DNA from: Bacillota bacterium
Lineage (GTDB): Bacteria > Bacillota > TC1
Direction: 5' to 3'
Length of the DNA: 64,000 bases
Assembly: GCA_028683955.1 (NCBI GenBank)
Contig: JAQUGR010000007.1
Coordinates: 1 to 64,000 of the forward strand
Part shown: one piece after another, positions 1 to 64,000 of the stretch
Position numbering within the stretch: position 1 is the first letter of the stretch
Layout: each line of letters starts with the position of its first letter
Made by a program: the position numbers and the translations under genes
The notes under the pieces: generated by a model
What the model was told of the DNA's origin: nothing
Database searches by the model: none
Seen by the model: only the letters and a program-made list of their open reading frames with translations

Positions 1-52
1 CTTTTATTTTAAATTCACCCGAATATTTCTTATGTTCTATTTTCTTTGTCAT
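1..52 (-). CDS. IS3-family transposase OrfA, N-terminal fragment
   Basis: An ATG at 52 on the minus strand opens a frame reading MTKKIEHKKYSGEFKIK and leaves the window. The KKYSxEFK start is characteristic of the helix-turn-helix OrfA protein of IS3-group elements (IS150 type), which binds the terminal repeats. An AAAGGGG-like ribosome binding site precedes it. Only 17 residues are visible, so intactness cannot be judged. Confidence 0.7.
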   Translation of the reverse strand, partial: MTKKIEHKKYSGEFKIK

Positions 53-123
53 AGAAAAACTGCACCCCTTTCGTTATTTATGCGGTAATTATACCACATG
101 TCTAACTTTTGGGGTGCAGTTCA
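1..123 (-). mobile_element. IS3-family (IS150-like) insertion sequence, left end only
   Basis: Read on the minus strand, the element starts at position 123 with TGAACTGCACCCC, a typical IS3-family terminus beginning with TG. The reverse motif TGCACCCC recurs at 61-68 just upstream of the transposase start, so the IS promoter and leader lie between. The rest of the element is beyond the window start. The flanking DNA from 124 on is the right arm of a terminator hairpin (TCTGAGGTGCT plus T-run) whose left arm is missing, which suggests the IS landed inside that terminator. Confidence 0.75.
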
Positions 124-527
124 GTTTTCTGAGGTGCTATTTTTTATGTAAATTTACCTTCTTTTTTTGAAGATTTATGTTTCTTTTAAAAAGTTACTCA
201 AATGACCGCAAATCCTATGAAAATTCGTAATGATTATCCAATAAGGTTCTGTTTAAATATATAATTTTAACAGAACCTTAATATAATATAAATATTATAG
301 CAATATATTGCATCCATATAATAAAAATGATACTATTACTCTAATATTGATTTAAGCAAAAATTGATAAGTTCAAATTTTGTACAGTCACAATGATAAAG
401 TTATACACAAAAAAGATTAATGAACTTTAAAAAATGTATTCTTAACCATTGTGATTAACTAACTAATTGACATTGTAATATATTATAGAAATGAAAAAAT
501 ATATAAAAACGTTTGGAGGTATAAAAT
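124..527. other. Gene-free stretch
   Basis: AT-rich sequence between the IS end and the first DUF805 gene. It contains the right half of a disrupted terminator (124-147) and a perfect inverted repeat at 243-279. I see no coding frame with a ribosome binding site. Confidence 0.5.
243..279. repeat. Perfect 11-bp inverted repeat
   Basis: AAGGTTCTGTT at 243-253 is the exact reverse complement of AACAGAACCTT at 269-279, with a 15-nt AT-rich loop. Neither side has a clear T-run, so it is not an obvious terminator. It may be a protein site or a decayed element end. Confidence 0.5.
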
Positions 528-920
528 ATGGGAGTTTATAAACAATTTTGGTACAGGGTTTTTGATTTTAAAGGGGTAACTTCAAGAAAAGACTATTGGA
601 TAGCTTGGAGCATCAATTCAATGATAATATTAGTACTTTACTTTCTAACACAACCTTTAATTGATTTAGCAGATCAATACTTAGATCAAGGAAAAATTCT
701 ACCTGGCTTATTTTTCTTTATTGTTATCTTGCTAATCTTTCTATATGTAATAGCTTCTATAATACCTTCAATTTCTATGCTTGTAAGAAGATATCATGAT
801 GCAAATTTAAGCGCATCTTTTTTTGTATTCAATATAATACCGGTTATAGGACCTTTACTTACTTTCTTTTTTGCATTAATGCCAAGTGTTGAAAAACCAT
901 ATAATAAATATTTAAAATAA
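528..920 (+). CDS. DUF805 family membrane protein
   Basis: A 130-residue integral membrane protein. The N-terminus contains the DUF805 signature FDFKGVTSRKDYW, followed by three hydrophobic segments (about residues 28-45, 60-83 and 98-118); the loop YHDANLSASFF resembles the conserved RRLHDxxxSG motif of the family. DUF805 proteins are small inner-membrane proteins of unknown function. The start is fixed by TTTGGAGG seven to eight bases upstream of the ATG. A weak hairpin with T-run follows the stop. A second DUF805 gene, fused to a helix-turn-helix and broken, lies at 1400-1921. Confidence 0.85.
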   Translation: MGVYKQFWYRVFDFKGVTSRKDYWIAWSINSMIILVLYFLTQPLIDLADQYLDQGKILPGLFFFIVILLIFLYVIASIIPSISMLVRRYHDANLSASFFVFNIIPVIGPLLTFFFALMPSVEKPYNKYLK

Positions 921-944
921 AAGGAGGTTAACATCTCCCTTTTA
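919..944 (+). terminator. Weak intrinsic terminator
   Basis: AAAAGG and CCTTTT arms (919-924 and 938-943) directly after the DUF805 stop codon form a short hairpin ending in T residues. Confidence 0.4.
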
Positions 945-1121
945 ACATACAATATAAAAAATTTAAAATTATATGCATTGAAGAAAACGCCATGAAATAT
1001 AGGTTTTTGAAAAGAGTGATAAATTCATAAAGAATGATAATGATTTGAAACCCTCGTAGATATATCATTTTATATTTTTTCACTTTCAAGCATATTGTGA
1101 GCATATCACTTAAAGAATATA

Positions 1122-1242
1122 GCCGAGTATAGCAAAGTCAAGAATTCCCTAACAGAGTGGTAAGCAAACTGCTAGTGCATCTTCTAAATAATTCAAAATC
1201 GTACGGGAAACCGTGGGGGTTCAAGACCCCCATTCGGTACCA
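1122..1242 (+). other. tRNA-like remnant (3' half with CCA, long variable arm)
   Basis: The 3' part is convincing as tRNA: a variable-arm hairpin ACGGGAAACCGT, a T-arm GGGGG-TTCAAGA-CCCCC at 1215-1231, then ATTCGGT, a discriminator A and an encoded CCA at 1240-1242. GCCGAGT at 1122-1128 can pair with ATTCGGT using two G-U pairs. The 5' side does not fold into D and anticodon arms, and the 121-nt length is too great, so no functional tRNA is supported. It may be a decayed serine or leucine tRNA, or a tRNA 3' end left as an attachment site. A terminator follows at once. Confidence 0.35.
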
Positions 1243-1246
1243 GCAG

Positions 1247-1276
1247 GCATCTCAGTTTATGAGATGCTATTTTTTT
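1247..1276 (+). terminator. Intrinsic terminator
   Basis: Perfect hairpin GCATCTCA / TGAGATGC with a five-base loop, followed by a run of T. Nearly the same hairpin ends the gene at 6498-8903 and occurs next to the IS end at 124-147 and after the Fic gene. Confidence 0.8.
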
Positions 1277-1399
1277 GTATAAATGTACATTAAATAAAAA
1301 AAAAGACTTACGTCTAACTGACGTAATGATTACATAGACAATATATTAAAATTAAACTATACTGAACTTAAAACAAAATAGGATAAGGAAGGTAGCTTA

Positions 1400-1921
1400 A
1401 TGAAAATAGACAAGGACAAGGTTAAAAAGCTAAGACTTAGTGAGAGCTGGTCACAGGAACAATAAAGTGAAAAAAGTGGACTAAGTCTACGTACAATACA
1501 ACGTATTGAAGACGGCAGTAATATATCCATTGAGTCGCTGAAATTATTAGCAAAAGCTTTTAATGTTCTGCCTAATGAGTTGTTAATCCTAGAAAAACAA
1601 CAACCAACTACACCAATTGATGCAATAAAAAATTGCTTTATAGAGTTTGCAAACTTTTCTGGGAAAGCATCACGCTACGAATGTTGGTGCTTTCTTCTAT
1701 TTATGATTTTAGTAATGACCATAGCAACCCTCCTACACGAAAAACTATATCAAATCGTAACGATAATTTTTATAGTACCATTTATAGCAGTATGTTCAAG
1801 AAGATTAAACGATATTGGACAAAGTGTTTGGTGGCAGTTATTTTACCTAGTACCCTTTGGACAGATTATAGTATTATATATGATGGCTAAAAAAAGTATA
1901 GAAATATCTGAACAGCAGTAG
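1400..1921 (+). pseudogene. XRE helix-turn-helix fused to DUF805, broken by one nonsense codon
   Basis: Reading from ATG 1400 (upstream AAGGAAGG) gives a Cro/C1-type helix-turn-helix, KLRLSESWSQEQ, then TAA at 1463-1465, then in the same frame SEKSGLSLRTIQRIEDGS and a DUF805 membrane domain (FANFSGKASRYECW, three hydrophobic segments). Families with this layout have leucine at the stop position, so a TTA to TAA change is the simplest explanation. Everything downstream is open to 1921. A TTG at 1580 might allow translation of the membrane part alone, but it has no ribosome binding site. Confidence 0.8.
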
Positions 1922-1940
1922 TGGATTAATTCGACCAAAG

Positions 1941-1974
1941 CAACGGAGAGCATTTCTGCTCCCCGCTGTTTTTT
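1941..1974 (+). terminator. Intrinsic terminator
   Basis: Imperfect 12-bp stem CAACGGAGAGCA / TGCTCCCCGCTG with a TTTC loop, followed by TTTTTT. It ends the broken HTH-DUF805 gene and faces the convergent gene at 2002-4245. Confidence 0.7.
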
Positions 1975-2001
1975 AGATAGTATTAACCTATATTAGTTAT
2001 A

Positions 2002-4245
2002 TCAAGTTCGCGGTGGTGTATAAATACCATTAGCGATACTTTCAGGATCTTCAGGATCAGTACTTCCAAGATAAACATTACCGACCATCATACCTGGTAT
2101 AGTAATATCAAAACCAGGTTGATATATTCCAATAATTAGAGTATCGAAAGCTTCCTGATATACTCCTGGTATAGTAGTATCAAAACTAGGTTGATATAGA
2201 CCAGTAACATAAGTGTCAAACGCTTCTTGATGTAAGCCTACAACCAAACTATCAAATGCTGCTTGATAAACTCCTACAATGTAGGAATCAAATGTTGGTT
2301 GATAAACTCCAGTAACTAGAGTATCGTATGCAGACTGATATAAACCTTTAACCAAAGTATCAGCTGTTGGTTGATAAATACCCTCGATAGTTACATCACT
2401 ACCAGCTATGTAGTCACCATCACTCTCTGGACCATATACAGTAATATCATTGAAGTTGATAACTGCTTGTTCACCAGTAACAACTAGAGCATATTTCACT
2501 TGATCAGTAAAATCAGAACTGCTTAGAACTGCTGTATAATTACCAGGTTCAAGATCAGGAATCACTACCTGACCATGATTATCAATCTTGCCATTATAGA
2601 CCTCGGCTCCACCATCTTTAGATACAACCAGATTGAACTCCACATCATAGACATCATCAACCAGACGTCTGCTACTTTCAATGTAGAATATATTGCCAGT
2701 TAGATAAGGTGAGCCTGTATTAAACTCATTACCAGTTAGGTAAGAATCTCCAACATTAAACTCATTACCACTTAGATAAGGATCTCCAACATTAAACTCA
2801 TTACCAGTTAGATAAGGAGCACCAACATCAAATACATTACCAGTCAGATAAGGAGCACCAACATCAAATACATTACCAGTCAGATAAGGAACACCAACAT
2901 TGAACTCATTACCAGTTAGATAAGGAACATCAACATTGAACTCATTACCAGTTAGATAAGGAACACCAACATCGAACACATTACCTGTTAGATATGGATC
3001 TCCAGATAATTCATTCCTTAAGAAATTCCATCTTACAAACTCATACTCATTAGTTATGTACCAGCTAACTGCTGTTCCGTGGAAGAATACATAAGTATTT
3101 CCGTTCTTGTCGGCTTTGACTACAGTACCTGTCAAATTATTGTTATGTTTTACGTATTTGGTAGGATTAGCTGTGAAAGCTTTATCGCTAACCAAGATAC
3201 CGAAATTTACTGAAATCAGTCTGTCATCAAATCCGACGAATACTTTACTATCTTTTACATATAGTTCGTAGAAGTATCCTTTGTTTCTGTTATATTCGGT
3301 TGGATCTTTCATGCCGTTATTTGGACTTGAATCTGCAATCCAAACTTTCAAAGGATTCTCTTTTGTATATTGACCAATATTATTGATGGTCAGATAAGTC
3401 ATACCATTCATCAGATATCCACCTGGCAGACCAGCTGTGCCGTCGTCTCCATAACCATAAGTTATGCCACTTACCAAAGTTCCTATTTCAGAATCTATTC
3501 TTTTTTCAAATACTGGAATAAAAACTCTTAGATAATCTTGAGCCCACTCTTTTGCATAGTCTTGAGCCCACTCTTTTGCGAAGTCTTGAGCCCACTCTTT
3601 TGCGAAGTCTTGAGCCCATTCTTTTGCATAATCTTGAGCCCACTGCTTAGCGAAGTCCTGTGCCCATTCTTTAGCATAGTCTTGTTTCCATTCCTTAGCA
3701 TAGTCCTGTGCCCATTCTTTTGCATAATCTTGTGCCCATTCTTTGTAGTAATCTACTACTTCATGCTTTTTAGCAACATCTGCTGTTACTTTCAAGCTTC
3801 CGAGAGGTTCTCTGCCTTCAGAATAATAGAAATGGCTTAAAGCACCACTTATTACGTAAACATACCACTTGCCATTTTCTTTTATTACCTGGTATTCTCC
3901 TGTATTTGTGTTACTGTTAGTGATAATCTGACTGCCAAAGAAGAAGTAAACATCACTAAATGTAAGATTAGATACAGAAGTATCAATGCTTTTAATTTCT
4001 TCAAAATATGCTTCTTTTGTCGCGTTGTCTATTTCATTTAAAGTCCATATAGCCGCAATTCCATTACTTGGTGGATTACCTTGTTTAAAGAATACCCAGT
4101 TAGGAGTTCCACCAATCAACTCAACCTTGCTACCTGTTGTAGCTGTGCCATAGTGCACGTCGCCAGGTGCTGCAATTGCATTGATTTGAAACATTGTAAA
4201 GATGAGTAGAAACGCTGTAAAAAACATTAATATTTTTCTTTTCAT
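2002..4245 (-). CDS. Secreted protein with three blocks of short tandem repeats
   Basis: A 747-residue exported protein. It begins with a signal peptide (MKRKILMFFTAFLLIF, cleavage probably after AIAA near residue 26) and starts behind AAGGAGG. After about 140 unrecognised residues come nine copies of an 8-residue unit DYAKEWAQ, a globular region, about nine copies of a 12-residue unit PYLTGNEFNVGV, a Cna-B or carboxypeptidase-like segment (GQVVIPDLEPGNYTA), and eight to nine copies of a 12-residue unit such as GVYQPTFDTLVT. There is no sorting signal or membrane anchor, so it is probably released or non-covalently bound to the wall. It is monocistronic, and a structured leader with a terminator precedes it. 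Function is unknown; an adhesin or structural surface role is an inference. Confidence 0.8.
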   Translation of the reverse strand: MKRKILMFFTAFLLIFTMFQINAIAAPGDVHYGTATTGSKVELIGGTPNWVFFKQGNPPSNGIAAIWTLNEIDNATKEAYFEEIKSIDTSVSNLTFSDVYFFFGSQIITNSNTNTGEYQVIKENGKWYVYVISGALSHFYYSEGREPLGSLKVTADVAKKHEVVDYYKEWAQDYAKEWAQDYAKEWKQDYAKEWAQDFAKQWAQDYAKEWAQDFAKEWAQDFAKEWAQDYAKEWAQDYLRVFIPVFEKRIDSEIGTLVSGITYGYGDDGTAGLPGGYLMNGMTYLTINNIGQYTKENPLKVWIADSSPNNGMKDPTEYNRNKGYFYELYVKDSKVFVGFDDRLISVNFGILVSDKAFTANPTKYVKHNNNLTGTVVKADKNGNTYVFFHGTAVSWYITNEYEFVRWNFLRNELSGDPYLTGNVFDVGVPYLTGNEFNVDVPYLTGNEFNVGVPYLTGNVFDVGAPYLTGNVFDVGAPYLTGNEFNVGDPYLSGNEFNVGDSYLTGNEFNTGSPYLTGNIFYIESSRRLVDDVYDVEFNLVVSKDGGAEVYNGKIDNHGQVVIPDLEPGNYTAVLSSSDFTDQVKYALVVTGEQAVINFNDITVYGPESDGDYIAGSDVTIEGIYQPTADTLVKGLYQSAYDTLVTGVYQPTFDSYIVGVYQAAFDSLVVGLHQEAFDTYVTGLYQPSFDTTIPGVYQEAFDTLIIGIYQPGFDITIPGMMVGNVYLGSTDPEDPESIANGIYTPPRT
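2090..2395 (-). repeat. Coding tandem repeat, 36-nt period (YQPxFDxxxxG block)
   Basis: Eight to nine imperfect 12-residue units with the core YQxxFDxxxxG near the C-terminus of the secreted repeat protein. Units differ in codons and residues, so the array is old rather than freshly expanded. Confidence 0.8.
2689..3004 (-). repeat. Coding tandem repeat, 36-nt period (PYLTGNxFxVG block)
   Basis: About nine 12-residue units with the core PYLTGN, much more uniform at the DNA level than the C-terminal block. Neighbouring units share long identical stretches, pointing to recent copy-number change. Confidence 0.85.
3541..3756 (-). repeat. Coding tandem repeat, 24-nt period (DYAKEWAQ block)
   Basis: Nine 8-residue units alternating Y/F and with occasional K or Q changes. 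The unit is amphipathic and probably helical. The repeat creates long open frames on both strands that are only shadows. Confidence 0.85.
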
Positions 4246-4385
4246 TTTCTTTTCCTCCTTTCTAGCTTTATTCTCCGCTTAGAAAAAAGAACCGTTTATA
4301 GAGAACAAAGCAGATTGATTAAAAATCCGATTGTCATCATTTGCTTATATCATTTATTGTTGCCTTGTAAATATGCTTATATAAC

Positions 4386-4471
4386 AAAAAAGCCGACCCT
4401 TAGGTCGGTTACGCTATTGACTCCGTCTGATAAAAGCGTCCACATTATCGTCAGATTTCATCGCTTCTTCT
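4386..4471 (-). ncRNA. Structured leader RNA with terminator; riboswitch-like, class unknown
   Basis: Between a good minus-strand promoter and the secreted repeat protein lies a GC-richer stretch of about 85 nt. It contains two perfect 5-bp pairings that interleave: ACGCT 4411-4415 with AGCGT 4435-4439, and TCTGA 4426-4430 with TCAGA 4451-4455. They either form a pseudoknot or exclude each other. It ends in an intrinsic terminator (CCGACC 4393-4398, GGTCGG 4403-4408, T-run on the minus strand at 4391-4386), still about 140 nt before the start codon. This is the layout of a transcription-attenuating riboswitch. It does not match the c-di-GMP, SAM, fluoride, ZTP or guanidine consensus as I know them. 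Confidence 0.55.
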
Positions 4472-4477
4472 AATTAC

Positions 4478-4506
4478 ATTTTAATATTGAAAAAAGAAGA
4501 AATCAA
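4478..4506 (-). promoter_or_regulatory. Sigma-A-type promoter for the leader RNA and repeat protein
   Basis: On the minus strand TTGATT (4506-4501), a 17-nt spacer and TAAAAT (4483-4478). Initiation would fall near 4471, exactly where the structured leader begins. Confidence 0.6.
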
Positions 4507-5060
4507 GCATTTTTTAAAAAAATCCTGTATTAAATAAAGGCAAATCTTATATATTTAACTATATAAGGTTTGTTGTTTTAGAAATAAATATAATCCTTAA
4601 TATACCATATATATAGCAAGATTTAGCTTTCTTTTTTTGTGTAACTCATACGACGGTAAATCGTATTGGAAAATTATTTAGAGTAAAAAGAAATATGTAA
4701 TTATATATGTTTATTTTTTATGGGATTTATGATTAATAGTCAAATACATATGGGTGAAAAATATTATTATAAAAATCAGAATGGTAGGAATAAATTAAAG
4801 AGTTTTGCTGGTTGGATTAATCTGAAATATGTTAATAGATTTTTGTATGATTGGGGAGTTTTGGCTCTCCTATTTTTGCTCTAATAATATCAATCATAAT
4901 GACAAACCTTAAATAAACCATAAACGAATCTTTCAATAAGCATAAATTTGCTAAACAATATATAAGTTGCAAAATATGTGTAGATATCATATATAATTAA
5001 TGATATATATTATATATAAGAAGAATAATAATTCTGTAAAATAGCTAAAAAGGAGGATGC
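4507..5060. other. Gene-free stretch
   Basis: Very AT-rich. A short frame near 4721-4880 lacks a usable start. A weak plus-strand hairpin with T-run (GGAG/CTCC near 4854-4877) resembles the terminator at 10763. Nothing else is visible. Confidence 0.4.
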
Positions 5061-5630
5061 ATGAGAAAATATATATTATTGTTTGTTTTAACAATTTTTC
5101 TTTTCTGGTTAGACTGGTTACTTGCTGGCATTGCTTGGAATAATTTCTATGGTATTTTAGAGACTATAACCTTTTTTGCTAATCAACTAATATTCATCAC
5201 AATAATTATTACTGGAATATTACTTATTATACAAATATTAAAGAAATTAAAAGGTACTGATGGAATTTATGATGTAAAAAGGTTCTTTGGAGTTATATTA
5301 AGTGTGTTAATAGTCATATTTGTTATGTATACTCATTTTCAAACATTTAATACAACTATAAATAGTAATTCTCAAGTTGGTGGTTTTGGCCCAATTAATT
5401 CAAAAAACATAATTAATGGAGACTATTATTTTTATTTGTATCACCCGAAACACTATGGTGAGAATATCAGATTCAAAACTGATAAGAAGTCTTATGAAAA
5501 AATAATAGTTGATGAAAAAGTTCTTTACACCTATGAATATAAAACAGACTTTTTCGACAATAGCCGAGGGATACTTCAAAGCTTCGATTATGATCATTAT
5601 ATAGATAATAGAACCAAGATAATTGATTAA
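5061..5630 (+). CDS. Membrane protein of unknown function
   Basis: A 189-residue protein I do not recognise. AAAAGGAGG six bases before the ATG fixes the start. Three hydrophobic segments (about residues 4-24, 40-64 and 82-102) are followed by a polar, probably extracytoplasmic domain of about 85 residues rich in Tyr and Asp. No lipobox or catalytic motif is visible. It stands alone, with no terminator apparent downstream. Confidence 0.6.
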   Translation: MRKYILLFVLTIFLFWLDWLLAGIAWNNFYGILETITFFANQLIFITIIITGILLIIQILKKLKGTDGIYDVKRFFGVILSVLIVIFVMYTHFQTFNTTINSNSQVGGFGPINSKNIINGDYYFYLYHPKHYGENIRFKTDKKSYEKIIVDEKVLYTYEYKTDFFDNSRGILQSFDYDHYIDNRTKIID

Positions 5631-5840
5631 TGGAAATTTTATGAAAAGTACATCGGAGAAATTATGCATGGATAGTTTTCTGTATTGTTGAAATTAGAAG
5701 CGTATAACAAAGTCAAGAATACCATAATAGTACTAAAACCGTAATTCCTAAGCAAACACTAATAAATATGGCCAAAAATATCAGTAAATCATTAATATTA
5801 ATAATCATTGGTAATCCCTTTCATCGGTTGTTTGAAATTA

Positions 5841-6170
5841 TTATTTTTTAGCATCCTTTTTCACTTCTTCAGCTTTTTCTTCAACAACTTCTGCTGCATC
5901 AGCAAACTTTGCTTTGGCTTTTTGTTCGAGTTCTACTGCTACTTTTGCCATTTCATCCATTGTAGCAGATATAGTTTCTTTCACTTTTTCAGCTGCTTTT
6001 TCAGCACCTTTAGCAATATCCTCACGAGTTTCTTTGCCTGATTTAGGAGCGGAAATTACCCCAGCAGCTACTCCTGTAGCAATGCCAACTGTTGTCGCTA
6101 TTGTAGCAGTCTTTACTGCTTTACGATTTTGTCTGCGTTTTTTCTCTTTTAGAAATTCTTTAATAAACAT
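5841..6170 (-). CDS. YtxH-family stress-associated protein
   Basis: A 109-residue protein with a basic N-terminus (KEKKRRQNRKAVK), one short hydrophobic segment rich in Ala, Gly and Thr (about 20-42) and the family hallmark APKSGKETREDI. A long charged helix follows, dominated by Ala, Lys and Glu, probably a coiled coil. YtxH proteins are small membrane-anchored proteins of general stress regulons in Firmicutes. AAGGAGG precedes the ATG by eight bases. Monocistronic. Confidence 0.8.
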   Translation of the reverse strand: MFIKEFLKEKKRRQNRKAVKTATIATTVGIATGVAAGVISAPKSGKETREDIAKGAEKAAEKVKETISATMDEMAKVAVELEQKAKAKFADAAEVVEEKAEEVKKDAKK

Positions 6171-6417
6171 TAATTAATCCTCCTTATTTTTATTAATAAA
6201 TGGATTCATATCTTATATTTAGTACATGCCTAAATGACCTAATTTACAAGTTATCGCCTCATGGAGTAGTACAAATAAGCTAAGTAAATTCAGCAAGTTC
6301 CCAGTAGAAATAAGAGAAAGCACAGCAAGACACCTTAACGATTTTTTACTTGTTCCTACTTAATGAAGACAATTTGATGTAACTATTTAACAATCTTTTT
6401 TGGAGTAAAATTATCGA
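6171..6417. other. Divergent intergenic region
   Basis: Lies between the YtxH gene (minus) and the GGDEF/HD-GYP gene (plus). I see no gene in it; a promoter for the plus-strand gene follows at 6418. Confidence 0.4.
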
Positions 6418-6446
6418 TTGCAGAAAGGGTTAAAACAAATTATAAT
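6418..6446 (+). promoter_or_regulatory. Sigma-A-type promoter
   Basis: TTGCAG at 6418-6423, a 17-nt spacer and a perfect TATAAT at 6441-6446, about 50 nt before the start of the sensor gene at 6498. Confidence 0.65.
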
Positions 6447-6497
6447 TATATTAGATAGTCCAACCCCACTTCCGTAAATAGAGAGGATGGTAATTTT

Positions 6498-8903
6498 ATG
6501 AATTCAGAAATCATTATTGCATTAATGCAAAATATTGCTATTTTACTTGCAATGGTTTTCATATATTCCTTGTTATTGAGCAATCATCAAACAAAGAAAC
6601 TCAACTATAAGATAATCCTAGGGATTTTTAATGGTTTGGTTGGTATTTTGTTAATGTGGTCAGCCCTACGCCTGGATAATGGGGTCATTTTTGATACCAG
6701 ATCTATCCTCATTAGTGTTTTGGGAATGTTCTTTGGAGCAATCCCTACTTTGATTGCTGCATCAATTATGATACTATATAGAATCTCACTAGGCGGACCT
6801 GGAATGACTGTTGGGATTTTTGTTGTCTTAACAACTTCCATATTGGGTATTTTAGCCCACAAATACTATTTACAACAAATTCTTGATAATCTAAAAAATA
6901 GAGGCTTGAAATTTTATCTCTTTGGGGTTATTGTGCATATTGATATGCTTCTTTGCATGTTTATTTTGCCTGAAGAACTAAGATGGGAAACTTTGCTTTC
7001 AATATTTTTACCTGTTATTATTCTTTATCCTTTTGGTACTTATCTACTATGCAAAATCCTTCTGGATCAGATGGATAAAACCAACCTGATTAATAGGCTT
7101 GCTGAAAGTGAGGACAAATACAGGAATTTGGCAGAAAATACTTCAGATCTTATATGGAGCTTGGATCTGTTCTTGAATTTTACTTATGTAAGTCCAGCAT
7201 CTCTTAAAATCTTTGAAGAACCTCCGGAAGTATTTATTAAAAAGTCAATTATTGATAGGATTATCCCTCTAGACCAAGAAAAAGTTCGGGTATTTTTCAA
7301 TGATATACTATCAAGAACAAAAGATGCGGAGTCTGAAATAAATGATCCAAGAATAATAGAATGTCGCTACAAAAAAAATACTGGCAATATAATCTGGATT
7401 TCTATCAGTGCCAATGGGGTTAGAGATCAACAAGGAAAGCTAACTGGAATTATTGGTACTATCCGTGATATAGATCGTCTAAAAAAAATAGAGATTGAAA
7501 ATAACAGTCAGGGTGCCTTGATTGTTTCCATAATTGATTCCATTCCAGATTTGATTTTCTATAAGGATGTGGAAGGAAGGTATATGGGCTGTAATGAGGC
7601 CTTTGCAGAATTTTGTGGAAGGCCAAAAAGTGAAATACTTGGTAAAACGGACCATGAATTGTTTAACCAGGCTGAGGCAGATTGGTTTCGTCAAATGGAC
7701 ATTAAGATGGTGGCAGAAAAAACTCAAAGGCAAGATGAAGAACTAGTCACTTACCCAGATGGAAGCAAGAGGATGTTGGATACTTTAAAGACTCCTTATT
7801 GGTCTTTTGATGGTATTGTGGATGGGATTATTGGTGTAAGCAGGGATATTACCGAACGAAAGCAGAAGGATGAAGAAATCCAATATGTTGCTTTTCATGA
7901 TTACCTAACAGGATTGTACAATCGACGATTTTATGAAGAAGAACTTCATCGACTTGATGTGCCAAGAAACTTACCTTTGACTGTTGTTATGGGTGATGTT
8001 AACGGATTGAAGTTGGTTAATGATTCCTTTGGTCACAATTTTGGGGATATTTTGCTGCAAAAAGTAGCTGAACTTCTTAAGCTTCATTGTAGAAATGATG
8101 ATATTATTGCCAGATTTGGTGGGGATGAGTTTGTTGTACTATTGCCAAAGACTAATGCGGAAGCTGCAGAAATAATATTGGAACGTATTCATGATAGTCT
8201 TAGTAGGGAGAATATTAATGGTGTTGCTTTGTCTGTATCTTTTGGAAGGCAGACTAAAACCAATGTGGGTGAAGCTATTGAGAATATTACTAAAGGTGCA
8301 GAAGATAATATGTATAGAAATAAATTCCTGGTTGGAGCTAGTGTAAGGAGTAAGACTATTGATATTATCATGAATACCTTATATGAGAAAAATAATAGGG
8401 AAATGCTTCATTCCAAACGGGTTAGTCAAATTTGTGAAAAAATCGCCATCCAGATGAATCTTGAAAAGAGCAGTATAGAGCAACTTAAGGTGGCTGGTTT
8501 GTTTCATGATATTGGAAAGATTGGCATAGATGAAAATATTCTTAATAGCCCGGATCAATTGACAGAAGCTCAATGGATTGAAATGAAAAAGCATTCTGAA
8601 ATTGGTTATAGAATTCTTAGTGGTTCTGATGAGTTATCAGATATTGCTAGATTTGTATTGGAACATCAAGAAAAATGGGATGGTTCTGGATATCCTAATG
8701 GGATTGCGGGGGATAGCATTTCTCTTGAGGCTCGTATCATTGCTATTGCTGATGCGTTTGATGCTATGACCAGGCCTAGGACTTATGGGAATATGTTTAC
8801 TGTTGAGCAAGCTCTTGAGGAAATCAAGAAGGGCGCAGGGACTCATTTTGATCCAATGTTGGCAGGTATGTTTGTTGAAAATTATTGGAAAATGTTCGAA
8901 TAG
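6498..8903 (+). CDS. 5TMR-PAS-PAS-GGDEF-HD-GYP c-di-GMP signalling protein
   Basis: An 801-residue membrane sensor. Residues 1-190 form a 5TM receptor domain of the LytS-YhcK type (NGVIFDTRSILISVLGMFFG). Two PAS domains follow (about 205-330 and 340-460), then a GGDEF domain with intact GGDEF at 541-545, then an HD-GYP domain with HD at 670-671 (FHDIGK) and GYP at 731-733. It therefore has intact signatures for both making and degrading c-di-GMP; which activity dominates cannot be told. The start follows AGAGGATGG. Codons shift from mixed at the 5' end to G/T-ending at the 3' end. A related PAS-GGDEF protein is cut by the window end at 62516. Confidence 0.92.
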   Translation: MNSEIIIALMQNIAILLAMVFIYSLLLSNHQTKKLNYKIILGIFNGLVGILLMWSALRLDNGVIFDTRSILISVLGMFFGAIPTLIAASIMILYRISLGGPGMTVGIFVVLTTSILGILAHKYYLQQILDNLKNRGLKFYLFGVIVHIDMLLCMFILPEELRWETLLSIFLPVIILYPFGTYLLCKILLDQMDKTNLINRLAESEDKYRNLAENTSDLIWSLDLFLNFTYVSPASLKIFEEPPEVFIKKSIIDRIIPLDQEKVRVFFNDILSRTKDAESEINDPRIIECRYKKNTGNIIWISISANGVRDQQGKLTGIIGTIRDIDRLKKIEIENNSQGALIVSIIDSIPDLIFYKDVEGRYMGCNEAFAEFCGRPKSEILGKTDHELFNQAEADWFRQMDIKMVAEKTQRQDEELVTYPDGSKRMLDTLKTPYWSFDGIVDGIIGVSRDITERKQKDEEIQYVAFHDYLTGLYNRRFYEEELHRLDVPRNLPLTVVMGDVNGLKLVNDSFGHNFGDILLQKVAELLKLHCRNDDIIARFGGDEFVVLLPKTNAEAAEIILERIHDSLSRENINGVALSVSFGRQTKTNVGEAIENITKGAEDNMYRNKFLVGASVRSKTIDIIMNTLYEKNNREMLHSKRVSQICEKIAIQMNLEKSSIEQLKVAGLFHDIGKIGIDENILNSPDQLTEAQWIEMKKHSEIGYRILSGSDELSDIARFVLEHQEKWDGSGYPNGIAGDSISLEARIIAIADAFDAMTRPRTYGNMFTVEQALEEIKKGAGTHFDPMLAGMFVENYWKMFE

Positions 8904-8952
8904 AAGATATTTAAGTGTGGAAAATCCTTTAGTAGGTATTTTTGTTTACTAT

Positions 8953-8983
8953 AGCATCTCAGTTTCTGGGATGCTATTTTTTT
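8953..8983 (+). terminator. Intrinsic terminator
   Basis: AGCATCTCAG / CTGGGATGCT stem with a TTT loop and an eight-base T-run after the sensor gene. Close copy of the hairpin at 1247-1276. Confidence 0.85.
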
Positions 8984-9040
8984 GTCTAATCTTTTAATAT
9001 AATGGTACAATAAATATAAATGAAAGAGCAGGATGAGCAA

Positions 9041-9442
9041 ATGAAAAAGAATATAGTACTATTTTCTATAATTCTAGGGATAGCACTTGCCATAGGGATT
9101 ATTATTGGAATAAGTGCTGATAAAATATTGGTGCCCAAATATAGTGGGACAATAAATACCAATGTTGAAATAAATGATAAACTAAAGGTTGAATTGGTGC
9201 AAACGGCTTATGATTACCTGGATAAAAAAGGCTTAATTAAGGAATGGAATATAGATAAGAAGGATGAAGTATCCATAAAAAAAGAGGATAACTATGATCC
9301 AAGTTTTATGGGCTCTTTAACAAGCACTTGAAGGTCAATAAATCTTAAAGTCTATGTAGTAGACTTCTATAAAGGAAATCCTGTTGTAATAGCACAATCT
9401 ACAGGAGAAGTAATAGGTCAGCAAATTGTAATATTAGATTAG
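9041..9442 (+). pseudogene. Membrane-anchored secreted protein interrupted by an in-frame TGA
   Basis: From ATG 9041 (upstream AGGATGAG) an N-terminal membrane helix (IVLFSIILGIALAIGIIIG) leads into a soluble domain with VELVQTAYDYLDKKG. A TGA at 9329-9331 stops it after residue 96. The same frame then continues as RSINLKVYVVDFYKGNPVVI to a TAG at 9442. A TGG to TGA change would explain this. The gene at 56548-56976 has the same plan (N-terminal helix, then ELVIKAYNYLN) and may be a distant relative. Confidence 0.65.
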
Positions 9443-9490
9443 TTAGATTATGTAGTGATAAAGAATGAGGAATATAGAGGAGTAGTAAAT

Positions 9491-10672
9491 ATGCATGAAA
9501 TTAAGTGTCCTAATTGTGGTAAGGTATTTAGTCTAGATGAGGCTGGTTATGCTGATATTTTAAATCAGGTTCATAATGAGGCTTTTGATAAGGCTTTAAG
9601 TGAGCGACTAGTACTTGCAGAGCAGGATAAGAGGACTGCAATAGAACTTGCAGTTGTAAAAATTGCTAGTGAAATGGAGAGTAAAGCAGCCAAGAAGGAT
9701 GTTGAGATTGAAAGATTGAGGGAGGAGCTTAAGTCTGCTGATATTGTTAAGCAGTTGGCTCTTAAGGAGGCTCTTGGTATTGTTGAGAAGGAGCGGGATG
9801 ATCTTAAACGGGATCTTGAAGCTAAGGAGAGTGAAAAGAAGTTATTGGAATCGTCACTTAAGGAAAGGTATGAAACGCAAATAAAGGATCGTGATGATGC
9901 TATTGAGCGTTTGAAGGATATGAAGGCTAAGTTGTCGACTAAGATGGTTGGTGAGTCTCTTGAGCAGCATTGTGAGATTGAGTTTTCTAAGATTCGTTCT
10001 GGTGCTTTTCCTACTGCTTATTTTGAGAAGGATAATGATTCTAAGAGTGGTAGTAAGGGGGACTATATTTTCCGTGAGTCTGATGCTAATGGTACAGAGT
10101 TTATTTCTATTATGTTTGAGATGAAGAATGAGAATGATGAGACTGCTACTAAGAAGAAGAATGAGGATTTTTTTAGGGAGCTTGATAAGGATCGGAATGA
10201 AAAGGGTTGTGAGTATGCGATACTAGTTTCTTTATTGGAACCTAATAATGAGTTGTATAATGTTGGTATTGTTGATGTTTCTTACCGATATCCTAAGATG
10301 TATGTTATTAGGCCGCAGTTCTTCATTCCTATGATTACGTTGCTTCGTAATGCTGCTCAGAACACCCTACAGTATAAGAGTGAGCTTGCGTTAATGAAGG
10401 AGCAGAATATTGATATTGCTAATTTTGAGGATGAGCTTAATGTATTTAAGGATGCTTTTGGTAGGAATTATGAGCTGGCTTCTAAGAAGTTTCAAACGGC
10501 TATTGATGAGATTGATAAGTCTATTGATCATTTGCAGAAGACTAAGGAGGAACTACTTGGTACTGAGCGTAATCTTCGTCTTGCTAATGATAAGGCGCAG
10601 GATGTTACTATCAAGAAGTTGACGAGGGGTAATCCTACTATGGCGGCTATGTTTGATGAGGTTAAGGAATAG
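9491..10672 (+). CDS. DUF2130 domain protein with N-terminal zinc finger and coiled coil
   Basis: A 393-residue cytoplasmic protein starting [13 protein letters not shown], whose CxxC is probably half of a zinc site. A long charged coiled coil (about 40-165) leads into the DUF2130 core ([20 protein letters not shown], then [19 protein letters not shown], with the acidic and lysine residues expected of a nuclease-like fold). DUF2130 proteins are often compared with RmuC, but their function is not established. The ATG at 9491 behind AGAGGAG is preferred over an upstream in-frame start at 9455. A deleted copy lies at 16468-16738. Codons become strongly G/T-ending toward the 3' end. Confidence 0.85.
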
Positions 10673-10762
10673 GGGTTAGTTATTTATATAGTTTTTAATT
10701 GTTTGTTATATTGAAGGATATAGTGGTTATGGCAAATTTGTGTTAATAGAGTTTTGTTGAAT

Positions 10763-10788
10763 GGGGGATCTTAGGATCCTCTATTTTT
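10763..10788 (+). terminator. Intrinsic terminator
   Basis: GGATC / GATCC stem extended by G-C and G-T pairs, TTAG loop, followed by TATTTTTG. It ends the DUF2130 gene. Confidence 0.65.
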
Positions 10789-10951
10789 GTGTTCAAATAC
10801 CAATCTAAAATAATCTTAAGTAAACATTAAATAAAACATAATATAAACATAAATAATTTAAAATGTATACAGAATACTAGACCAAGTCAATTTTACATGA
10901 TATAAATAAATCATACTAGTTAATATATATATGCTATTTGGAGGTATTAAC

Positions 10952-11281
10952 GTGAAGAAAATTAAAAATATTCTTAAAAATTCTTCTATGATTTTAACAA
11001 CAACAATATTGTTGGGAGCAGTATTGATGCCACCTAATCTAGTTAAAGCTTCAGCTAATTGGTGGTGGAATCAGCATTATCCAAGTCAAGCACCAGGGGC
11101 TTATGTTTGTAAGGTTGGAGCTACATCTAATGGTTCACCAGTAAGAGCCCAGCTTAAAGGAGTGTCTACAAGTACAAGACAATGGGTTAAATCAATTGGT
11201 CCATATCAAACTGCACCGATTGCTTCATATACCCCAGGAACTCTTGATATATGGAGTGCGGTAGGTTCTTATAGTTATTAA
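10952..11281 (+). CDS. Small secreted peptide, probable bacteriocin precursor
   Basis: A 109-residue precursor. GGAGGT seven bases upstream selects the GTG at 10952. A signal peptide (KKIKNILKNSSMILTTTILL, ending near LVKASA) releases a mature part of about 75 residues that starts with NWWWNQHYP, has a single Cys, and is rich in Ser, Thr, Ala, Tyr and Trp. The next three genes encode an FtsX/MacB-type ABC transporter. That layout resembles lactococcin 972-type bacteriocin loci, where a Sec-exported peptide is followed by a permease and ATPase thought to give immunity. The mature sequence does not clearly match lactococcin 972, so the family is uncertain. Confidence 0.6.
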   Translation: MKKIKNILKNSSMILTTTILLGAVLMPPNLVKASANWWWNQHYPSQAPGAYVCKVGATSNGSPVRAQLKGVSTSTRQWVKSIGPYQTAPIASYTPGTLDIWSAVGSYSY

Positions 11282-11291
11282 GCAATATTTC

Positions 11292-11321
11292 AATGAATGG
11301 TATATTAGTTAACCATTCATT
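11292..11321 (+). terminator. Hairpin between peptide gene and transporter genes
   Basis: Perfect 10-bp stem AATGAATGGT / ACCATTCATT with a 10-nt loop and no strong T-run. A partial terminator or mRNA-stabilising hairpin here would raise peptide expression relative to the transporter, as in many bacteriocin operons. Confidence 0.5.
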
Positions 11322-11361
11322 CTATAAACTGTATTAACAATTATATTAAGGAGGAGAAGAT

Positions 11362-12645
11362 TTGAAGATTTTTAAAAATATAAAGAAGAATATATTTATT
11401 TATATTTTCTTAGTAGCTATATTATCTGTAGTGCTTATTTTTAGTTCATTTATGTATAAAAATATCAGTAGTGTAAATAAGAAAAATAATTATATCAATA
11501 GTTATTTTAATATTCCCAATATTTATATGATGATGACTACATATACTTTGGCTGATGGTCCATATGTAGATAAACTTGATAAGGAATATGATGATGGTGG
11601 ACTTTATACTTTTGACGCACAATTATTTAACCAGGCGGATAAAAAAGGAATCAAAAATTTTGGTGTAACACGACAGGGTGTTTATGCATCATATAGTATA
11701 GAAATTGAAGAAGTAAAATGTAATAAAAAATTTATTCAGACAGAACCTCAACAGGTTTATCAGCAAGATTACCCAAATCTAGGAATTTTCATAAATGATC
11801 TATTTGGAGAGAATATAAAGTTTCCAATAGAGCGTGGTAGAAATTTCAAGACTAAAGATTTTAAGGAAAAGGAATACTTGCCAATAATAGCGGGATGCGA
11901 TTATATGGGAAGCTTTAAAATAGGAGATGCATTAAATATTAAAGTAAATAAAGGCTATATGGAAACAGAAGAAAAATTTGTTAAAGGGAAAATAATAGGA
12001 TTTCTAGAAAAAGATACGGAATTAATGACATATGTAGGAGGGTCAGAAATAATAAATGCAAATAAGCTAGTATTAATTGGTTTATCCAATGAATATAAAT
12101 ACGATGCTGGATTTTTTGGAGTATTTAGAGAGACGTTAAATGGAGTGGTGGAGACTAAGAATCCACTAGAAGTAGAAGAAAAAATAATGGAACTTGCTAG
12201 AACAATGGGATATGAAGGTAAGGGGAACATTATAAAACTATCCTATATGAAAGATGCATTTAATGATTATGTGGAATTTAATGATAGTAGCTATTCATCA
12301 TATTATAAAATATTTGGAATTAGCCTAGTTGCTTCTCTTGTCATTACTATTCTGTCTATTTATCTAATAATTAGAAAGAACAAATATGATTATGGAGTTC
12401 TTTTAATTAATGGGGCTACAAAAAATAAGATCAGGAACAGTATACTGTTAGAAAATCTAATAATACTACTTATAGCAGATGTTATAGGGATTATTCTAAG
12501 CTTAAAATATATAGGTGCGATAAGTCCATTGGTATTTATTGGATATAATCTAGTGATGATGGTAATAGTACTACTAACAAGTAGTCTGATATTAAAAAAC
12601 AAGAAGACCATAGAATTTATTAATTTTAATGAACAAAACAACTAG
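11362..12645 (+). CDS. FtsX/MacB-type ABC transporter permease
   Basis: A 427-residue protein starting at TTG behind AAGGAGG. One N-terminal membrane helix (about 13-33), a large extracytoplasmic domain (about 40-310) and three C-terminal helices (about 315-420) give the MacB/FtsX topology. The loop IIRKNKYDYGVLLINGATKN is the cytoplasmic coupling segment typical of FtsX domains. It is followed after 9 nt by the ATPase gene and by a second permease of the same topology, so the transporter is probably a heterodimer. In this context it likely serves immunity to, or release of, the peptide at 10952. Confidence 0.8.
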   Translation: MKIFKNIKKNIFIYIFLVAILSVVLIFSSFMYKNISSVNKKNNYINSYFNIPNIYMMMTTYTLADGPYVDKLDKEYDDGGLYTFDAQLFNQADKKGIKNFGVTRQGVYASYSIEIEEVKCNKKFIQTEPQQVYQQDYPNLGIFINDLFGENIKFPIERGRNFKTKDFKEKEYLPIIAGCDYMGSFKIGDALNIKVNKGYMETEEKFVKGKIIGFLEKDTELMTYVGGSEIINANKLVLIGLSNEYKYDAGFFGVFRETLNGVVETKNPLEVEEKIMELARTMGYEGKGNIIKLSYMKDAFNDYVEFNDSSYSSYYKIFGISLVASLVITILSIYLIIRKNKYDYGVLLINGATKNKIRNSILLENLIILLIADVIGIILSLKYIGAISPLVFIGYNLVMMVIVLLTSSLILKNKKTIEFINFNEQNN

Positions 12646-12654
12646 GAGGTTATT

Positions 12655-13332
12655 ATGAGCATACTTAAACTAAAAAATATTAATAAAACTTTTGATACTA
12701 AAAGTGAAAAGGTAGTTGCCTTAAATGATATAAGTCTTGAGGTAGAAAAAGGAGACTTTATTGCCATAGTGGGAACTAGTGGAAGTGGTAAAACCACACT
12801 CTTAAATATATTAGGCTTACTTGATCAGAAAACTAGTGGAGACTATTGGATTGAAGATAAAAAGATTGAGGATTTAACAGAAAAGGAAATTGCCAGGCTT
12901 CGTAATGAGAATTTTGGATTTATCCTACAAAATTATGCATTAATAAATGATTACAGTGTATATGACAATATAAAGATTCCCTTAGATTATAGGTATAAAA
13001 AATTCTCTAATCATAAAGCTGGTAGAAAGATTAAAGATATTGCCAAAAATCTGAATATTGGTGAAAAACTAAAACAACCAGCTAAGAATTTAAGTGGTGG
13101 TCAAAAACAAAGGGTGGCTATAGCCAGGGCTTTAATAAATGATACAAAGATTATATTAGCTGATGAACCAACAGGTTCTCTTGATAAAAAGCATACTGAA
13201 GAAATACTAGAGATTTTTAAGGAATTAAATGAGATGGGTAAAACTATTATTTTGATTACTCATGATGAGAAGGTTGCTAGTATTTGTAAGAAAATAGTTC
13301 ATATAGAAGATGGGGAAATTGTTAATGAATAA
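12655..13332 (+). CDS. ABC transporter ATP-binding protein (MacB/LolD type)
   Basis: A 225-residue ATPase with Walker A GTSGSGKTT at 40-48, the Q-loop (FILQNYALIND), signature LSGGQKQR, Walker B IILADEPTG and the H-loop THD. AGGAGG precedes the ATG. Its length and motif spacing fit the FtsX-coupled ATPases that drive mechanotransmission rather than classical transport. It overlaps the start of the next permease by 8 nt, so the two are translationally coupled. Confidence 0.93.
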   Translation: MSILKLKNINKTFDTKSEKVVALNDISLEVEKGDFIAIVGTSGSGKTTLLNILGLLDQKTSGDYWIEDKKIEDLTEKEIARLRNENFGFILQNYALINDYSVYDNIKIPLDYRYKKFSNHKAGRKIKDIAKNLNIGEKLKQPAKNLSGGQKQRVAIARALINDTKIILADEPTGSLDKKHTEEILEIFKELNEMGKTIILITHDEKVASICKKIVHIEDGEIVNE

Positions 13333-14371
13333 ATATGATTTTGCTAGGAGCAAGTTTCTGATTTTAATCTCTTTTGTTATTACTTTCACTCTCCTATATT
13401 TATTAAGCTATACTAAGGGTTTGGAAATTCTTTCTATTAATGGGAATGATTATCTGACAGATGAAAGTATGGCTTATAATATAACTTTAAAAAGTGAGAA
13501 GGAGCTAACTGTTATTAAAGATGTAATGAGGGATATGGATCTTGTTAGGATTAAGGGTAGTAATGACTTGGTCTTGTATTATTTTAATGATAAGGCTGAG
13601 TATGGGCCTGATATAAGTTGGCTTAAGGATAGGGGTAAGGAAAGTAGTAAGGGTAGTAGTAATAGTAGTATTGGTATTGCTTCTTATAGTATTGTTCTGG
13701 GGAAGGATTTATATAAGGCTTATATGGACTCAAAGAAGGATCAATATGAGCTTGTCTTAAAGGATGGATCTGTATTTTGTGATGTTGTGGGTGTTTTAGA
13801 GTCTGGTAGGTTTGATTTTAGGGATTTTAGTAGTTTTGTTTTGGTTGATTTGGATAGTTCTAATTTGGTTGATTTTAGTGGTGTATATAGTGTGGAGGGT
13901 GATTTAAGTATTTTTACTAGTTCTTTGAAGGATGGTGGTATTGATTTTAGTGAGAGTGATAGTAAGATTGCTTCCTTAAGTTTGTCTGGTTCTAGGTTTC
14001 TTTCTGTGCAGGGTATATTTGGTGGTATTGTTTTGTTGTTGTTTTTGTTTACTATGGTTTTGGTGGTTAGGTTGTGGTTTTTTTTGTATATGAAGGAGGC
14101 TGGGGTTAGGGTTGCTTTTGGTGGTAGGAGGGTTGGTCTTCTTTTTTATGTGTTAGGGAAGTATGTGTTTGTTGTTTGTGTTGGTATTTTGGTGGGTGTT
14201 TTATCTTTTTTTGTTTATTATTGGTTGTTTTTGTCTGGTATTGGTTTTGGTTCTCTTGTGCCATCGGTTATTGTTGGTGTGGTTGTTGTTTTTGGTGTTA
14301 GTTTGTTGTCTGCTTTTGTTAATTTTGTGATCTTTTCTAGGAAGTCTATGAGGGATATTCTGGAGAGTTAG
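13325..14371 (+). CDS. Second FtsX/MacB-type permease, extreme G/T codon use
   Basis: A 348-residue protein with the plan of the permease at 11362: an N-terminal helix (about 8-27), an extracytoplasmic domain of about 190 residues and three C-terminal helices (from GIFGGIVLLLFLFTMVLVV on), ending SRKSMRDILES. I prefer ATG 13325, overlapping the ATPase stop, over an in-frame ATG at 13310 that lacks a ribosome binding site. The last third is written almost only in codons ending in G or T (two exceptions among the last 52 by my count). A serine-rich stretch KGSSNSSIG lies in the external domain. Confidence 0.75.
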   Translation: MNKYDFARSKFLILISFVITFTLLYLLSYTKGLEILSINGNDYLTDESMAYNITLKSEKELTVIKDVMRDMDLVRIKGSNDLVLYYFNDKAEYGPDISWLKDRGKESSKGSSNSSIGIASYSIVLGKDLYKAYMDSKKDQYELVLKDGSVFCDVVGVLESGRFDFRDFSSFVLVDLDSSNLVDFSGVYSVEGDLSIFTSSLKDGGIDFSESDSKIASLSLSGSRFLSVQGIFGGIVLLLFLFTMVLVVRLWFFLYMKEAGVRVAFGGRRVGLLFYVLGKYVFVVCVGILVGVLSFFVYYWLFLSGIGFGSLVPSVIVGVVVVFGVSLLSAFVNFVIFSRKSMRDILES

Positions 14372-14454
14372 GTTAAGCTAATAGTTGGGGTGTTAAAAGA
14401 TATTTAAGTCTGAAAAAATATTATCATATGCATATAGACATATAAGTGGATGGA

Positions 14455-14505
14455 ACAAAAAAGGAATGAACTCTGTTATAAACAGGACTCATTCCTTTTT
14501 TGTTA
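14455..14505. terminator. Bidirectional intrinsic terminator
   Basis: AAGGAATGA / TCATTCCTT arms with an inner CTGTT/AACAG stem, preceded by an A-run and followed by a T-run. It separates the convergent ABC operon and the XRE gene. Nearly the same hairpin recurs at 21076-21114. Confidence 0.85.
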
Positions 14506-14544
14506 CTTAATTAAATATTTGATAAAAAATATTTATAATTTAAA

Positions 14545-16047
14545 CTAGTTGCTTTGATTCCTATAGGTATCTAATTCGTAATTTAATTCATTAATTGTTG
14601 CTTCATACTCAAATATCTTATTATTAAGGTTTTGTATTTCAGTTTGATAATTACTGATATTATCTAAATTATCATTGGATGCTATAATATTAGCTTTTAA
14701 TTTATCAATATTTTCTTTGGTGGTATAGATTCTGATTTCTGATAATTGGTTATTTTGACTTAATAATTTTTTGTTGTTTAAATAATTAATTGATTCTTTC
14801 ATCATTTTAAATACTTCGATGTTAGTACTATGAATATATAATTCTTTGTATTTTGAATTATCGTAAACTTCATATGATGCGGTGCTGTATTTATTTAATA
14901 AATACTCTATTTTTATATTTTTGTTGTTACTTTCTATGTATTCTACTTTATTGTTTATTAAGTTGTTAATAACTAAGTTATCATACATGTCTGTTTCTAT
15001 TGATTGGGTAATCATTAGTTCCTTACCGTCGGTTAATTCAAAATCTAATGATCCAATAAACATTAAACCAGAACCAATGCCAATAAATATGACGCTGATA
15101 ATTAAGGACCAAATCATTATTTTCTTTTGGTTGTGTCTGTTGAATATGAAGTTTAGTAGTATAAATCCTATAATTACTGTTATAACTATTGTTCCTAATA
15201 AAGCGATTAGCAATCCGAGGAAGAAAAATCCTGTTTTTGTTATTAAAAATGATGAAACTATTCCAACTACTAAGCCGACTAGTATAAAGGCTATAAATAA
15301 CAGTGTTATAATAGCTCCGATTTTAAATAGGTTGACAAAGGATTTTAATAGTCCGTTTATGAATTTGTATTCGCTGTGTTTTGGGTCTCTTAGGATTATT
15401 TTTTCGTTTTTTTGTTTTTCTTCTAATTTTGGTTGGTTTGTATTGTTTATTTTTGTTTCTGTTATGGTTTCTTCTTCGGTTTTTTCTGTTGCTATTTCGT
15501 AGTAGTCTATGTATCTTGTTTTAAATATATGTAGCCAGATTATTATTCCAAATATTATGGTTATTATGCTAAAGATGGCATCTCCTATATTGGTTAGTGT
15601 GTAGTGTGCTTGTGCTGGTATGAAGCTTATTATGTTGCTGAATATGCCTCCTAGTATATTGCCTGTTATTGTAAATAGTATGAGTAGGAGGGTTATGATT
15701 ATTCCTTGTTCTATGATGCATTTTAGTTTTGTTTTGTTGTTGAAGTTTATGAACATATTGTAGGTTTTGGTTATGAAGTTTAAGAAGTCGTCTATGTATT
15801 TGTTGAGATTTTTTTTGGATTCTTGTTCTGATTTTATTTCATTTATGTTGTTGTTTAGTAGGTCGTTTATGTCTAGGTTGAATTTGTTGCATATTTGTAG
15901 GATTTTTTCCATTTCTGGGTAGGTGTTTCCTGATTCCCATTTTGATATTGCTTGTCTTGATACTTTTAGTTCTTCTGCTAGTTGTTCTTGTGATAGGTTG
16001 TTTTCTTTTCTTATTTTTTTAAGGTTTTCTGCTAGTTTTGTATTCAT
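14545..16047 (-). CDS. XRE-type DNA-binding domain fused to a membrane domain
   Basis: A 500-residue protein. Residues 1-65 are a Cro/C1 helix-turn-helix (LSQEQLAEELKVSRQAISKW). Then come about four or more hydrophobic segments (around 117-140, 150-172, 240-265, 275-300 and 310-335), an external region, and a C-terminal coiled coil rich in Asn (from ENIDKLKANII on). Membrane-bound XRE regulators of this kind usually sense the envelope; the target is unknown. AGGAG precedes the ATG. Its first 40 codons end in A or C in 36 cases, but only about half do at the 3' end. Confidence 0.75.
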   Translation of the reverse strand: MNTKLAENLKKIRKENNLSQEQLAEELKVSRQAISKWESGNTYPEMEKILQICNKFNLDINDLLNNNINEIKSEQESKKNLNKYIDDFLNFITKTYNMFINFNNKTKLKCIIEQGIIITLLLILFTITGNILGGIFSNIISFIPAQAHYTLTNIGDAIFSIITIIFGIIIWLHIFKTRYIDYYEIATEKTEEETITETKINNTNQPKLEEKQKNEKIILRDPKHSEYKFINGLLKSFVNLFKIGAIITLLFIAFILVGLVVGIVSSFLITKTGFFFLGLLIALLGTIVITVIIGFILLNFIFNRHNQKKIMIWSLIISVIFIGIGSGLMFIGSLDFELTDGKELMITQSIETDMYDNLVINNLINNKVEYIESNNKNIKIEYLLNKYSTASYEVYDNSKYKELYIHSTNIEVFKMMKESINYLNNKKLLSQNNQLSEIRIYTTKENIDKLKANIIASNDNLDNISNYQTEIQNLNNKIFEYEATINELNYELDTYRNQSN

Positions 16048-16467
16048 CGTTTTTCTCCTTGTGTTGTTGATCTTTACAAGATTATAGTATATTTTCTAAT
16101 GGTTGCGAACTACCATCTTATGGTTGTTTTTTGTATATATTTGGTTGCATGTCACTTATTATACTATAAATAGGGGGGGATATATGAATATTAAGAGTTG
16201 TAGGGCATTCAATTTGCAATTATAAATCGTACATGTAATTTTTTCAAATTAAAAAAATCCAGTTAACATATGTATTATATGTTAACTGGAATAATATTTT
16301 GGTATGAGTTTGTACAAATAATTGGACTTTATTGAAGTTATTTATCATTTATTAATATTACAAAGTTACTTACGTATAGTTATAAAATATTAAATATAAT
16401 ATAATGATTAAAAACAATATTATCTGATTCTAGTATATAAGATAATGAAGAAAATAGAGAAGTAGAT
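16048..16467. other. Gene-free stretch
   Basis: Upstream of the XRE gene and the DUF2130 relic. Apart from the 13-bp inverted repeat at 16259-16289 I see no feature here. Confidence 0.4.
16259..16289 (-). terminator. Perfect 13-bp hairpin, terminator on the minus strand
   Basis: CCAGTTAACATAT at 16259-16271 and its exact complement at 16277-16289 flank a 5-nt loop. A seven-base A-run on the plus strand at 16251-16257 becomes a T-run on the minus strand. No minus-strand gene ends here, so it may be left from a lost gene. Confidence 0.6.
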
Positions 16468-16738
16468 ATGCATGAAATTAAGTGTCCCAATTATGGTAAA
16501 GTATTTAATCTTGATGGATATGAAGGCTAAGTTGTCGACTAAGATGGTTGGGGAGACTCTTGAGTAGCATTGTGAGATTAAGTTTTCTAAGATTCATTCT
16601 GCTGCTTTTCCTATGTCTTATTTTGAGAAGGATAATGACTCGAAGTCTGCTAATGATAAGGTGCAGGAAGTTACTATTAAGAAGCTGACTAGGGGTAATC
16701 CTACTATGGCTACAAAGTTTGATGAGGTTAAGAAATAG
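16468..16738 (+). pseudogene. Deleted copy of the DUF2130 gene
   Basis: Three pieces of the gene at 9491-10672 are joined in order: its start (MHEIKCPN then Y for C), the part around parent positions 9915-10045, and its last 90 nt ending in a TAG. About 380 and 530 nt are missing at the two joints. The middle piece carries TAG where the parent has CAG. Both ends of the gene are kept, so internal deletions followed duplication or transfer of a paralogue. It cannot make a functional protein. Confidence 0.9.
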
Positions 16739-16794
16739 GATTAGTTCTATACATTTTAATTGAAGTTTTATGTGAGTAATGGAGGAAAATATAA

Positions 16795-17596
16795 ATGATT
16801 ACAGAAGACCAAATGAGTAAAACAATAGAGATTTAATTAATGATCAATTAACAGTTTATAAAAATATAACTACAATACAACAAATGAAATCAATACCAGA
16901 TACTAATGATATACCAATTGAAAATAGAAATCATTGGTTAAAAGTCCCTGATATAATATGTGTGTTTGTAGACATGAAAAATTTAATATTATTAAGTGCA
17001 GAAAATTATGATAAAAGTACAGCTTCTATCTATAAGTTATTTACTGGAACTGCGTTAGAATGTTTCATGAATTTGATGCGTCATATATTGATGTTAGAGG
17101 TGATGGAGTTTTTGCATTATTCAATAAAGATAAAGTATATAATGCAATAGTAGCAGCAATTACATTCAAAACTTTCTCTGCTTTGGAATTTGTACCTTTA
17201 ATAAAAAAGAAAGTTAATATAGATATAGGTTGTCATATTGGGATTGACCAAAAAACTGTTTTAGTCAGAAAAATTGGCTTAAAAAGAAAAAATTGTAGAT
17301 CTGATAGGCAAAATGAAATTTGGGCTGGTCGTCCAATTAATATGGCCTCGAAATTAGCTTCTAAATCAAATGATGGAGAATTAATTGTGTCAGATAGGTT
17401 TTTTAAAAACTTGGAAAGTGATTTAGTCCTTAAGTCTTGTGGATGTAATAGTGTGGAAAAAGAAAATTTATGGGTAGAATTAGATGTTTCTAATGAAAGA
17501 ATATTTGATTTTAATTATGCGTATATGTTGAAAAGTTATTGGTGTAGCGAACATGGTAAAGATTATTGTAATGAGATAATAAAATTAGACTGTTAG
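16795..17596 (+). pseudogene. Class III nucleotidyl cyclase (Pycsar-type), two frameshifts
   Basis: From ATG 16795 (GGAGGA upstream) the frame stops near 16836 but resumes one frame over as NRDLINDQLTVYKN and runs through CVFVDMKNL, the first metal-binding Asp region. Near 17057 it shifts again and continues as MFHEFDASYIDVRGDGVFAL (second metal Asp in RGD) and WAGRPINMASKLASKSNDGE to 17596. One missing A at each point would restore the protein. It is a paralogue or predecessor of the intact cyclase at 17822. Confidence 0.8.
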
Positions 17597-17733
17597 TGAT
17601 TTAGGGATATAATTGTAGAATAAGTCGGTGATAGCATCTAAATATTAAGATGTAGAGAATATCTGTAATAGTATCGGATTAACTATTGAGGTATTAATTT
17701 GAAGACGGGATTAAAATTGTATTTATTGAAGGT

Positions 17734-17758
17734 GTAGTAGTATACTACTACTTTTTTT
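17734..17758 (+). terminator. Intrinsic terminator
   Basis: An 18-bp perfect palindrome GTAGTAGTATACTACTAC followed by seven T residues, between the broken and the intact cyclase. Confidence 0.7.
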
Positions 17759-17821
17759 ATTGTATTTTAAATAAGATGTTGTTATACTGCATATATATTG
17801 TATATTAATGGAGGGGATAAC

Positions 17822-18532
17822 ATGTATGATTATGATGCTGGAAAAGAGAGAATCAGAAATATATTAAATATGAATCAACCAATAAAAGAAGTCAGATTAA
17901 TACCATCTGATGACAATTTTACTTATGATAATGGAATAAGAGCTTGGGTTACTAGTGTTTTTGTTGATTTAAGAAATTCTACAAAATTATTTAAGGAGGT
18001 TGATGAATTAAAAGTATCAAAAATTATCAGATCTTTTACAAGTGAAGTAATCGAAATAATGAGAGATAATGAAAAGCATAAAGAAATTGGGATAAGAGGT
18101 GATTGTGTTTACGGAATTTTTTCAACACCTGATAAAGTTGACATGGATAAGATATTTGAAATGGCTGCACATATCCACACATTAGTGAAATATTTGAGTA
18201 ATATATTTTGTGAACATAATTTTCCATCTATAAAAGCTGGTATAGGTATAGGTAGTGAAGAAGTACTAGTGATAAAAACTGGTAGAAAGGGAACTGGGAT
18301 TAATGATAAAGTTTGGATAGGTGGAGCTGTAATAAGGGCAAGTAAAAATAGTGATATTGGAGCAAAAATTGACTTTCCTATAAATCCAACTTTTGTACAA
18401 AACTGCACAAGTGATGTTATTGTTGTTGATGAAATATTTTATATTAATTTAAATGAAGGTTATCAAAAAAAATATTTTAAAAAAAGAAATATAAATAATA
18501 ATATAGTATATACATCAAATGCAACTTATTGA
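17822..18532 (+). CDS. pycC: Pycsar-type pyrimidine cyclase
   Basis: A 236-residue class III nucleotidyl cyclase. Metal-binding aspartates are visible in FVDLRNSTKLF (D49) and IRGDCVYGIF (D94); GIGIGSEEVLVIKTGR and VWIGGAVIRASK follow as in the cyclase core. In Pycsar defence such enzymes make cCMP or cUMP on phage infection; the product here cannot be read from sequence. The ATG at 17822 follows GGAGGGG. The membrane effector starts 28 nt downstream, which is the standard Pycsar gene order. Confidence 0.85.
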   Translation: MYDYDAGKERIRNILNMNQPIKEVRLIPSDDNFTYDNGIRAWVTSVFVDLRNSTKLFKEVDELKVSKIIRSFTSEVIEIMRDNEKHKEIGIRGDCVYGIFSTPDKVDMDKIFEMAAHIHTLVKYLSNIFCEHNFPSIKAGIGIGSEEVLVIKTGRKGTGINDKVWIGGAVIRASKNSDIGAKIDFPINPTFVQNCTSDVIVVDEIFYINLNEGYQKKYFKKRNINNNIVYTSNATY

Positions 18533-18560
18533 AAATAATATTAATTAGGAGTATAGATAA

Positions 18561-19070
18561 ATGAAAGAAAAAGAAAAATTAGATATTATTCTACATAACC
18601 ATAATTTAGTTATATCATGGATATCTAATGTTGATTTTAAAATTAGCATTGCTACTGTTTTGTTAAGTATAATATTATATCAAAATAGTTTTTCTGGTAT
18701 ATATAAAGATTTTTATTTGTCTGATCATTGGTACAGGCATATTGTTTTAGTGTATTTCTTTGTTATGGTCTTATCATTAATGTTGTTTCTATGTGGATTG
18801 CTTGGAAGATTAAGTATTCGCAAAAATAAAAATATTAAATCGTTGATATTTTTTGGTTCAATATCTGGTATGGAATTTAAGGAATATAAAAAAGCTATAA
18901 AGGAATCTGAAGAAGACAGAATTTTAACCGATTTAATTGAACAGACCTACATTAATTCAAAAATATGCAAGACTAAGTTCATATTTTATAATTTAGGCTT
19001 ATATTTATTTGGTCTTGGAGTTATTATTAATTTAATGATAATGATAATTTACTATCTTGTATTAGTATGA
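18561..19070 (+). CDS. pycTM: Pycsar transmembrane effector
   Basis: A 169-residue protein. The N-terminal helix with ISWISNVDFKISIATVLLS is typical of Pycsar TM effectors (DUF5706-like). It has hydrophobic segments at about 28-43, 58-82 and 143-167 with a cytoplasmic charged region between (KEYKKAIKESEEDRILTDLI). The family is thought to bind the cyclic pyrimidine signal and damage the inner membrane, aborting infection. AGGAG precedes the ATG. Codon use is flat and AT-rich, without the 5'-3' gradient of older genes in the window. Confidence 0.85.
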   Translation: MKEKEKLDIILHNHNLVISWISNVDFKISIATVLLSIILYQNSFSGIYKDFYLSDHWYRHIVLVYFFVMVLSLMLFLCGLLGRLSIRKNKNIKSLIFFGSISGMEFKEYKKAIKESEEDRILTDLIEQTYINSKICKTKFIFYNLGLYLFGLGVIINLMIMIIYYLVLV

Positions 19071-19149
19071 AAGACCAAAAATATTATTCTGGTTTTTAAC
19101 TTACTGTTTTTTGAGTAATATAAATTGTAAAAATTATTGGAGATTAATT

Positions 19150-19935
19150 ATGAAGAGAAGACTGCTAGAAACAACATTTTATAAGGAAGTATTTAATGAT
19201 TTTCCTAATCTATTGGATGATACTTCAGAATTTGTTATGAAAATTAGATTATCAGTAAGTTGTAGTCATTATAGAAAATATGTTGAATCAGTTACGTTAT
19301 CACTTATAGAATTGGAGTATCTTTTTAATCAACTCGAACAAGCTGTTGTAATGTTAACTGAAGTTTGTATCACTAAGAAACTAAAGGAAAATGATATAAC
19401 AAAACTCGATGGTTTTAAATACAATTTGGAAAACTACTTAATAAGGTTAATAGCTATTGATGATAGGATTTTATATCTAATTGACAAAGTTTATTTATTA
19501 GGTAATCCTGATAAAAATTGCAAAGAATATATTATTATGAAAAATGAAGTTTTTAATGATGATAAAATAATAAGAGTAAAGTATAATAAATTAAAGGATT
19601 TACTGGTGAAGTATAGAAAGGTTAGAAATAGTATAATACATCAAAAATCATATGTTGATGATGAGTTAATTATTTATAATCTACAACAAGAGATGATAAT
19701 GAATGAAGAACTACATACATCATTTGAAACTGATATTGGAAAGTTTCAAAAATATTTTAAAAAAAATTCAAAAGAGTATATGCTTGATACAGAAGAAAAA
19801 TTTAAAAGTATTAATGAAGAACTATTTATATTAATATGCGAAATTCTATATGAACTTAATGCTAGATATTTAATTGAAAAAAATAGATTTTTAGATGAAA
19901 TTAAAAATACTGATGATTCAATCTTTTTTAGTTAA
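19150..19935 (+). CDS. Helical protein with HEPN-like RNxxxH motif
   Basis: A 261-residue all-helical protein I cannot place in a named family. KYRKVRNSIIHQ gives an R-x4-H motif (R159, H164), the catalytic signature of HEPN ribonucleases, preceded by a long helical bundle. GGAG upstream favours the ATG at 19150 over an earlier in-frame ATG at 19111. It lies 79 nt after the Pycsar effector on the same strand and may be an accessory toxin of that locus; this is inference. Confidence 0.55.
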   Translation: MKRRLLETTFYKEVFNDFPNLLDDTSEFVMKIRLSVSCSHYRKYVESVTLSLIELEYLFNQLEQAVVMLTEVCITKKLKENDITKLDGFKYNLENYLIRLIAIDDRILYLIDKVYLLGNPDKNCKEYIIMKNEVFNDDKIIRVKYNKLKDLLVKYRKVRNSIIHQKSYVDDELIIYNLQQEMIMNEELHTSFETDIGKFQKYFKKNSKEYMLDTEEKFKSINEELFILICEILYELNARYLIEKNRFLDEIKNTDDSIFFS

Positions 19936-20219
19936 CTTAATTATTTTAATTGCTCATTCGGATACTTACTATTTTTCTTATATTCTTTACAATTTTCTTG
20001 TATGATAAAGGATATTACACCTGTAGAAATATTTTTTAATAGACACTTTTACTGTTGGTAAAGTAATAGATTGGATATTATATTATTAAGCCAAAAGTAA
20101 CCGCGAAAAATGGTTTATAATTTTCATAATATAATATAATGAAATGTATTAATATAAATTATATTATGCTTTGTTACTGATATAATTAATAAAATATATT
20201 TGAAAGGTTGTGGAGTTTT

Positions 20220-20858
20220 ATGGAATGGATAACATTAATTGGTATAGGTTTAACATTTTTTATTGGTGTATATAATGCTAGTATAAATATAAAACTTGCA
20301 AAACATAAGAATTTAACTAATGAACAAGAGTTATGTCTGAATGTTTTACAAATATTAGCGGGCAATATTATAGATGTAGAAGAAGAAATATTATTACACA
20401 AAAAAAGGTACAAGCAAAAAAATAAAACTGATATAGATGATAAAGATATTAATAAGTTGGAATATGTTATAGAGAAATATGTTGTAAGATGCTATCCCGA
20501 TTACAAAACAGAAATATCGTGTTTTACCAATCCTGTAATTTGGTTCCTGCATAAAATGAGAATTTCAACCACAAGCAATAAAGTGCATAGAATTTTATTG
20601 AATTATCAAGAAGGTTTATATAAAGAAACTATGACTGGAAACCATGCTTTGATTACATTTAGTTTATTATATAAAGAATTTTATAAAGATTTAAAACATT
20701 TAAATATAGGTGATTTAGATTATTTGAGATTTTCAATAAATGATCTAGTTATTGAAAATTATACTGATGTTGTTAAGGAATTGAAAAAGTTATATGGCTT
20801 AACTTTTATTAGTCTAATTAAATTAAAAATAAGTCGATGTAATAAAGCGAAAGCTTGA
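20220..20858 (+). CDS. Membrane-anchored helical protein, unknown
   Basis: A 212-residue protein with one N-terminal membrane helix (WITLIGIGLTFFIGVYNASI) and a cytoplasmic helical domain with no motif I recognise. GGAG four bases upstream supports ATG 20220; a TTG at 20208 is possible. Flat AT-rich codon use and its position between Pycsar and the type I R-M operon suggest it belongs to the defence island. Confidence 0.5.
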   Translation: MEWITLIGIGLTFFIGVYNASINIKLAKHKNLTNEQELCLNVLQILAGNIIDVEEEILLHKKRYKQKNKTDIDDKDINKLEYVIEKYVVRCYPDYKTEISCFTNPVIWFLHKMRISTTSNKVHRILLNYQEGLYKETMTGNHALITFSLLYKEFYKDLKHLNIGDLDYLRFSINDLVIENYTDVVKELKKLYGLTFISLIKLKISRCNKAKA

Positions 20859-21239
20859 AAATAGCCAAGTGAAAATTATAGAATTATTTCGTCTTATGTA
20901 GAGGCCTTAAAATTTTCGATTATAAAATTTACAAGATAAAAAGATGATATGTTGATTGATATAAAAATTGTTGAGTAATATCTTAATTTAAATACCATTA
21001 TTAGAAATAGTTGACATCTCAGAGTTTTGAATTGACAATAAAAAGTTCGACATAAATTAATTAAGCAACCATTGTGGAATGGGTTCTGTAGTAAACAGGA
21101 CTCATTCCTTTTATTGTCCAATAAATTACTTATATTCACAGAAATTATACCTGAATATGATTTGTTTATAGAAATTGTTATTATTATATATTAAAAATGA
21201 TATAATCAAGATATTATGTTATATGATATGGAGGAAAAT
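20859..21239. other. Gene-free stretch with a bidirectional terminator
   Basis: No coding frame is supported. The region separates the Pycsar segment from the hsd operon and contains the repeated terminator at 21076-21114. Confidence 0.4.
21076..21114 (+). terminator. Intrinsic terminator
   Basis: GGAATG / CATTCC outer stem with inner CTGT/ACAG pairing, then TTTTATT. It differs from the terminator at 14455-14505 at only a few positions. Confidence 0.75.
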
Positions 21240-22721
21240 ATGGGAGTACAACTAGAGTTTGAAAATAAATTATGGGAGATGGCTGATAAGTTAAGAGGCA
21301 ACCTACAGTCATCAGATTATAAAGATGTTATATTAGGCCTAATATTCTTAAAGTATATATCAGATAGCTTTGAGGAAAAATTTAATGAACTTGTTGCTGA
21401 AGGTGATGGTTTTGAAGAGGATAGGGATGCTTATGTTGAGGATAATATATTCTTTGTTCCACCTAGTGCCAGATGGGATTTTATTAAGAAGAGTGCAAAG
21501 TTAAATACAATTGGTCAAATCATTGATGAAGCTATGATTGCTATTGAACGAGAAAATAAAAACTTAAAAGGTGTATTGCCTAAAAATTATGCCAGACCAG
21601 AACTTGATAAAGTGAAATTGGGTGAATTGATTGATTTGTTTTCCTTTAATTTAGGAAGTAAGGAATCTAAGGCTCAGGATATATTGGGTAGGGTTTATGA
21701 GTATTTCTTGGGTAAGTTTGGTTCTAGTGAGGGTGAGTTCTATACTCCTCCTAGTATTGTTAAGCTACTCGTTGGGATGATTGAGCCTTTTGAGGGTAGA
21801 ATTTATGATCCATGTTGTGGCTCAGGTGGTATGTTTGTTCAGTCTGCAAAGTTTGTAGAGGAGCATCAGGGTAAGAAGGATAATATTCATATATATGGTC
21901 AGGAGTATACTGCTACTACTTGGAGATTGTGTAAGATGAATCTTGCTATACGTGGTATTGATGGTAACTTGGGTGAGAGGGATGCTGATACTTTTGGTAA
22001 TGATTTACATAAGAATTTGAGGGCAGATTTTGTTTTAGCTAATCCACCTTTTAATGTTAGTGATTATGCTTTAGATACAGAGGATGTGCGTTGGAAGTAT
22101 GGTATACCACCTCAGAATAATGCCAATTATGCTTGGATTGAACATATTATAAGTAAGCTATCTCCTCAAGGGGTTGCTGGTTTTGTTTTGGCTAATGGTT
22201 CTATGTCGACCTCTACTAAGGCTGAGGCTGAGATTAGGAAGAATATTATTGAGGCTGGTTTGGTTGATTGTATTATTAGTATGCCTCCTAATCTTTTCTA
22301 TAATGTGACTATTCCTGTTTGTTTGTGGTTCTTATCTAAGAACAAAGAGAACAGGAAGGATAAGATCTTATTCATTGATGCTCGCAAGTTGGGTTATATG
22401 GAAACTCGTAAGCATAGGGAGTTGTCTGATGAGGATTTAACTCAGATTTATGGTACTTATCATAATTGGAGGGATGGGAAGTCTAATTATGAGGATATTC
22501 AGGGTTTTTGCAAGTCTGCTTCTTTGGAGGAAGTTAGGGGTCATGAGTATATTCTAACTCCTGGTAGGTATGTTGGTATTGAGGAAGTTGAGGATGATGG
22601 TATTCCTTTTGATGATAAAATGTTTATGTTGACCGGAGAGTTGGCTGAGTTGTTCCTAAAAGCTCATGATTTGGAAGATGAAATCAGGTTGAGACTGGGG
22701 GCTATAGGGTATGAGTTTTAG
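21240..22721 (+). CDS. hsdM: Type I restriction-modification methyltransferase subunit
   Basis: A 493-residue adenine-N6 methyltransferase. The N-terminal HsdM domain is followed by the SAM-binding motif [10 protein letters not shown] (from residue 190) and the catalytic NPPF (268-271). With HsdS it methylates the recognition site; with HsdR it forms the restriction complex. GGAGGA selects ATG 21240. It overlaps hsdS by 11 nt. Third positions go from 23 of 40 A/C at the start to 12 of 46 at the end. Confidence 0.95.
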
Positions 22722-23964
22722 TGATTGGGAAAATACAAAACTGTCGGATATCTGTGAATTTCAAAAAGGTTATGCATTTAAGTCTAAAGACTATCAAAAT
22801 AAGGGTAGAAAGATTGTAAAAGTGTCAGATCTTAATAATTATTCCGTAAATTATAATGAATGCATATGTATTAGTGATGAGAAGGCAAATGATTTTTCAA
22901 AGTATACTTTAGAAACCGATGACATAATTATAACAACTGTAGGTTCATGGCCTCAAAATCCTAATTCCGTAGTAGGTAAAGTAATAAAAGTTCAAAAAGA
23001 AGTTTCCGGTGCTTTATTGAATCAAAATGCAGTTAGAGTAAGAGTTAAAGTAAATGTAAATCAAAGATTTATTTTTTATGTGTTAAAAAACAAGGACTTT
23101 TTTGACTATATAATTGGAACTGCTCAAGGTGCAGCAAATCAAGCGAGTATAACTCAAAGTGATATTTTCAATTATATATTTAAACTACCAAACATAAAAG
23201 TTCAAAACACAATTGCTAACACACTAATATGTCTTGATAACAAAATAGAAATTAATAATCAAATTAATAAGAATCTTGAAGAAATGGCACAAGCTATTTA
23301 TAAGAGTTGGTTTGTTGATTTTGAACCTTTTCAAGATGGAGAGTTTGATGAAAGTGAATTGGGGAGAATTCCTAAAGGATGGAATACAAAACAATTAGGA
23401 GAATTGATAAAGAAAAACAAAGCGAAAATAAACAATTTTGACGACTGGAAAAATGAACTGATAATTGACTTGTCTAATATGCCTCGATTTTCAATGTGTA
23501 TTAATCAATTTGACAAAGGTGAAAAATTTGCCACTAATATATATAAATTAAATAAATATGATATTTTATTTGGATCGATAAGAAGTTATTTTGGTAAAGC
23601 TGGATTTTCCCCTATAGATGGTGTGGTCACTGGAACAGTACATTCGTACAAACCAACAAATGAGGAAGACTATTCATTTGTACTTTTATTAACAACTTCT
23701 AAGAAATTTATAGACTACACTGTTGCTGTTTCAACAGGTACCAAAATGCCAATTGTTAATTGGGATAACTTTTGTAGATATAGTTGTATATATCCTAATA
23801 CTGAATCAATACTATTAGAATTTAATGAATTAATTATGCCTCTTATAAAAAAGATGGAAAATAATATTCTAGAGAACCAAAAATTAATAAGTTTACGTGA
23901 TTCTTTATTACCGAAACTTTTGTCAGGTGAAATAAGAGTTCCTTTGGAGACTATCAATGAATAA
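22711..23964 (+). CDS. hsdS: Type I restriction-modification specificity subunit
   Basis: A 417-residue HsdS with two target-recognition domains, each followed by a conserved helix: the first repeat near [18 protein letters not shown] and [16 protein letters not shown], the second near [19 protein letters not shown]. The protein sets the bipartite DNA target. It starts inside hsdM and its stop overlaps the next gene by 8 nt. Unlike hsdM and hsdR it has no 5'-3' codon gradient (18 of its last 38 codons end in A or C), in line with the frequent exchange of specificity genes. Confidence 0.93.
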
Positions 23965-24898
23965 ATTCAAAATTGTAACTTCAATTGATGAATATATTAA
24001 GGAAGTAACAAGTCTAAAGCCACCAACAATTAAATATTCATTAAATAAGTACTTAAAACTATATAGAGGAGTTTCTAATAAAGATTATGAATGTGTACCA
24101 ACAATAGATAGGGTGGTGAATAAGAATATTCACAATAGTCTTCTTCTATTTGAAAACCAATTAATTAATGAAGCAAAGTTAAGAATGCCTAATATCTTCG
24201 AAAAAGATAGATATCCTATACAAACTTTAGTTAAGCTACAACATTATACTTTACCAACTCGACTATTGGATTTCACACAAAATTCACTGGTAGCACTATA
24301 TTTTGCATGTCAACAGAAGCAAAAAGATAAAGAAAATAAAGAGGGTAAGGTATTAGTAGTTTTCGAAGAAGAAAATAAAATTTATAATAGTTTTTCAGGA
24401 TATGTAAATGTACGTGCTGAAATGTCTTTTATTACAAATAGCTATAGAAGCCTTGACTCATTTTTAACATATTTAATTGATATTAACAAAAGTTATAATT
24501 GGGAAAAGATAAAATCTTCAGAAGAATCAATATTTCCGTACTTAAAAGAGCCTATATTTTTCAAACCAGATTGTGATAATGAAAGATTGAAAAGACAGCA
24601 AGGGCTATTTTTGATTTACCCTAATACAATCAAATATGGAAATGGTGGAAAATACCAAATGCTTGATAAGTTGGCAACTTGGAATCATCCATCAATTATA
24701 GAAATCATTATTCCCCATAAAAACAAGAAAAGGATATTAAAAGATTTAGTTGATTTGGGTATAACGAAAAGTTTTTTATTTCCTGAACCTGATAAAATTT
24801 GCAAAGACATAGCAGATAATTTTATTGAAAGATACCATGAAAAAGCAAAAGAGATCGAGGAGGCAGATAAATTAAGTGTTGAATCAGATATTTACTAA
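23957..24898 (+). CDS. FRG-domain protein within the hsd operon
   Basis: A 313-residue protein with an FRG domain (named for its F/YRG motif): YRG at residues 36-38, then LQHYTLPTRLLDFT around 94-107 and ALYFACQQ. FRG domains occur in phage-defence and toxin contexts; their activity is not established. The ATG overlaps the hsdS stop and the C-terminus overlaps the next gene by 23 nt, so it is fully embedded in the operon. Confidence 0.85.
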   Translation: MNKFKIVTSIDEYIKEVTSLKPPTIKYSLNKYLKLYRGVSNKDYECVPTIDRVVNKNIHNSLLLFENQLINEAKLRMPNIFEKDRYPIQTLVKLQHYTLPTRLLDFTQNSLVALYFACQQKQKDKENKEGKVLVVFEEENKIYNSFSGYVNVRAEMSFITNSYRSLDSFLTYLIDINKSYNWEKIKSSEESIFPYLKEPIFFKPDCDNERLKRQQGLFLIYPNTIKYGNGGKYQMLDKLATWNHPSIIEIIIPHKNKKRILKDLVDLGITKSFLFPEPDKICKDIADNFIERYHEKAKEIEEADKLSVESDIY

Positions 24899-25724
24899 CA
24901 GAGAATTAGCTATATTAATATGGTCACTTGTACTAGTTATAATAGTTTTATTCAATAAAAATTCCAGAGATTCTTTATTGAATATTAAACTTGAAGGAGC
25001 ATTATTAAAGATATTTTTATTTTCTTTAGTGTATTTAGTTTTAATAATATTAATTTTTAGTAGAGTGCATTTTTGGGATATATTCTACATCAAGGATATA
25101 AGTCTTGTCTATATGTTTATAGCTATACCTCTAGGCTATAAAATATTTAGTGAGAATTCCATGAATAATATAAAATCTTTAATTAAATCAAATTTAAAGC
25201 TAATTATCATGCTGACACTTATAACCGATTCATATACATTTAATATTTTTATAGAATTAATTTTAGTGTTAATTACTTCAGTAATTGCTATGATGGTTGC
25301 ATTTTCTGATCCTAAATATATCAAAAATCAATATAATGATAATATAAGAACACACAAATTTCTAAGTGTTATACTTTCTATTATTGGTTTTTATATATTG
25401 ATATATTCTATTATGAATTACATCACAGATATTTCTAATTATGATTATTTAAATTTGATTGTATCATTTTTCATACCATTCATAATTTCTGTTCTATATG
25501 TTCCGTTCTGGTATTTATTATTAATAATTGATTATACAATTAGAATCAAAAAAGTGATTAAGTTTAATATTAAAGAGATTATAAAAATACTAGTTTATTA
25601 TAAATTCAATATTCATAATTACAAGAACTTTTTACATTCAGCTTACCATTCAATAGCATTTTATAAAGATAAATTTGATATAAATCAACTATTAGATCGA
25701 TATGAAGGAGGGCGGGTTTTATAA
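24876..25724 (+). CDS. Polytopic membrane protein within the hsd operon
   Basis: A 282-residue protein with about seven hydrophobic segments (near 9-26, 42-62, 72-92, 105-120, 123-145, 162-185 and 195-222) and a polar C-terminus. No known family is recognised. The GTG start lies inside the FRG gene behind GAGGAGG with a 12-nt spacer; its TAA overlaps the hsdR ATG by one base. This tight coupling suggests a shared role with the FRG protein, for instance as the membrane part of an abortive back-up system. Confidence 0.6.
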
Positions 25725-28700
25725 TGAATAAAAACTTCTGTGAATCCCACTTAGAAGAAGCAACACTAGAATGGTTTGAAGAACTAGGATACGAAATAGT
25801 ATTTGGTCCTGATATTTCACCAGATGGTGAATATCCAGAACGTGATGGATATAGTGATGTAATCCTAAAAGAAAGACTAAAAGAAGCCTTAGTTAGAATA
25901 AACCCTAATATGATTGGTGAAGCAATTGAAGATGCCTTCAGGCAGATAGTCATACCCAAAAACCCAAGTCTCATAATGAACAACAAAGCATTCCACAAGA
26001 TGATAACAGACGGAATAGATGTACAAGTAAGACAAAAAGATGCCAGCTACAGAACAGAGAAGATTTATGTGTTTGATTTTGAGAAGCCATTAAATAATGA
26101 ATTTATAGTAGCTAACCAATTCACAATCGTTGAACACGGAGTAGAGAAAAGACCGGATGTTGTAGCCTTTATAAATGGTATACCACTTGTTGTTATTGAA
26201 CTTAAAAGTGCTAGTGATGAAAACGTTGATATTACCGATGCATATAATCAACTACAAACATACAAAATGACCATACCTTCCTTGTTTACATACAATTCCT
26301 TTATGGTTACAAGTGATGGAGTTAATGCAAGAGCTGGAACACTATCATCAGATGAAGATAGATTCATGGCCTGGAGAACTATAGATGGAAATGATGTAGC
26401 ATCATTATCAATCCCACAACTTGAAGTGCTAATTAAGGGTATGTTTCAAAGAGATAGATTTTTAGATATCATAAAGCACTTTATACTATTCCAAAGTGAT
26501 GGTAAAGATACAACAAAAATACTAGCTGGCTATCACCAATACCATGCTGTCAACAAAGCTGTTGATAGCACTGAACGTGCAACAATGGAATCAGGTGACA
26601 GGCGAATAGGTGTTGTTTGGCATACCCAAGGAAGTGGTAAAAGCTTATCAATGGTATTTTATGCTGGAAAGCTTGTTATTAGTGAAGAATTAGAAAATCC
26701 AACAATCGTAGTTATAACTGACAGAAACGATTTAGATGATCAGCTATTTAATACCTTCTTTAAAAGTAAGGATATTTTAAGAAGTATTCCTGTACAAGCC
26801 AATGATAGAATACATTTAAGAGATCTTCTTAATAACCGCACAAGTGGAGGGATCATATTTACTACCATACATAAGTTTGCTCCATTTACTAACGAATTAA
26901 TAGGTAATGAGGAATCATATCAAAATATGGATAAAGTAGCAGATAGTGGTGTTGAATATGGGAAGAGTGCTGTTCTAACAGATCGTAAGAATGTCATTGT
27001 AATTGCCGATGAAGCCCATAGAAGTCAGTACGGTTTTGGTGCTGATATTGTCAAAGCTGATGAAGAAGCAGATGTTAAGTACGGATATGCTAAGTATATG
27101 AGAGATAGTTTGCCAAATGCATCATACATCGGCTTTACAGGCACCCCTGTAGAATTAACCGATAAAAATACACGTGCTGTTTTTGGAGACTATATTGACG
27201 TATACGATATGACTAGAGCAGTTGAAGATGGAACAACTGTTAAGATATTCTATGAAAGCAGAATAGCTAAACTTGACCTACCAGAAAATCTTAAACCAAA
27301 TATAGATACCGAATATGATGAAATAACCGAATATCAAGAATATAATCAAAAAGAAAAACTCAAAAGCAAATGGGCTAGATTAGAAGCCATTGTTGGAGCA
27401 AATCAGCGTGTTAAACAAATTGCCAAGGATATAGTTGAGCACTTTGAAAAACGAGATAATGCACAAGAAAATGAAGGCGGAAAAGCTATGGTTGTTGCCA
27501 TGAGCAGAAGGATAGCCATAGATTTATATAAGGAGATAGTAGCATTACGTCCTGACTGGCATAGTGATGATTTAATGAAGGGCAAAATAAAGGTTGTAAT
27601 GACTGGTGCATCATCAGATCCTGCAGATTGGCAAAAGTTCATTGGAACTAAGGCAAATAGAGAAACATTAGCCAAGAGAATGAAAGATCAAAAGGATGAA
27701 TTAAAACTAGTTATAGTTCGTGATATGTGGCTTACTGGCTTTGATGTTCCTAGTATGCATACTATGTATATAGATAAACCAATGAATGGTCATAATCTAA
27801 TGCAAGCAATTGCTAGGGTTAATAGAGTATTTAAAGAAAAACAAGGTGGTCTTGTTGTTGACTATATAGGTATTGCTGAGAATTTGAAGAAAGCATTATC
27901 ACAATATACAGATAGTGACAGGAAAACTACAGGTGTTGACACTGATGTGGCATCACAATTACTTCTTGAAAAACATGATTTAATTAAAGAGATACTACAT
28001 GGTCATGATTACAGTAAATTCTTAACTGGAAAACCAAGTGAGAAGATGCAGGCTATAGTTGAGACAATGGACTTTATTATTGGACTTAGAGAAGATAGGA
28101 AGAACGACTATATTAAGCATGTAACTGAAATGGCGAGAGCTTATTCGTTGTGTGCTACTACAGAAGTAGCTGAAAGATTAAATGTAGAGATTGGGTTTCA
28201 TAAAGCAGTTAAGGCAAGTCTTGTTAAAATTATTAGTGAGGAAAATAAGAAGAAGACTACTTCCCAACTTGATAGTGAACTTAATCAGTTGATTTCAAAA
28301 TCAATCTCATCTAATGAGGTTATTGATATTTTAAGTTCTGTTGGTCTTTCAAAGCCTAATATTGCTATTTTGTCTGATGAGTTCCTTGAGGAAGTTAAGG
28401 GGATGAAGCAGAAGAATCTTGCTGTTGAGCTTTTAAATAGGTTGCTTAAGGGTAGTATCAGGTCTTTCTCTAGAAGAAATCTGGTTCAGTCCAAGAAATT
28501 CTCTGAACTGCTTGAGGCTGCTATTAGGAAGTATCAGAATAGAGCTATTGAGACTACTCAAGTAATTATGGAATTGATTGAACTTGCTAAGAAAATTAGT
28601 GAGGCGGAAAAGCGTGGTGAGAATACTGGGCTTACTTCCGATGAGTTGGCTTTTTATGATGCTCTAGCGGATAATGAGTCTGCCAGGGAGATTATGGGTG

Positions 28701-28915
28701 ATGAAATTTTGAAGCAGATTGCCAGGGATTTGACTCAGTCTATTAGGAATAATATTAGTGTTGATTGGGCTATTCGTGATAGCGTTCAGGCTAAGATGAA
28801 GATGACTATTAAGCGACTTCTAAAGAAGTATGGTTATCCGCCTGATAAGACTGCTAGGGCTGTGGATATTGTGATGGAGCAGACTAAGTTGATGTGTCAG
28901 AATGAGAGTAGGTAG
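25724..28915 (+). CDS. hsdR: Type I restriction enzyme, R subunit
   Basis: A 1063-residue motor nuclease. The N-terminal PD-(D/E)xK domain shows ELK at 159-161. The SF2 translocase has Walker A TQGSGKS (301-307), DEAH at 429-432 and FTGTPVE, with the second helicase lobe ([27 protein letters not shown]) intact. The C-terminus is helical and would bind the methyltransferase core. The gene looks functional. It shows the strongest codon gradient in the window: by my count 26 of the first 40 codons end in A or C, but only 3 of the last 45. Confidence 0.96.
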
Positions 28916-29043
28916 ATATTTTGAAAACAAAAAAATAAAAATGCAAATTGAAGCCAAAAGCTAACTATTCAAATTTTACTTAAATTTTTAAAAGTGAAAT
29001 TTAGATTAAAATAGTAAAAAATAAATGTAAAGGAAGAGATTGA

Positions 29044-29937
29044 ATGTCTATAATAAAGTCATTTTCTGTCGGTGTAGGAGATACTTTCTATATAAAACAT
29101 AACAATAGTAATTTTACAATTATTGATTGTTATTTAAATGAGTATAACAGAAATAATATTATCAAAGAACTTATATCAGAATCAAAAGGGAAAAATATTT
29201 TACGCTTCATTTCAACTCATCCTGATGATGATCATATTAAAGGTCTAAAGTGTTTAGATGACATTATAAAGATTAGAAATTTTTATTGTGTGAAAAATGA
29301 AGCGTTTAAAAAAATAAAAACGGAAGATTTTATAAGATATTGTGAATTGCGCGATTCTACAAAAGCTTATTATTTATTTAAAGGATGTCGAAGAAAATGG
29401 ATGAATAAAAATGATGAAACTGATGGGAAGATTTATGAATCTGCTGGTATCAATATTTTGTGGCCTAACATTGATAATTATAAATTTAAAGAAGCTTTAT
29501 TAATTGCAAAGAATGGAGGGTGCCCAAATAATATTTCACCAATTTTTACCTATTCTTTAAAAAATGGTGCTAATGTTATGTGGATGGGGGATATTGAAGA
29601 GGATTTTTTAAATTATGTTGAAAATGAAATAAACTGGAAGAAAATGGATATTGTATTCGCACCACATCATGGAAGATATTCAGGAAAGATACCCAGAAGT
29701 ATATTAAATAAGATCAAACCTAAGATTATAGTTATAGGGGAAGCGCCATCTGACAATTTGAACTATTATAATGGATATAACACAATAACTCAAAATTCAG
29801 CAGGAGATATAGTATTTGATTGTAAGTTAAATATTGTGGATATTTATGTATCAAGCAATAAATATAAAGCTAACTTTTTAAGTAATCAATTTAAGAATAG
29901 TAAATATGGTAATTATATAGGAACATTAAATTTATAG
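29044..29937 (+). CDS. ComEC/Rec2-like metallo-beta-lactamase-fold protein
   Basis: A 297-residue soluble MBL-fold protein. The metal motif is STHPDDDH (H59, D61, D63, H64), followed by MWMGDIEED and FAPHHGRYSG (H208-H209), the pattern of ComEC/Rec2-type MBL nucleases or phosphodiesterases. It has no membrane segment or leader. AAAGGAAGAG precedes the ATG. It is first of a three-gene unit: MBL, membrane protein (11 nt gap), and a second MBL with an added C-terminal domain. Confidence 0.8.
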   Translation: MSIIKSFSVGVGDTFYIKHNNSNFTIIDCYLNEYNRNNIIKELISESKGKNILRFISTHPDDDHIKGLKCLDDIIKIRNFYCVKNEAFKKIKTEDFIRYCELRDSTKAYYLFKGCRRKWMNKNDETDGKIYESAGINILWPNIDNYKFKEALLIAKNGGCPNNISPIFTYSLKNGANVMWMGDIEEDFLNYVENEINWKKMDIVFAPHHGRYSGKIPRSILNKIKPKIIVIGEAPSDNLNYYNGYNTITQNSAGDIVFDCKLNIVDIYVSSNKYKANFLSNQFKNSKYGNYIGTLNL

Positions 29938-29948
29938 GAGGTAAATGA

Positions 29949-30437
29949 ATGGCAGATAAAATACCGTTTTATGATATAGTTAACAGATTATTAACTGGTC
30001 TAATTTTTATTGGTTGTTTAATTTTAATTAATAATAAATTTATTTTGGATTTTCTTAGTCCGGAAAATTTAGAAAAAATAAATTTTGGCTCAGAAACAAT
30101 AATGAATATTTGTTTCTTAGCAATTATTTATGAGATTGGAATGATAATAAACAGATTAGGATCAGTAGTTGTGGAATATTTAACTAAAAAAATAAAATTA
30201 ATTAAATTTGATGATGATTATAAGAAATATTGTGATAGCAGAGAAAAATATCAAATACACTCAACTTTATCTAGGGAATATGCCTTATCAAGGACTTCAT
30301 TTACATTGTTTTTTATAACTTCAATTTTTGCATTTGTAGAAAAAAATATAATGTTTGGAATTATATTTATATTATTGGCAATATTATTTTTACTGTCTTA
30401 TAGAAAATATTCAGTAAAAATATTTGAACTTATTTAA
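29949..30437 (+). CDS. Membrane protein between two MBL proteins
   Basis: A 162-residue protein with hydrophobic segments at about 15-34, 50-72 and 115-155 (two close helices), and a charged middle loop (KKIKLIKFDDDYKKYCDSREK). No family recognised. TAGGAGG fixes the start 11 nt after the first MBL gene, so it is in the same operon. It is a plausible membrane effector or anchor for the MBL pair. Confidence 0.6.
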   Translation: MADKIPFYDIVNRLLTGLIFIGCLILINNKFILDFLSPENLEKINFGSETIMNICFLAIIYEIGMIINRLGSVVVEYLTKKIKLIKFDDDYKKYCDSREKYQIHSTLSREYALSRTSFTLFFITSIFAFVEKNIMFGIIFILLAILFLLSYRKYSVKIFELI

Positions 30438-30495
30438 AAATAAATAATTATATTGGTTATAAATTCATGAGAATAAAGAAAGGAAAAGATAAAAT

Positions 30496-31827
30496 ATGAA
30501 TTCTCCATTGGAATTTTATGAAGATGAAAAATCATTAAGTTACTATATTTTTGAAGTTGGTGAAGGATTAATGATTTTGCTTATATTTCCAGATCAAACC
30601 GTAATGCTTTTTGATTGTAATGTAACTAATGATAATTCAGAGAAATTATTAGAAAAACTATCAAAATATATTCCAGCAAAGTATGATGAAGAATTGAAAA
30701 AAACTCACCAGTATATTGATATTTTTGTTAATTCACATAGAGATGAAGATCATTATAGAGGGCTTAAACATATAAATAAAAAATTTCCAATAAAGTCTAT
30801 ATGGGATTCAGGACAATCAGGATCAACAACAGATAGTGATGATTACAAGTATTATATGACGTTAAGAAGAATTTTAAAAAGTAAAGATGAAAATAATCTT
30901 TTAGTTCCTGTACCGAGCAATGAGAGTATTGTTGAATTTGGAAAAGCAAAAATATTTTGTTTGGCAACTAGTAAGGATTATCAAGAAAGTTATATTTGTG
31001 AGCAAAGAGCTAGGTTACAACATACAAATTCAATGGTTCTGCTCATAAGGTATTCAGATGTTAACCTTTTATTGACAGGGGATTCTGATTGGAAAAGTTG
31101 GAAAGAAAAAATAGTTCCAAATTTTGAAAAACATGATTTGATTAAAACTAATATCTTAGTGGCTAGTCACCATGGTTCGCGTTCATTTTTTACTGATGAA
31201 ACAGTTAATGATGTTATTGATTATGAAGCGAATCCTGAAAATACATATATAGAGTCTATAGAAAAAATTTCACCTATTGTGACTTTAATTTCATGTGGTA
31301 GCTATGAAACTGCACATCATCCAAATAAGTGTGCTATGAAGTTATACAAAGAAAATACTAAGAATTTACAAGTTTATACTACTAATAACTTAGGGACAGT
31401 TTGTGGTTTTATTAATGAAGATGGTTTTTATGGCATAGTTCCTGATAGGTTTGTTCATAGTTCTAATACATCATCAAATATTGGATTTGATATAGAGTGT
31501 AATAAAGTTATTGACAATGTTTACTTTCCAGTAAGATATGGTGAAAAGCTTAGTATTGGATGTGATTTAATATTTAAAGCAAATACAAAAGGTGGGCTAA
31601 TAGAGCCTATTGATGAGTTGCAAATCTTTTGGGAAGTGTCAAATTCAGGAAAAGATGAGCACAGTGATCATCAAGAAATTTATAAAAAAAATCCAAGTGA
31701 ATTAGAGACAAAGCTGAACTTTTCAAGAGCACTGTCATATAAAGGGAAGCATCTATTGAGATGTAGAATTAAAAATAAAAAGTATAAATATGATATAACA
31801 AATATTTTTGTTATAGAAGGAATTTAA
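30496..31827 (+). CDS. MBL-fold protein with C-terminal AGS-C-like sensor domain
   Basis: A 443-residue protein. Residues 1-300 are a ComEC/Rec2-like MBL domain: HRDEDH at 81-86, LLLTGDSDW and ASHHGSRSFF supply the metal ligands. Residues about 330-443 (IFWEVSNSG, then YKGKHLLRCRIKN) resemble the AGS-C domain found at the C-terminus of CBASS nucleotidyltransferases and other nucleotide-signalling proteins, where FxVxNxG and YxGxHxxxC are conserved. A hydrolase gated by, or acting on, a nucleotide signal is the natural reading, but the AGS-C assignment is by eye. Confidence 0.7.
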   Translation: MNSPLEFYEDEKSLSYYIFEVGEGLMILLIFPDQTVMLFDCNVTNDNSEKLLEKLSKYIPAKYDEELKKTHQYIDIFVNSHRDEDHYRGLKHINKKFPIKSIWDSGQSGSTTDSDDYKYYMTLRRILKSKDENNLLVPVPSNESIVEFGKAKIFCLATSKDYQESYICEQRARLQHTNSMVLLIRYSDVNLLLTGDSDWKSWKEKIVPNFEKHDLIKTNILVASHHGSRSFFTDETVNDVIDYEANPENTYIESIEKISPIVTLISCGSYETAHHPNKCAMKLYKENTKNLQVYTTNNLGTVCGFINEDGFYGIVPDRFVHSSNTSSNIGFDIECNKVIDNVYFPVRYGEKLSIGCDLIFKANTKGGLIEPIDELQIFWEVSNSGKDEHSDHQEIYKKNPSELETKLNFSRALSYKGKHLLRCRIKNKKYKYDITNIFVIEGI

Positions 31828-32045
31828 TACTACATATCAATTCGAAAGGATTAATAATTTTCATGTTTGTTGAACGATATAAAAAAATGATCAGCTGCAT
31901 TTCGAAAATGGTCAATTGTTAATTCAAGAAAGAGAAAAGTTAGCTTTATTTATATTTAATAACTTTGATCTCTAAAAAAAATTGTGCATTATTGAAGCAT
32001 AATGAAGTTGTTATTAATAATAAGCTTTGCAATCAAAATAGATGA

Positions 32046-33845
32046 ATGAATAGAGTTGAATTTATGAACGATAAAATGATAAATATTATAAATACAGTAA
32101 TAGAAAGTGCTTCTGAAAAAACCAATATAAGTTATTATAGTCAGATTAAATCATGGATTGCTGCAAATTCTGACTTTGAAGATATAAAAACACTTAAACT
32201 TATTGCTAATGTAGTATTTTATCATTTGGATTTGTCTACACCAAAAACTCCTTTTAGAATTAAAGCTACTTTTATTGATGGAAGGAGTGCCTCTCCAAAT
32301 GATTTAGATTTGAATGATATTAAAATATTAGAGAATATATATGAAATAATAAATGATTGCGAACTTAAAGCTAGGATTGCTGATGTCTTATGGTCAGTTA
32401 ATAAGAGTTATAATCATGCAAAAGATAGTATTGATTTTTACTTGGATTCTGCTAGGAGACTAGAGGACTTATCTAACTGGTGGGAATGTTTTGAAAGAAT
32501 TCAAAGAGCTCACCAAATAACATTATTGCTTGGAAATAATAAGGAACATACAGAGAAAGTATATCTTTATATTATAGAATTGCTTGAAAAAATTGATACT
32601 AGTGTTATAACTAACTTTCCAGGAAGATTAATGGAACTACTTCAAGAGGGAAAATATTCTGATAGTGAAAAGTATGTACTTCTAACATTAAAGTACATAG
32701 AAATTTGTAGAGAGCAAAAAGATTATAATTCAGAAAGATATTATTTGGATGTTTTATCAAAATGGTATAAATTGAGAAATCAAATAGATGAATATAGACA
32801 CTCGATAATAGAAATTGCAAAATCCCATGAAATTGAAGTGCTAGAAATAATTAACAGTGATGGAGATTCATCATATATTTTGATTGTACATCTTATAGAA
32901 AAAGCAATTCGATTATATCGAAAAGTTCCAGGAATGCAAGAGGAAATAAAGCGACTATTAGATGATCTATCAATATACAAATTAAAAGTAAAGGAAAACT
33001 TACAGTCGTTCTCACATGAAGTTAATGTTAAAGAATTTGTGGATAATATACTTGATAAATTTAGTGGAATCCCTTTTGTTGAAGCTTTGATAAAACTTTC
33101 ATATATACAGAATATTCCAAATAAAGATTCAATTAAAAAAGAATTAATTGAATCTTTTGAAAAATATCCCATAACGTTCTTGGTAACTCAAGATATATTG
33201 GATAATAAGGGTAGGCGAATAGTTAGAATGCCTCTATTTGATTTAGATGATGAAATCTCTTTAGAAGCATATATGTTAAAAGAAGTAGTTAATAATCATA
33301 TTATTACAGGACAAATTATAATTAAAAATATAATAAATTTGATAAAAAGAGAGCATGCAATATTAGAAAAAGATCTTGAAATTATAGTTGATGATAATCT
33401 ATTTATTCCGATTGATAGAAAAAATCTATATTTAAAGGGACTATATGCAGGAATCAACGGTAACTTTATGGAGGCTATTCATATACTAATTCCACAACTC
33501 GAAAATTCATTAAGAGAGTTTGCTATGTTATGTGGTGATGTTGTAGTGACGTTCGAAGATGATGGAAAGGAACAGGTTAAACCATTAAACTCTATTCTTG
33601 ATTCTGGTAATTTCTGTGAAAGTTTTGAAGTGGATTGGATATTTAATCTCAGATCATTATTAACAGAAAAGTATGGCTCAAACATGAGGAATAGAATTGC
33701 TCATGGATTAATTTCGGATGACGAAATTCAATCACCAATAGCTGCATACTTGTGGTGGATTTCATTGAGATTATGTTGCATGTATTCAATAGGGATAAAT
33801 GAGTACATTGACAAAAATGCTGATAAATTTAATTGTTCTAACTGA
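32046..33845 (+). CDS. DUF4209/HEPN-like C-terminal domain protein
   Basis: A 599-residue cytoplasmic, mostly helical protein. The C-terminal region YGSNMRNRIAHGL (R548-x4-H553) with following YLWWISLRL matches DUF4209-type domains, which carry a HEPN-like RNxxAHG motif. The N-terminal 450 residues are helical repeats without a family I can name. No strong ribosome binding site precedes ATG 32046; ATG 32064 is an alternative. It follows the MBL unit by 218 nt and is in turn followed by another HEPN-like gene, so it may be the toxic RNase of a larger system. Confidence 0.65.
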   Translation: MNRVEFMNDKMINIINTVIESASEKTNISYYSQIKSWIAANSDFEDIKTLKLIANVVFYHLDLSTPKTPFRIKATFIDGRSASPNDLDLNDIKILENIYEIINDCELKARIADVLWSVNKSYNHAKDSIDFYLDSARRLEDLSNWWECFERIQRAHQITLLLGNNKEHTEKVYLYIIELLEKIDTSVITNFPGRLMELLQEGKYSDSEKYVLLTLKYIEICREQKDYNSERYYLDVLSKWYKLRNQIDEYRHSIIEIAKSHEIEVLEIINSDGDSSYILIVHLIEKAIRLYRKVPGMQEEIKRLLDDLSIYKLKVKENLQSFSHEVNVKEFVDNILDKFSGIPFVEALIKLSYIQNIPNKDSIKKELIESFEKYPITFLVTQDILDNKGRRIVRMPLFDLDDEISLEAYMLKEVVNNHIITGQIIIKNIINLIKREHAILEKDLEIIVDDNLFIPIDRKNLYLKGLYAGINGNFMEAIHILIPQLENSLREFAMLCGDVVVTFEDDGKEQVKPLNSILDSGNFCESFEVDWIFNLRSLLTEKYGSNMRNRIAHGLISDDEIQSPIAAYLWWISLRLCCMYSIGINEYIDKNADKFNCSN

Positions 33846-33901
33846 ATTTTCTTGAATAGATTAAATATAATCAAAAAGTGAGATATGAAAGGACAATCAT
33901 T

Positions 33902-35263
33902 ATGTCTATTTATAAAATAGAATTAGATAAAAATATTCTAGCTGATATTAGGAAAACTGTTGTTAGAGATACTAATCATTCACTTAACAAGAGGTACAAT
34001 AAAAAAAAGAATGAAGATTATCCAGCATGGAGTGTATTGTGTGCAATACTAGATAGATTGGATGATACAGTTGGTTATGTTAATAACTTAGTACTAAATA
34101 CTGGGAAATTTAGAAGAAGCGCCTTCGACTTTTTTGATTTCATGAATCAATCAGCTGTTATTATAAACTGTATTAATGAATTGGCATCGATATATGAAAT
34201 ACCTATGGAAGAAATAGATGAAAATACATCTATATTTAAAAAATTAGGCAATGATAAATCAGGAACTGATAAAAAATATTTTGAATATTTAAGATCACTT
34301 TGTTCTGTTCATCCAGTTGGAACAGACCGTCATAAAAGATATCAAGACGGAGATTTTGAATGCAGTCCTTTTGTTGTTTGGAATGAAATCATTTCTAGAT
34401 ATGACGAACGAGGCGATCTTTACACAGTAGTATATGCAATAAAAAATGAAAAATATCATAAGATAGTACCAATAAGAATTTGTGAAATATTTGAATATAT
34501 TAAATATAGATATGAATTTTTAAAAATCATTCTTGAAGGGATAAAAAAATACAATCTAAAAGTTACTAAAGAACTCCAAGAAAGCATCATAATGAAGGAG
34601 GGTCAATTTTTAAACTATATAGATTATTTGAATAATTTAATTAATGAGTCAAAAAATAGATTTGGGCCAGATTATTCGGATGTATTAGAATTTGCAAAAA
34701 AGGTATTTTTAACGAATCCATCTAATAATGAGAATCTAGCAAAATATAAGAAATATTGTGAAGCATTGAAATATGCGATAAAGTTTGAATATAACGGATT
34801 ACAAAATATGTCATTTGATGGATTTGAACATTGTGGCATTAAATATAATGAATTTAATACAGAAACTACACTTTTATTTGAACTGTATCATGTTGATAGT
34901 AATAGTGCTTTGAGAAATAAATATGGATATCAATTAGAAAAGATAGCTGTTTTAAGTTATTCAGATGATCCTTATGATATAGATGAAGCCTATTCATGTA
35001 TTGAAACTGCTAGTAGTTTATTAGAAAAATATGTAACTTTTGAAAATACAAACTGTAATTTAGAAAAATATATATTAATGAAAATAGGCTTATATTTTGA
35101 ATGCCTGGATAATAAATGTATATTAAATAAAAATATACCAAATGATATAAAATATAGGGATAAATTATTAACTGAAGACTATTTGATTAATTTACAAATG
35201 GAAGAAAGTAATATGAGTGAGAAAGTTGTTTTAACTTGGTTTATAGACAAAAAAGTTAGATAA
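33902..35263 (+). CDS. Helical protein with RSLxSxH HEPN-like motif
   Basis: A 453-residue protein. FEYLRSLCSVHPVGTDRH contains R131-x5-H137, a HEPN-like arrangement seen in Abi-type proteins. The rest is helical with no other recognised motif. AAAGGA upstream favours ATG 33902 over an in-frame start at 33878. It lies 56 nt after the DUF4209 gene and is probably co-transcribed with it. Flat AT-rich codons. Confidence 0.5.
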   Translation: MSIYKIELDKNILADIRKTVVRDTNHSLNKRYNKKKNEDYPAWSVLCAILDRLDDTVGYVNNLVLNTGKFRRSAFDFFDFMNQSAVIINCINELASIYEIPMEEIDENTSIFKKLGNDKSGTDKKYFEYLRSLCSVHPVGTDRHKRYQDGDFECSPFVVWNEIISRYDERGDLYTVVYAIKNEKYHKIVPIRICEIFEYIKYRYEFLKIILEGIKKYNLKVTKELQESIIMKEGQFLNYIDYLNNLINESKNRFGPDYSDVLEFAKKVFLTNPSNNENLAKYKKYCEALKYAIKFEYNGLQNMSFDGFEHCGIKYNEFNTETTLLFELYHVDSNSALRNKYGYQLEKIAVLSYSDDPYDIDEAYSCIETASSLLEKYVTFENTNCNLEKYILMKIGLYFECLDNKCILNKNIPNDIKYRDKLLTEDYLINLQMEESNMSEKVVLTWFIDKKVR

Positions 35264-35303
35264 AATATGAATACTTGAAAGTATATATCTATTAGGGGGT
35301 AGT

Positions 35304-35546
35304 ATGACAAATCTTGATGCCATCAGAAAATGTTTTACAAAAACAGATATAGGAACAATATTTAATTCAAAATAAATCAAAGAACAAGTCCTTAATAGAT
35401 ACAGAAAGAGAAATGGCAACATAATACCAAGCGACTACTACTACAATATAACAAACAATGGAATTAAGAACTTTGAGAAATATCTACACATTTTCATAAA
35501 TCATGGAATAGGAATATATGAATACATTGAACAACTACAAATATAA
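35304..35546 (+). pseudogene. Small gene with in-frame stop, unknown (IIPSDYYYN motif)
   Basis: ATG 35304 behind AGGGGG reads MTNLDAIRKCFTKTDIGTIF to TAA at 35373-35375; the same frame continues IKEQVLNRYRKRNGNIIPSD and NHGIGIYEYI to 35546. The IIPSDYxYNxxNxGIxxF core occurs in small proteins often found beside immunity or toxin genes in Firmicutes. One CAA to TAA change would account for the break. Its end overlaps the start of the next gene in another frame. Confidence 0.6.
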
Positions 35547-36207
35547 CTGGAATAATGAAAAATTTAAAAACAGTAATCATATTAAGGTTCTTGATATAAA
35601 ACATGAAGCTGGAAGAAAGATAGATTTTTACAGAGAAATGATAAAAACAAAAATTAATAAAAAATCATTTTTCCATAGTGATCAAGATGTGAAAAAACAA
35701 TTAGAGAAAATACAGGCTGATTTTAATGATTATCAACTTTCTCTTTATCAGTATTCTTTTTCCTCTTTTCTTGAAGTTATGCTTTTGGAGAATTATGATT
35801 CAGCATATCTTTATGGCATAGTAAAAAGAATGGAAGATTATTCTTGTAAATATCGTGAACTTTATACTAGGTGTTATAACCAGATTGAAGGAAATGCGAA
35901 GTCTTCAGTACAGTCTCATCTATTAAAGGGGTTATCTAGTGTTAATAAATTTGCAGGAGAGTCCTTATCAAAAGTTTCGGCTATTAGTAAATATAAAATT
36001 GATAAAACTTTGATTGGAGCTGGAAAAAAGCTAGGTGAATTTGGAACTGAAAGAATAGTACAGTCAATGAAACAGCTAGTAGAAAAACAGAGTAGTTACA
36101 ATCACCTGTTTGTTGAAAATATCAATGTTATCAATAGACTGTATAATCAACCCCTTGAAATACTTTTTGATAATGAAAATGTATATATTGGAGCACCAGA
36201 ATTATAA
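35518..36207 (+). CDS. Unknown cytoplasmic helical protein
   Basis: A 229-residue soluble, largely helical protein with no recognised motif. The start lies inside the broken upstream gene; the ribosome binding site (GGAAT) is weak, so the first residues may belong to a fusion created by the decay. The last 22 codons (ending FDNENVYIGAPEL) are duplicated at 36610-36674 without the rest of the gene. Confidence 0.5.
   Translation: MNTLNNYKYNWNNEKFKNSNHIKVLDIKHEAGRKIDFYREMIKTKINKKSFFHSDQDVKKQLEKIQADFNDYQLSLYQYSFSSFLEVMLLENYDSAYLYGIVKRMEDYSCKYRELYTRCYNQIEGNAKSSVQSHLLKGLSSVNKFAGESLSKVSAISKYKIDKTLIGAGKKLGEFGTERIVQSMKQLVEKQSSYNHLFVENINVINRLYNQPLEILFDNENVYIGAPEL
36143..36207 (+). repeat. Gene 3' end, copy 1 of a dispersed direct repeat
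   Basis: 65 nt that code for the C-terminus of the gene at 35518. The partner at 36610-36674 has the same length, reads LFDIENVYIEAPEV to a TAG and keeps most positions. Confidence 0.75.
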
Positions 36208-36273
36208 AATAGATCATTTTGTCTTATATAGATTTAAGAATTGACAAGAAATAAAAAAACAGAGGCATAAGGA

Positions 36274-36591
36274 ATGATAATAAAAGAAATATCCATCGAA
36301 AAATACCAAAAACTTAAAGACCAAATAAAAGAACTAAAACCCGAAATAGAAGTAAACCTTTTAGAAAAAGATACTAATTTATTTAAGTTAGGATTTAGTG
36401 ATTATACCCCTTGTGATATTGATATTAAAGCAACCAAGGAACAGCTCGATGATTTATTAGATATGATATTAATGTTTGAAATCGATGCCTATGACACATC
36501 AGATGATGACGAACCAACAGAAATTGATGAAAGCTATATTAATTATCAAAGATATGGATGGATATATAATTTTTTATACTATAACTTATAA
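36274..36591 (+). CDS. Small acidic protein, unknown
   Basis: A 105-residue protein with a basic, helical N-terminus and a strongly acidic stretch (DTSDDDEPTEIDESY) near the C-terminus. AAGGA precedes the ATG. Small acidic proteins in such arrays are often immunity proteins, but nothing in this sequence proves it. It lies between the two copies of the 65-nt repeat. Confidence 0.5.
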   Translation: MIIKEISIEKYQKLKDQIKELKPEIEVNLLEKDTNLFKLGFSDYTPCDIDIKATKEQLDDLLDMILMFEIDAYDTSDDDEPTEIDESYINYQRYGWIYNFLYYNL

Positions 36592-36609
36592 ATGAAAATA
36601 TTTAATAAC

Positions 36610-36674
36610 ATAATCAACCTTTACAATTTTGTTTTGATATAGAAAATGTATATATTGAGGCACCAGAAGTATAG
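36610..36674 (+). repeat. Gene 3' end, copy 2 of a dispersed direct repeat
   Basis: An orphan C-terminal coding end matching 36143-36207, ending in TAG. It marks an array that once held two copies of the upstream gene; the body of the second is gone. Confidence 0.75.
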
Positions 36675-36726
36675 ATAAGTAATGAAAGCAATTAAAGGAA
36701 TAAAAACAAAATGAAGGGAAAGCAAA

Positions 36727-37059
36727 ATGAGAAAATTAACCATCAACAGAAAAAAATCCTTTGTAGCAAGCTTAGTAAGAATATTTACCTATATTGAAAC
36801 AAAGGAAATAAAAAGTACAGAGAACATATTAGAAATCAATAACATTAAATATAAGAAAGTAGGAACAATCTCAAACGGTAAATCGTCAACCATCGACATA
36901 CCTAAAGAAAGTACCAATATTATGATTGCTTACTCCAATAATTTTCCTAAATTTTACAATGTTCGTCATACTTTTTCAGAAGGCAATGAAAATGTGGTGA
37001 TTAATACAAGACAGAAATTCTCACCATTTAAAGGAAATCCTTTTATAATTGAATCCTAA
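36727..37059 (+). CDS. Small beta-rich protein, unknown
   Basis: A 110-residue basic protein with no signal peptide or membrane segment. The middle (NNIKYKKVGTISNGKSSTID) suggests beta strands. AAGGGAAAG precedes the ATG. No family recognised; it belongs to the row of small genes between the defence genes and the amidase. Confidence 0.45.
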   Translation: MRKLTINRKKSFVASLVRIFTYIETKEIKSTENILEINNIKYKKVGTISNGKSSTIDIPKESTNIMIAYSNNFPKFYNVRHTFSEGNENVVINTRQKFSPFKGNPFIIES

Positions 37060-37140
37060 TCAAATGTTAAGATATCAAACAAATTTTCATAAATAAAAGT
37101 CTTAGAAAGCTAACCTATCTGAAGTAAGGGTGTGAAATAA

Positions 37141-38022
37141 TTGAAAGAAACACAGAATATTTTGGCTAAAAAAATTGATCTTTTAACTGGACTAGCCTTC
37201 TATAAATTAGAATATATTGGGACTGAAAACATTCCTGATTTAGCGGCTTCAGCTTTAGAACAAGGTTATGATTGCCCATCTTTAAGAGTATTATCTGGCT
37301 TAAGATCAAGTTTGGACAATTTCTGGGAAATAAATAATTATCTCAAGAAAGCACTAATTGAATTAGGCATTACTGAACTTAGCTCAAGTACTGCTTGTCT
37401 AATATTAATTAGATATTATTTACAACAAATAATTGATAAAGAGATTAGCCCATTAGATGGATTGAAAAAGGTGATTAAGAATATATACTATAGTTCAGAA
37501 TTTCAAAGTAATAATTTAGAAGTTATAAATAAAGAATATAAGCATAATTTTTTAGGACTTGAAGTTTTATACAGTTTATTCTATCAGTACGATGATTATT
37601 TAATTGCATACACAGGAAATTATAAAAAAACCTTTAAGAAACATGAATCAAAATTAATCAACAGTATTATTGAGGAAGCAAAAAAGTATATAGAAAATTA
37701 TGAGACTATTAAATTGGAACTAATTGAGGATGAAAAGAATTTGGATATTGTAAATAGTATAAAAGGTTTAAGTTCAGCCAACTATAATCAGTTAGTAAAA
37801 AGTATCAATGACGTAATCATTAATTACAAAATAACACCAGTAATCTGCGAAAATACTAAAATTAAGGGTAGGTTTTGGGAATTAAATAAGAATATAGTGA
37901 AATATGTCTTAAACAGAGATCGGAAGTTAGTTCTTCGTATTGTAATAATTAAAAAAGATGATGTATATTTAGTTGAAGATATAGACATAGATAAAAATTT
38001 ATTAAATAATATAATTAAATAA
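37141..38022 (+). CDS. Unknown protein of the small-gene array
   Basis: A 293-residue cytoplasmic helical protein starting at TTG. Its N-terminus (DLAASALEQGYDCPSLRVLS) is a segment common in small uncharacterised Firmicutes proteins found beside immunity genes. The ribosome binding site is AAGGGTG. A terminator follows 85 nt downstream and closes the array. Confidence 0.5.
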   Translation: MKETQNILAKKIDLLTGLAFYKLEYIGTENIPDLAASALEQGYDCPSLRVLSGLRSSLDNFWEINNYLKKALIELGITELSSSTACLILIRYYLQQIIDKEISPLDGLKKVIKNIYYSSEFQSNNLEVINKEYKHNFLGLEVLYSLFYQYDDYLIAYTGNYKKTFKKHESKLINSIIEEAKKYIENYETIKLELIEDEKNLDIVNSIKGLSSANYNQLVKSINDVIINYKITPVICENTKIKGRFWELNKNIVKYVLNRDRKLVLRIVIIKKDDVYLVEDIDIDKNLLNNIIK

Positions 38023-38349
38023 TAAAAACTGATAGGAAAAAGAGAAAGTAAATTATAGAGTCAAAAACCAAAAGAAAACAACAAACTCAGTAATAATAAA
38101 ATCAAGCAGCCAATATTGGCTGTTTTTTTTCGCATAATATATTGTATTTTAAAAACTATTGATGTATATTTAAAGTGTAATAAATAAACACAATTCAATA
38201 TTAAATATAAATATATTAAACATAAATAATGATGAATTAATTTACATATTTAAAGTTAACCTATAAATTGTCATCTTATTAAGATAAATATAAAAACAAA
38301 TAACCAGTTGTATTGGAAGATAACAATTTTGAAAAAAAGGAGGATTAAA
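38023..38349. other. Gene-free stretch with terminator
   Basis: Contains the terminator of the small-gene array at 38107-38130 and the leader of the amidase gene. Nothing else is visible. Confidence 0.4.
38107..38130 (+). terminator. Intrinsic terminator
   Basis: Perfect palindrome CAGCCAATATTGGCTG followed by eight T residues. Confidence 0.85.
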
Positions 38350-39468
38350 ATGAAAAGACCAATCAAAATAACAACAATAACAGCAATAACCACCACTATA
38401 CTATGCCTTGGTATGATATTTGCAAATGGAATATTAGCTAATGATATAGTAGAAGAAAAACCCACTGACCTAAGCATCCAAAAAGAACAAATCCAAACAC
38501 TAATAAACGACCGAACATCAGTCATGATATCAGACAACAACCTCACACTAAAACAAAATAATATTTCAGACAAACTATATGAAACAGAAAATCAGACAAG
38601 AGCCTTAATAACAGAACTTAGAGAAAAACTAAAGAAAATGAACGAAACCTACAAAGACACAAGAACCCAGATAGACATACTAGAAAGCAAACTACTAGAA
38701 GATAAGAAACTATCTATAAAAATCAAAGAAACAACCTATCTGACAATAGCTCAAAATGGGATAGAAACAGGCTATACTGCAGAACATGAATTTATCTTCA
38801 ATAAAAATGAAAATGATGTTTGGATCCTATTAGAAGACCGTCAGCTAGAACCAACAGGAATACTACCACTGCAACAAGCCGAACAATTAGTATACAATTA
38901 TGAAAGTACTAACAATATTGAACTAGATTCAAAATTACAATTAAACGAATCTTTTATACCATCATCAAACATAGTTGATAAGAACTACAGTAACAGTTCA
39001 GGATATAATTATACTGCAATGGCAACATATCTAGAAAGATACTGGAGCAGCTATAATCCTGCCTATAGGAACTTTACTAATCAAGGTGGTGACTGTACCA
39101 ACTTTGTTAGTCAGGCATTAAAAGCAGGTGGCTGGTCATACAAACCCGGCTGGTATCAGAATGCTAACTACTGGTGGTATAATAGTACAAACCAAACCTA
39201 CTCCTGGACTTCTGTAAACCATTGGGCAACCTTTGCTAAAAATAGTGGAAGAACAAGTATGCTTGCCAGTGTCTGGTCCTGCAGGAAAGGTGATGTCGTA
39301 CAAGTTAAGCCATATGGTTCATCATCAAAGGTTCATACAATGATGGTTTCCTACTACAGCAATGGCATACCATATTTCACATATCATACATCAAACAGAT
39401 ACAGAAGAAGCCTAAACCAGGTGCTATTAGATTGGCCAATTGCAACATTTTATGCATACAGAACATAG
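38350..39468 (+). CDS. Secreted putative amidase (Amidase_6 domain)
   Basis: A 372-residue exported protein. A signal peptide (about residues 1-32, RPIKITTITAITTTILCLGM) is followed by a charged coiled-coil region with beta strands and a C-terminal Amidase_6 domain (about 220-372): GGDCTNFVSQALKAGGW with the probable catalytic Cys249, KVHTMMVS with His329, and YHTSNRYRRSL. Such NlpC/P60-like enzymes are thought to cut cell-wall peptides. AAAGGAGG selects ATG 38350. The first third is strongly A/C-rich. A lipoprotein gene follows after 7 nt. Confidence 0.88.
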   Translation: MKRPIKITTITAITTTILCLGMIFANGILANDIVEEKPTDLSIQKEQIQTLINDRTSVMISDNNLTLKQNNISDKLYETENQTRALITELREKLKKMNETYKDTRTQIDILESKLLEDKKLSIKIKETTYLTIAQNGIETGYTAEHEFIFNKNENDVWILLEDRQLEPTGILPLQQAEQLVYNYESTNNIELDSKLQLNESFIPSSNIVDKNYSNSSGYNYTAMATYLERYWSSYNPAYRNFTNQGGDCTNFVSQALKAGGWSYKPGWYQNANYWWYNSTNQTYSWTSVNHWATFAKNSGRTSMLASVWSCRKGDVVQVKPYGSSSKVHTMMVSYYSNGIPYFTYHTSNRYRRSLNQVLLDWPIATFYAYRT

Positions 39469-39475
39469 TAGAACA

Positions 39476-39871
39476 ATGTTGAAAATACTTATAATTGGAA
39501 TAGTGATATCTATGATTCTCATAACTACCACGGCTTGCAGTATAGGTAGAGAAAAGAGCAGTGTGGAGTTTAATAATATTAACTTGAAAGAAAAACTGAC
39601 AAGTATGGAGAAAGCCATTAACCAAAAAGATGAAGAACAATTAAATAAAATTACAAGAAATATATCTTCTACTCGCAAGCTTCTTGAAGATTTCCCTTCT
39701 GGCAAATTACTGATTAAAGAAATAAGCTCATATATGCTAACAGAAAATATTATCCATGTCCAAATCAAGATAGATGCTATGTATGATACTGAAATTTCTG
39801 AATATGTAATCCTCATAGAAAATAAGAGAGAAGGTTGGGAAATCTATCCATCAGGCTTTATAAACAAGTGA
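39476..39871 (+). CDS. Small lipoprotein
   Basis: A 131-residue lipoprotein: signal sequence LIIGIVISMILITTTAC with lipidated Cys21, then a charged helix and a C-terminal NTF2-like or beta-rich part (HVQIKIDAMYDTEISEYVIL). The ATG at 39476 lacks its own ribosome binding site and lies 7 nt after the amidase stop, so translational coupling is likely. Upstream in-frame starts at 39452 and 39440 are possible. It probably works with the amidase at the cell surface. Confidence 0.65.
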   Translation: MLKILIIGIVISMILITTTACSIGREKSSVEFNNINLKEKLTSMEKAINQKDEEQLNKITRNISSTRKLLEDFPSGKLLIKEISSYMLTENIIHVQIKIDAMYDTEISEYVILIENKREGWEIYPSGFINK

Positions 39872-39963
39872 GTCATATCTAACATCAATTATTAAGATTG
39901 GAATACTTGCAGAATTAAAAACAACATTTATAGAAATAAATAAGCAGATTTAATGCAAATTAA

Positions 39964-40005
39964 AAGGACTGATTCCAGTAAAATACCGGATTCAGTCCTT
40001 AATTT
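39964..40005. terminator. Intrinsic terminator
   Basis: AAGGACTGA / TCAGTCCTT with an inner CCAGT/ACCGG region and a T-rich tail. It serves the amidase-lipoprotein pair and closely resembles 57716-57760. Confidence 0.75.
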
Positions 40006-40097
40006 AGGGTTGGTTTCACTTTCACCCTCATCTATTTGTTTGATTATTAAAATATATTAATATATTAAGATTTTATAGTTAATATAGTGTGATTCTC

Positions 40098-40520
40098 CTA
40101 TGGAACAACAAGAACAGCGACTTTAGAATCCCTAACAACCTTATTAGCCACAGAACCAAAAATCCTAGAAAATCCCTTTTGGCTAGATTTAGTCATTACA
40201 ATTAAATCAATAGAACCTTCAATAGCCTCATTAATAATCGTATCAGCAATTGATCCAGGAAGGATAGTTTTCTTCACCTTATAACCATCTAATTTTTCAG
40301 CAGCATTAGCTAATATCTTTTCCCCTATATTATAAGAAGCATCAACTTCATTTTCCGGGAATGTAGATAACACAGCCATACTATTAGTATAAATTACCTG
40401 AGCTACATAAATTAAAGTAACATCAGTACTCTCCTTTTTGAAATATTTTTTTAACCAAACAAGAGACTCCATACTTTTCTCTGTACCATCCAAAGGAACC
40501 AAAACTTTTAAATTAGACAT
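40098..40520 (-). CDS. Universal stress protein (UspA family)
   Basis: A 140-residue UspA-fold protein: N-terminal LKVLVPLDGTEKSMESL and the ATP-binding signature near the C-terminus (GFSRIFGSVANKVV then VLVVP). ATP-binding members have G-x2-G-x9-G(S/T); here only part of it is present, so binding is uncertain. ATG 40520 is preferred over an upstream GTG at 40532 that sits one base from the ribosome binding site. The 3' end is G/T-rich on the coding strand. Confidence 0.85.
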   Translation of the reverse strand: MSNLKVLVPLDGTEKSMESLVWLKKYFKKESTDVTLIYVAQVIYTNSMAVLSTFPENEVDASYNIGEKILANAAEKLDGYKVKKTILPGSIADTIINEAIEGSIDLIVMTKSSQKGFSRIFGSVANKVVRDSKVAVLVVP

Positions 40521-40736
40521 TGTAGATAACACATCCTTTCATTAGACAACATAGTAATTTTAAATTACACCTAGATTATACCATAATACAACAAGCATAT
40601 AAATAAACTACTATCCAGCAATAAATCACCCTTAATAATAATGGTTTAAAAACATTTAATATAGTATCATTATAAATAGGTAATAATTAAAAAAGTCAGA
40701 AAACAAAAATAAAGTTACTTAATATTAAAGGAGCAC

Positions 40737-42863
40737 ATGAAATACATAAAACAACTAAAAAAAGACCATAATATAATATTAAATAAACAACAACAACAAG
40801 CAGTCATGACTATTGATGGAGCTACCTTGTTACTTGCAGTACCAGGAAGTGGAAAAACCACAGTCATAATTGCAAGAATAGAAAACATGATAAAGAATTT
40901 TAATATAAGACCTGAGGAGATATTAACCCTAACCTTCAGTGTCGCAGCAGCCAAAGACATGCAAAACAGATACGTAGATATATTTGGTAACGAGTTTGAG
41001 GGCAGATTGCAATTTAAAACCATCCATAGCTTCTGCTATAGTGTAATAAAAGACTACGAGCAGTTGGAAAATAGAAAAGCCTTCAAGGTCTTGGAAAACA
41101 ATGGGTTAATTATAAAAAATATTTATCTGGAGTTGACCCAAGAATACATAGGAGAAGACATCATCAAAGAAATAGCCCAAAAAATAGGCTACTGTAAAAA
41201 CATGATGCTTGGGAAAGAAGAAATAGAGAAGATTACCTTACCAGACTGTGACTTTAACGAGATATTTAAGGGATATGAGGAGTACAAAAGAGCTAATCAA
41301 CTAATGGACTATGATGACATGCTTAACTACGCCCACATTATATTAAATAAATACAAAGATATAAGAAACAAATACCATAACCAATACAAATACATCAATG
41401 TAGACGAAGCACAAGACACCTCATACATACAACACAAAATCATAGAACTACTGGCCCAAAAAAACGGGAACATTTTTATGGTAGGAGACGAAGACCAAAG
41501 CATCTATGGCTTTAGAGCAGCCTTTCCTAAAGCACTACTAAACTTTAAAGAAACATATAATAATGCAAAAGTTTTACTAATGGAAGAAAACTACCGTTCA
41601 ACTAAAAAAATAGTAGAAGCCTCCAACCGTTTCATTAAACACAACACAGACAGATATGAAAAAAACATGTTTTGCGAAAATGAAGAAGGAATAGAAATAA
41701 AACAAACCCACCTTAAAGACCTAAATCAACAGTACAAGTATCTTGCTGATTTGATAGGTAGTAGTAACAGTAGTAGTAATAGTAAGGGTAGTGGTAGTGT
41801 TGGTGTTAAAAGTATTGCCATCCTATATAGAAACAACGACTCAGCAGTACCTATAGTAGACATCCTAGAACATGAAAACATACCCTTTTCTATCAGAGAA
41901 AACTATCCTACATTCTTTAGCCATTTTGTAACAAATGATATCCTATACTTTATGCGCCTGGCGAATGATAGTAGTGATATTGAAGCATTTGAGAAAATAT
42001 ACTATAAGCTCAGTTGTAATATTACCAAAATAATGTTGGAGTTTGTTAGGATGAATATGAAAGATAATGTCTTTGATACTCTATTAAAGTTTCCTAACAT
42101 GAGAGGAAAGACCTTTGAGAAAATAGAAAAGATCAAATATGACTTTGAGAATTTAAGATATATAAAACCACTTCAAGGGATAGAGTATATAGAGGACGTA
42201 ATGGGCTATTCTAAGAACTTAAATAACTTAGCCAAAAAAGGCTATGCTAAGGAAAACTTAGTTCAGAAGTTAAACACCTTAAAGAGTATTGCTTCTAATA
42301 GGGATAGTTTTGAGGATTTTTCTTCAAGACTTATTCAACTAAAGGAGATTATCCAAAACTCTGGGCTTAAGAGAAATAGTGTAACTTTAAGCACTGTTCA
42401 CTCAAGTAAGGGCTTAGAGTTTGACAAGGTTATTTTAATTGATTTAATTGATGATCAATTCCCTACTAAAGAAAGTATTAAACAAAAAGAGGGACTAAAA
42501 AACAAGGCTCTTTTTGAAGAGGAAACCAGGCTGTTTTATGTAGGTATTACTAGAGCTAGAAGTGAGCTTGAGATAATATCCTCTAGTAGATTAAATAATC
42601 ATCCTATTAAAACTTCTCGTTTTGTCAGGTTTTTATTTCCTAAACCAGAGGTTGAGATAACTAAGGGCAATCTTCCATTGTCTGAATCGGAGTTGGAAGA
42701 TTTTATTGTGGGCAAGAAGATTATTCATAAGACTTTTGGTGAGGGTTTAATTGTAAGTGCTGAGGGTGAATTAGTTGATGTTGAGTTCTTATATCATGGT
42801 ACGAAAAAGTTGTCTTTGGCTTTGTGCTTAGGGTATGGAATTATTAGTAAGGTTGAAGATTAG
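40737..42863 (+). CDS. UvrD/Rep-type superfamily 1 DNA helicase
   Basis: A 708-residue SF1A helicase. All motifs are visible: Q motif LNKQQQQAV, Walker A GSGKTT (37-42), VDEAQDTS, GDEDQSIYGFRAA, EENYRST, LSTVHSSKGLEFD and VGITRARSEL. The C-terminal RVFGEGxV-like segment (HKTFGEGLIVSAEGELVDVE) is the Tudor-like tail of PcrA/UvrD. AAAGGAG precedes the ATG. A serine-rich insert coded by AGT repeats lies near residues 341-356. Codons run from 28 of 40 A/C-ending at the start to 11 of 45 at the end. Unwinding in repair or in mobile-element biology is likely. Confidence 0.92.
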   Translation: MKYIKQLKKDHNIILNKQQQQAVMTIDGATLLLAVPGSGKTTVIIARIENMIKNFNIRPEEILTLTFSVAAAKDMQNRYVDIFGNEFEGRLQFKTIHSFCYSVIKDYEQLENRKAFKVLENNGLIIKNIYLELTQEYIGEDIIKEIAQKIGYCKNMMLGKEEIEKITLPDCDFNEIFKGYEEYKRANQLMDYDDMLNYAHIILNKYKDIRNKYHNQYKYINVDEAQDTSYIQHKIIELLAQKNGNIFMVGDEDQSIYGFRAAFPKALLNFKETYNNAKVLLMEENYRSTKKIVEASNRFIKHNTDRYEKNMFCENEEGIEIKQTHLKDLNQQYKYLADLIGSSNSSSNSKGSGSVGVKSIAILYRNNDSAVPIVDILEHENIPFSIRENYPTFFSHFVTNDILYFMRLANDSSDIEAFEKIYYKLSCNITKIMLEFVRMNMKDNVFDTLLKFPNMRGKTFEKIEKIKYDFENLRYIKPLQGIEYIEDVMGYSKNLNNLAKKGYAKENLVQKLNTLKSIASNRDSFEDFSSRLIQLKEIIQNSGLKRNSVTLSTVHSSKGLEFDKVILIDLIDDQFPTKESIKQKEGLKNKALFEEETRLFYVGITRARSELEIISSSRLNNHPIKTSRFVRFLFPKPEVEITKGNLPLSESELEDFIVGKKIIHKTFGEGLIVSAEGELVDVEFLYHGTKKLSLALCLGYGIISKVED

Positions 42864-42941
42864 CAGATTGATAAATAGTATTTTTAATACATAAAAAATG
42901 TATAAATTAGGTACTAAATAGATTAATTAGGCAGATAATCC

Positions 42942-42970
42942 TTGTTATATACATAATATAGTGGTAATAT
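42942..42970 (+). promoter_or_regulatory. Sigma-A-type promoter
   Basis: TTGTTA at 42942-42947, a 17-nt spacer and TAATAT at 42965-42970, 42 nt before the Fic gene. Confidence 0.5.
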
Positions 42971-43012
42971 TAGGCATAAGAAGAACCATATTATGTAGAA
43001 AGGATTAACATA

Positions 43013-44074
43013 ATGAAAACATTCGATTATTCTATAATTCCAAATGAACTATTAGATTACGATATTATTAAACTAATAACGAAAATCCATGAATATAAAG
43101 GGAAACAGGAACTATACATAAAAGCCAAACCACAAATATTAGAATCCTTACTTGAGGTAGCAAGAATACAAAGCACAGGAGCCTCTAATAGAATAGAAGG
43201 AATACACACCTCAGAAAAAAGACTTAAGGAACTGATGCTATTAAAAACACAACCCAAAAATAGATCAGAAGAAGAAATCACAGGTTATAGGGAAGTATTA
43301 AGACTTATTCATGAAAGCTATGAACATATAGTTCCCACAAGTGGTGTTATATTACAGCTATATCGTGATCTTTACCAATTCTCCCCAGTTTCAAATGCAG
43401 GAAAATATAAGAATGCTGATAATATAATTACCGAAGTCAATGTACAGGGGAATACTTATATTAGATTCCAGCCATTATCAGCATATGAAACTCCAAGTGC
43501 AATGGAAAGTCTAACAGAAACCTTCAATGAAACGATAAAAGATGAAAGAAATGACCCTCTACTTCTTATACCAATGTTTATCTTGGACTTTCTTTGTATT
43601 CATCCCTTCAATGATGGTAATGGTAGAATGAGTAGACTGCTTACTCTTTTAAACCTATATCGCGCAGGCTATATTGTAGGAAAGTATATAAGTATAGAAA
43701 TGATTATAGAAAAGACCAAGGAAACTTACTATGAAGTTTTAAAAGAAAGCTCACAGAATTGGATAGAGGGAAATAATAAATATAAGCCTTTTGTAAAATA
43801 TTATCTTGAAGTTATATTAAGTGCTTACAAGGAATTCTCTCTAAGAGTAGAGCTGGTACAAGAAGAAGGTATGAATAAACAGATAAGGATAAGACAATTG
43901 TTTAATCAAAGTCTTGGAACATTAAACAAGAAAACAATTCAGGAAAAGTATCCGGATATTAGTATCCCTACTATTGAGTTAGCACTGTCTAATCTTCTAA
44001 AAGAAGGATATATAGAAAAAATAGGCAGAGGTAGAGCAACAGCCTATATAAAAAATACAATAAATAAAAACTAA
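43013..44074 (+). CDS. Fic-family AMP-transferase with C-terminal winged helix
   Basis: A 353-residue Fic protein. The catalytic motif HPFNDGNGR starts at His197. A class II inhibitory motif SNRIEG (58-63) sits in the N-terminal domain, so activity is probably self-inhibited by Glu62. The C-terminal 80 residues form a winged helix (SIPTIELALSNLLKEGYIEKIG). Fic enzymes of this architecture usually modify protein hydroxyls with AMP. AAAGGA precedes the ATG. A terminator follows, so it is monocistronic. Confidence 0.92.
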   Translation: MKTFDYSIIPNELLDYDIIKLITKIHEYKGKQELYIKAKPQILESLLEVARIQSTGASNRIEGIHTSEKRLKELMLLKTQPKNRSEEEITGYREVLRLIHESYEHIVPTSGVILQLYRDLYQFSPVSNAGKYKNADNIITEVNVQGNTYIRFQPLSAYETPSAMESLTETFNETIKDERNDPLLLIPMFILDFLCIHPFNDGNGRMSRLLTLLNLYRAGYIVGKYISIEMIIEKTKETYYEVLKESSQNWIEGNNKYKPFVKYYLEVILSAYKEFSLRVELVQEEGMNKQIRIRQLFNQSLGTLNKKTIQEKYPDISIPTIELALSNLLKEGYIEKIGRGRATAYIKNTINKN

Positions 44075-44090
44075 CAGAAGTATGAAATTA

Positions 44091-44117
44091 AGCATCTCAA
44101 TTGAGGTGCTTTTTTTA
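44091..44117 (+). terminator. Intrinsic terminator
   Basis: AGCATCTC / GAGGTGCT with an AATT loop and seven T residues. The same hairpin family occurs at 1247 and 8953. Confidence 0.85.
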
Positions 44118-44320
44118 GCTTAAATATATTACGATATAACGTAAATAGTTTAGATGATTTCATGAAAAATCGGTTATATCAGGAAAACTTCGCATTTAAT
44201 TATAAATAGACCATTTAGAAAGCTTATTTTAAACAGTAATATTGAATATATCAGTAATATGTGGTATTATTGCACTAAATAGTCCGCTAATTTATAAGAA
44301 AGCGGATGATGAGGTGTATT

Positions 44321-44920
44321 ATGATTAAATATAATTTACTTAAGGAAGCTTTTGAGAAGTCAGGGAGTATTTTAAAAACAAGTGATTTGAAAAATATCGG
44401 TATAAATAGCCGTCAAATCAAGAAACTTGTCGAAGATAATATTATAAGAAGAATCAAACAAGGCTATTATGAACTAAATGAATTCGTATATCCTGAAGAG
44501 GTTTTGCTTGCTAAATTATTTCCTAATGCTGTAATATACCTAGAAAGTGCTTTGAATTATTATGGTTATACTGACAGAATTCCTAAAGAATGGCAAATTG
44601 CAGTAGATAAGGATAGTGGCAAAACAAAATATAAAAATCTAGAATATCCCAAAATAAAACCTTTTTACATTGAAAAAGAATACTTAGCAATAGGGGTTGA
44701 TGTAATTGATATGGAGGGGGTAAAAATTAAAATATTCAATAGGGATCGTACAATATGTGATATCCTTCGATATAAAAATAAAATTCAGAGTGAAGTATTC
44801 AACAAGGCCATCCAAAATTATTTAAAAGACCCAAAGAAAAATATTTCTAAATTATTTAATTATTCAAAGAAATTAAAAGTCTTGAGTAAAGTCGAGACCT
44901 ATATAGGAGTGTGGTTATAA
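44321..44920 (+). CDS. abiEi: Type IV antitoxin AbiEi
   Basis: A 199-residue antitoxin: an N-terminal winged helix (SILKTSDLKNIGINSRQIKKL, then RIKQGYYEL) and a C-terminal domain with YLESALNYYGYT and NRDRTICDILR. AbiEi represses its own promoter and counteracts the toxin without binding it. GATGAGG favours ATG 44321 over an in-frame start at 44306. Its TAA overlaps the toxin ATG. Confidence 0.9.
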   Translation: MIKYNLLKEAFEKSGSILKTSDLKNIGINSRQIKKLVEDNIIRRIKQGYYELNEFVYPEEVLLAKLFPNAVIYLESALNYYGYTDRIPKEWQIAVDKDSGKTKYKNLEYPKIKPFYIEKEYLAIGVDVIDMEGVKIKIFNRDRTICDILRYKNKIQSEVFNKAIQNYLKDPKKNISKLFNYSKKLKVLSKVETYIGVWL

Positions 44921-45816
44921 TGGCAGATAAAGCAGCATCTCTTCTTGCCAAATTAAAAAATCTATCAAGACAAAAAGCAATCCCCTTCCAACAGACTTTG
45001 AACCTTTACTGCCAGGAGGAATTTATAAGGAGATTATCTAAAAGTAGATTTAAAGATAATCTTATCTTAAAAGGTGGCTTCCTACTTTATTCATTTAGTG
45101 GCTTTGAGACTAGACCCACGGTCGATGCAGATTATCTACTTCGCCACCATGATAATGATGAAAAATCCATAAAAATAATGATTAGTGAAATATTTGATAT
45201 TGTAACAGCAAATGAATTTATAAAATTTGAAATAAGATCATTTGAAAAAATTAATGAAATAAAAGAATACAATGGTATCAGAATTAATATTATGGGTATT
45301 ATAGGAAATACTAAAACTCCCTTTAGTATAGATTTAGGTGTAGGAGATGTGGTTGTTCCAATGCCAATTGAAAGAAGTATTTCTGTTATGCTTGAAGGAA
45401 TTGAAATACCCAGAATTTTAACATATTCACTTGAATCGACTATTGCAGAAAAATTCGATGCAATAGTAGCACTTGGGCCATTAACTAGTAGAATGAAAGA
45501 TTTCTATGATATTTATTATCTTGCACTAACTTTTAGCTTTGATGGAAATGAATTGAAAAATGCAATTCTGAGTACATTTAATACAAGAAAAAGAGAACTA
45601 ACAAATGAATCATTAGAGTTGGTTAAAGGTTTAAGTGAAAACGAGAAGATATTAGCACATTGGGATAAGTTTTGTTTAAGTATCTTGCAAGATAAATTAG
45701 ATTTTTCATTAGTAGTAAACATAATTATTGGATTCTTGGATCATCCTGTAAAAGCGATTATACAAGGACGTGAGTTTAATAAATCCTGGATAAATGACAG
45801 AAGAATATATGAATAA
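44920..45816 (+). CDS. abiEii: Type IV toxin AbiEii, nucleotidyltransferase
   Basis: A 298-residue DUF1814 nucleotidyltransferase. LKGGFLLYSF and RPTVDADYLLR give the GG and DxD motifs of the polymerase-beta fold; FSIDLGVGD and EKFDAIV-LG supply later conserved residues. AbiEii toxins modify tRNA or act as GTP-dependent nucleotidyltransferases and cause abortive infection. AGGAG lies 11 nt before the ATG, within the antitoxin gene. Confidence 0.9.
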   Translation: MADKAASLLAKLKNLSRQKAIPFQQTLNLYCQEEFIRRLSKSRFKDNLILKGGFLLYSFSGFETRPTVDADYLLRHHDNDEKSIKIMISEIFDIVTANEFIKFEIRSFEKINEIKEYNGIRINIMGIIGNTKTPFSIDLGVGDVVVPMPIERSISVMLEGIEIPRILTYSLESTIAEKFDAIVALGPLTSRMKDFYDIYYLALTFSFDGNELKNAILSTFNTRKRELTNESLELVKGLSENEKILAHWDKFCLSILQDKLDFSLVVNIIIGFLDHPVKAIIQGREFNKSWINDRRIYE

Positions 45817-45830
45817 AGAAATCAGACTTT

Positions 45831-45856
45831 TGAAGTGCACCCCAAATGTTGGACTA
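45831..45856 (+). mobile_element. Solo IS3-family terminus (relic)
   Basis: TGAAGTGCACCCCAAATGTT and the next few bases closely match the IS end at 123-97 (TGAACTGCACCCCAAAAGTT on the minus strand). No transposase or second end is nearby. It sits between the AbiEii stop and the convergent MFS gene and marks a lost element. Confidence 0.65.
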
Positions 45857-45878
45857 AACAACAAAATTAAAATTATTC

Positions 45879-47093
45879 CTAATTAACCAGTCTTCTAGTA
45901 TGAATAAAATCACCAATAAAAATACCGATATAACACAAAGACAAAATCAAACCAACAATCAAGAAACCATAACTATAACCAAAACCAATCACCATAAAAC
46001 CAAAAATCATATTACCAACAGCAAAACCACCATCATAAGCACACTCCTCAATAGCATAGGAAGTAGCTTTCAAATCATCACTAGTCTCCCTGTCAATACC
46101 AGTAATAGCACCAATCACCAAACTATTAGTACCAAAACCCATGGCAATAATTACTAAAAAAAGTGCCAGATTACCATAAGACTCCACAAAAGCCATACTC
46201 AAAAAACCAATTAGAGCAAGAACAGCACTAGGAATAATAATTCTTTTAATACCATACTTATCAATTAAACCTCCACCAGTTAAAGAAGCAATCATACCAA
46301 AAATTCCAATAAAGAACAAAAATATACTAGGCCTAAGAACATCCTTAAGTCCATCCAAAAATATAGCAACATTAGTACCAACAATACCAAAACCACAAGT
46401 AGCAGTCATAACAACCAGATAATACCTAAGCAACCTAGGATTTTTTAACAAAACAAGATATGATGAAAGCATACTAGCCTTTTTAGTCTTTAATGATTTT
46501 ACCGCAATAGCAAAATCTACCTTTGTTTCAGAGATAAAAGTTAAAAGAATAAAAGATATCAATGATGTAACAATGATTCCCATAAACATAGCAGAAAAAC
46601 TAATACCAGACAAAGTAAGAGCATAGACAGGACCAATAATAATACCTATAGAAATAAAACCTCTATAAATACCCATACAACTTCCCAAAACTTTCTTATA
46701 TACTACATCACTAACAACAGAACTGGCAGTTGACATATACATAGCAAGACCAATAGCTTGAATAACTCTTGCAACTAGATGAAGTTCATAGTTTGGAGCA
46801 AACCAGATAAACAACCAGGAAAGTACAAAAGAAAATGAACTAACCAACAAGGAGAACTTTCTACCCCTCTTATCTGATATAGGTCCAAGAAAAATTCTAA
46901 GAAAAATAGCCGATAGACTATAGATTGTAGTTGAAATTCCAACCTGTGCAGGGCTAAAATGCTGACTGATTAGATATACCGGAACAACAGAATAGGAAAT
47001 AGAAATATTCATCATGAAAAATAAAGTTCCAAACAAGAAAAAAAGTACTTTTCTATTTCTAATAAATTCTTTTACACTATTAATTTTCATCAT
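45879..47093 (-). CDS. MFS transporter, drug-efflux type
   Basis: A 404-residue major facilitator with 12 predicted helices. The loop 2-3 motif LGPISDKRGRKFSLL is the signature of the family, and the helix 5 region resembles drug:H+ antiporters. AGGAG precedes two adjacent ATG codons at 47093 and 47090. Directly upstream are an intrinsic terminator and a short open frame, suggesting attenuation. The 3' end is extreme in codon use: 36 of the last 40 codons end in G or T. Confidence 0.88.
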   Translation of the reverse strand: MMKINSVKEFIRNRKVLFFLFGTLFFMMNISISYSVVPVYLISQHFSPAQVGISTTIYSLSAIFLRIFLGPISDKRGRKFSLLVSSFSFVLSWLFIWFAPNYELHLVARVIQAIGLAMYMSTASSVVSDVVYKKVLGSCMGIYRGFISIGIIIGPVYALTLSGISFSAMFMGIIVTSLISFILLTFISETKVDFAIAVKSLKTKKASMLSSYLVLLKNPRLLRYYLVVMTATCGFGIVGTNVAIFLDGLKDVLRPSIFLFFIGIFGMIASLTGGGLIDKYGIKRIIIPSAVLALIGFLSMAFVESYGNLALFLVIIAMGFGTNSLVIGAITGIDRETSDDLKATSYAIEECAYDGGFAVGNMIFGFMVIGFGYSYGFLIVGLILSLCYIGIFIGDFIHTRRLVN

Positions 47094-47106
47094 ATCTCAC
47101 TCCTAT

Positions 47107-47150
47107 AAAAAAAATAGAAGCCTTGTTCAGATTTCACTAAACAAGGCTTC
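47107..47150 (-). terminator. Terminator/attenuator in the MFS leader
   Basis: On the minus strand AAGAAGCCTTGTTT / AACAAGGCTTCT forms a 12-bp stem, followed by eight T residues and then, within a few bases, the MFS ribosome binding site. A terminator this close upstream of a gene normally acts as an attenuator. Confidence 0.7.
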
Positions 47151-47164
47151 TTAGTATTCTAATA

Positions 47165-47278
47165 TTATTTAATTAAACAGTTAATTATTTCGACTATATC
47201 AAATATCCGTAAATTAACAGGGGCCTTTTCTGTTTTATTTTGGATGTTTGGTTTCTCCATGAGGAGTTTAATAGCCAT
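47165..47278 (-). CDS. Possible leader peptide (37 aa) upstream of MFS pump
   Basis: Starting at ATG 47278 on the minus strand, 37 codons (MAIKLLMEKPNIQNKTEKAP and 17 more) end with TAA 15 nt before the attenuator hairpin. An AAAGG lies close (3 nt) and a TAGGTAG at better distance. The position matches leader peptides whose ribosome stalling opens efflux genes. A chance frame cannot be excluded. Confidence 0.4.
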   Translation of the reverse strand: MAIKLLMEKPNIQNKTEKAPVNLRIFDIVEIINCLIK

Positions 47279-47439
47279 TGTCCTTTACTACCTACTTTAA
47301 GATTATATAAAATATATCTTAAATTTAAGGTAAGGATAACATATTTTTCGTATTTGTTCAAGTTGCAATTTATTTAAAAAAAATAATATAAATATTCCAT
47401 ATGTTAAAAGATCCTTTTATATCCTAAAAATGGAGTATA

Positions 47440-47469
47440 TTTACAGGAAAAGATATAGTATAATATAAT
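47440..47469 (+). promoter_or_regulatory. Sigma-A-type promoter
   Basis: TTTACA at 47440-47445, an 18-nt spacer and TATAAT at 47464-47469, about 80 nt before the surface protein gene. Confidence 0.55.
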
Positions 47470-47547
47470 GAGTTGAAAACGATATATTTGAGTTTACTAT
47501 AGTTTTTATATAAATTTATTAAGATTTATAAATGGGGAGATCATATA

Positions 47548-49686
47548 ATGATAGAAAAAACGGCAAACAAAAAAACAAAAATGAAAATAAAAACCAGAAT
47601 AATTCATACTATACTTTTCCTTTCCATAATAATGACCGGAACAATCATAGGCACAGGTACATTTGCCAGTGTTGATAAGACAGCACTAAACCTGGACTTT
47701 GAAAACGGAAATACCGGTTGGACAAATCCAGAAGGAACATTTATATATAATAGTCCAACAGGAACAAGTTCAAGCGGAGGAAAAACATGGGATGTTAGCG
47801 GAATTGGTACAGCCATGGCCAAATTGCAGCCCAACACTTCGAATCAGAACTTCACAACAGTCAGTACAACACTTAACCTGTCAACTGACAGCTACAATTA
47901 TCTGGTAGGAGTATTCCCTAGAATAACCAATACTTCATACATCTATAAAGACATAAACCTAGTTGCTGGGGATGTATTCACAATGGCCTGGAACTATGTA
48001 GCAATCGACTACACACCTTTTAACGATGCATCAATTGCCACATTAGTAAATAAGACAGACCCAGGCAAACCTGCACTTATCAACGGCCGCTATGCTGAAA
48101 CAGTCATATTAGGAGCAACAGTGCCAGGTACAGCCAACTACACAACAGGAAGCTATGGCGCAACAGGATGGCAGACTGTTACTTTCAAGGCAACTACTAC
48201 TGGAACCTATCGCCTCGGATTTGCAACATACAACCTTGATGATACGGGCTATAGCCCTATACTATATATAGACGACGCTAAAGGAACCACACTCTTGAAT
48301 GGGCAACCATTTGCACCAGTAGGACAAGATCCTGATGCACCTGAACCCCAGCCAATCAAGGGTTTGATCTACGACAAGAATTACTTCATAGAAGGAAACG
48401 CCAATGATGGCTCAATTACAGAATCAATAAATATAATTCTGAATGAAGAAACTTTCACTGGAACAAACGGCAGCATAATTCCAGCAACAGTAAACAATCT
48501 ACCAGCTGGACTAGCCGCTTCAATTATCAGAACATCAGATACAACAGCCACCCTGTCACTTACAGGTAAAGCTTTAAACAATTCAATAGACGACAGTATT
48601 AGCAATCTGGAAATAATTTTCCCTGATAGTGCCTTTACTGGCAACAATGCAGGAGAAGTACTAGGTTATACCGTATCCGATTTTGAAATAAGATTTAACC
48701 ACTTTGCCATTATCTATAACCTGGACGGAGGCAAAAATAACATAGCTAATCCAAAGGACTATGAACAAGGATCAGGCACAATAACACTAGCTGATCCTAC
48801 GAAGTCCGGTTATGTTTTCTCTGGCTGGTATGATGCAGTAACTGGAGGAAACAAGATAACAAAAATAGAGACCACTAATGGAGGTAATGTAACAATATTT
48901 GCTCGCTGGGTAGTGGAAAGGACAATAACCTACAACCTAGCAGGAGGTATCAATAACATAGACAATCCTGATAAATATATTGAAGGTAACAAAGTCAGTC
49001 TTAAAGCCCCAACTAGGGAAGGATACTACTTCGATGGCTGGTACACATCAGCTCTAGGAGGAAGTCTAATGTTATCAATACCGGAGACTAGTACGGGCAA
49101 TCTGACACTCTATGCCCGCTGGATAAAGGCTACTATCGAGAGCCCTCCATCAAGAGAGCTATCACCGATAGTATATAACCTGATTGAAGGAATCAACTTT
49201 ACGGAAGAGGAAATGGCAGGCTCATATAGTGCCAGAATGACCTTTGCAGTTGTGACCAAGGAAGAAACTGATCCTTTAGTAATCAATTTGATTGGGAAAC
49301 ATTTCGGCGTCAGCGATACACTGACAATGAAAAACTATGTCCTAGAAATCAAAATCTATAAGATTGTCAACGATGTAGAAACTATTGTTACTGAACTATC
49401 AAGTCCAGTGACTATCTCCTTTGTAGTCCCAGAAGAACTTAGGGACAAGGATTTAAAACTTGTCAGAATACATGAGGGAGAATTAAGTGTTCTTGACTAT
49501 AGCTATGATGAAACAAGCCATGTGCTGACCTTTACCTCAGACAAGTTTTCGACTTATACTCTGTCATATGCGGAGAATATAGTAAACATGCCAAAGACCG
49601 GAGGATTCCTGGGAGTTGCAGCTTCTATAGGCATTATCGGATCAGGTCTTGTAGTACTTTGGTTTACTAAAAGAAAAGTGAAATAA
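47548..49686 (+). CDS. LPXTG-like anchored surface protein with InlB B-repeats
   Basis: A 712-residue exported protein: long signal peptide (about 1-40), an N-terminal jelly-roll or choice-of-anchor-like region, two Listeria-Bacteroides InlB B-repeats (YNLDGGKNNIANPKDY to IFARW, and YNLAGGINNIDNPDKY to LYARW, about 388-530), a DUF-like beta domain, and a C-terminal sorting signal MPKTG (681-685) followed by a hydrophobic helix and KRKVK. Sortase would link it to the cell wall. GGGGAG precedes the ATG. The 5' part is very A/C-rich. Likely an adhesin. Confidence 0.9.
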   Translation: MIEKTANKKTKMKIKTRIIHTILFLSIIMTGTIIGTGTFASVDKTALNLDFENGNTGWTNPEGTFIYNSPTGTSSSGGKTWDVSGIGTAMAKLQPNTSNQNFTTVSTTLNLSTDSYNYLVGVFPRITNTSYIYKDINLVAGDVFTMAWNYVAIDYTPFNDASIATLVNKTDPGKPALINGRYAETVILGATVPGTANYTTGSYGATGWQTVTFKATTTGTYRLGFATYNLDDTGYSPILYIDDAKGTTLLNGQPFAPVGQDPDAPEPQPIKGLIYDKNYFIEGNANDGSITESINIILNEETFTGTNGSIIPATVNNLPAGLAASIIRTSDTTATLSLTGKALNNSIDDSISNLEIIFPDSAFTGNNAGEVLGYTVSDFEIRFNHFAIIYNLDGGKNNIANPKDYEQGSGTITLADPTKSGYVFSGWYDAVTGGNKITKIETTNGGNVTIFARWVVERTITYNLAGGINNIDNPDKYIEGNKVSLKAPTREGYYFDGWYTSALGGSLMLSIPETSTGNLTLYARWIKATIESPPSRELSPIVYNLIEGINFTEEEMAGSYSARMTFAVVTKEETDPLVINLIGKHFGVSDTLTMKNYVLEIKIYKIVNDVETIVTELSSPVTISFVVPEELRDKDLKLVRIHEGELSVLDYSYDETSHVLTFTSDKFSTYTLSYAENIVNMPKTGGFLGVAASIGIIGSGLVVLWFTKRKVK

Positions 49687-49699
49687 CATAATGTTAACT

Positions 49700-49744
49700 A
49701 ACACCCCAATTGTCAGACATCAGTCTGACATCAGGGGTGTTTTA
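49700..49744 (+). terminator. Intrinsic terminator with compound stem
   Basis: AACACCCC / GGGGTGTT encloses a second perfect stem GTCAGAC / GTCTGAC; a T-run follows. Confidence 0.85.
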
Positions 49745-49863
49745 TATTCTGAAAAGTTACGTGAAAAAGGTAGTGTATTGTAGGAATAAATATAGTACAA
49801 TAGATTATGTGGTAAATATAGAATCCATACATAAATATGATATACCATTAGGAGAAAGAACTC

Positions 49864-51438
49864 ATGTACAATTACCAGGAAATAATGAAAAAAAGGAAAC
49901 CAGTCATATACACTACGGTAGCATTAATACTATATATGATAATTTACTATATAACACTGAACCAAGATAACAATCAAATCAAAATCATATTTAGTAATAT
50001 TATGGGAATACTGGGACTTGCAATAAGTCTCTTAATAATGATATATGCCATCAAAAAACACACTTCCAAAAACCAAAAAAAAATGTGGAGACTATTTGCC
50101 ATAGGAATATTTTTCTTTATTCTTGGAGATAGTGTCTGGTTTATTAGTGAATCAATTAATAAACTCGATTCATATCTATTAATAACTGATATATTTTATT
50201 CTATACAGTCAGTTTTATTCGTGATAGCTTTATATAAATTTGCCTTCAAAAAAGGTAACCCAAGAAGAATAATTAAAAGCATTGATATTTTAATAGGATC
50301 ATTGCTTATAGTCATATTAGAGTTGAAGTATATTATAATACCAGTATTTTCATTAACCATAAATAATGGAATCTCATCTTATCTTTCCATAATTTATCCA
50401 GTTACTGATTTAATTATGCTTATTATTTTAATTATGCTGGTACTAAGACCGACAGATAAAAAGATGATAAAAGTAACCAGACTGATTTTTATACCAATTA
50501 TTATAAATATAATTATTGATCAAATATATGTTTTTGAAGCAATATATAGTAACTATAGTTCTGGAAGTATGCTAGATCCCCTATGGCCTTTAGCAACCTG
50601 GATCCTGGCAATAATCGCCATAATATCAGCAGAAGTAAATATCAAAGTAACAGAAAATGAAGAAGATAAGGGAGGCATATTAGGTGTTAAACAATCAATA
50701 AGAAATATAATTGTAATAGTTATTTATGTTGCTTTTATTATATTTGGAGCTTATGTTTTTAGCAGGTATTTGATTATCGATGTATTATCAGTCGGATTCC
50801 TTATTATTGTAACCATACTGATTATTAGAGATATGTTTTATTCAATCAAAATGGGTAAGCTATTTGAGAAAATTAAAGTAGTTAATAAGGATTTGGAAAT
50901 TGTTAATGAAAAACTGGAGGTAGAGTCAAAGACAGACTATATGACAGGACTTAACAATAGAAGACAAATAATGAATATATATTCAAAGCTAAAAAAACAC
51001 ATATTAAAAGAAAGTTCTATATTATCAGTTATAATGATCGATGTTGATAACTTCAAGAATATTAATGATCAATATGGACACGAATCTGGAGATAAGGTAT
51101 TAAAAAAAGTATCTGAGTTACTTCGGGAAAATATTAGAGGAAATGATCACGTTGGCCGATTTGGTGGTGAGGAATTCATGATTTTAATGCCTGACTGTGA
51201 TAAAGAAAAGGCCTATGGTCTTGCTGAGAGAATCAGGCTGAAAATAGAATCGACACCAATAAACATTGATAATTCAGATTTAAATGTCAATGTTACAATA
51301 AGTGCAGGGATATCCTGCTTGGGGGCAAGTTCTAATATTAATAGTGATACTATAAACGAAGCGGATAAAGCTCTATATATTGCTAAAGGTAATGGTCGTA
51401 ATCAGGTAATAAAGTTCAATGAACCTTCTTTAATATAA
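49864..51438 (+). CDS. Membrane-bound diguanylate cyclase
   Basis: A 524-residue protein with eight or nine predicted helices in residues 15-320, a short coiled coil (NKDLEIVNEKLEVESK) and a GGDEF domain with the active variant GGEEF at 434-438 plus the canonical start DYMTGLNNRR. It should make c-di-GMP from GTP in response to a membrane signal. AGGAG eight bases upstream favours ATG 49864 over ATG 49885. No EAL or HD-GYP part is present. Confidence 0.9.
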   Translation: MYNYQEIMKKRKPVIYTTVALILYMIIYYITLNQDNNQIKIIFSNIMGILGLAISLLIMIYAIKKHTSKNQKKMWRLFAIGIFFFILGDSVWFISESINKLDSYLLITDIFYSIQSVLFVIALYKFAFKKGNPRRIIKSIDILIGSLLIVILELKYIIIPVFSLTINNGISSYLSIIYPVTDLIMLIILIMLVLRPTDKKMIKVTRLIFIPIIINIIIDQIYVFEAIYSNYSSGSMLDPLWPLATWILAIIAIISAEVNIKVTENEEDKGGILGVKQSIRNIIVIVIYVAFIIFGAYVFSRYLIIDVLSVGFLIIVTILIIRDMFYSIKMGKLFEKIKVVNKDLEIVNEKLEVESKTDYMTGLNNRRQIMNIYSKLKKHILKESSILSVIMIDVDNFKNINDQYGHESGDKVLKKVSELLRENIRGNDHVGRFGGEEFMILMPDCDKEKAYGLAERIRLKIESTPINIDNSDLNVNVTISAGISCLGASSNINSDTINEADKALYIAKGNGRNQVIKFNEPSLI

Positions 51439-51519
51439 TAAATCAGGGTTTCTAATTTCTATGCTCTATGTTACAATTTTATTGTGCTAAATCATAAATG
51501 ACTAAAGGAGCAAGATAGT

Positions 51520-51909
51520 ATGAAAGAAATAAAAGGAATTGAACATGTTTGTATTTCAGTAAATAATATGGACGAAACATTGGATTTTTATATTAATGTA
51601 ATAGGATGTAAACTTATTGATAGATTTCCACTAGACTGGGTTAATGTAGAACTTGCTCATGTTGAAATAAATGGAAAAATTTTAGAATTTACCTATAAAT
51701 CAGACACCCCTCGTTTAAGAACAGATCGTTGGGAAGTAGGACATATTGCCTTTAATGTTTCAGATATAAATAAGGTAGCAGAAAATTTAAGTTCTGTTAA
51801 AAATATCAATTTCATTGATGAAAAACCTAATGTAGTAACTGATACACTAAGTACTTTCTTTATAGAAGGTCCTAGTGGTGAAGTAATAGAATTTATGGAA
51901 TATAAATAA
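51520..51909 (+). CDS. VOC (glyoxalase-fold) protein
   Basis: A 129-residue vicinal-oxygen-chelate protein: IEHVCISVNNMDETLDFYIN starts the first beta-alpha-beta module and VGHIAFNVSDINKV the second; FFIEGPSGEVIEFME ends it with the metal-binding Glu. Probable metal ligands are H10, E in LEFT and H75. The substrate is unknown. AAGGAG precedes the ATG; a terminator follows. Confidence 0.85.
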   Translation: MKEIKGIEHVCISVNNMDETLDFYINVIGCKLIDRFPLDWVNVELAHVEINGKILEFTYKSDTPRLRTDRWEVGHIAFNVSDINKVAENLSSVKNINFIDEKPNVVTDTLSTFFIEGPSGEVIEFMEYK

Positions 51910-51920
51910 TAACATCGATA

Positions 51921-51958
51921 AAATAGCAGGTGAGGAAAACCCTCGACCTGCTATTTTT
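51921..51958 (+). terminator. Intrinsic terminator
   Basis: AAATAGCAGGTGAGG / CCTCGACCTGCTATTT with a five-base loop and a T-run; it could also stop the minus-strand operon that ends at 52007. Confidence 0.85.
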
Positions 51959-52006
51959 TATTAAAAGGATATGATTTATGGATACATTATTTTCTAATTA
52001 TCTATG

Positions 52007-52831
52007 CTATAGGTTAGAAAAGAGAACATAAGCACCTTGATAAATATCGTTAAACTTTGTTTTAAATTCCTCTGTTTGGGTTACTTCAATTATAGCTTTT
52101 GCCCAAGGAGTGTTTTCATTACCTTCATTAACTACAAGACCAGTTGGGAAGTTAACAGATTCACCATCATCAGCAATATAAGAAGATGCATCAATGCCAG
52201 CATTTTTCATAACTGAAGAGAAGCTAATTGTAGCAGCAGCATCCTTATAAGCAGAAGCAGTAGCTGTAGTTTCTACCTCTGAAAACTTAATGTTCTTAGT
52301 GTTTTCAACAACATCAAGAGTAGTGAAAAAGTCCCCTTTTTTAGCTCCAAGTTTGATCAAACCTACTTTTTCTAATAGTAATAATGATCTTTGCATATTA
52401 TCAGGATCGTTGGAGATTGTTATAGTTGCATTTTTAGGTATTTGATCAATTGAATCATATTTAGATGAATAAATCCCAAAAATAGATGCATACATATATG
52501 GCTTAACCATAACAAGATTAGAATTATTTAGTTCATTGAAAGTTTTTATCCAAGGAAGATGATTTAACATCAATCCGTCAATACTTCCGTCTTTCAAGGC
52601 AATTGCTGGTAAGTTGTTTCCATCAAATACTACAACTTCCATTTCATAACCTTTGTCTTTCATCATTTTACTAATTACCTGAACAGCAGGTTCATTTAAT
52701 GGCATGCAACCAATTTTAAATTTTGTTTTCTCACTAGTATCCACTTTCGCATCTGTTCCACAACCTACTAATACAGTAACCATTAAAACTACAACCATTA
52801 GAGATATAATACTTTTTAGTGTTTTTTTCAT
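52007..52831 (-). CDS. MetQ/NlpA-type substrate-binding lipoprotein
   Basis: A 274-residue lipoprotein with lipobox LVGC (Cys24) and an NlpA/MetQ fold (FKIGCMPLNEPAVQVISKMM, then DGLMLNHLPWIKTFNEL). It delivers its ligand to the MetI-type permease. The family usually binds methionine, but FSSVMKNAG and the DUF169 neighbour leave room for another ligand. AGGAGG precedes the ATG. Last gene of a four-gene minus-strand operon. Confidence 0.88.
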   Translation of the reverse strand: MKKTLKSIISLMVVVLMVTVLVGCGTDAKVDTSEKTKFKIGCMPLNEPAVQVISKMMKDKGYEMEVVVFDGNNLPAIALKDGSIDGLMLNHLPWIKTFNELNNSNLVMVKPYMYASIFGIYSSKYDSIDQIPKNATITISNDPDNMQRSLLLLEKVGLIKLGAKKGDFFTTLDVVENTKNIKFSEVETTATASAYKDAAATISFSSVMKNAGIDASSYIADDGESVNFPTGLVVNEGNENTPWAKAIIEVTQTEEFKTKFNDIYQGAYVLFSNL

Positions 52832-52857
52832 TTTTATTCCTCCTAAAATTATTTATG

Positions 52858-53670
52858 TTAATTTTTATTAACTAAACCACCTTTATATACTTTATCGTCA
52901 TAATTAGAGTTATATTCAATATTAAAATCATCATTTAGATTTAAATCAGCTGTCTTTATTTTTTGTTCTATCTTTTTCTTTCCCTTATTTCTTTCTAATG
53001 GATTTACCGTTTTCTTCAAGCCTTCAATAATATCCTCGAAAATTCTATAAGGCATTCCTATCCCAAGTTCATCTTCCTTCCAATTAGCCAACATACGAGT
53101 ACCGGCACACAACATAGAAAAATTTATTCTAGATTCTTCATATGGTAGTGATGTACATTCTTGACAAATTGCTTGCATTCCAGAAAATTTAATATTTTCT
53201 ATATGTCCGTGCTTATATGCATAACCTTGTGCTATTCTCATACCATTAAAGGGATTGGTTACGATGATAACAATATCGGGTTCTTCCTTAAAAGCTTCTA
53301 AGGGCATTATTGCAAGTCCATAAGTATCGTGTTGGCAATAGACCATATTTTTAGATATCTTCCTGCAAATTCCCTTATCTTTATAGGTGCCATAATTTGA
53401 TCTTCTCTCACCAGATAGTACTTCCTTTGTAGGTTCAGCCAAGCCAAGAGCCCATGCCGATCCCATACAGCCACTATGTCCCTTATGTATCTTTTGGCAT
53501 TTACCATCACTTGCTCTTTTAACGACAACACAATATGGTAAAATATTAGTATTTTCAGGAGCATCAAAATTATCATATTCTTCTTTAGAAAGAAAAAACT
53601 TTACACCCACTGGATTTCTTTTTAAATCCAACAATATCTCAAGCCATTTGGCATTTTCTTTAACATTCAT
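52858..53670 (-). CDS. DUF169 family protein inside an NlpA-type ABC operon
   Basis: A 270-residue cytoplasmic protein. VGVKFFLSKEEY opens the DUF169 domain, which carries several conserved cysteines (CVVVKRASDGKC, QAICQECTSLPYEES, CAGTRM) and could hold a metal or cofactor. DUF169 proteins have no assigned reaction. It sits 16 nt after the permease and 26 nt before the binding protein, so it is an integral part of the importer operon. Confidence 0.85.
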   Translation of the reverse strand: MNVKENAKWLEILLDLKRNPVGVKFFLSKEEYDNFDAPENTNILPYCVVVKRASDGKCQKIHKGHSGCMGSAWALGLAEPTKEVLSGERRSNYGTYKDKGICRKISKNMVYCQHDTYGLAIMPLEAFKEEPDIVIIVTNPFNGMRIAQGYAYKHGHIENIKFSGMQAICQECTSLPYEESRINFSMLCAGTRMLANWKEDELGIGMPYRIFEDIIEGLKKTVNPLERNKGKKKIEQKIKTADLNLNDDFNIEYNSNYDDKVYKGGLVNKN

Positions 53671-53686
53671 TTAATCATTTCCTTTC

Positions 53687-54358
53687 TTATTGGAATTTCT
53701 TATATAACTTGTCGCCTATATACTGTGTTAAATTTACTAGTAGAAATAGGACAAAAACAGCCATATATAGGACTGTATTATTAAAACTTTGAAAACCATA
53801 GGTCAAGGAAACTGCTCCAAGGCCACCACCACCTACTGCTCCGGCTATTGTGGTTCCGGCAATATATGTAACTGTAGCCATTGTAACTACAGAAATAATT
53901 CCTGGCATTGATTCTCTGATAATTACTCTGAAAATTATCTGCATATTATTTGCCCCAAATGAGCGAGCGGCTTCTATAAGTTGTTTGTCTACATCTATGA
54001 AACAATTCTCCAAAAGTCTGGCAATAAATGCTGTTGCAGCAATAGATAAAGGAACTATAGCTGCCATTTCGCCAATTGTTGTTCCAATAATTAATCTGGT
54101 TAAAGGTGACATTGCAACAATAAGTATCAAAATTGGGAAGGACCTTATTGTATTAACAAAAAAGTTTAGTATCGGATAGATTTTTTTATTAGGTTTCAAG
54201 CCATTTGGATTGTATAGAGTCAAGAATATTGCTAGTATAAAACCAAATGTTAAACCTAATAGCATTGTCCCAGTCGCCATTCTCAAGGTAGCATAAGTTG
54301 AGGGGACAATTAGTTTTTCTAGATAATATAAGAAATCTTCTAAAAAACTAGTTAGCAT
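53687..54358 (-). CDS. MetI-type ABC permease
   Basis: A 223-residue permease with about five helices. The cytoplasmic coupling loop EAARSFGANNMQIIFRVIIRESMPGI carries the EAA motif. I prefer ATG 54358, six bases after AAGGAGG and overlapping the ATPase gene, to the upstream ATG at 54385. It forms the homodimeric membrane channel with the ATPase encoded just upstream. Confidence 0.9.
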   Translation of the reverse strand: MLTSFLEDFLYYLEKLIVPSTYATLRMATGTMLLGLTFGFILAIFLTLYNPNGLKPNKKIYPILNFFVNTIRSFPILILIVAMSPLTRLIIGTTIGEMAAIVPLSIAATAFIARLLENCFIDVDKQLIEAARSFGANNMQIIFRVIIRESMPGIISVVTMATVTYIAGTTIAGAVGGGGLGAVSLTYGFQSFNNTVLYMAVFVLFLLVNLTQYIGDKLYKKFQ

Positions 54359-55343
54359 CATCAGCCTCCTTATCTGTTTGTTCATCTATTTCGTGCCAAA
54401 GGATATTATTCTTATCTAAGAATTTTTTAATATCCCTCATATATATAGGATCGAAATTAATTATATATGAAGTTATAGAGTCATCTTTAAAATTGTGAGA
54501 GTCACTTCCAACCACAGAAAAATCAATATTTAGAGTCCTGGCGAGTCTTGATAAAATTGGGTCTTTGTTATTATATTTGGAAAATAATAACTCTATGTTC
54601 TTACCTTCTTTTGGCAGACTTACTCCTTTATCGCCAAGAAGATTTATTAAGGCTTCTGGCTTGTCTTTAAAAATATTTTCTACAGTTCCATGTGCTTCTA
54701 TTATTCCATTTTCAAGTATTGCAATATTTTCACATACACTTCGTAAAACTCCCATTTCATGACTCACTATGATTATGGTAATACCTAGTTCTTTGTTGAT
54801 CTTTGCTAGTAGATTAATTATTGAGTTTGTACTTTTAGGATCTAAAGCAGAAGTAGCCTCATCGCATAGTAGAACTTTAGGATTCATTGTAAGAGCTCTG
54901 GCTATGGCTACTCTTTGTTTTTGACCACCTGATAATTCCCTAGCCTTGCAATGTATTTTTTCTGGGATACCAACCACATCTAAAAGTTCCTTAACTTTTT
55001 TATCAATTTCTTTTTTGTCATAATGCCAACATTTCATAGGTAAGGCGATATTATCATAGACACTTATTCGGTTCATCAAAGAAAAATTTTGAAATATCAT
55101 TCCGATTTCTTTTCTGAATATTCTCATTTTACTATCATCCAATTTTCCTACATCAACCTGATCGACTAAAATAGAACCTGATTCAAAAGACTCGATTCCA
55201 TTTATGCATCTAAGCAATGTTGACTTACCAGTACCACTTCTGCCAGCAAAACCAAAAATATCACCTTTTTTTATTGTCAAGTTGATACCATTTAAAACTT
55301 GGTCGTTATTATATGATTTTTTTAGATTCTTGATTTCTATCAT
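54348..55343 (-). CDS. MetN-type ABC ATPase with C-terminal NIL domain
   Basis: A 331-residue ATPase: Walker A GRSGTGKST (34-42), signature LSGGQKQR, Walker B VLLCDEATSALD and H-loop SHE. Residues about 255-325 resemble the NIL regulatory domain that in MetN binds methionine and inhibits transport. First gene of the minus-strand operon (ATPase, permease, DUF169, lipoprotein). No S-box or T-box leader is visible upstream, unlike many methionine importers of Firmicutes. Confidence 0.9.
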   Translation of the reverse strand: MIEIKNLKKSYNNDQVLNGINLTIKKGDIFGFAGRSGTGKSTLLRCINGIESFESGSILVDQVDVGKLDDSKMRIFRKEIGMIFQNFSLMNRISVYDNIALPMKCWHYDKKEIDKKVKELLDVVGIPEKIHCKARELSGGQKQRVAIARALTMNPKVLLCDEATSALDPKSTNSIINLLAKINKELGITIIIVSHEMGVLRSVCENIAILENGIIEAHGTVENIFKDKPEALINLLGDKGVSLPKEGKNIELLFSKYNNKDPILSRLARTLNIDFSVVGSDSHNFKDDSITSYIINFDPIYMRDIKKFLDKNNILWHEIDEQTDKEADDAN

Positions 55344-55848
55344 TTATTCACTTCCTCGGTAAATATTAATTGAACAAGGAAATTACTGCTACCAAAAATA
55401 TAATAGCAACAATTACTTTGTTAATAAAAAAACATCATGAAATTTTATATAATTTTGAATATTTGTACGGAGATATTGAATTTATTTGTGTATTATTATT
55501 AACTTCATTTGTTATTATAGTATGAATCCAATTCAATTAATATAGATATTTATTATAATATTATAAAAGTTATTTATAATAATGACTATTATATAAAGTT
55601 AATAAGTATGGATTAATATACATATTGCATAGTTGTACATGTAAGGGAAGTATAAAAATATTAATAATTTATTGATATTTTCCAAGGTTATAATAAGTAT
55701 CATTTTATAAAAATAACTAGGGTATTAAATGGGTTTATAAGCAAGAACGATTGTAAATATAAGTGAATGGTATATAATATATTTATAATATAACAATAAT
55801 ATAAATTACTGATTATTTATATATGAGATGAAAAGGTTGGAAGATGAA
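55344..55848. other. Divergent gene-free region
   Basis: About 500 nt of very AT-rich sequence between the importer operon (minus) and the pilin gene (plus). It must hold both promoters, but none stands out and I see no structured leader. Confidence 0.4.
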
Positions 55849-56403
55849 ATGAATAATGCAGAAACAAGAAAAAAAGGATTTACCCTAATAGAAATAGTTA
55901 CAGTACTAGCTATTGTTGCAATACTTACTGTTGTTGCTATTCCTGTTTTTACTGGTTATGTAACTAAAGCTCGTCAGGAAGTTTTAAACTATAACCAATC
56001 CTCACTTGGAACTATTGTTTCTATTGGTGATACCCTTGATCAATTACCTAATATCAATAGTGGTAACGCAACACAAAACAGAAATACAATAGCACAACTC
56101 ATAATAGAAGGTAATCATTCATTTATAAACCCTATTACAAAATCAACTGATATTATCAGTACCACCCAAGCTGGCAGTAAAACCAGTGCAGCTATTGTTA
56201 TTGCCCAACGAAACGTTAGCATTAATACAGCAGTTAATAATCAAATTACAAATCTTTGGCCACTAAATGCAGCAGAGTCAAGTAAACTAAAATTTAAAGG
56301 AACATTGATTATACAGATTTGTAATGATGGATATCTTATTTATTCATATCCAGCATATGGAGTAGCTCAAAATATAAAACAATATCCTGGTTTAGGATAT
56401 TAA
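55849..56403 (+). CDS. Type IV pilin-like protein
   Basis: A 184-residue prepilin. KKG-FTLIEIVTVLAIVAIL is a perfect class III signal: cleavage after Gly10, Phe at +1, Glu at +5, then the hydrophobic spine helix. The rest is a small globular head. GGAAG favours ATG 55849 over ATG 55828. There is no pilus assembly, ATPase or prepilin peptidase gene nearby, so it relies on machinery elsewhere. A terminator follows. Confidence 0.9.
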   Translation: MNNAETRKKGFTLIEIVTVLAIVAILTVVAIPVFTGYVTKARQEVLNYNQSSLGTIVSIGDTLDQLPNINSGNATQNRNTIAQLIIEGNHSFINPITKSTDIISTTQAGSKTSAAIVIAQRNVSINTAVNNQITNLWPLNAAESSKLKFKGTLIIQICNDGYLIYSYPAYGVAQNIKQYPGLGY

Positions 56404-56418
56404 TAAAAAAATAACTAA

Positions 56419-56465
56419 TAGAGCATTATTAAGGGATATTTCCCAATAATGCTCTATATTTTTTG
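56419..56465 (+). terminator. Intrinsic terminator
   Basis: TAGAGCATTATT / AATAATGCTCTA 12-bp stem with an inner GGGA/TCCC, followed by TATTTTTTG. Confidence 0.9.
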
Positions 56466-56547
56466 TTTAAGTACTGGTTAACTTGACTTTAATAGGTTTG
56501 GAATATATATTATAAATAACAAGTTATAGATATATAAGGAGATCAGA

Positions 56548-56976
56548 ATGAATAAAATATTAATCGTTGCAGTTATTATAGCCTTATCTCTGGTTGCTGG
56601 GATAACAACTGGTCTAGTAATTGAAAACTCCTATAATATTTTAGGTGCATCAAAAAAAGATGAAGTATCATCAATACCGAGTGAATACATTAATATGGTA
56701 GAAAATAAACACGACAAAGAACTAGTAATTAAAGCCTATAATTATCTAAATGATGAGCAAAAAAGGGTTCTTGATTATACAATTAAGCCTGAAGTTAGAA
56801 AGCTTAATTCAATGCTTTCAAGTAATTCATATATACAAGAACTATTTCCTGATGGATATTATTCTGTATTGTTTATGGCTGATGGGAAATTATATATTGA
56901 TTATGCCCATAATTCAATATTGATTGGTATAGATGCAAAAAATGAAAAGAAAATATACATGTTTCCAATAGATTGA
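56548..56976 (+). CDS. Small membrane-anchored protein, unknown
   Basis: A 142-residue protein with an N-terminal membrane helix (ILIVAVIIALSLVAGITTGLV) and an extracytoplasmic domain containing ELVIKAYNYLNDEQKRVLDY. No family recognised. AAGGAGATC precedes the ATG. Layout and the AYxYL core recall the broken gene at 9041-9442. Confidence 0.6.
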   Translation: MNKILIVAVIIALSLVAGITTGLVIENSYNILGASKKDEVSSIPSEYINMVENKHDKELVIKAYNYLNDEQKRVLDYTIKPEVRKLNSMLSSNSYIQELFPDGYYSVLFMADGKLYIDYAHNSILIGIDAKNEKKIYMFPID

Positions 56977-57019
56977 AATTAAATTATTATATAAAAATAT
57001 TAATAGTTTTTATGCAAAT

Positions 57020-57048
57020 TTGTTATTAATCACAATAGGGAGTATAAT
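57020..57048 (+). promoter_or_regulatory. Sigma-A-type promoter
   Basis: TTGTTA at 57020-57025, a 17-nt spacer and TATAAT at 57043-57048, 50 nt before the L25 gene. A small GGC/GCC hairpin lies in the leader just before the ribosome binding site. Confidence 0.6.
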
Positions 57049-57098
57049 TACAGTATAGGGAGCATAAGGGTCATCGGCAAATAGCCAAAGGAGAAAAC

Positions 57099-57680
57099 AT
57101 GAAAAAGATAGTAATAGAAGCACAAGAAAGACCAAAAAAACCAGGAAAATTTAGAGAAATAGGATTCGTACCTGGTGTAATGTACGGAGAAGGAATAGAA
57201 GGAAGCACATCAGTAAAATTTAATGCATTAGCAATTAAAAACCTAATAGCACAACATGGCTCAAATGCTAAAATATGGGTAGATTATGCTGGAACTAAAA
57301 AATTTGGTTTAGTTAAAGCAGTAGATACTGAACCACTTTCAGGAAACATTATTCACTTAGATGTGCAAATGATTGCCAAAGATCAGAAAATGAAACTTCA
57401 AGTACCAATACACTATATTGGAGAAGAATTATTAAAAGAAAAAGACCTGGAATTACATATTTCTAAACATGAAGTTACACTTGTAGGTGATATGAACAAA
57501 ATGCCAGAATCTATTGATGTGGACGTAAGTAAACTAGAATCTGGTGCTCAAATAACCACTTCAGATTTAAACTTAGATAAAAGCTTAGCAACAGATGATA
57601 CAGAAACAGTTTATGGTGTTGTTAACCATCGTAGAGTAGTAGTTGCTGAAGAAGAAGTTGAAGTAATTAAACCAGTATAG
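57099..57680 (+). CDS. ctc: Ribosomal protein bL25 (general stress protein Ctc)
   Basis: A 193-residue two-domain bL25. The N-terminal domain binds 5S rRNA (GFVPGVMYGEGIEGSTSVKF) and the C-terminal TL5/Ctc domain follows (MKLQVPIHYIGEE, LVGDMNKMPESIDVDVSKLE). Long Ctc-type L25 is typical of Firmicutes. AAAGGAG precedes the ATG. Monocistronic with its own promoter and terminator. Confidence 0.92.
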   Translation: MKKIVIEAQERPKKPGKFREIGFVPGVMYGEGIEGSTSVKFNALAIKNLIAQHGSNAKIWVDYAGTKKFGLVKAVDTEPLSGNIIHLDVQMIAKDQKMKLQVPIHYIGEELLKEKDLELHISKHEVTLVGDMNKMPESIDVDVSKLESGAQITTSDLNLDKSLATDDTETVYGVVNHRRVVVAEEEVEVIKPV

Positions 57681-57715
57681 GCATTAAAGCTTAAAAGAAC
57701 TATTATATAAAATTA

Positions 57716-57760
57716 AAGGACTGAATCCAGTATTTACTGGACGCAGTCCTTTTAATTTTA
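57716..57760. terminator. Intrinsic terminator
   Basis: AAAGGACTG / CAGTCCTTT with inner CCAGTA/TACTGG and T-rich tail, nearly the same as 39964-40005. Confidence 0.85.
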
Positions 57761-57801
57761 GGTGATAATAATAAATTATTTAAAAAAATATTATTGAAAT
57801 A

Positions 57802-57830
57802 TTGACAAAAAATATATGAATTTATATAAT
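57802..57830 (+). promoter_or_regulatory. Consensus sigma-A promoter of hsp20
   Basis: Perfect TTGACA at 57802-57807, a 17-nt spacer and perfect TATAAT at 57825-57830, followed at once by a CIRCE operator. Confidence 0.85.
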
Positions 57831-57840
57831 AAAGGTGTAA

Positions 57841-57867
57841 TTAGCAGTCGCTATGTGAGAGTGCTAA
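57841..57867 (+). promoter_or_regulatory. CIRCE operator (HrcA binding site)
   Basis: TTAGCAGTC-N9-GAGTGCTAA differs from the CIRCE consensus TTAGCACTC-N9-GAGTGCTAA at one base of the left arm. It covers the expected transcription start of the Hsp20 gene, so HrcA should repress it without heat stress. Confidence 0.9.
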
Positions 57868-57894
57868 AATATAAAAGTAAAGGAGTTGTTGAAT

Positions 57895-58341
57895 ATGACA
57901 AAATTAATACCAGCAATTAACAAAAGAACAAATTTAGTGCCTTCTGGCTTTGGGTCTATCTTCAATATGATTGATGACTTTTTTACAGATGATTTTCCTC
58001 TGAGTAGATCATTAAGCCATGATTCATTTAAAGTGGACATCAAAGACGAAGAAAAAAACTATCTAATTGAAGCAGAAATGCCAGGAGCAAAAAAAGAAGA
58101 AGTTCAAATCTCATATGATGAAGGATTGTTAACCATAGCTTTTAATCACGAAGAAAATACAGAAGAAAAAGACAAAAACTATATTCATAGAGAAAGACGC
58201 TGCACTTCGATGCAACGTAATATAAAACTCAATAATGTTGACGCAACAGGTATTAAAGCAAAACTAAAGGATGGTTTGTTAGAAATTACTATTCCAAAAA
58301 AAGAACAAGAAGACAAATCTAAAAAAATAGAAATAGAATAG
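57895..58341 (+). CDS. hsp20: Small heat-shock protein Hsp20
   Basis: A 148-residue alpha-crystallin-type chaperone. The crystallin domain (about 45-138) shows DEEKNYLIEAEMPGAKKEEV, YIHRERR and the hallmark LKDGLLEITIPKKE. It forms oligomers that hold unfolding proteins. ATG 57895 is nine bases after AAAGGAG. It has its own CIRCE-controlled promoter, whereas most CIRCE sites precede hrcA-dnaK or groE. Confidence 0.95.
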   Translation: MTKLIPAINKRTNLVPSGFGSIFNMIDDFFTDDFPLSRSLSHDSFKVDIKDEEKNYLIEAEMPGAKKEEVQISYDEGLLTIAFNHEENTEEKDKNYIHRERRCTSMQRNIKLNNVDATGIKAKLKDGLLEITIPKKEQEDKSKKIEIE

Positions 58342-58370
58342 TTTAAACCACTAATTAAATCACCTCAAAA

Positions 58371-58412
58371 AAAGAAGAAAACCAAGACTAAAAATCCTGG
58401 TTTTCTTCTTTT
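58371..58412. terminator. Bidirectional terminator overlapping the TPR gene end
   Basis: AAAGAAGAAAACCA / TGGTTTTCTTCTTT forms a 14-bp stem with T-runs both ways. The TPR stop codon (58388-58390) lies in the loop, so the last codons of that gene are also one arm of the hairpin. Confidence 0.8.
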
Positions 58413-59158
58413 TTATTTTTCAAAACCAATAATCTAAAATGATTATCTTCTGGTGCAGTTGTTATAAGCAGGTCAAAATCCTTTTGACCTTTAACATTTT
58501 CATTAATAGCATAATACAAAGCCCCCCTATAATATAGAGCAGTAGCATCAGTAGGATTAACTTCCAGCGCTTTAGTATAATCCTCGATAGCTGTCTTAGT
58601 ATCTCCTATTGCCTCATAGACTCTACCCCTATGGGTGAAGGAACAAGCAAATCCAGTACGAACCTTAACAGCCTGGGTAAAATCAAGAATAGCTGCTTGA
58701 TAATCTCCTGACTTATAGTATTGAAGTCCTCTGTTATTATAGGCTCCACCATGAAGTGGATCTAATACTATAGCAGCAGTTAAGTCCTCAATTGCCTTAT
58801 CAGTTTGGTCAATACTAGCATAAGCCAATCCTCTATTATATAAGGAAATAATATCCTTTGGATTAATAGATATTGCCTTACTAAAATCAATTATTGCCTC
58901 CTCATATCGGTCTAGAGAAGCTAGAACATCACCTCTTAAACTAAGAGCAACACCATCAGTGCTATTAAGCTTAAGGGCAGCATTAAAGGACTCTAAAGCA
59001 CCTTGATAATCTCCAACCTCTTCTAATAGTATACCTTTATTTATATGTGGCTCTATATTATCTGGTTCTTCTAAAGTAGCTAAATTAAACTCAGTTATAG
59101 CTTCTTTGTATAGTTCCTGTTCTTCTAATAGAATTCCTTTTTCTAAATGTGATGTCAT
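58388..59158 (-). CDS. TPR-repeat protein
   Basis: A 256-residue soluble protein with about seven tetratricopeptide repeats (EAITEFNLATLEEPDNIEPH, GALESFNAALKLN, EAIIDFSKAISINPKDIISL and so on), a protein-protein interaction scaffold. ATG 59158 starts right before the first repeat; an upstream frame to 59233 has no ribosome binding site. No partner is evident from context. Confidence 0.85.
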   Translation of the reverse strand: MTSHLEKGILLEEQELYKEAITEFNLATLEEPDNIEPHINKGILLEEVGDYQGALESFNAALKLNSTDGVALSLRGDVLASLDRYEEAIIDFSKAISINPKDIISLYNRGLAYASIDQTDKAIEDLTAAIVLDPLHGGAYNNRGLQYYKSGDYQAAILDFTQAVKVRTGFACSFTHRGRVYEAIGDTKTAIEDYTKALEVNPTDATALYYRGALYYAINENVKGQKDFDLLITTAPEDNHFRLLVLKNKKEENQDF

Positions 59159-59428
59159 TGTGTATTCCCAGCCTTCCTTATTGTCTATAACTAATAGTAA
59201 CATAACGGATAAATATATTCTGTCTATTAACAAAACTATACATTATTGGTTTGACTAACATTACACCAACCTTAAATAAAACTTAAACTAATATTAACAA
59301 AAAAGTAATTTAAAATATATGCTTTAAATATCTTGCATAGTAAAGCATATATGATATAATAGCAATGGTTAACCACTATTTAATGAAAAAACACATTTAT
59401 TATTATGTGATTAAACAAAGGAGAAAGA

Positions 59429-59975
59429 ATGGAAATTAAAAAATTAATAATTAAAGCAACCCTAGCTATATCTTTATTTACTATGATATTTTTTACAAAC
59501 GGTTTATCTTATTGCTCCATTATCATTTTTTGTTTTATACAGAACGTCTCTTGGTTTAACAATAAGATCTGCAGGAGAAAATCCTGAAGCTGTTGATGTT
59601 GCTGGAATTAATGTATATAGGGTTAGATTTCTGGCTGTTTTATTTGCTGGTGCCATGGGGGGAATAGCTGGGGCTTTTTATTCAATCGGATTTTTAGGGT
59701 TGTTTACTACTAATATAATAGGTGGTCGTGGTTGGATTGCTTTTGCTATTTGTTTTTTAGGTAATTGGAATCCTAAGGGGGCAATTATTGGTACTTTAGC
59801 TTTTGGTTTTGCTGAGGCGATAGCTATTTATATGCAGTCTTCAGGTGGTAATGGTCTTTTCCCTAATGAATTGTTTATTGCCATTCCATATATTATGACT
59901 ATTGTTTTAACAGTTGCTAGGAAATCCTTTAATGTTCCTGCTAAACTGGGAATTCCATATAAAAAAGAGAATTAA
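59429..59975 (+). pseudogene. Chimera: signal-peptide start joined to BmpA/NupQ-type ABC permease end
   Basis: ATG 59429 behind AAAGGAG reads MEIKKLIIKATLAISLFTMI and FFTNGLS, a signal peptide. At about 59512 it joins, out of frame, the last 150 codons of a purine-nucleoside or sugar ABC permease (from APLSFFVLYRTSLGLTIRSA through RSAGENPEAVDVAG to the stop at 59975). The missing permease start and any BmpA-type binding protein or ATPase genes are absent, so a deletion fused two genes. An ATG at 59655 lacks a ribosome binding site. Confidence 0.8.
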
Positions 59976-59989
59976 ACTATTTAAAATGA

Positions 59990-60027
59990 AAGCACATCTT
60001 AGATAATTACTAAGGTGTGCTTTTTTA
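59990..60027 (+). terminator. Intrinsic terminator
   Basis: AAGCACATCTTA / TAAGGTGTGCTT stem and six T residues after the permease relic, once the end of its operon. Confidence 0.85.
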
Positions 60028-60192
60028 AATTAAGCAATAGAAATTAATGTATGTTAGAATGAAAGCTATAATGGTAAATTAGTTATAATAAAGTGATGAT
60101 ATTTGTTATTAAAAAAACTTTAATATTTATGCAAAACTAGGAATAAAAAATAGAAAAGAAAATTATATATTAAGTAAATTAGGAGGATAATT

Positions 60193-60750
60193 ATGAATTT
60201 AGATGAATTAAGAGCAGACTGCTCTAAAAAACAAAAGAAAGGACTACATTTTATATTAGCCTCAATAATTATTTGGACTTTAATTTTTATTGTTCAAATA
60301 GCAGATCTTCCAATTCTTGATAAGAATTTCTATACCTTTTGCATAACGGCACCACTATTACCATTGGCGTATGTTATTTCTAAGTTTATAAAAGTTGATT
60401 TTACAAATAAAAGTAATCCTTTAACAAAATTAGGAATATTATTTTCATTAAATCAGATGTTATACTTATTAATTGCTATGTGGATTTACCCTACAATACC
60501 TGGAAAAATGCTTATGGTTCTGGCAATGATTTTTGGAGCTCATCTATTACCTTTTGGTTGGCTATATCAATCTCAGAGTTATACAATTATGGCAATTCTT
60601 ATTCCTATTACTATGCTCGTTATTGGGAATGTATATAATGGGAGCATTGTTGCTCTTGTTATGATAATATTTGAAATTATTTTTAGTGTTTTACTATACA
60701 TGGAAATAAATTTATTAAAAGATAAAAGAGGGGAAAGTTATCTCAAATAG
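60193..60750 (+). CDS. DUF7010-like membrane protein
   Basis: A 185-residue protein with about five hydrophobic segments. The start NLDELRADCSKKQKKGLHFI followed by ASIIIWTLIF resembles DUF7010 proteins, small membrane proteins of unknown role. AGGAGG precedes the ATG. Monocistronic. Confidence 0.7.
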   Translation: MNLDELRADCSKKQKKGLHFILASIIIWTLIFIVQIADLPILDKNFYTFCITAPLLPLAYVISKFIKVDFTNKSNPLTKLGILFSLNQMLYLLIAMWIYPTIPGKMLMVLAMIFGAHLLPFGWLYQSQSYTIMAILIPITMLVIGNVYNGSIVALVMIIFEIIFSVLLYMEINLLKDKRGESYLK

Positions 60751-60880
60751 AATACCATCATGAGGTGGTTTAATATATATTTTTGATTTATACTATATAT
60801 ATGAACTAAATTATTTAGTAAATTTTCTGATAAAAATAATAAATAATAGGTGATTAATTTAAATTTAGGAGTTGAATTTT

Positions 60881-61426
60881 ATGAAAAAAAGAGCTTTATT
60901 AATAATTGACATGCAAAATGATTTTTTTGGTGAAGAGGCTCCAATGAAATGTGAAGGAGTAAATGATACTATTCCGGTAATCAACGAAGCATTAAAAATT
61001 GCCAGAGAAAAAAATATTCCAATATTTCATATCTATCAAGAACATAGAAAAGACAAGAGCGATTTTGGAAGAGAATTAGAGCGTTCCAAGCCTCATTGTA
61101 TAGCAGGGACTAGAGGAGCACAATTTATTGAAGGAATAAATATAGAACCTACAGATTATTTCATTTTAAAAAAGAGATTTAGTAGTTTCTTTCAAACAGA
61201 CCTTGATTTAATGTTAAGGGGATTAGGGATTGAAGAAATTGTTTTAGGTGGAATAGCAACTGATGGATGTGTAAGAGCTACAGCAGTTGATGCTCACCAG
61301 TTAGGTTATTATTTCAAATTACTAAAAAATGGCACTGCAGGAGCGCTTATAGAATCGCATGAAGATTCAATAAAATATTTATGTAGATTACAAAAAGATG
61401 TTTTAATATCAACGGAACAAATTTAA
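60881..61426 (+). CDS. Isochorismatase-family cysteine hydrolase
   Basis: A 181-residue cysteine hydrolase with the family triad: Asp10 (LLIIDMQNDFF), Lys98 (LKKRFSSFF) and Cys130 (GGIATDGCVRATA). The family includes nicotinamidases and isochorismatases; the substrate cannot be told. AGGAG lies nine bases before ATG 60881, preferred over TTG 60872. A terminator follows. Confidence 0.9.
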   Translation: MKKRALLIIDMQNDFFGEEAPMKCEGVNDTIPVINEALKIAREKNIPIFHIYQEHRKDKSDFGRELERSKPHCIAGTRGAQFIEGINIEPTDYFILKKRFSSFFQTDLDLMLRGLGIEEIVLGGIATDGCVRATAVDAHQLGYYFKLLKNGTAGALIESHEDSIKYLCRLQKDVLISTEQI

Positions 61427-61457
61427 AAGGAAAAAAGAAAATAGCCAAGCATATTTG

Positions 61458-61486
61458 GAGAAGAGATAAAGCTCTTCTCTTTCTTA
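61458..61486 (+). terminator. Intrinsic terminator
   Basis: GAGAAGAG / CTCTTCTC perfect 8-bp stem and a T-rich tail. Confidence 0.8.
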
Positions 61487-61545
61487 TTTCATGTTAGAAT
61501 GAATATAATCGCTCTAAACTATTAAATAAGGAGAATAATATAATA

Positions 61546-62400
61546 ATGTTAAATAAGATTTCGAAAAGAGTCTATATTATGCTGCATAATCACGATACTG
61601 ACAGACCAGTACTTGGTTTGATAATAGGAGATAAATATTCCTTGGTTGTTGATGCAGGTAATTCTCCAAAACATGCAAGAGAATTCTTACAAGAAGTAGG
61701 AGTTATGAAGATCCCTCCATTAAAATATTTAATACTTACCCATTGGCATTGGGATCATGTATTTGGTTTAGCGGATATGAATTTAACCTCAATAAGTAAT
61801 AAACTTACCCAAATTGAACTTAGGAAAATGAAGGAATATATGTGGGATGATTATTCCTTAGAGAGACGAGTTGCTGAAGGAAAAGAAATAGAATTTTGTT
61901 CAGAAAATATTAAAAAAGAAATGACTAATGATTTTAGAGTTAATTTTCAAACATCAGTTACTGATATTTGTTTTGCTACTAGCTTAGAACTTGATCTTGG
62001 TGGTGTGGTTTGTGTTTTTGAGAAAGTTGCCGGTAGCCATTCTGAGGATTCAACAATTATTTATGTTCAGGATGAAAAAGTTATGTTCTTAGGGGATTGT
62101 ATTTCTGAAGATTACTATAGTGGTCCTTTAAGTTATGATTTTAAAAAGTTTAAAAGTATGATTGAAAAAATTAGTAAATATGATACTGATATATACTTGA
62201 ATGGTCATAGAGAACCAGAGAATAATACAGAATTTTGGAAAGTTATTAATATGATTGATACTATTGGTAATTTCGTAGGTGATGATCTAGATGAAAATAT
62301 TTGTTTGGAAAAATATAAGATGATATATAAAGTTGAACCTAGTGAGGAAATCAGTTATTATATTAAGTCTTTTATATGTGGAAATAAAAAAAGATTATAA
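61546..62400 (+). CDS. Metallo-beta-lactamase-fold hydrolase
   Basis: A 284-residue cytoplasmic MBL hydrolase with the full HxHxDH motif THWHWDH (about 65-70), a later AGSHSEDS, FLGDCISED and NGHREPE as remaining ligands, close to glyoxalase II-like enzymes. No signal peptide. AAGGAG lies 12 nt before the ATG. It is unrelated in detail to the two ComEC-like MBL proteins of the defence island. Confidence 0.88.
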   Translation: MLNKISKRVYIMLHNHDTDRPVLGLIIGDKYSLVVDAGNSPKHAREFLQEVGVMKIPPLKYLILTHWHWDHVFGLADMNLTSISNKLTQIELRKMKEYMWDDYSLERRVAEGKEIEFCSENIKKEMTNDFRVNFQTSVTDICFATSLELDLGGVVCVFEKVAGSHSEDSTIIYVQDEKVMFLGDCISEDYYSGPLSYDFKKFKSMIEKISKYDTDIYLNGHREPENNTEFWKVINMIDTIGNFVGDDLDENICLEKYKMIYKVEPSEEISYYIKSFICGNKKRL

Positions 62401-62515
62401 TTAATATGTTTGAATTGAAGTTACAGATAATTCTTGCTTGTATATGGTATGTTATGTGGGTATAATTTTATTAACTAGAAATTACTTAATCTATATCAAG
62501 TTTAAAGGGGCAATA

Positions 62516-64000
62516 ATGAAATTATTTACTAAAATTATGAATTTTGATAAATTTGATAAAGATGAAGTAAATACTTTAGAATATGAGAACAGCTTTATCT
62601 TACTAATTTCAATTAGCATATGTTTTTTTATTGCTTTTTTAAATTATGTTTATTTTAATTTTGTACATGTAGTAGAAAATAATAATGTAGCAGAAAACAG
62701 TCTAATATTTCTTTTTTTTGGAACCCTTTTTTATATTTATAAGATTTTTAATTTTCCTAGTAAAATTAAAAATATACTAATCAGTCTTACTAGTAATATA
62801 ATAATGATATATTTAGTAATATTTTATTACCCATTAATTGGACCAACAGTGTGGACATATACATTTATCATAATATTATTAGCATTAATTCGAAAAAACA
62901 AAATTGATCTAGTAATTTTATCTTTAACAATCTTTATGCTAGGCCTTTATATATTAATAAGTAATATTGAATATATGATGGACAGCAGATACTATTTATC
63001 TCAGTTTATTGCATTTTCAATAATGCTACCAACATCTTGGTTAATAATAGTAAATAATAACAGAAAGAATAATAAGATAGAAAGTCAAATTGAAATTTTG
63101 AACAAAGTGAATAAAAATTTGGAAAAAACTAATAATTCTCTTGAAAAAGCAATTGATGCTCACCTAAATACTATTATCTTATTAGATGAGAGTGAAAAGA
63201 AGTTTAAGTCAATTGTTAGTGCATTACCTGATATTATCTTTAAGATGAATATAGAAGGTGAATTTATAGAGTGTGAAGGAAATGAAAACTTTTGGCAACT
63301 TTATCCTATTGATAAAATCATAGGAAATAATGTGATCAATTTATTACCTGAAAATATCGCTCAAATGACTCTAAGTAAAATCAAGATGACTTTAGAAACA
63401 AAAACAATACAAAAACTAGAATATCAATTAAATGAAGATTCTTTAAATGATTATTATGAAGCACGTTTCATACCAGCAGATTCAGATTTATGTTACTGTA
63501 TAATAAGAAATATTTCAGAAACTAAAAACAAACAGAAAACAATTGAATATTTAAGTTTTCATGATCAATTAACAGGGGTGTTTAATAGAAGATTCTTTGA
63601 AGAGGAACTTAAAAGAATAGATATAAAAAGAAATTATCCATTAACTATAGTAATGATAGATATAAATGGACTTAAAATGACTAATGATGCATTTGGTCAT
63701 TTAGCAGGAGATGAACTTCTTAAAAAAGTTGCAGAAATTTTAGTAACAGAATGCCGTTCAGATGAAATTATAGCTAGAATTGGTGGAGATGAGTTTATAC
63801 TATTACTGCCAAAAACAACATCAAACCAGGCAGAAGTCATAAGTGAAAGAATTTATAAAGCGATTGCTAAAGAAAAAATAAATAATATAGATGTTTCAGT
63901 TTCTATTGGTTGGGGTGTTAAAATATCTGATAAACAAAATATTGATGATATTTTTATTAAAGCTGAGGAAACGATGTATCATAAGAAGCTAATAGAAAAT
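62516..64000 (+). CDS. PAS-GGDEF signalling protein, cut by window end
   Basis: At least 495 residues; no stop before the window ends. Six or so membrane helices (about 25-185) are followed by a coiled coil, a PAS domain (about 230-335) and a GGDEF domain with GGDEF at 423-427 and HDQLTGVFNRRFFEEEL. Its GGDEF resembles that of the gene at 6498, and the open frame suggests an HD-GYP domain follows. AAAGGGG precedes ATG 62516. Confidence 0.88.
   Translation, partial: MKLFTKIMNFDKFDKDEVNTLEYENSFILLISISICFFIAFLNYVYFNFVHVVENNNVAENSLIFLFFGTLFYIYKIFNFPSKIKNILISLTSNIIMIYLVIFYYPLIGPTVWTYTFIIILLALIRKNKIDLVILSLTIFMLGLYILISNIEYMMDSRYYLSQFIAFSIMLPTSWLIIVNNNRKNNKIESQIEILNKVNKNLEKTNNSLEKAIDAHLNTIILLDESEKKFKSIVSALPDIIFKMNIEGEFIECEGNENFWQLYPIDKIIGNNVINLLPENIAQMTLSKIKMTLETKTIQKLEYQLNEDSLNDYYEARFIPADSDLCYCIIRNISETKNKQKTIEYLSFHDQLTGVFNRRFFEEELKRIDIKRNYPLTIVMIDINGLKMTNDAFGHLAGDELLKKVAEILVTECRSDEIIARIGGDEFILLLPKTTSNQAEVISERIYKAIAKEKINNIDVSVSIGWGVKISDKQNIDDIFIKAEETMYHKKLIEN

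Follow-up and report, generated by a model that had tools for sequence, protein, structure and literature searches.

Is the structured leader that precedes a secreted repeat-protein gene in a contig of a Bacillota bacterium a new kind of riboswitch, or does it belong to a class that is already known? The leader lies in the window, by which we mean the whole stretch of 64,000 nucleotides that was analysed, and on the minus strand it is arranged in the order promoter-like site, aptamer of about 80 nt, terminator and secreted repeat-protein gene (Table 1). A preliminary description had listed a promoter, a structured RNA, a terminator and a gene, all of which are present, and had left the strand unstated. 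It had also placed the gene about 140 nt beyond the terminator, in agreement with the position of the ATG (4245) relative to the U-tract, and had called the leader GC-rich, which fits a G+C content of 40% over the aptamer compared with 18–25% just upstream. Here, we describe the assignment of this leader to the c-di-GMP-II family (Rfam RF01786), and then focus on its proposed mode of switching, its relatives and the other readings that have to be weighed. With a probability of roughly 0.86, we read the leader as a c-di-GMP-II riboswitch and a transcriptional ON switch of the secreted repeat-protein gene, with the binding of c-di-GMP and the direction of control predicted from the family and from the overlap of aptamer and terminator.

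Table 1. Features of the leader and the gene behind it, in window coordinates; model positions are those of RF01786.
Feature	Position	Strand	Remarks
Promoter-like site TTGATT-17-TAAAAT	4506–4478	−	consensus match only
c-di-GMP-II aptamer	4477–4396	−	RF01786 positions 1–84, 39.4 bits, E = 3.1e-7
P3 5′ arm UCUGA	4455–4451	−	pairs with 4430–4426; model 23–27
Pseudoknot 5′ arm ACGCU	4439–4435	−	pairs with 4415–4411; model 39–43
P3 3′ arm UCAGA	4430–4426	−	pairs with 4455–4451; model 48–52
Pseudoknot 3′ arm AGCGU	4415–4411	−	pairs with 4439–4435; model 63–67
Conserved AACCG core	4410–4406	−	model 68–72; each base 95–100% conserved among 37 relatives
Intrinsic terminator CCGACC-UAAG-GGUCGG-CUUUUUU	4408–4386	−	hairpin 4408–4393; 5′ arm begins within the aptamer core
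Shine-Dalgarno sequence AAAGGAGG	4261–4254	−	read from the sequence, upstream of ATG 4245
Gene for 747-aa secreted repeat protein	2002–4245	−	signal-peptide-like N-terminus, tandem repeats

Assignment of the leader to the c-di-GMP-II family

With the default gathering scores of Rfam, a scan finds no match in the leader, because the cut-off for RF01786, which is a curation threshold and not a structural feature, is set at 53.5 bits and the leader scores 39.4 bits. In a permissive scan of the leader with Infernal, RF01786 is matched over its full length (E = 3.1e-7); a search of the whole genome yields the leader as the single site with an unchanged E-value, and none of the 14 control genomes contains a match at E <= 1e-3. 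Matches to snoRNA, miRNA and STnc430 models (E >= 0.026) were taken as chance. The leader had previously been assigned to no known class, a claim that gives way to the RF01786 match, and its novelty, which the preliminary description had itself made contingent on an Rfam/Infernal check finding no known class, is lost with it. The accompanying proposals fare better: a riboswitch with a pseudoknot and terminator control is supported by the c-di-GMP-II match and the anatomy of the leader, c-di-GMP, which had been named as a ligand to try, fits the class, and the expected surface-protein target agrees with the secreted repeat protein encoded downstream.

The conserved bases of the family were compared in an alignment of the leader with 37 relatives (38 sequences in total), with conservation computed without the leader. 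At positions that are at least 95% conserved among the relatives, the leader agrees in 16 of 16 cases, including most of the AACCG core, and at those that are at least 90% conserved it agrees in 23 of 24; the exception is model position 32, which is an A in the leader versus a U in 92% of the relatives. The conserved GA (19–20), UGG (36–38), GA (55–56) and AACCG (68–72) are all found in the leader.

The two interleaved 5-bp pairings noticed earlier are both exact in the sequence and correspond to P3 and the pseudoknot of c-di-GMP-II. Interleaving alone is not significant: 36% of dinucleotide shuffles (90 nt) contain one or more pairs of interleaved 5-bp helices, and 10% contain as many as observed. 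The nested minimum-free-energy fold of the leader is unremarkable and uninformative (z = −1.0); the pairings are taken as real because the leader matches a known family. In the P3 hairpin, six of eight pairs are formed, five of them contiguous and Watson-Crick, and in the pseudoknot, which joins the P3 loop with the 3′ strand, all five are formed. The pseudoknot provides support that is separate from the score, since the Rfam structure line contains no pseudoknot: relative to the most frequent version (GCACU/AGUGC), four bases are changed in the leader (ACGCU/AGCGU), so that two pairs are exchanged and all are kept. Across the family, 98.9% of the pseudoknot cells in the alignment are paired, and three of the five pairs show changes on both sides; over the 38-sequence alignment, 90.2% of cells are paired, compared with 62.8% in shuffles and 31–48% when it is slid. 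P2 contains an A-C mismatch in the leader, and P1 forms three of six pairs, non-contiguously, in the standard register; an alternative P1 consists of G11-C74 followed by a UUAG/CUAA helix that is interrupted by a bulge of two nucleotides (AA).

Family membership and anatomy were established here computationally. The leader is like RF01786 in its full-length match, its layout of P2, P3 and pseudoknot, its AACCG core, the overlap of the terminator with this core and the secreted-protein gene downstream, and unlike it in a score 14 bits below the gathering score, a weak or bulged P1, the A at model position 32 and the rarer pseudoknot sequence. It is a somewhat divergent, ordinary copy of c-di-GMP-II, and there are precedents for its class, its ligand, its type of target and its direction of control.

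Overlap of aptamer and terminator

Three terminator-like sites occur in the stretch, compared with 0.1 in shuffles; the terminator hairpin (−10.0 kcal/mol) is one of them, and no other lies on the minus strand. The CCG of the AACCG core supplies the first bases (from 4408) of the hairpin's 5′ arm CCGACC, which also takes in the 3′ strand of P1, and therefore the closed aptamer and the terminator cannot both be present. Among 98 family members, a terminator-like hairpin starts within the core in 52, compared with 6.75 in block shuffles, and within the core or P1 in 63, compared with 11.6. In the proposed model, at low c-di-GMP levels CCGACC (4408–4403; 3′ portions of the ligand core and of P1) would pair with GGUCGG to form the terminator, and transcription would end about 140 nt before the gene; when c-di-GMP is bound, the pseudoknot and P1 would keep CCGACC in the aptamer, no terminator would form and the gene would be transcribed. 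From the overlap of aptamer and terminator, the ligand is thus predicted to prevent termination, and c-di-GMP most likely turns the secreted repeat-protein gene on, as both this overlap and the family suggest.

A comparison is provided by Clostridioides difficile, where the riboswitches of class II act as ON switches and govern pili and adhesins (PMC6366702, PMC11477304, PMC3649979). Its Cdi2_3 (CD2831, a collagen-binding protein) and Cdi2_4 (pilA1) have the same class of aptamer as the leader and likewise lie ahead of surface or adhesion genes, and in the case of Cdi2_4 c-di-GMP relieves termination (PMC6366702, PMC3649979). In contrast to both, the predicted target of the leader is a different secreted repeat protein, in which no sortase motif was seen. 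This protein contains three distinct tandem-repeat blocks (AKEWAQDY-type, PYLTGNEFNVGV-type and YQPAFDTLVTGV-type); none of the curated families matches it above cut-off, and pattern searches of the genome collection and of the other genomes in its family found no relatives of it.

The start of the transcript bears on how P1 might contribute. The promoter-like site is no better than chance, with seven such matches found in the AT-rich stretch and 7.5 expected. It implies a start near 4471, within the P1 region, which would shorten P1 further; a promoter inside P1 is not a shared trait of class II, as predicted starts in family members are spread over the whole range. A further reading, which we consider unlikely, is that of a c-di-GMP-II variant whose P1 is minimal and whose transcript starts inside the P1 region, so that the ligand would compete with the terminator almost wholly via the pseudoknot and the CCG core.

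Relatives, c-di-GMP signalling and other readings

The leader is the sole c-di-GMP-II copy in its genome, and none was found in five other genomes of its family. In the same order, there are 11 further copies (41–84 bits), of which four are below the cut-off (41–52.8 bits), and c-di-GMP-II aptamers lie ahead of genes for secreted proteins, of which two have LPNTGA-type (sortase-signal-like) C-termini. In the order's other family, some aptamers directly adjoin each other in tandem (L009 and L006, and L012 and L003, in genome G009; L007 and L004 in genome G007), and L004 and L006 are each followed by a gene for a secreted protein with an LPNTGA-like C-terminus. In the phylum sample, 107 of 399 genomes contain an RF01786 match at E <= 1e-4, and many of the class II matches listed score below 53.5 bits. 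Relatives with a GAGACCG instead of an AACCG core (L052, L053, L054, L057, L073, L075, L076, L094 and L104) occur in other genomes of the phylum and may represent the GAG-type variant that is already listed in Rfam. No close orthologues of the leader were found via the surface protein. The closest relative found, via the neighbouring GGDEF-HD protein, is an unclassified Bacillota MAG (L112) with a protein 88% identical, where the region upstream of the GGDEF-HD gene is not syntenic and has neither a surface-protein gene nor a riboswitch.

The absence of the copy from close relatives, together with the weak P1, the mismatch in P2 and the low score, would suit a decayed c-di-GMP-II riboswitch with an eroded P1, which mostly terminates or leaks and makes no useful response to c-di-GMP. 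However, decay should have hit core positions too, and all positions that are at least 95% conserved are intact, the changes in the pseudoknot are compensated and the terminator is perfect. Scores of 41–53 bits are also found among copies in the same order that look functional. We consider decay quite improbable.

The reading as an intact c-di-GMP-II switch also fits its host. That this organism makes c-di-GMP is indicated by the 16 GGDEF and 2 EAL domains encoded in its genome (1.59 Mb in 15 contigs, 98.4% complete), together with three strong c-di-GMP-I riboswitches. The c-di-GMP-I riboswitches (GEMM, RF01051; a tandem pair and a single one) use the same messenger as the leader and all precede secreted proteins; unlike the leader, they belong to an unrelated aptamer class and score above cut-off (81.6–86.2 bits). 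The tandem pair, L014 1501–1586 and L016 (G000:C15:16688-16967), precedes a secreted Gamma_PGA_hydro (poly-gamma-glutamate hydrolase family) protein, and the single L015 (G000:C7:222843-222928) precedes a protein similar to it; the one downstream protein tested belongs to the poly-gamma-glutamate hydrolase family. In the window itself, a 5TM-PAS-PAS-GGDEF-HD protein is encoded at 6498–8903, some 2 kb away from the riboswitch; a GGDEF protein of the membrane follows at 49864–51438, and a third GGDEF domain lies at the window's end (63557–63991).

Riboswitch scaffolds can change their ligand, and the unusual A at model position 32 could hint at a variant aptamer on the same scaffold that senses a different cyclic dinucleotide or a linear degradation product. 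We regard this as very unlikely, given an AACCG core of the common form in a GGDEF-rich genome with c-di-GMP-I switches. An unrelated new class that resembles c-di-GMP-II by chance, to which the missing match at the Rfam gathering score might point, is extremely unlikely in view of the genome-wide E-value and the fit of conserved positions, pseudoknot and terminator placement to c-di-GMP-II.

As a c-di-GMP-II riboswitch, the leader would add another secreted-protein gene to those under the control of class II c-di-GMP riboswitches, in a Bacillota lineage with a small genome and heavy c-di-GMP signalling. For the family, it provides a worked example of how the default Rfam threshold conceals c-di-GMP-II members that are likely real.
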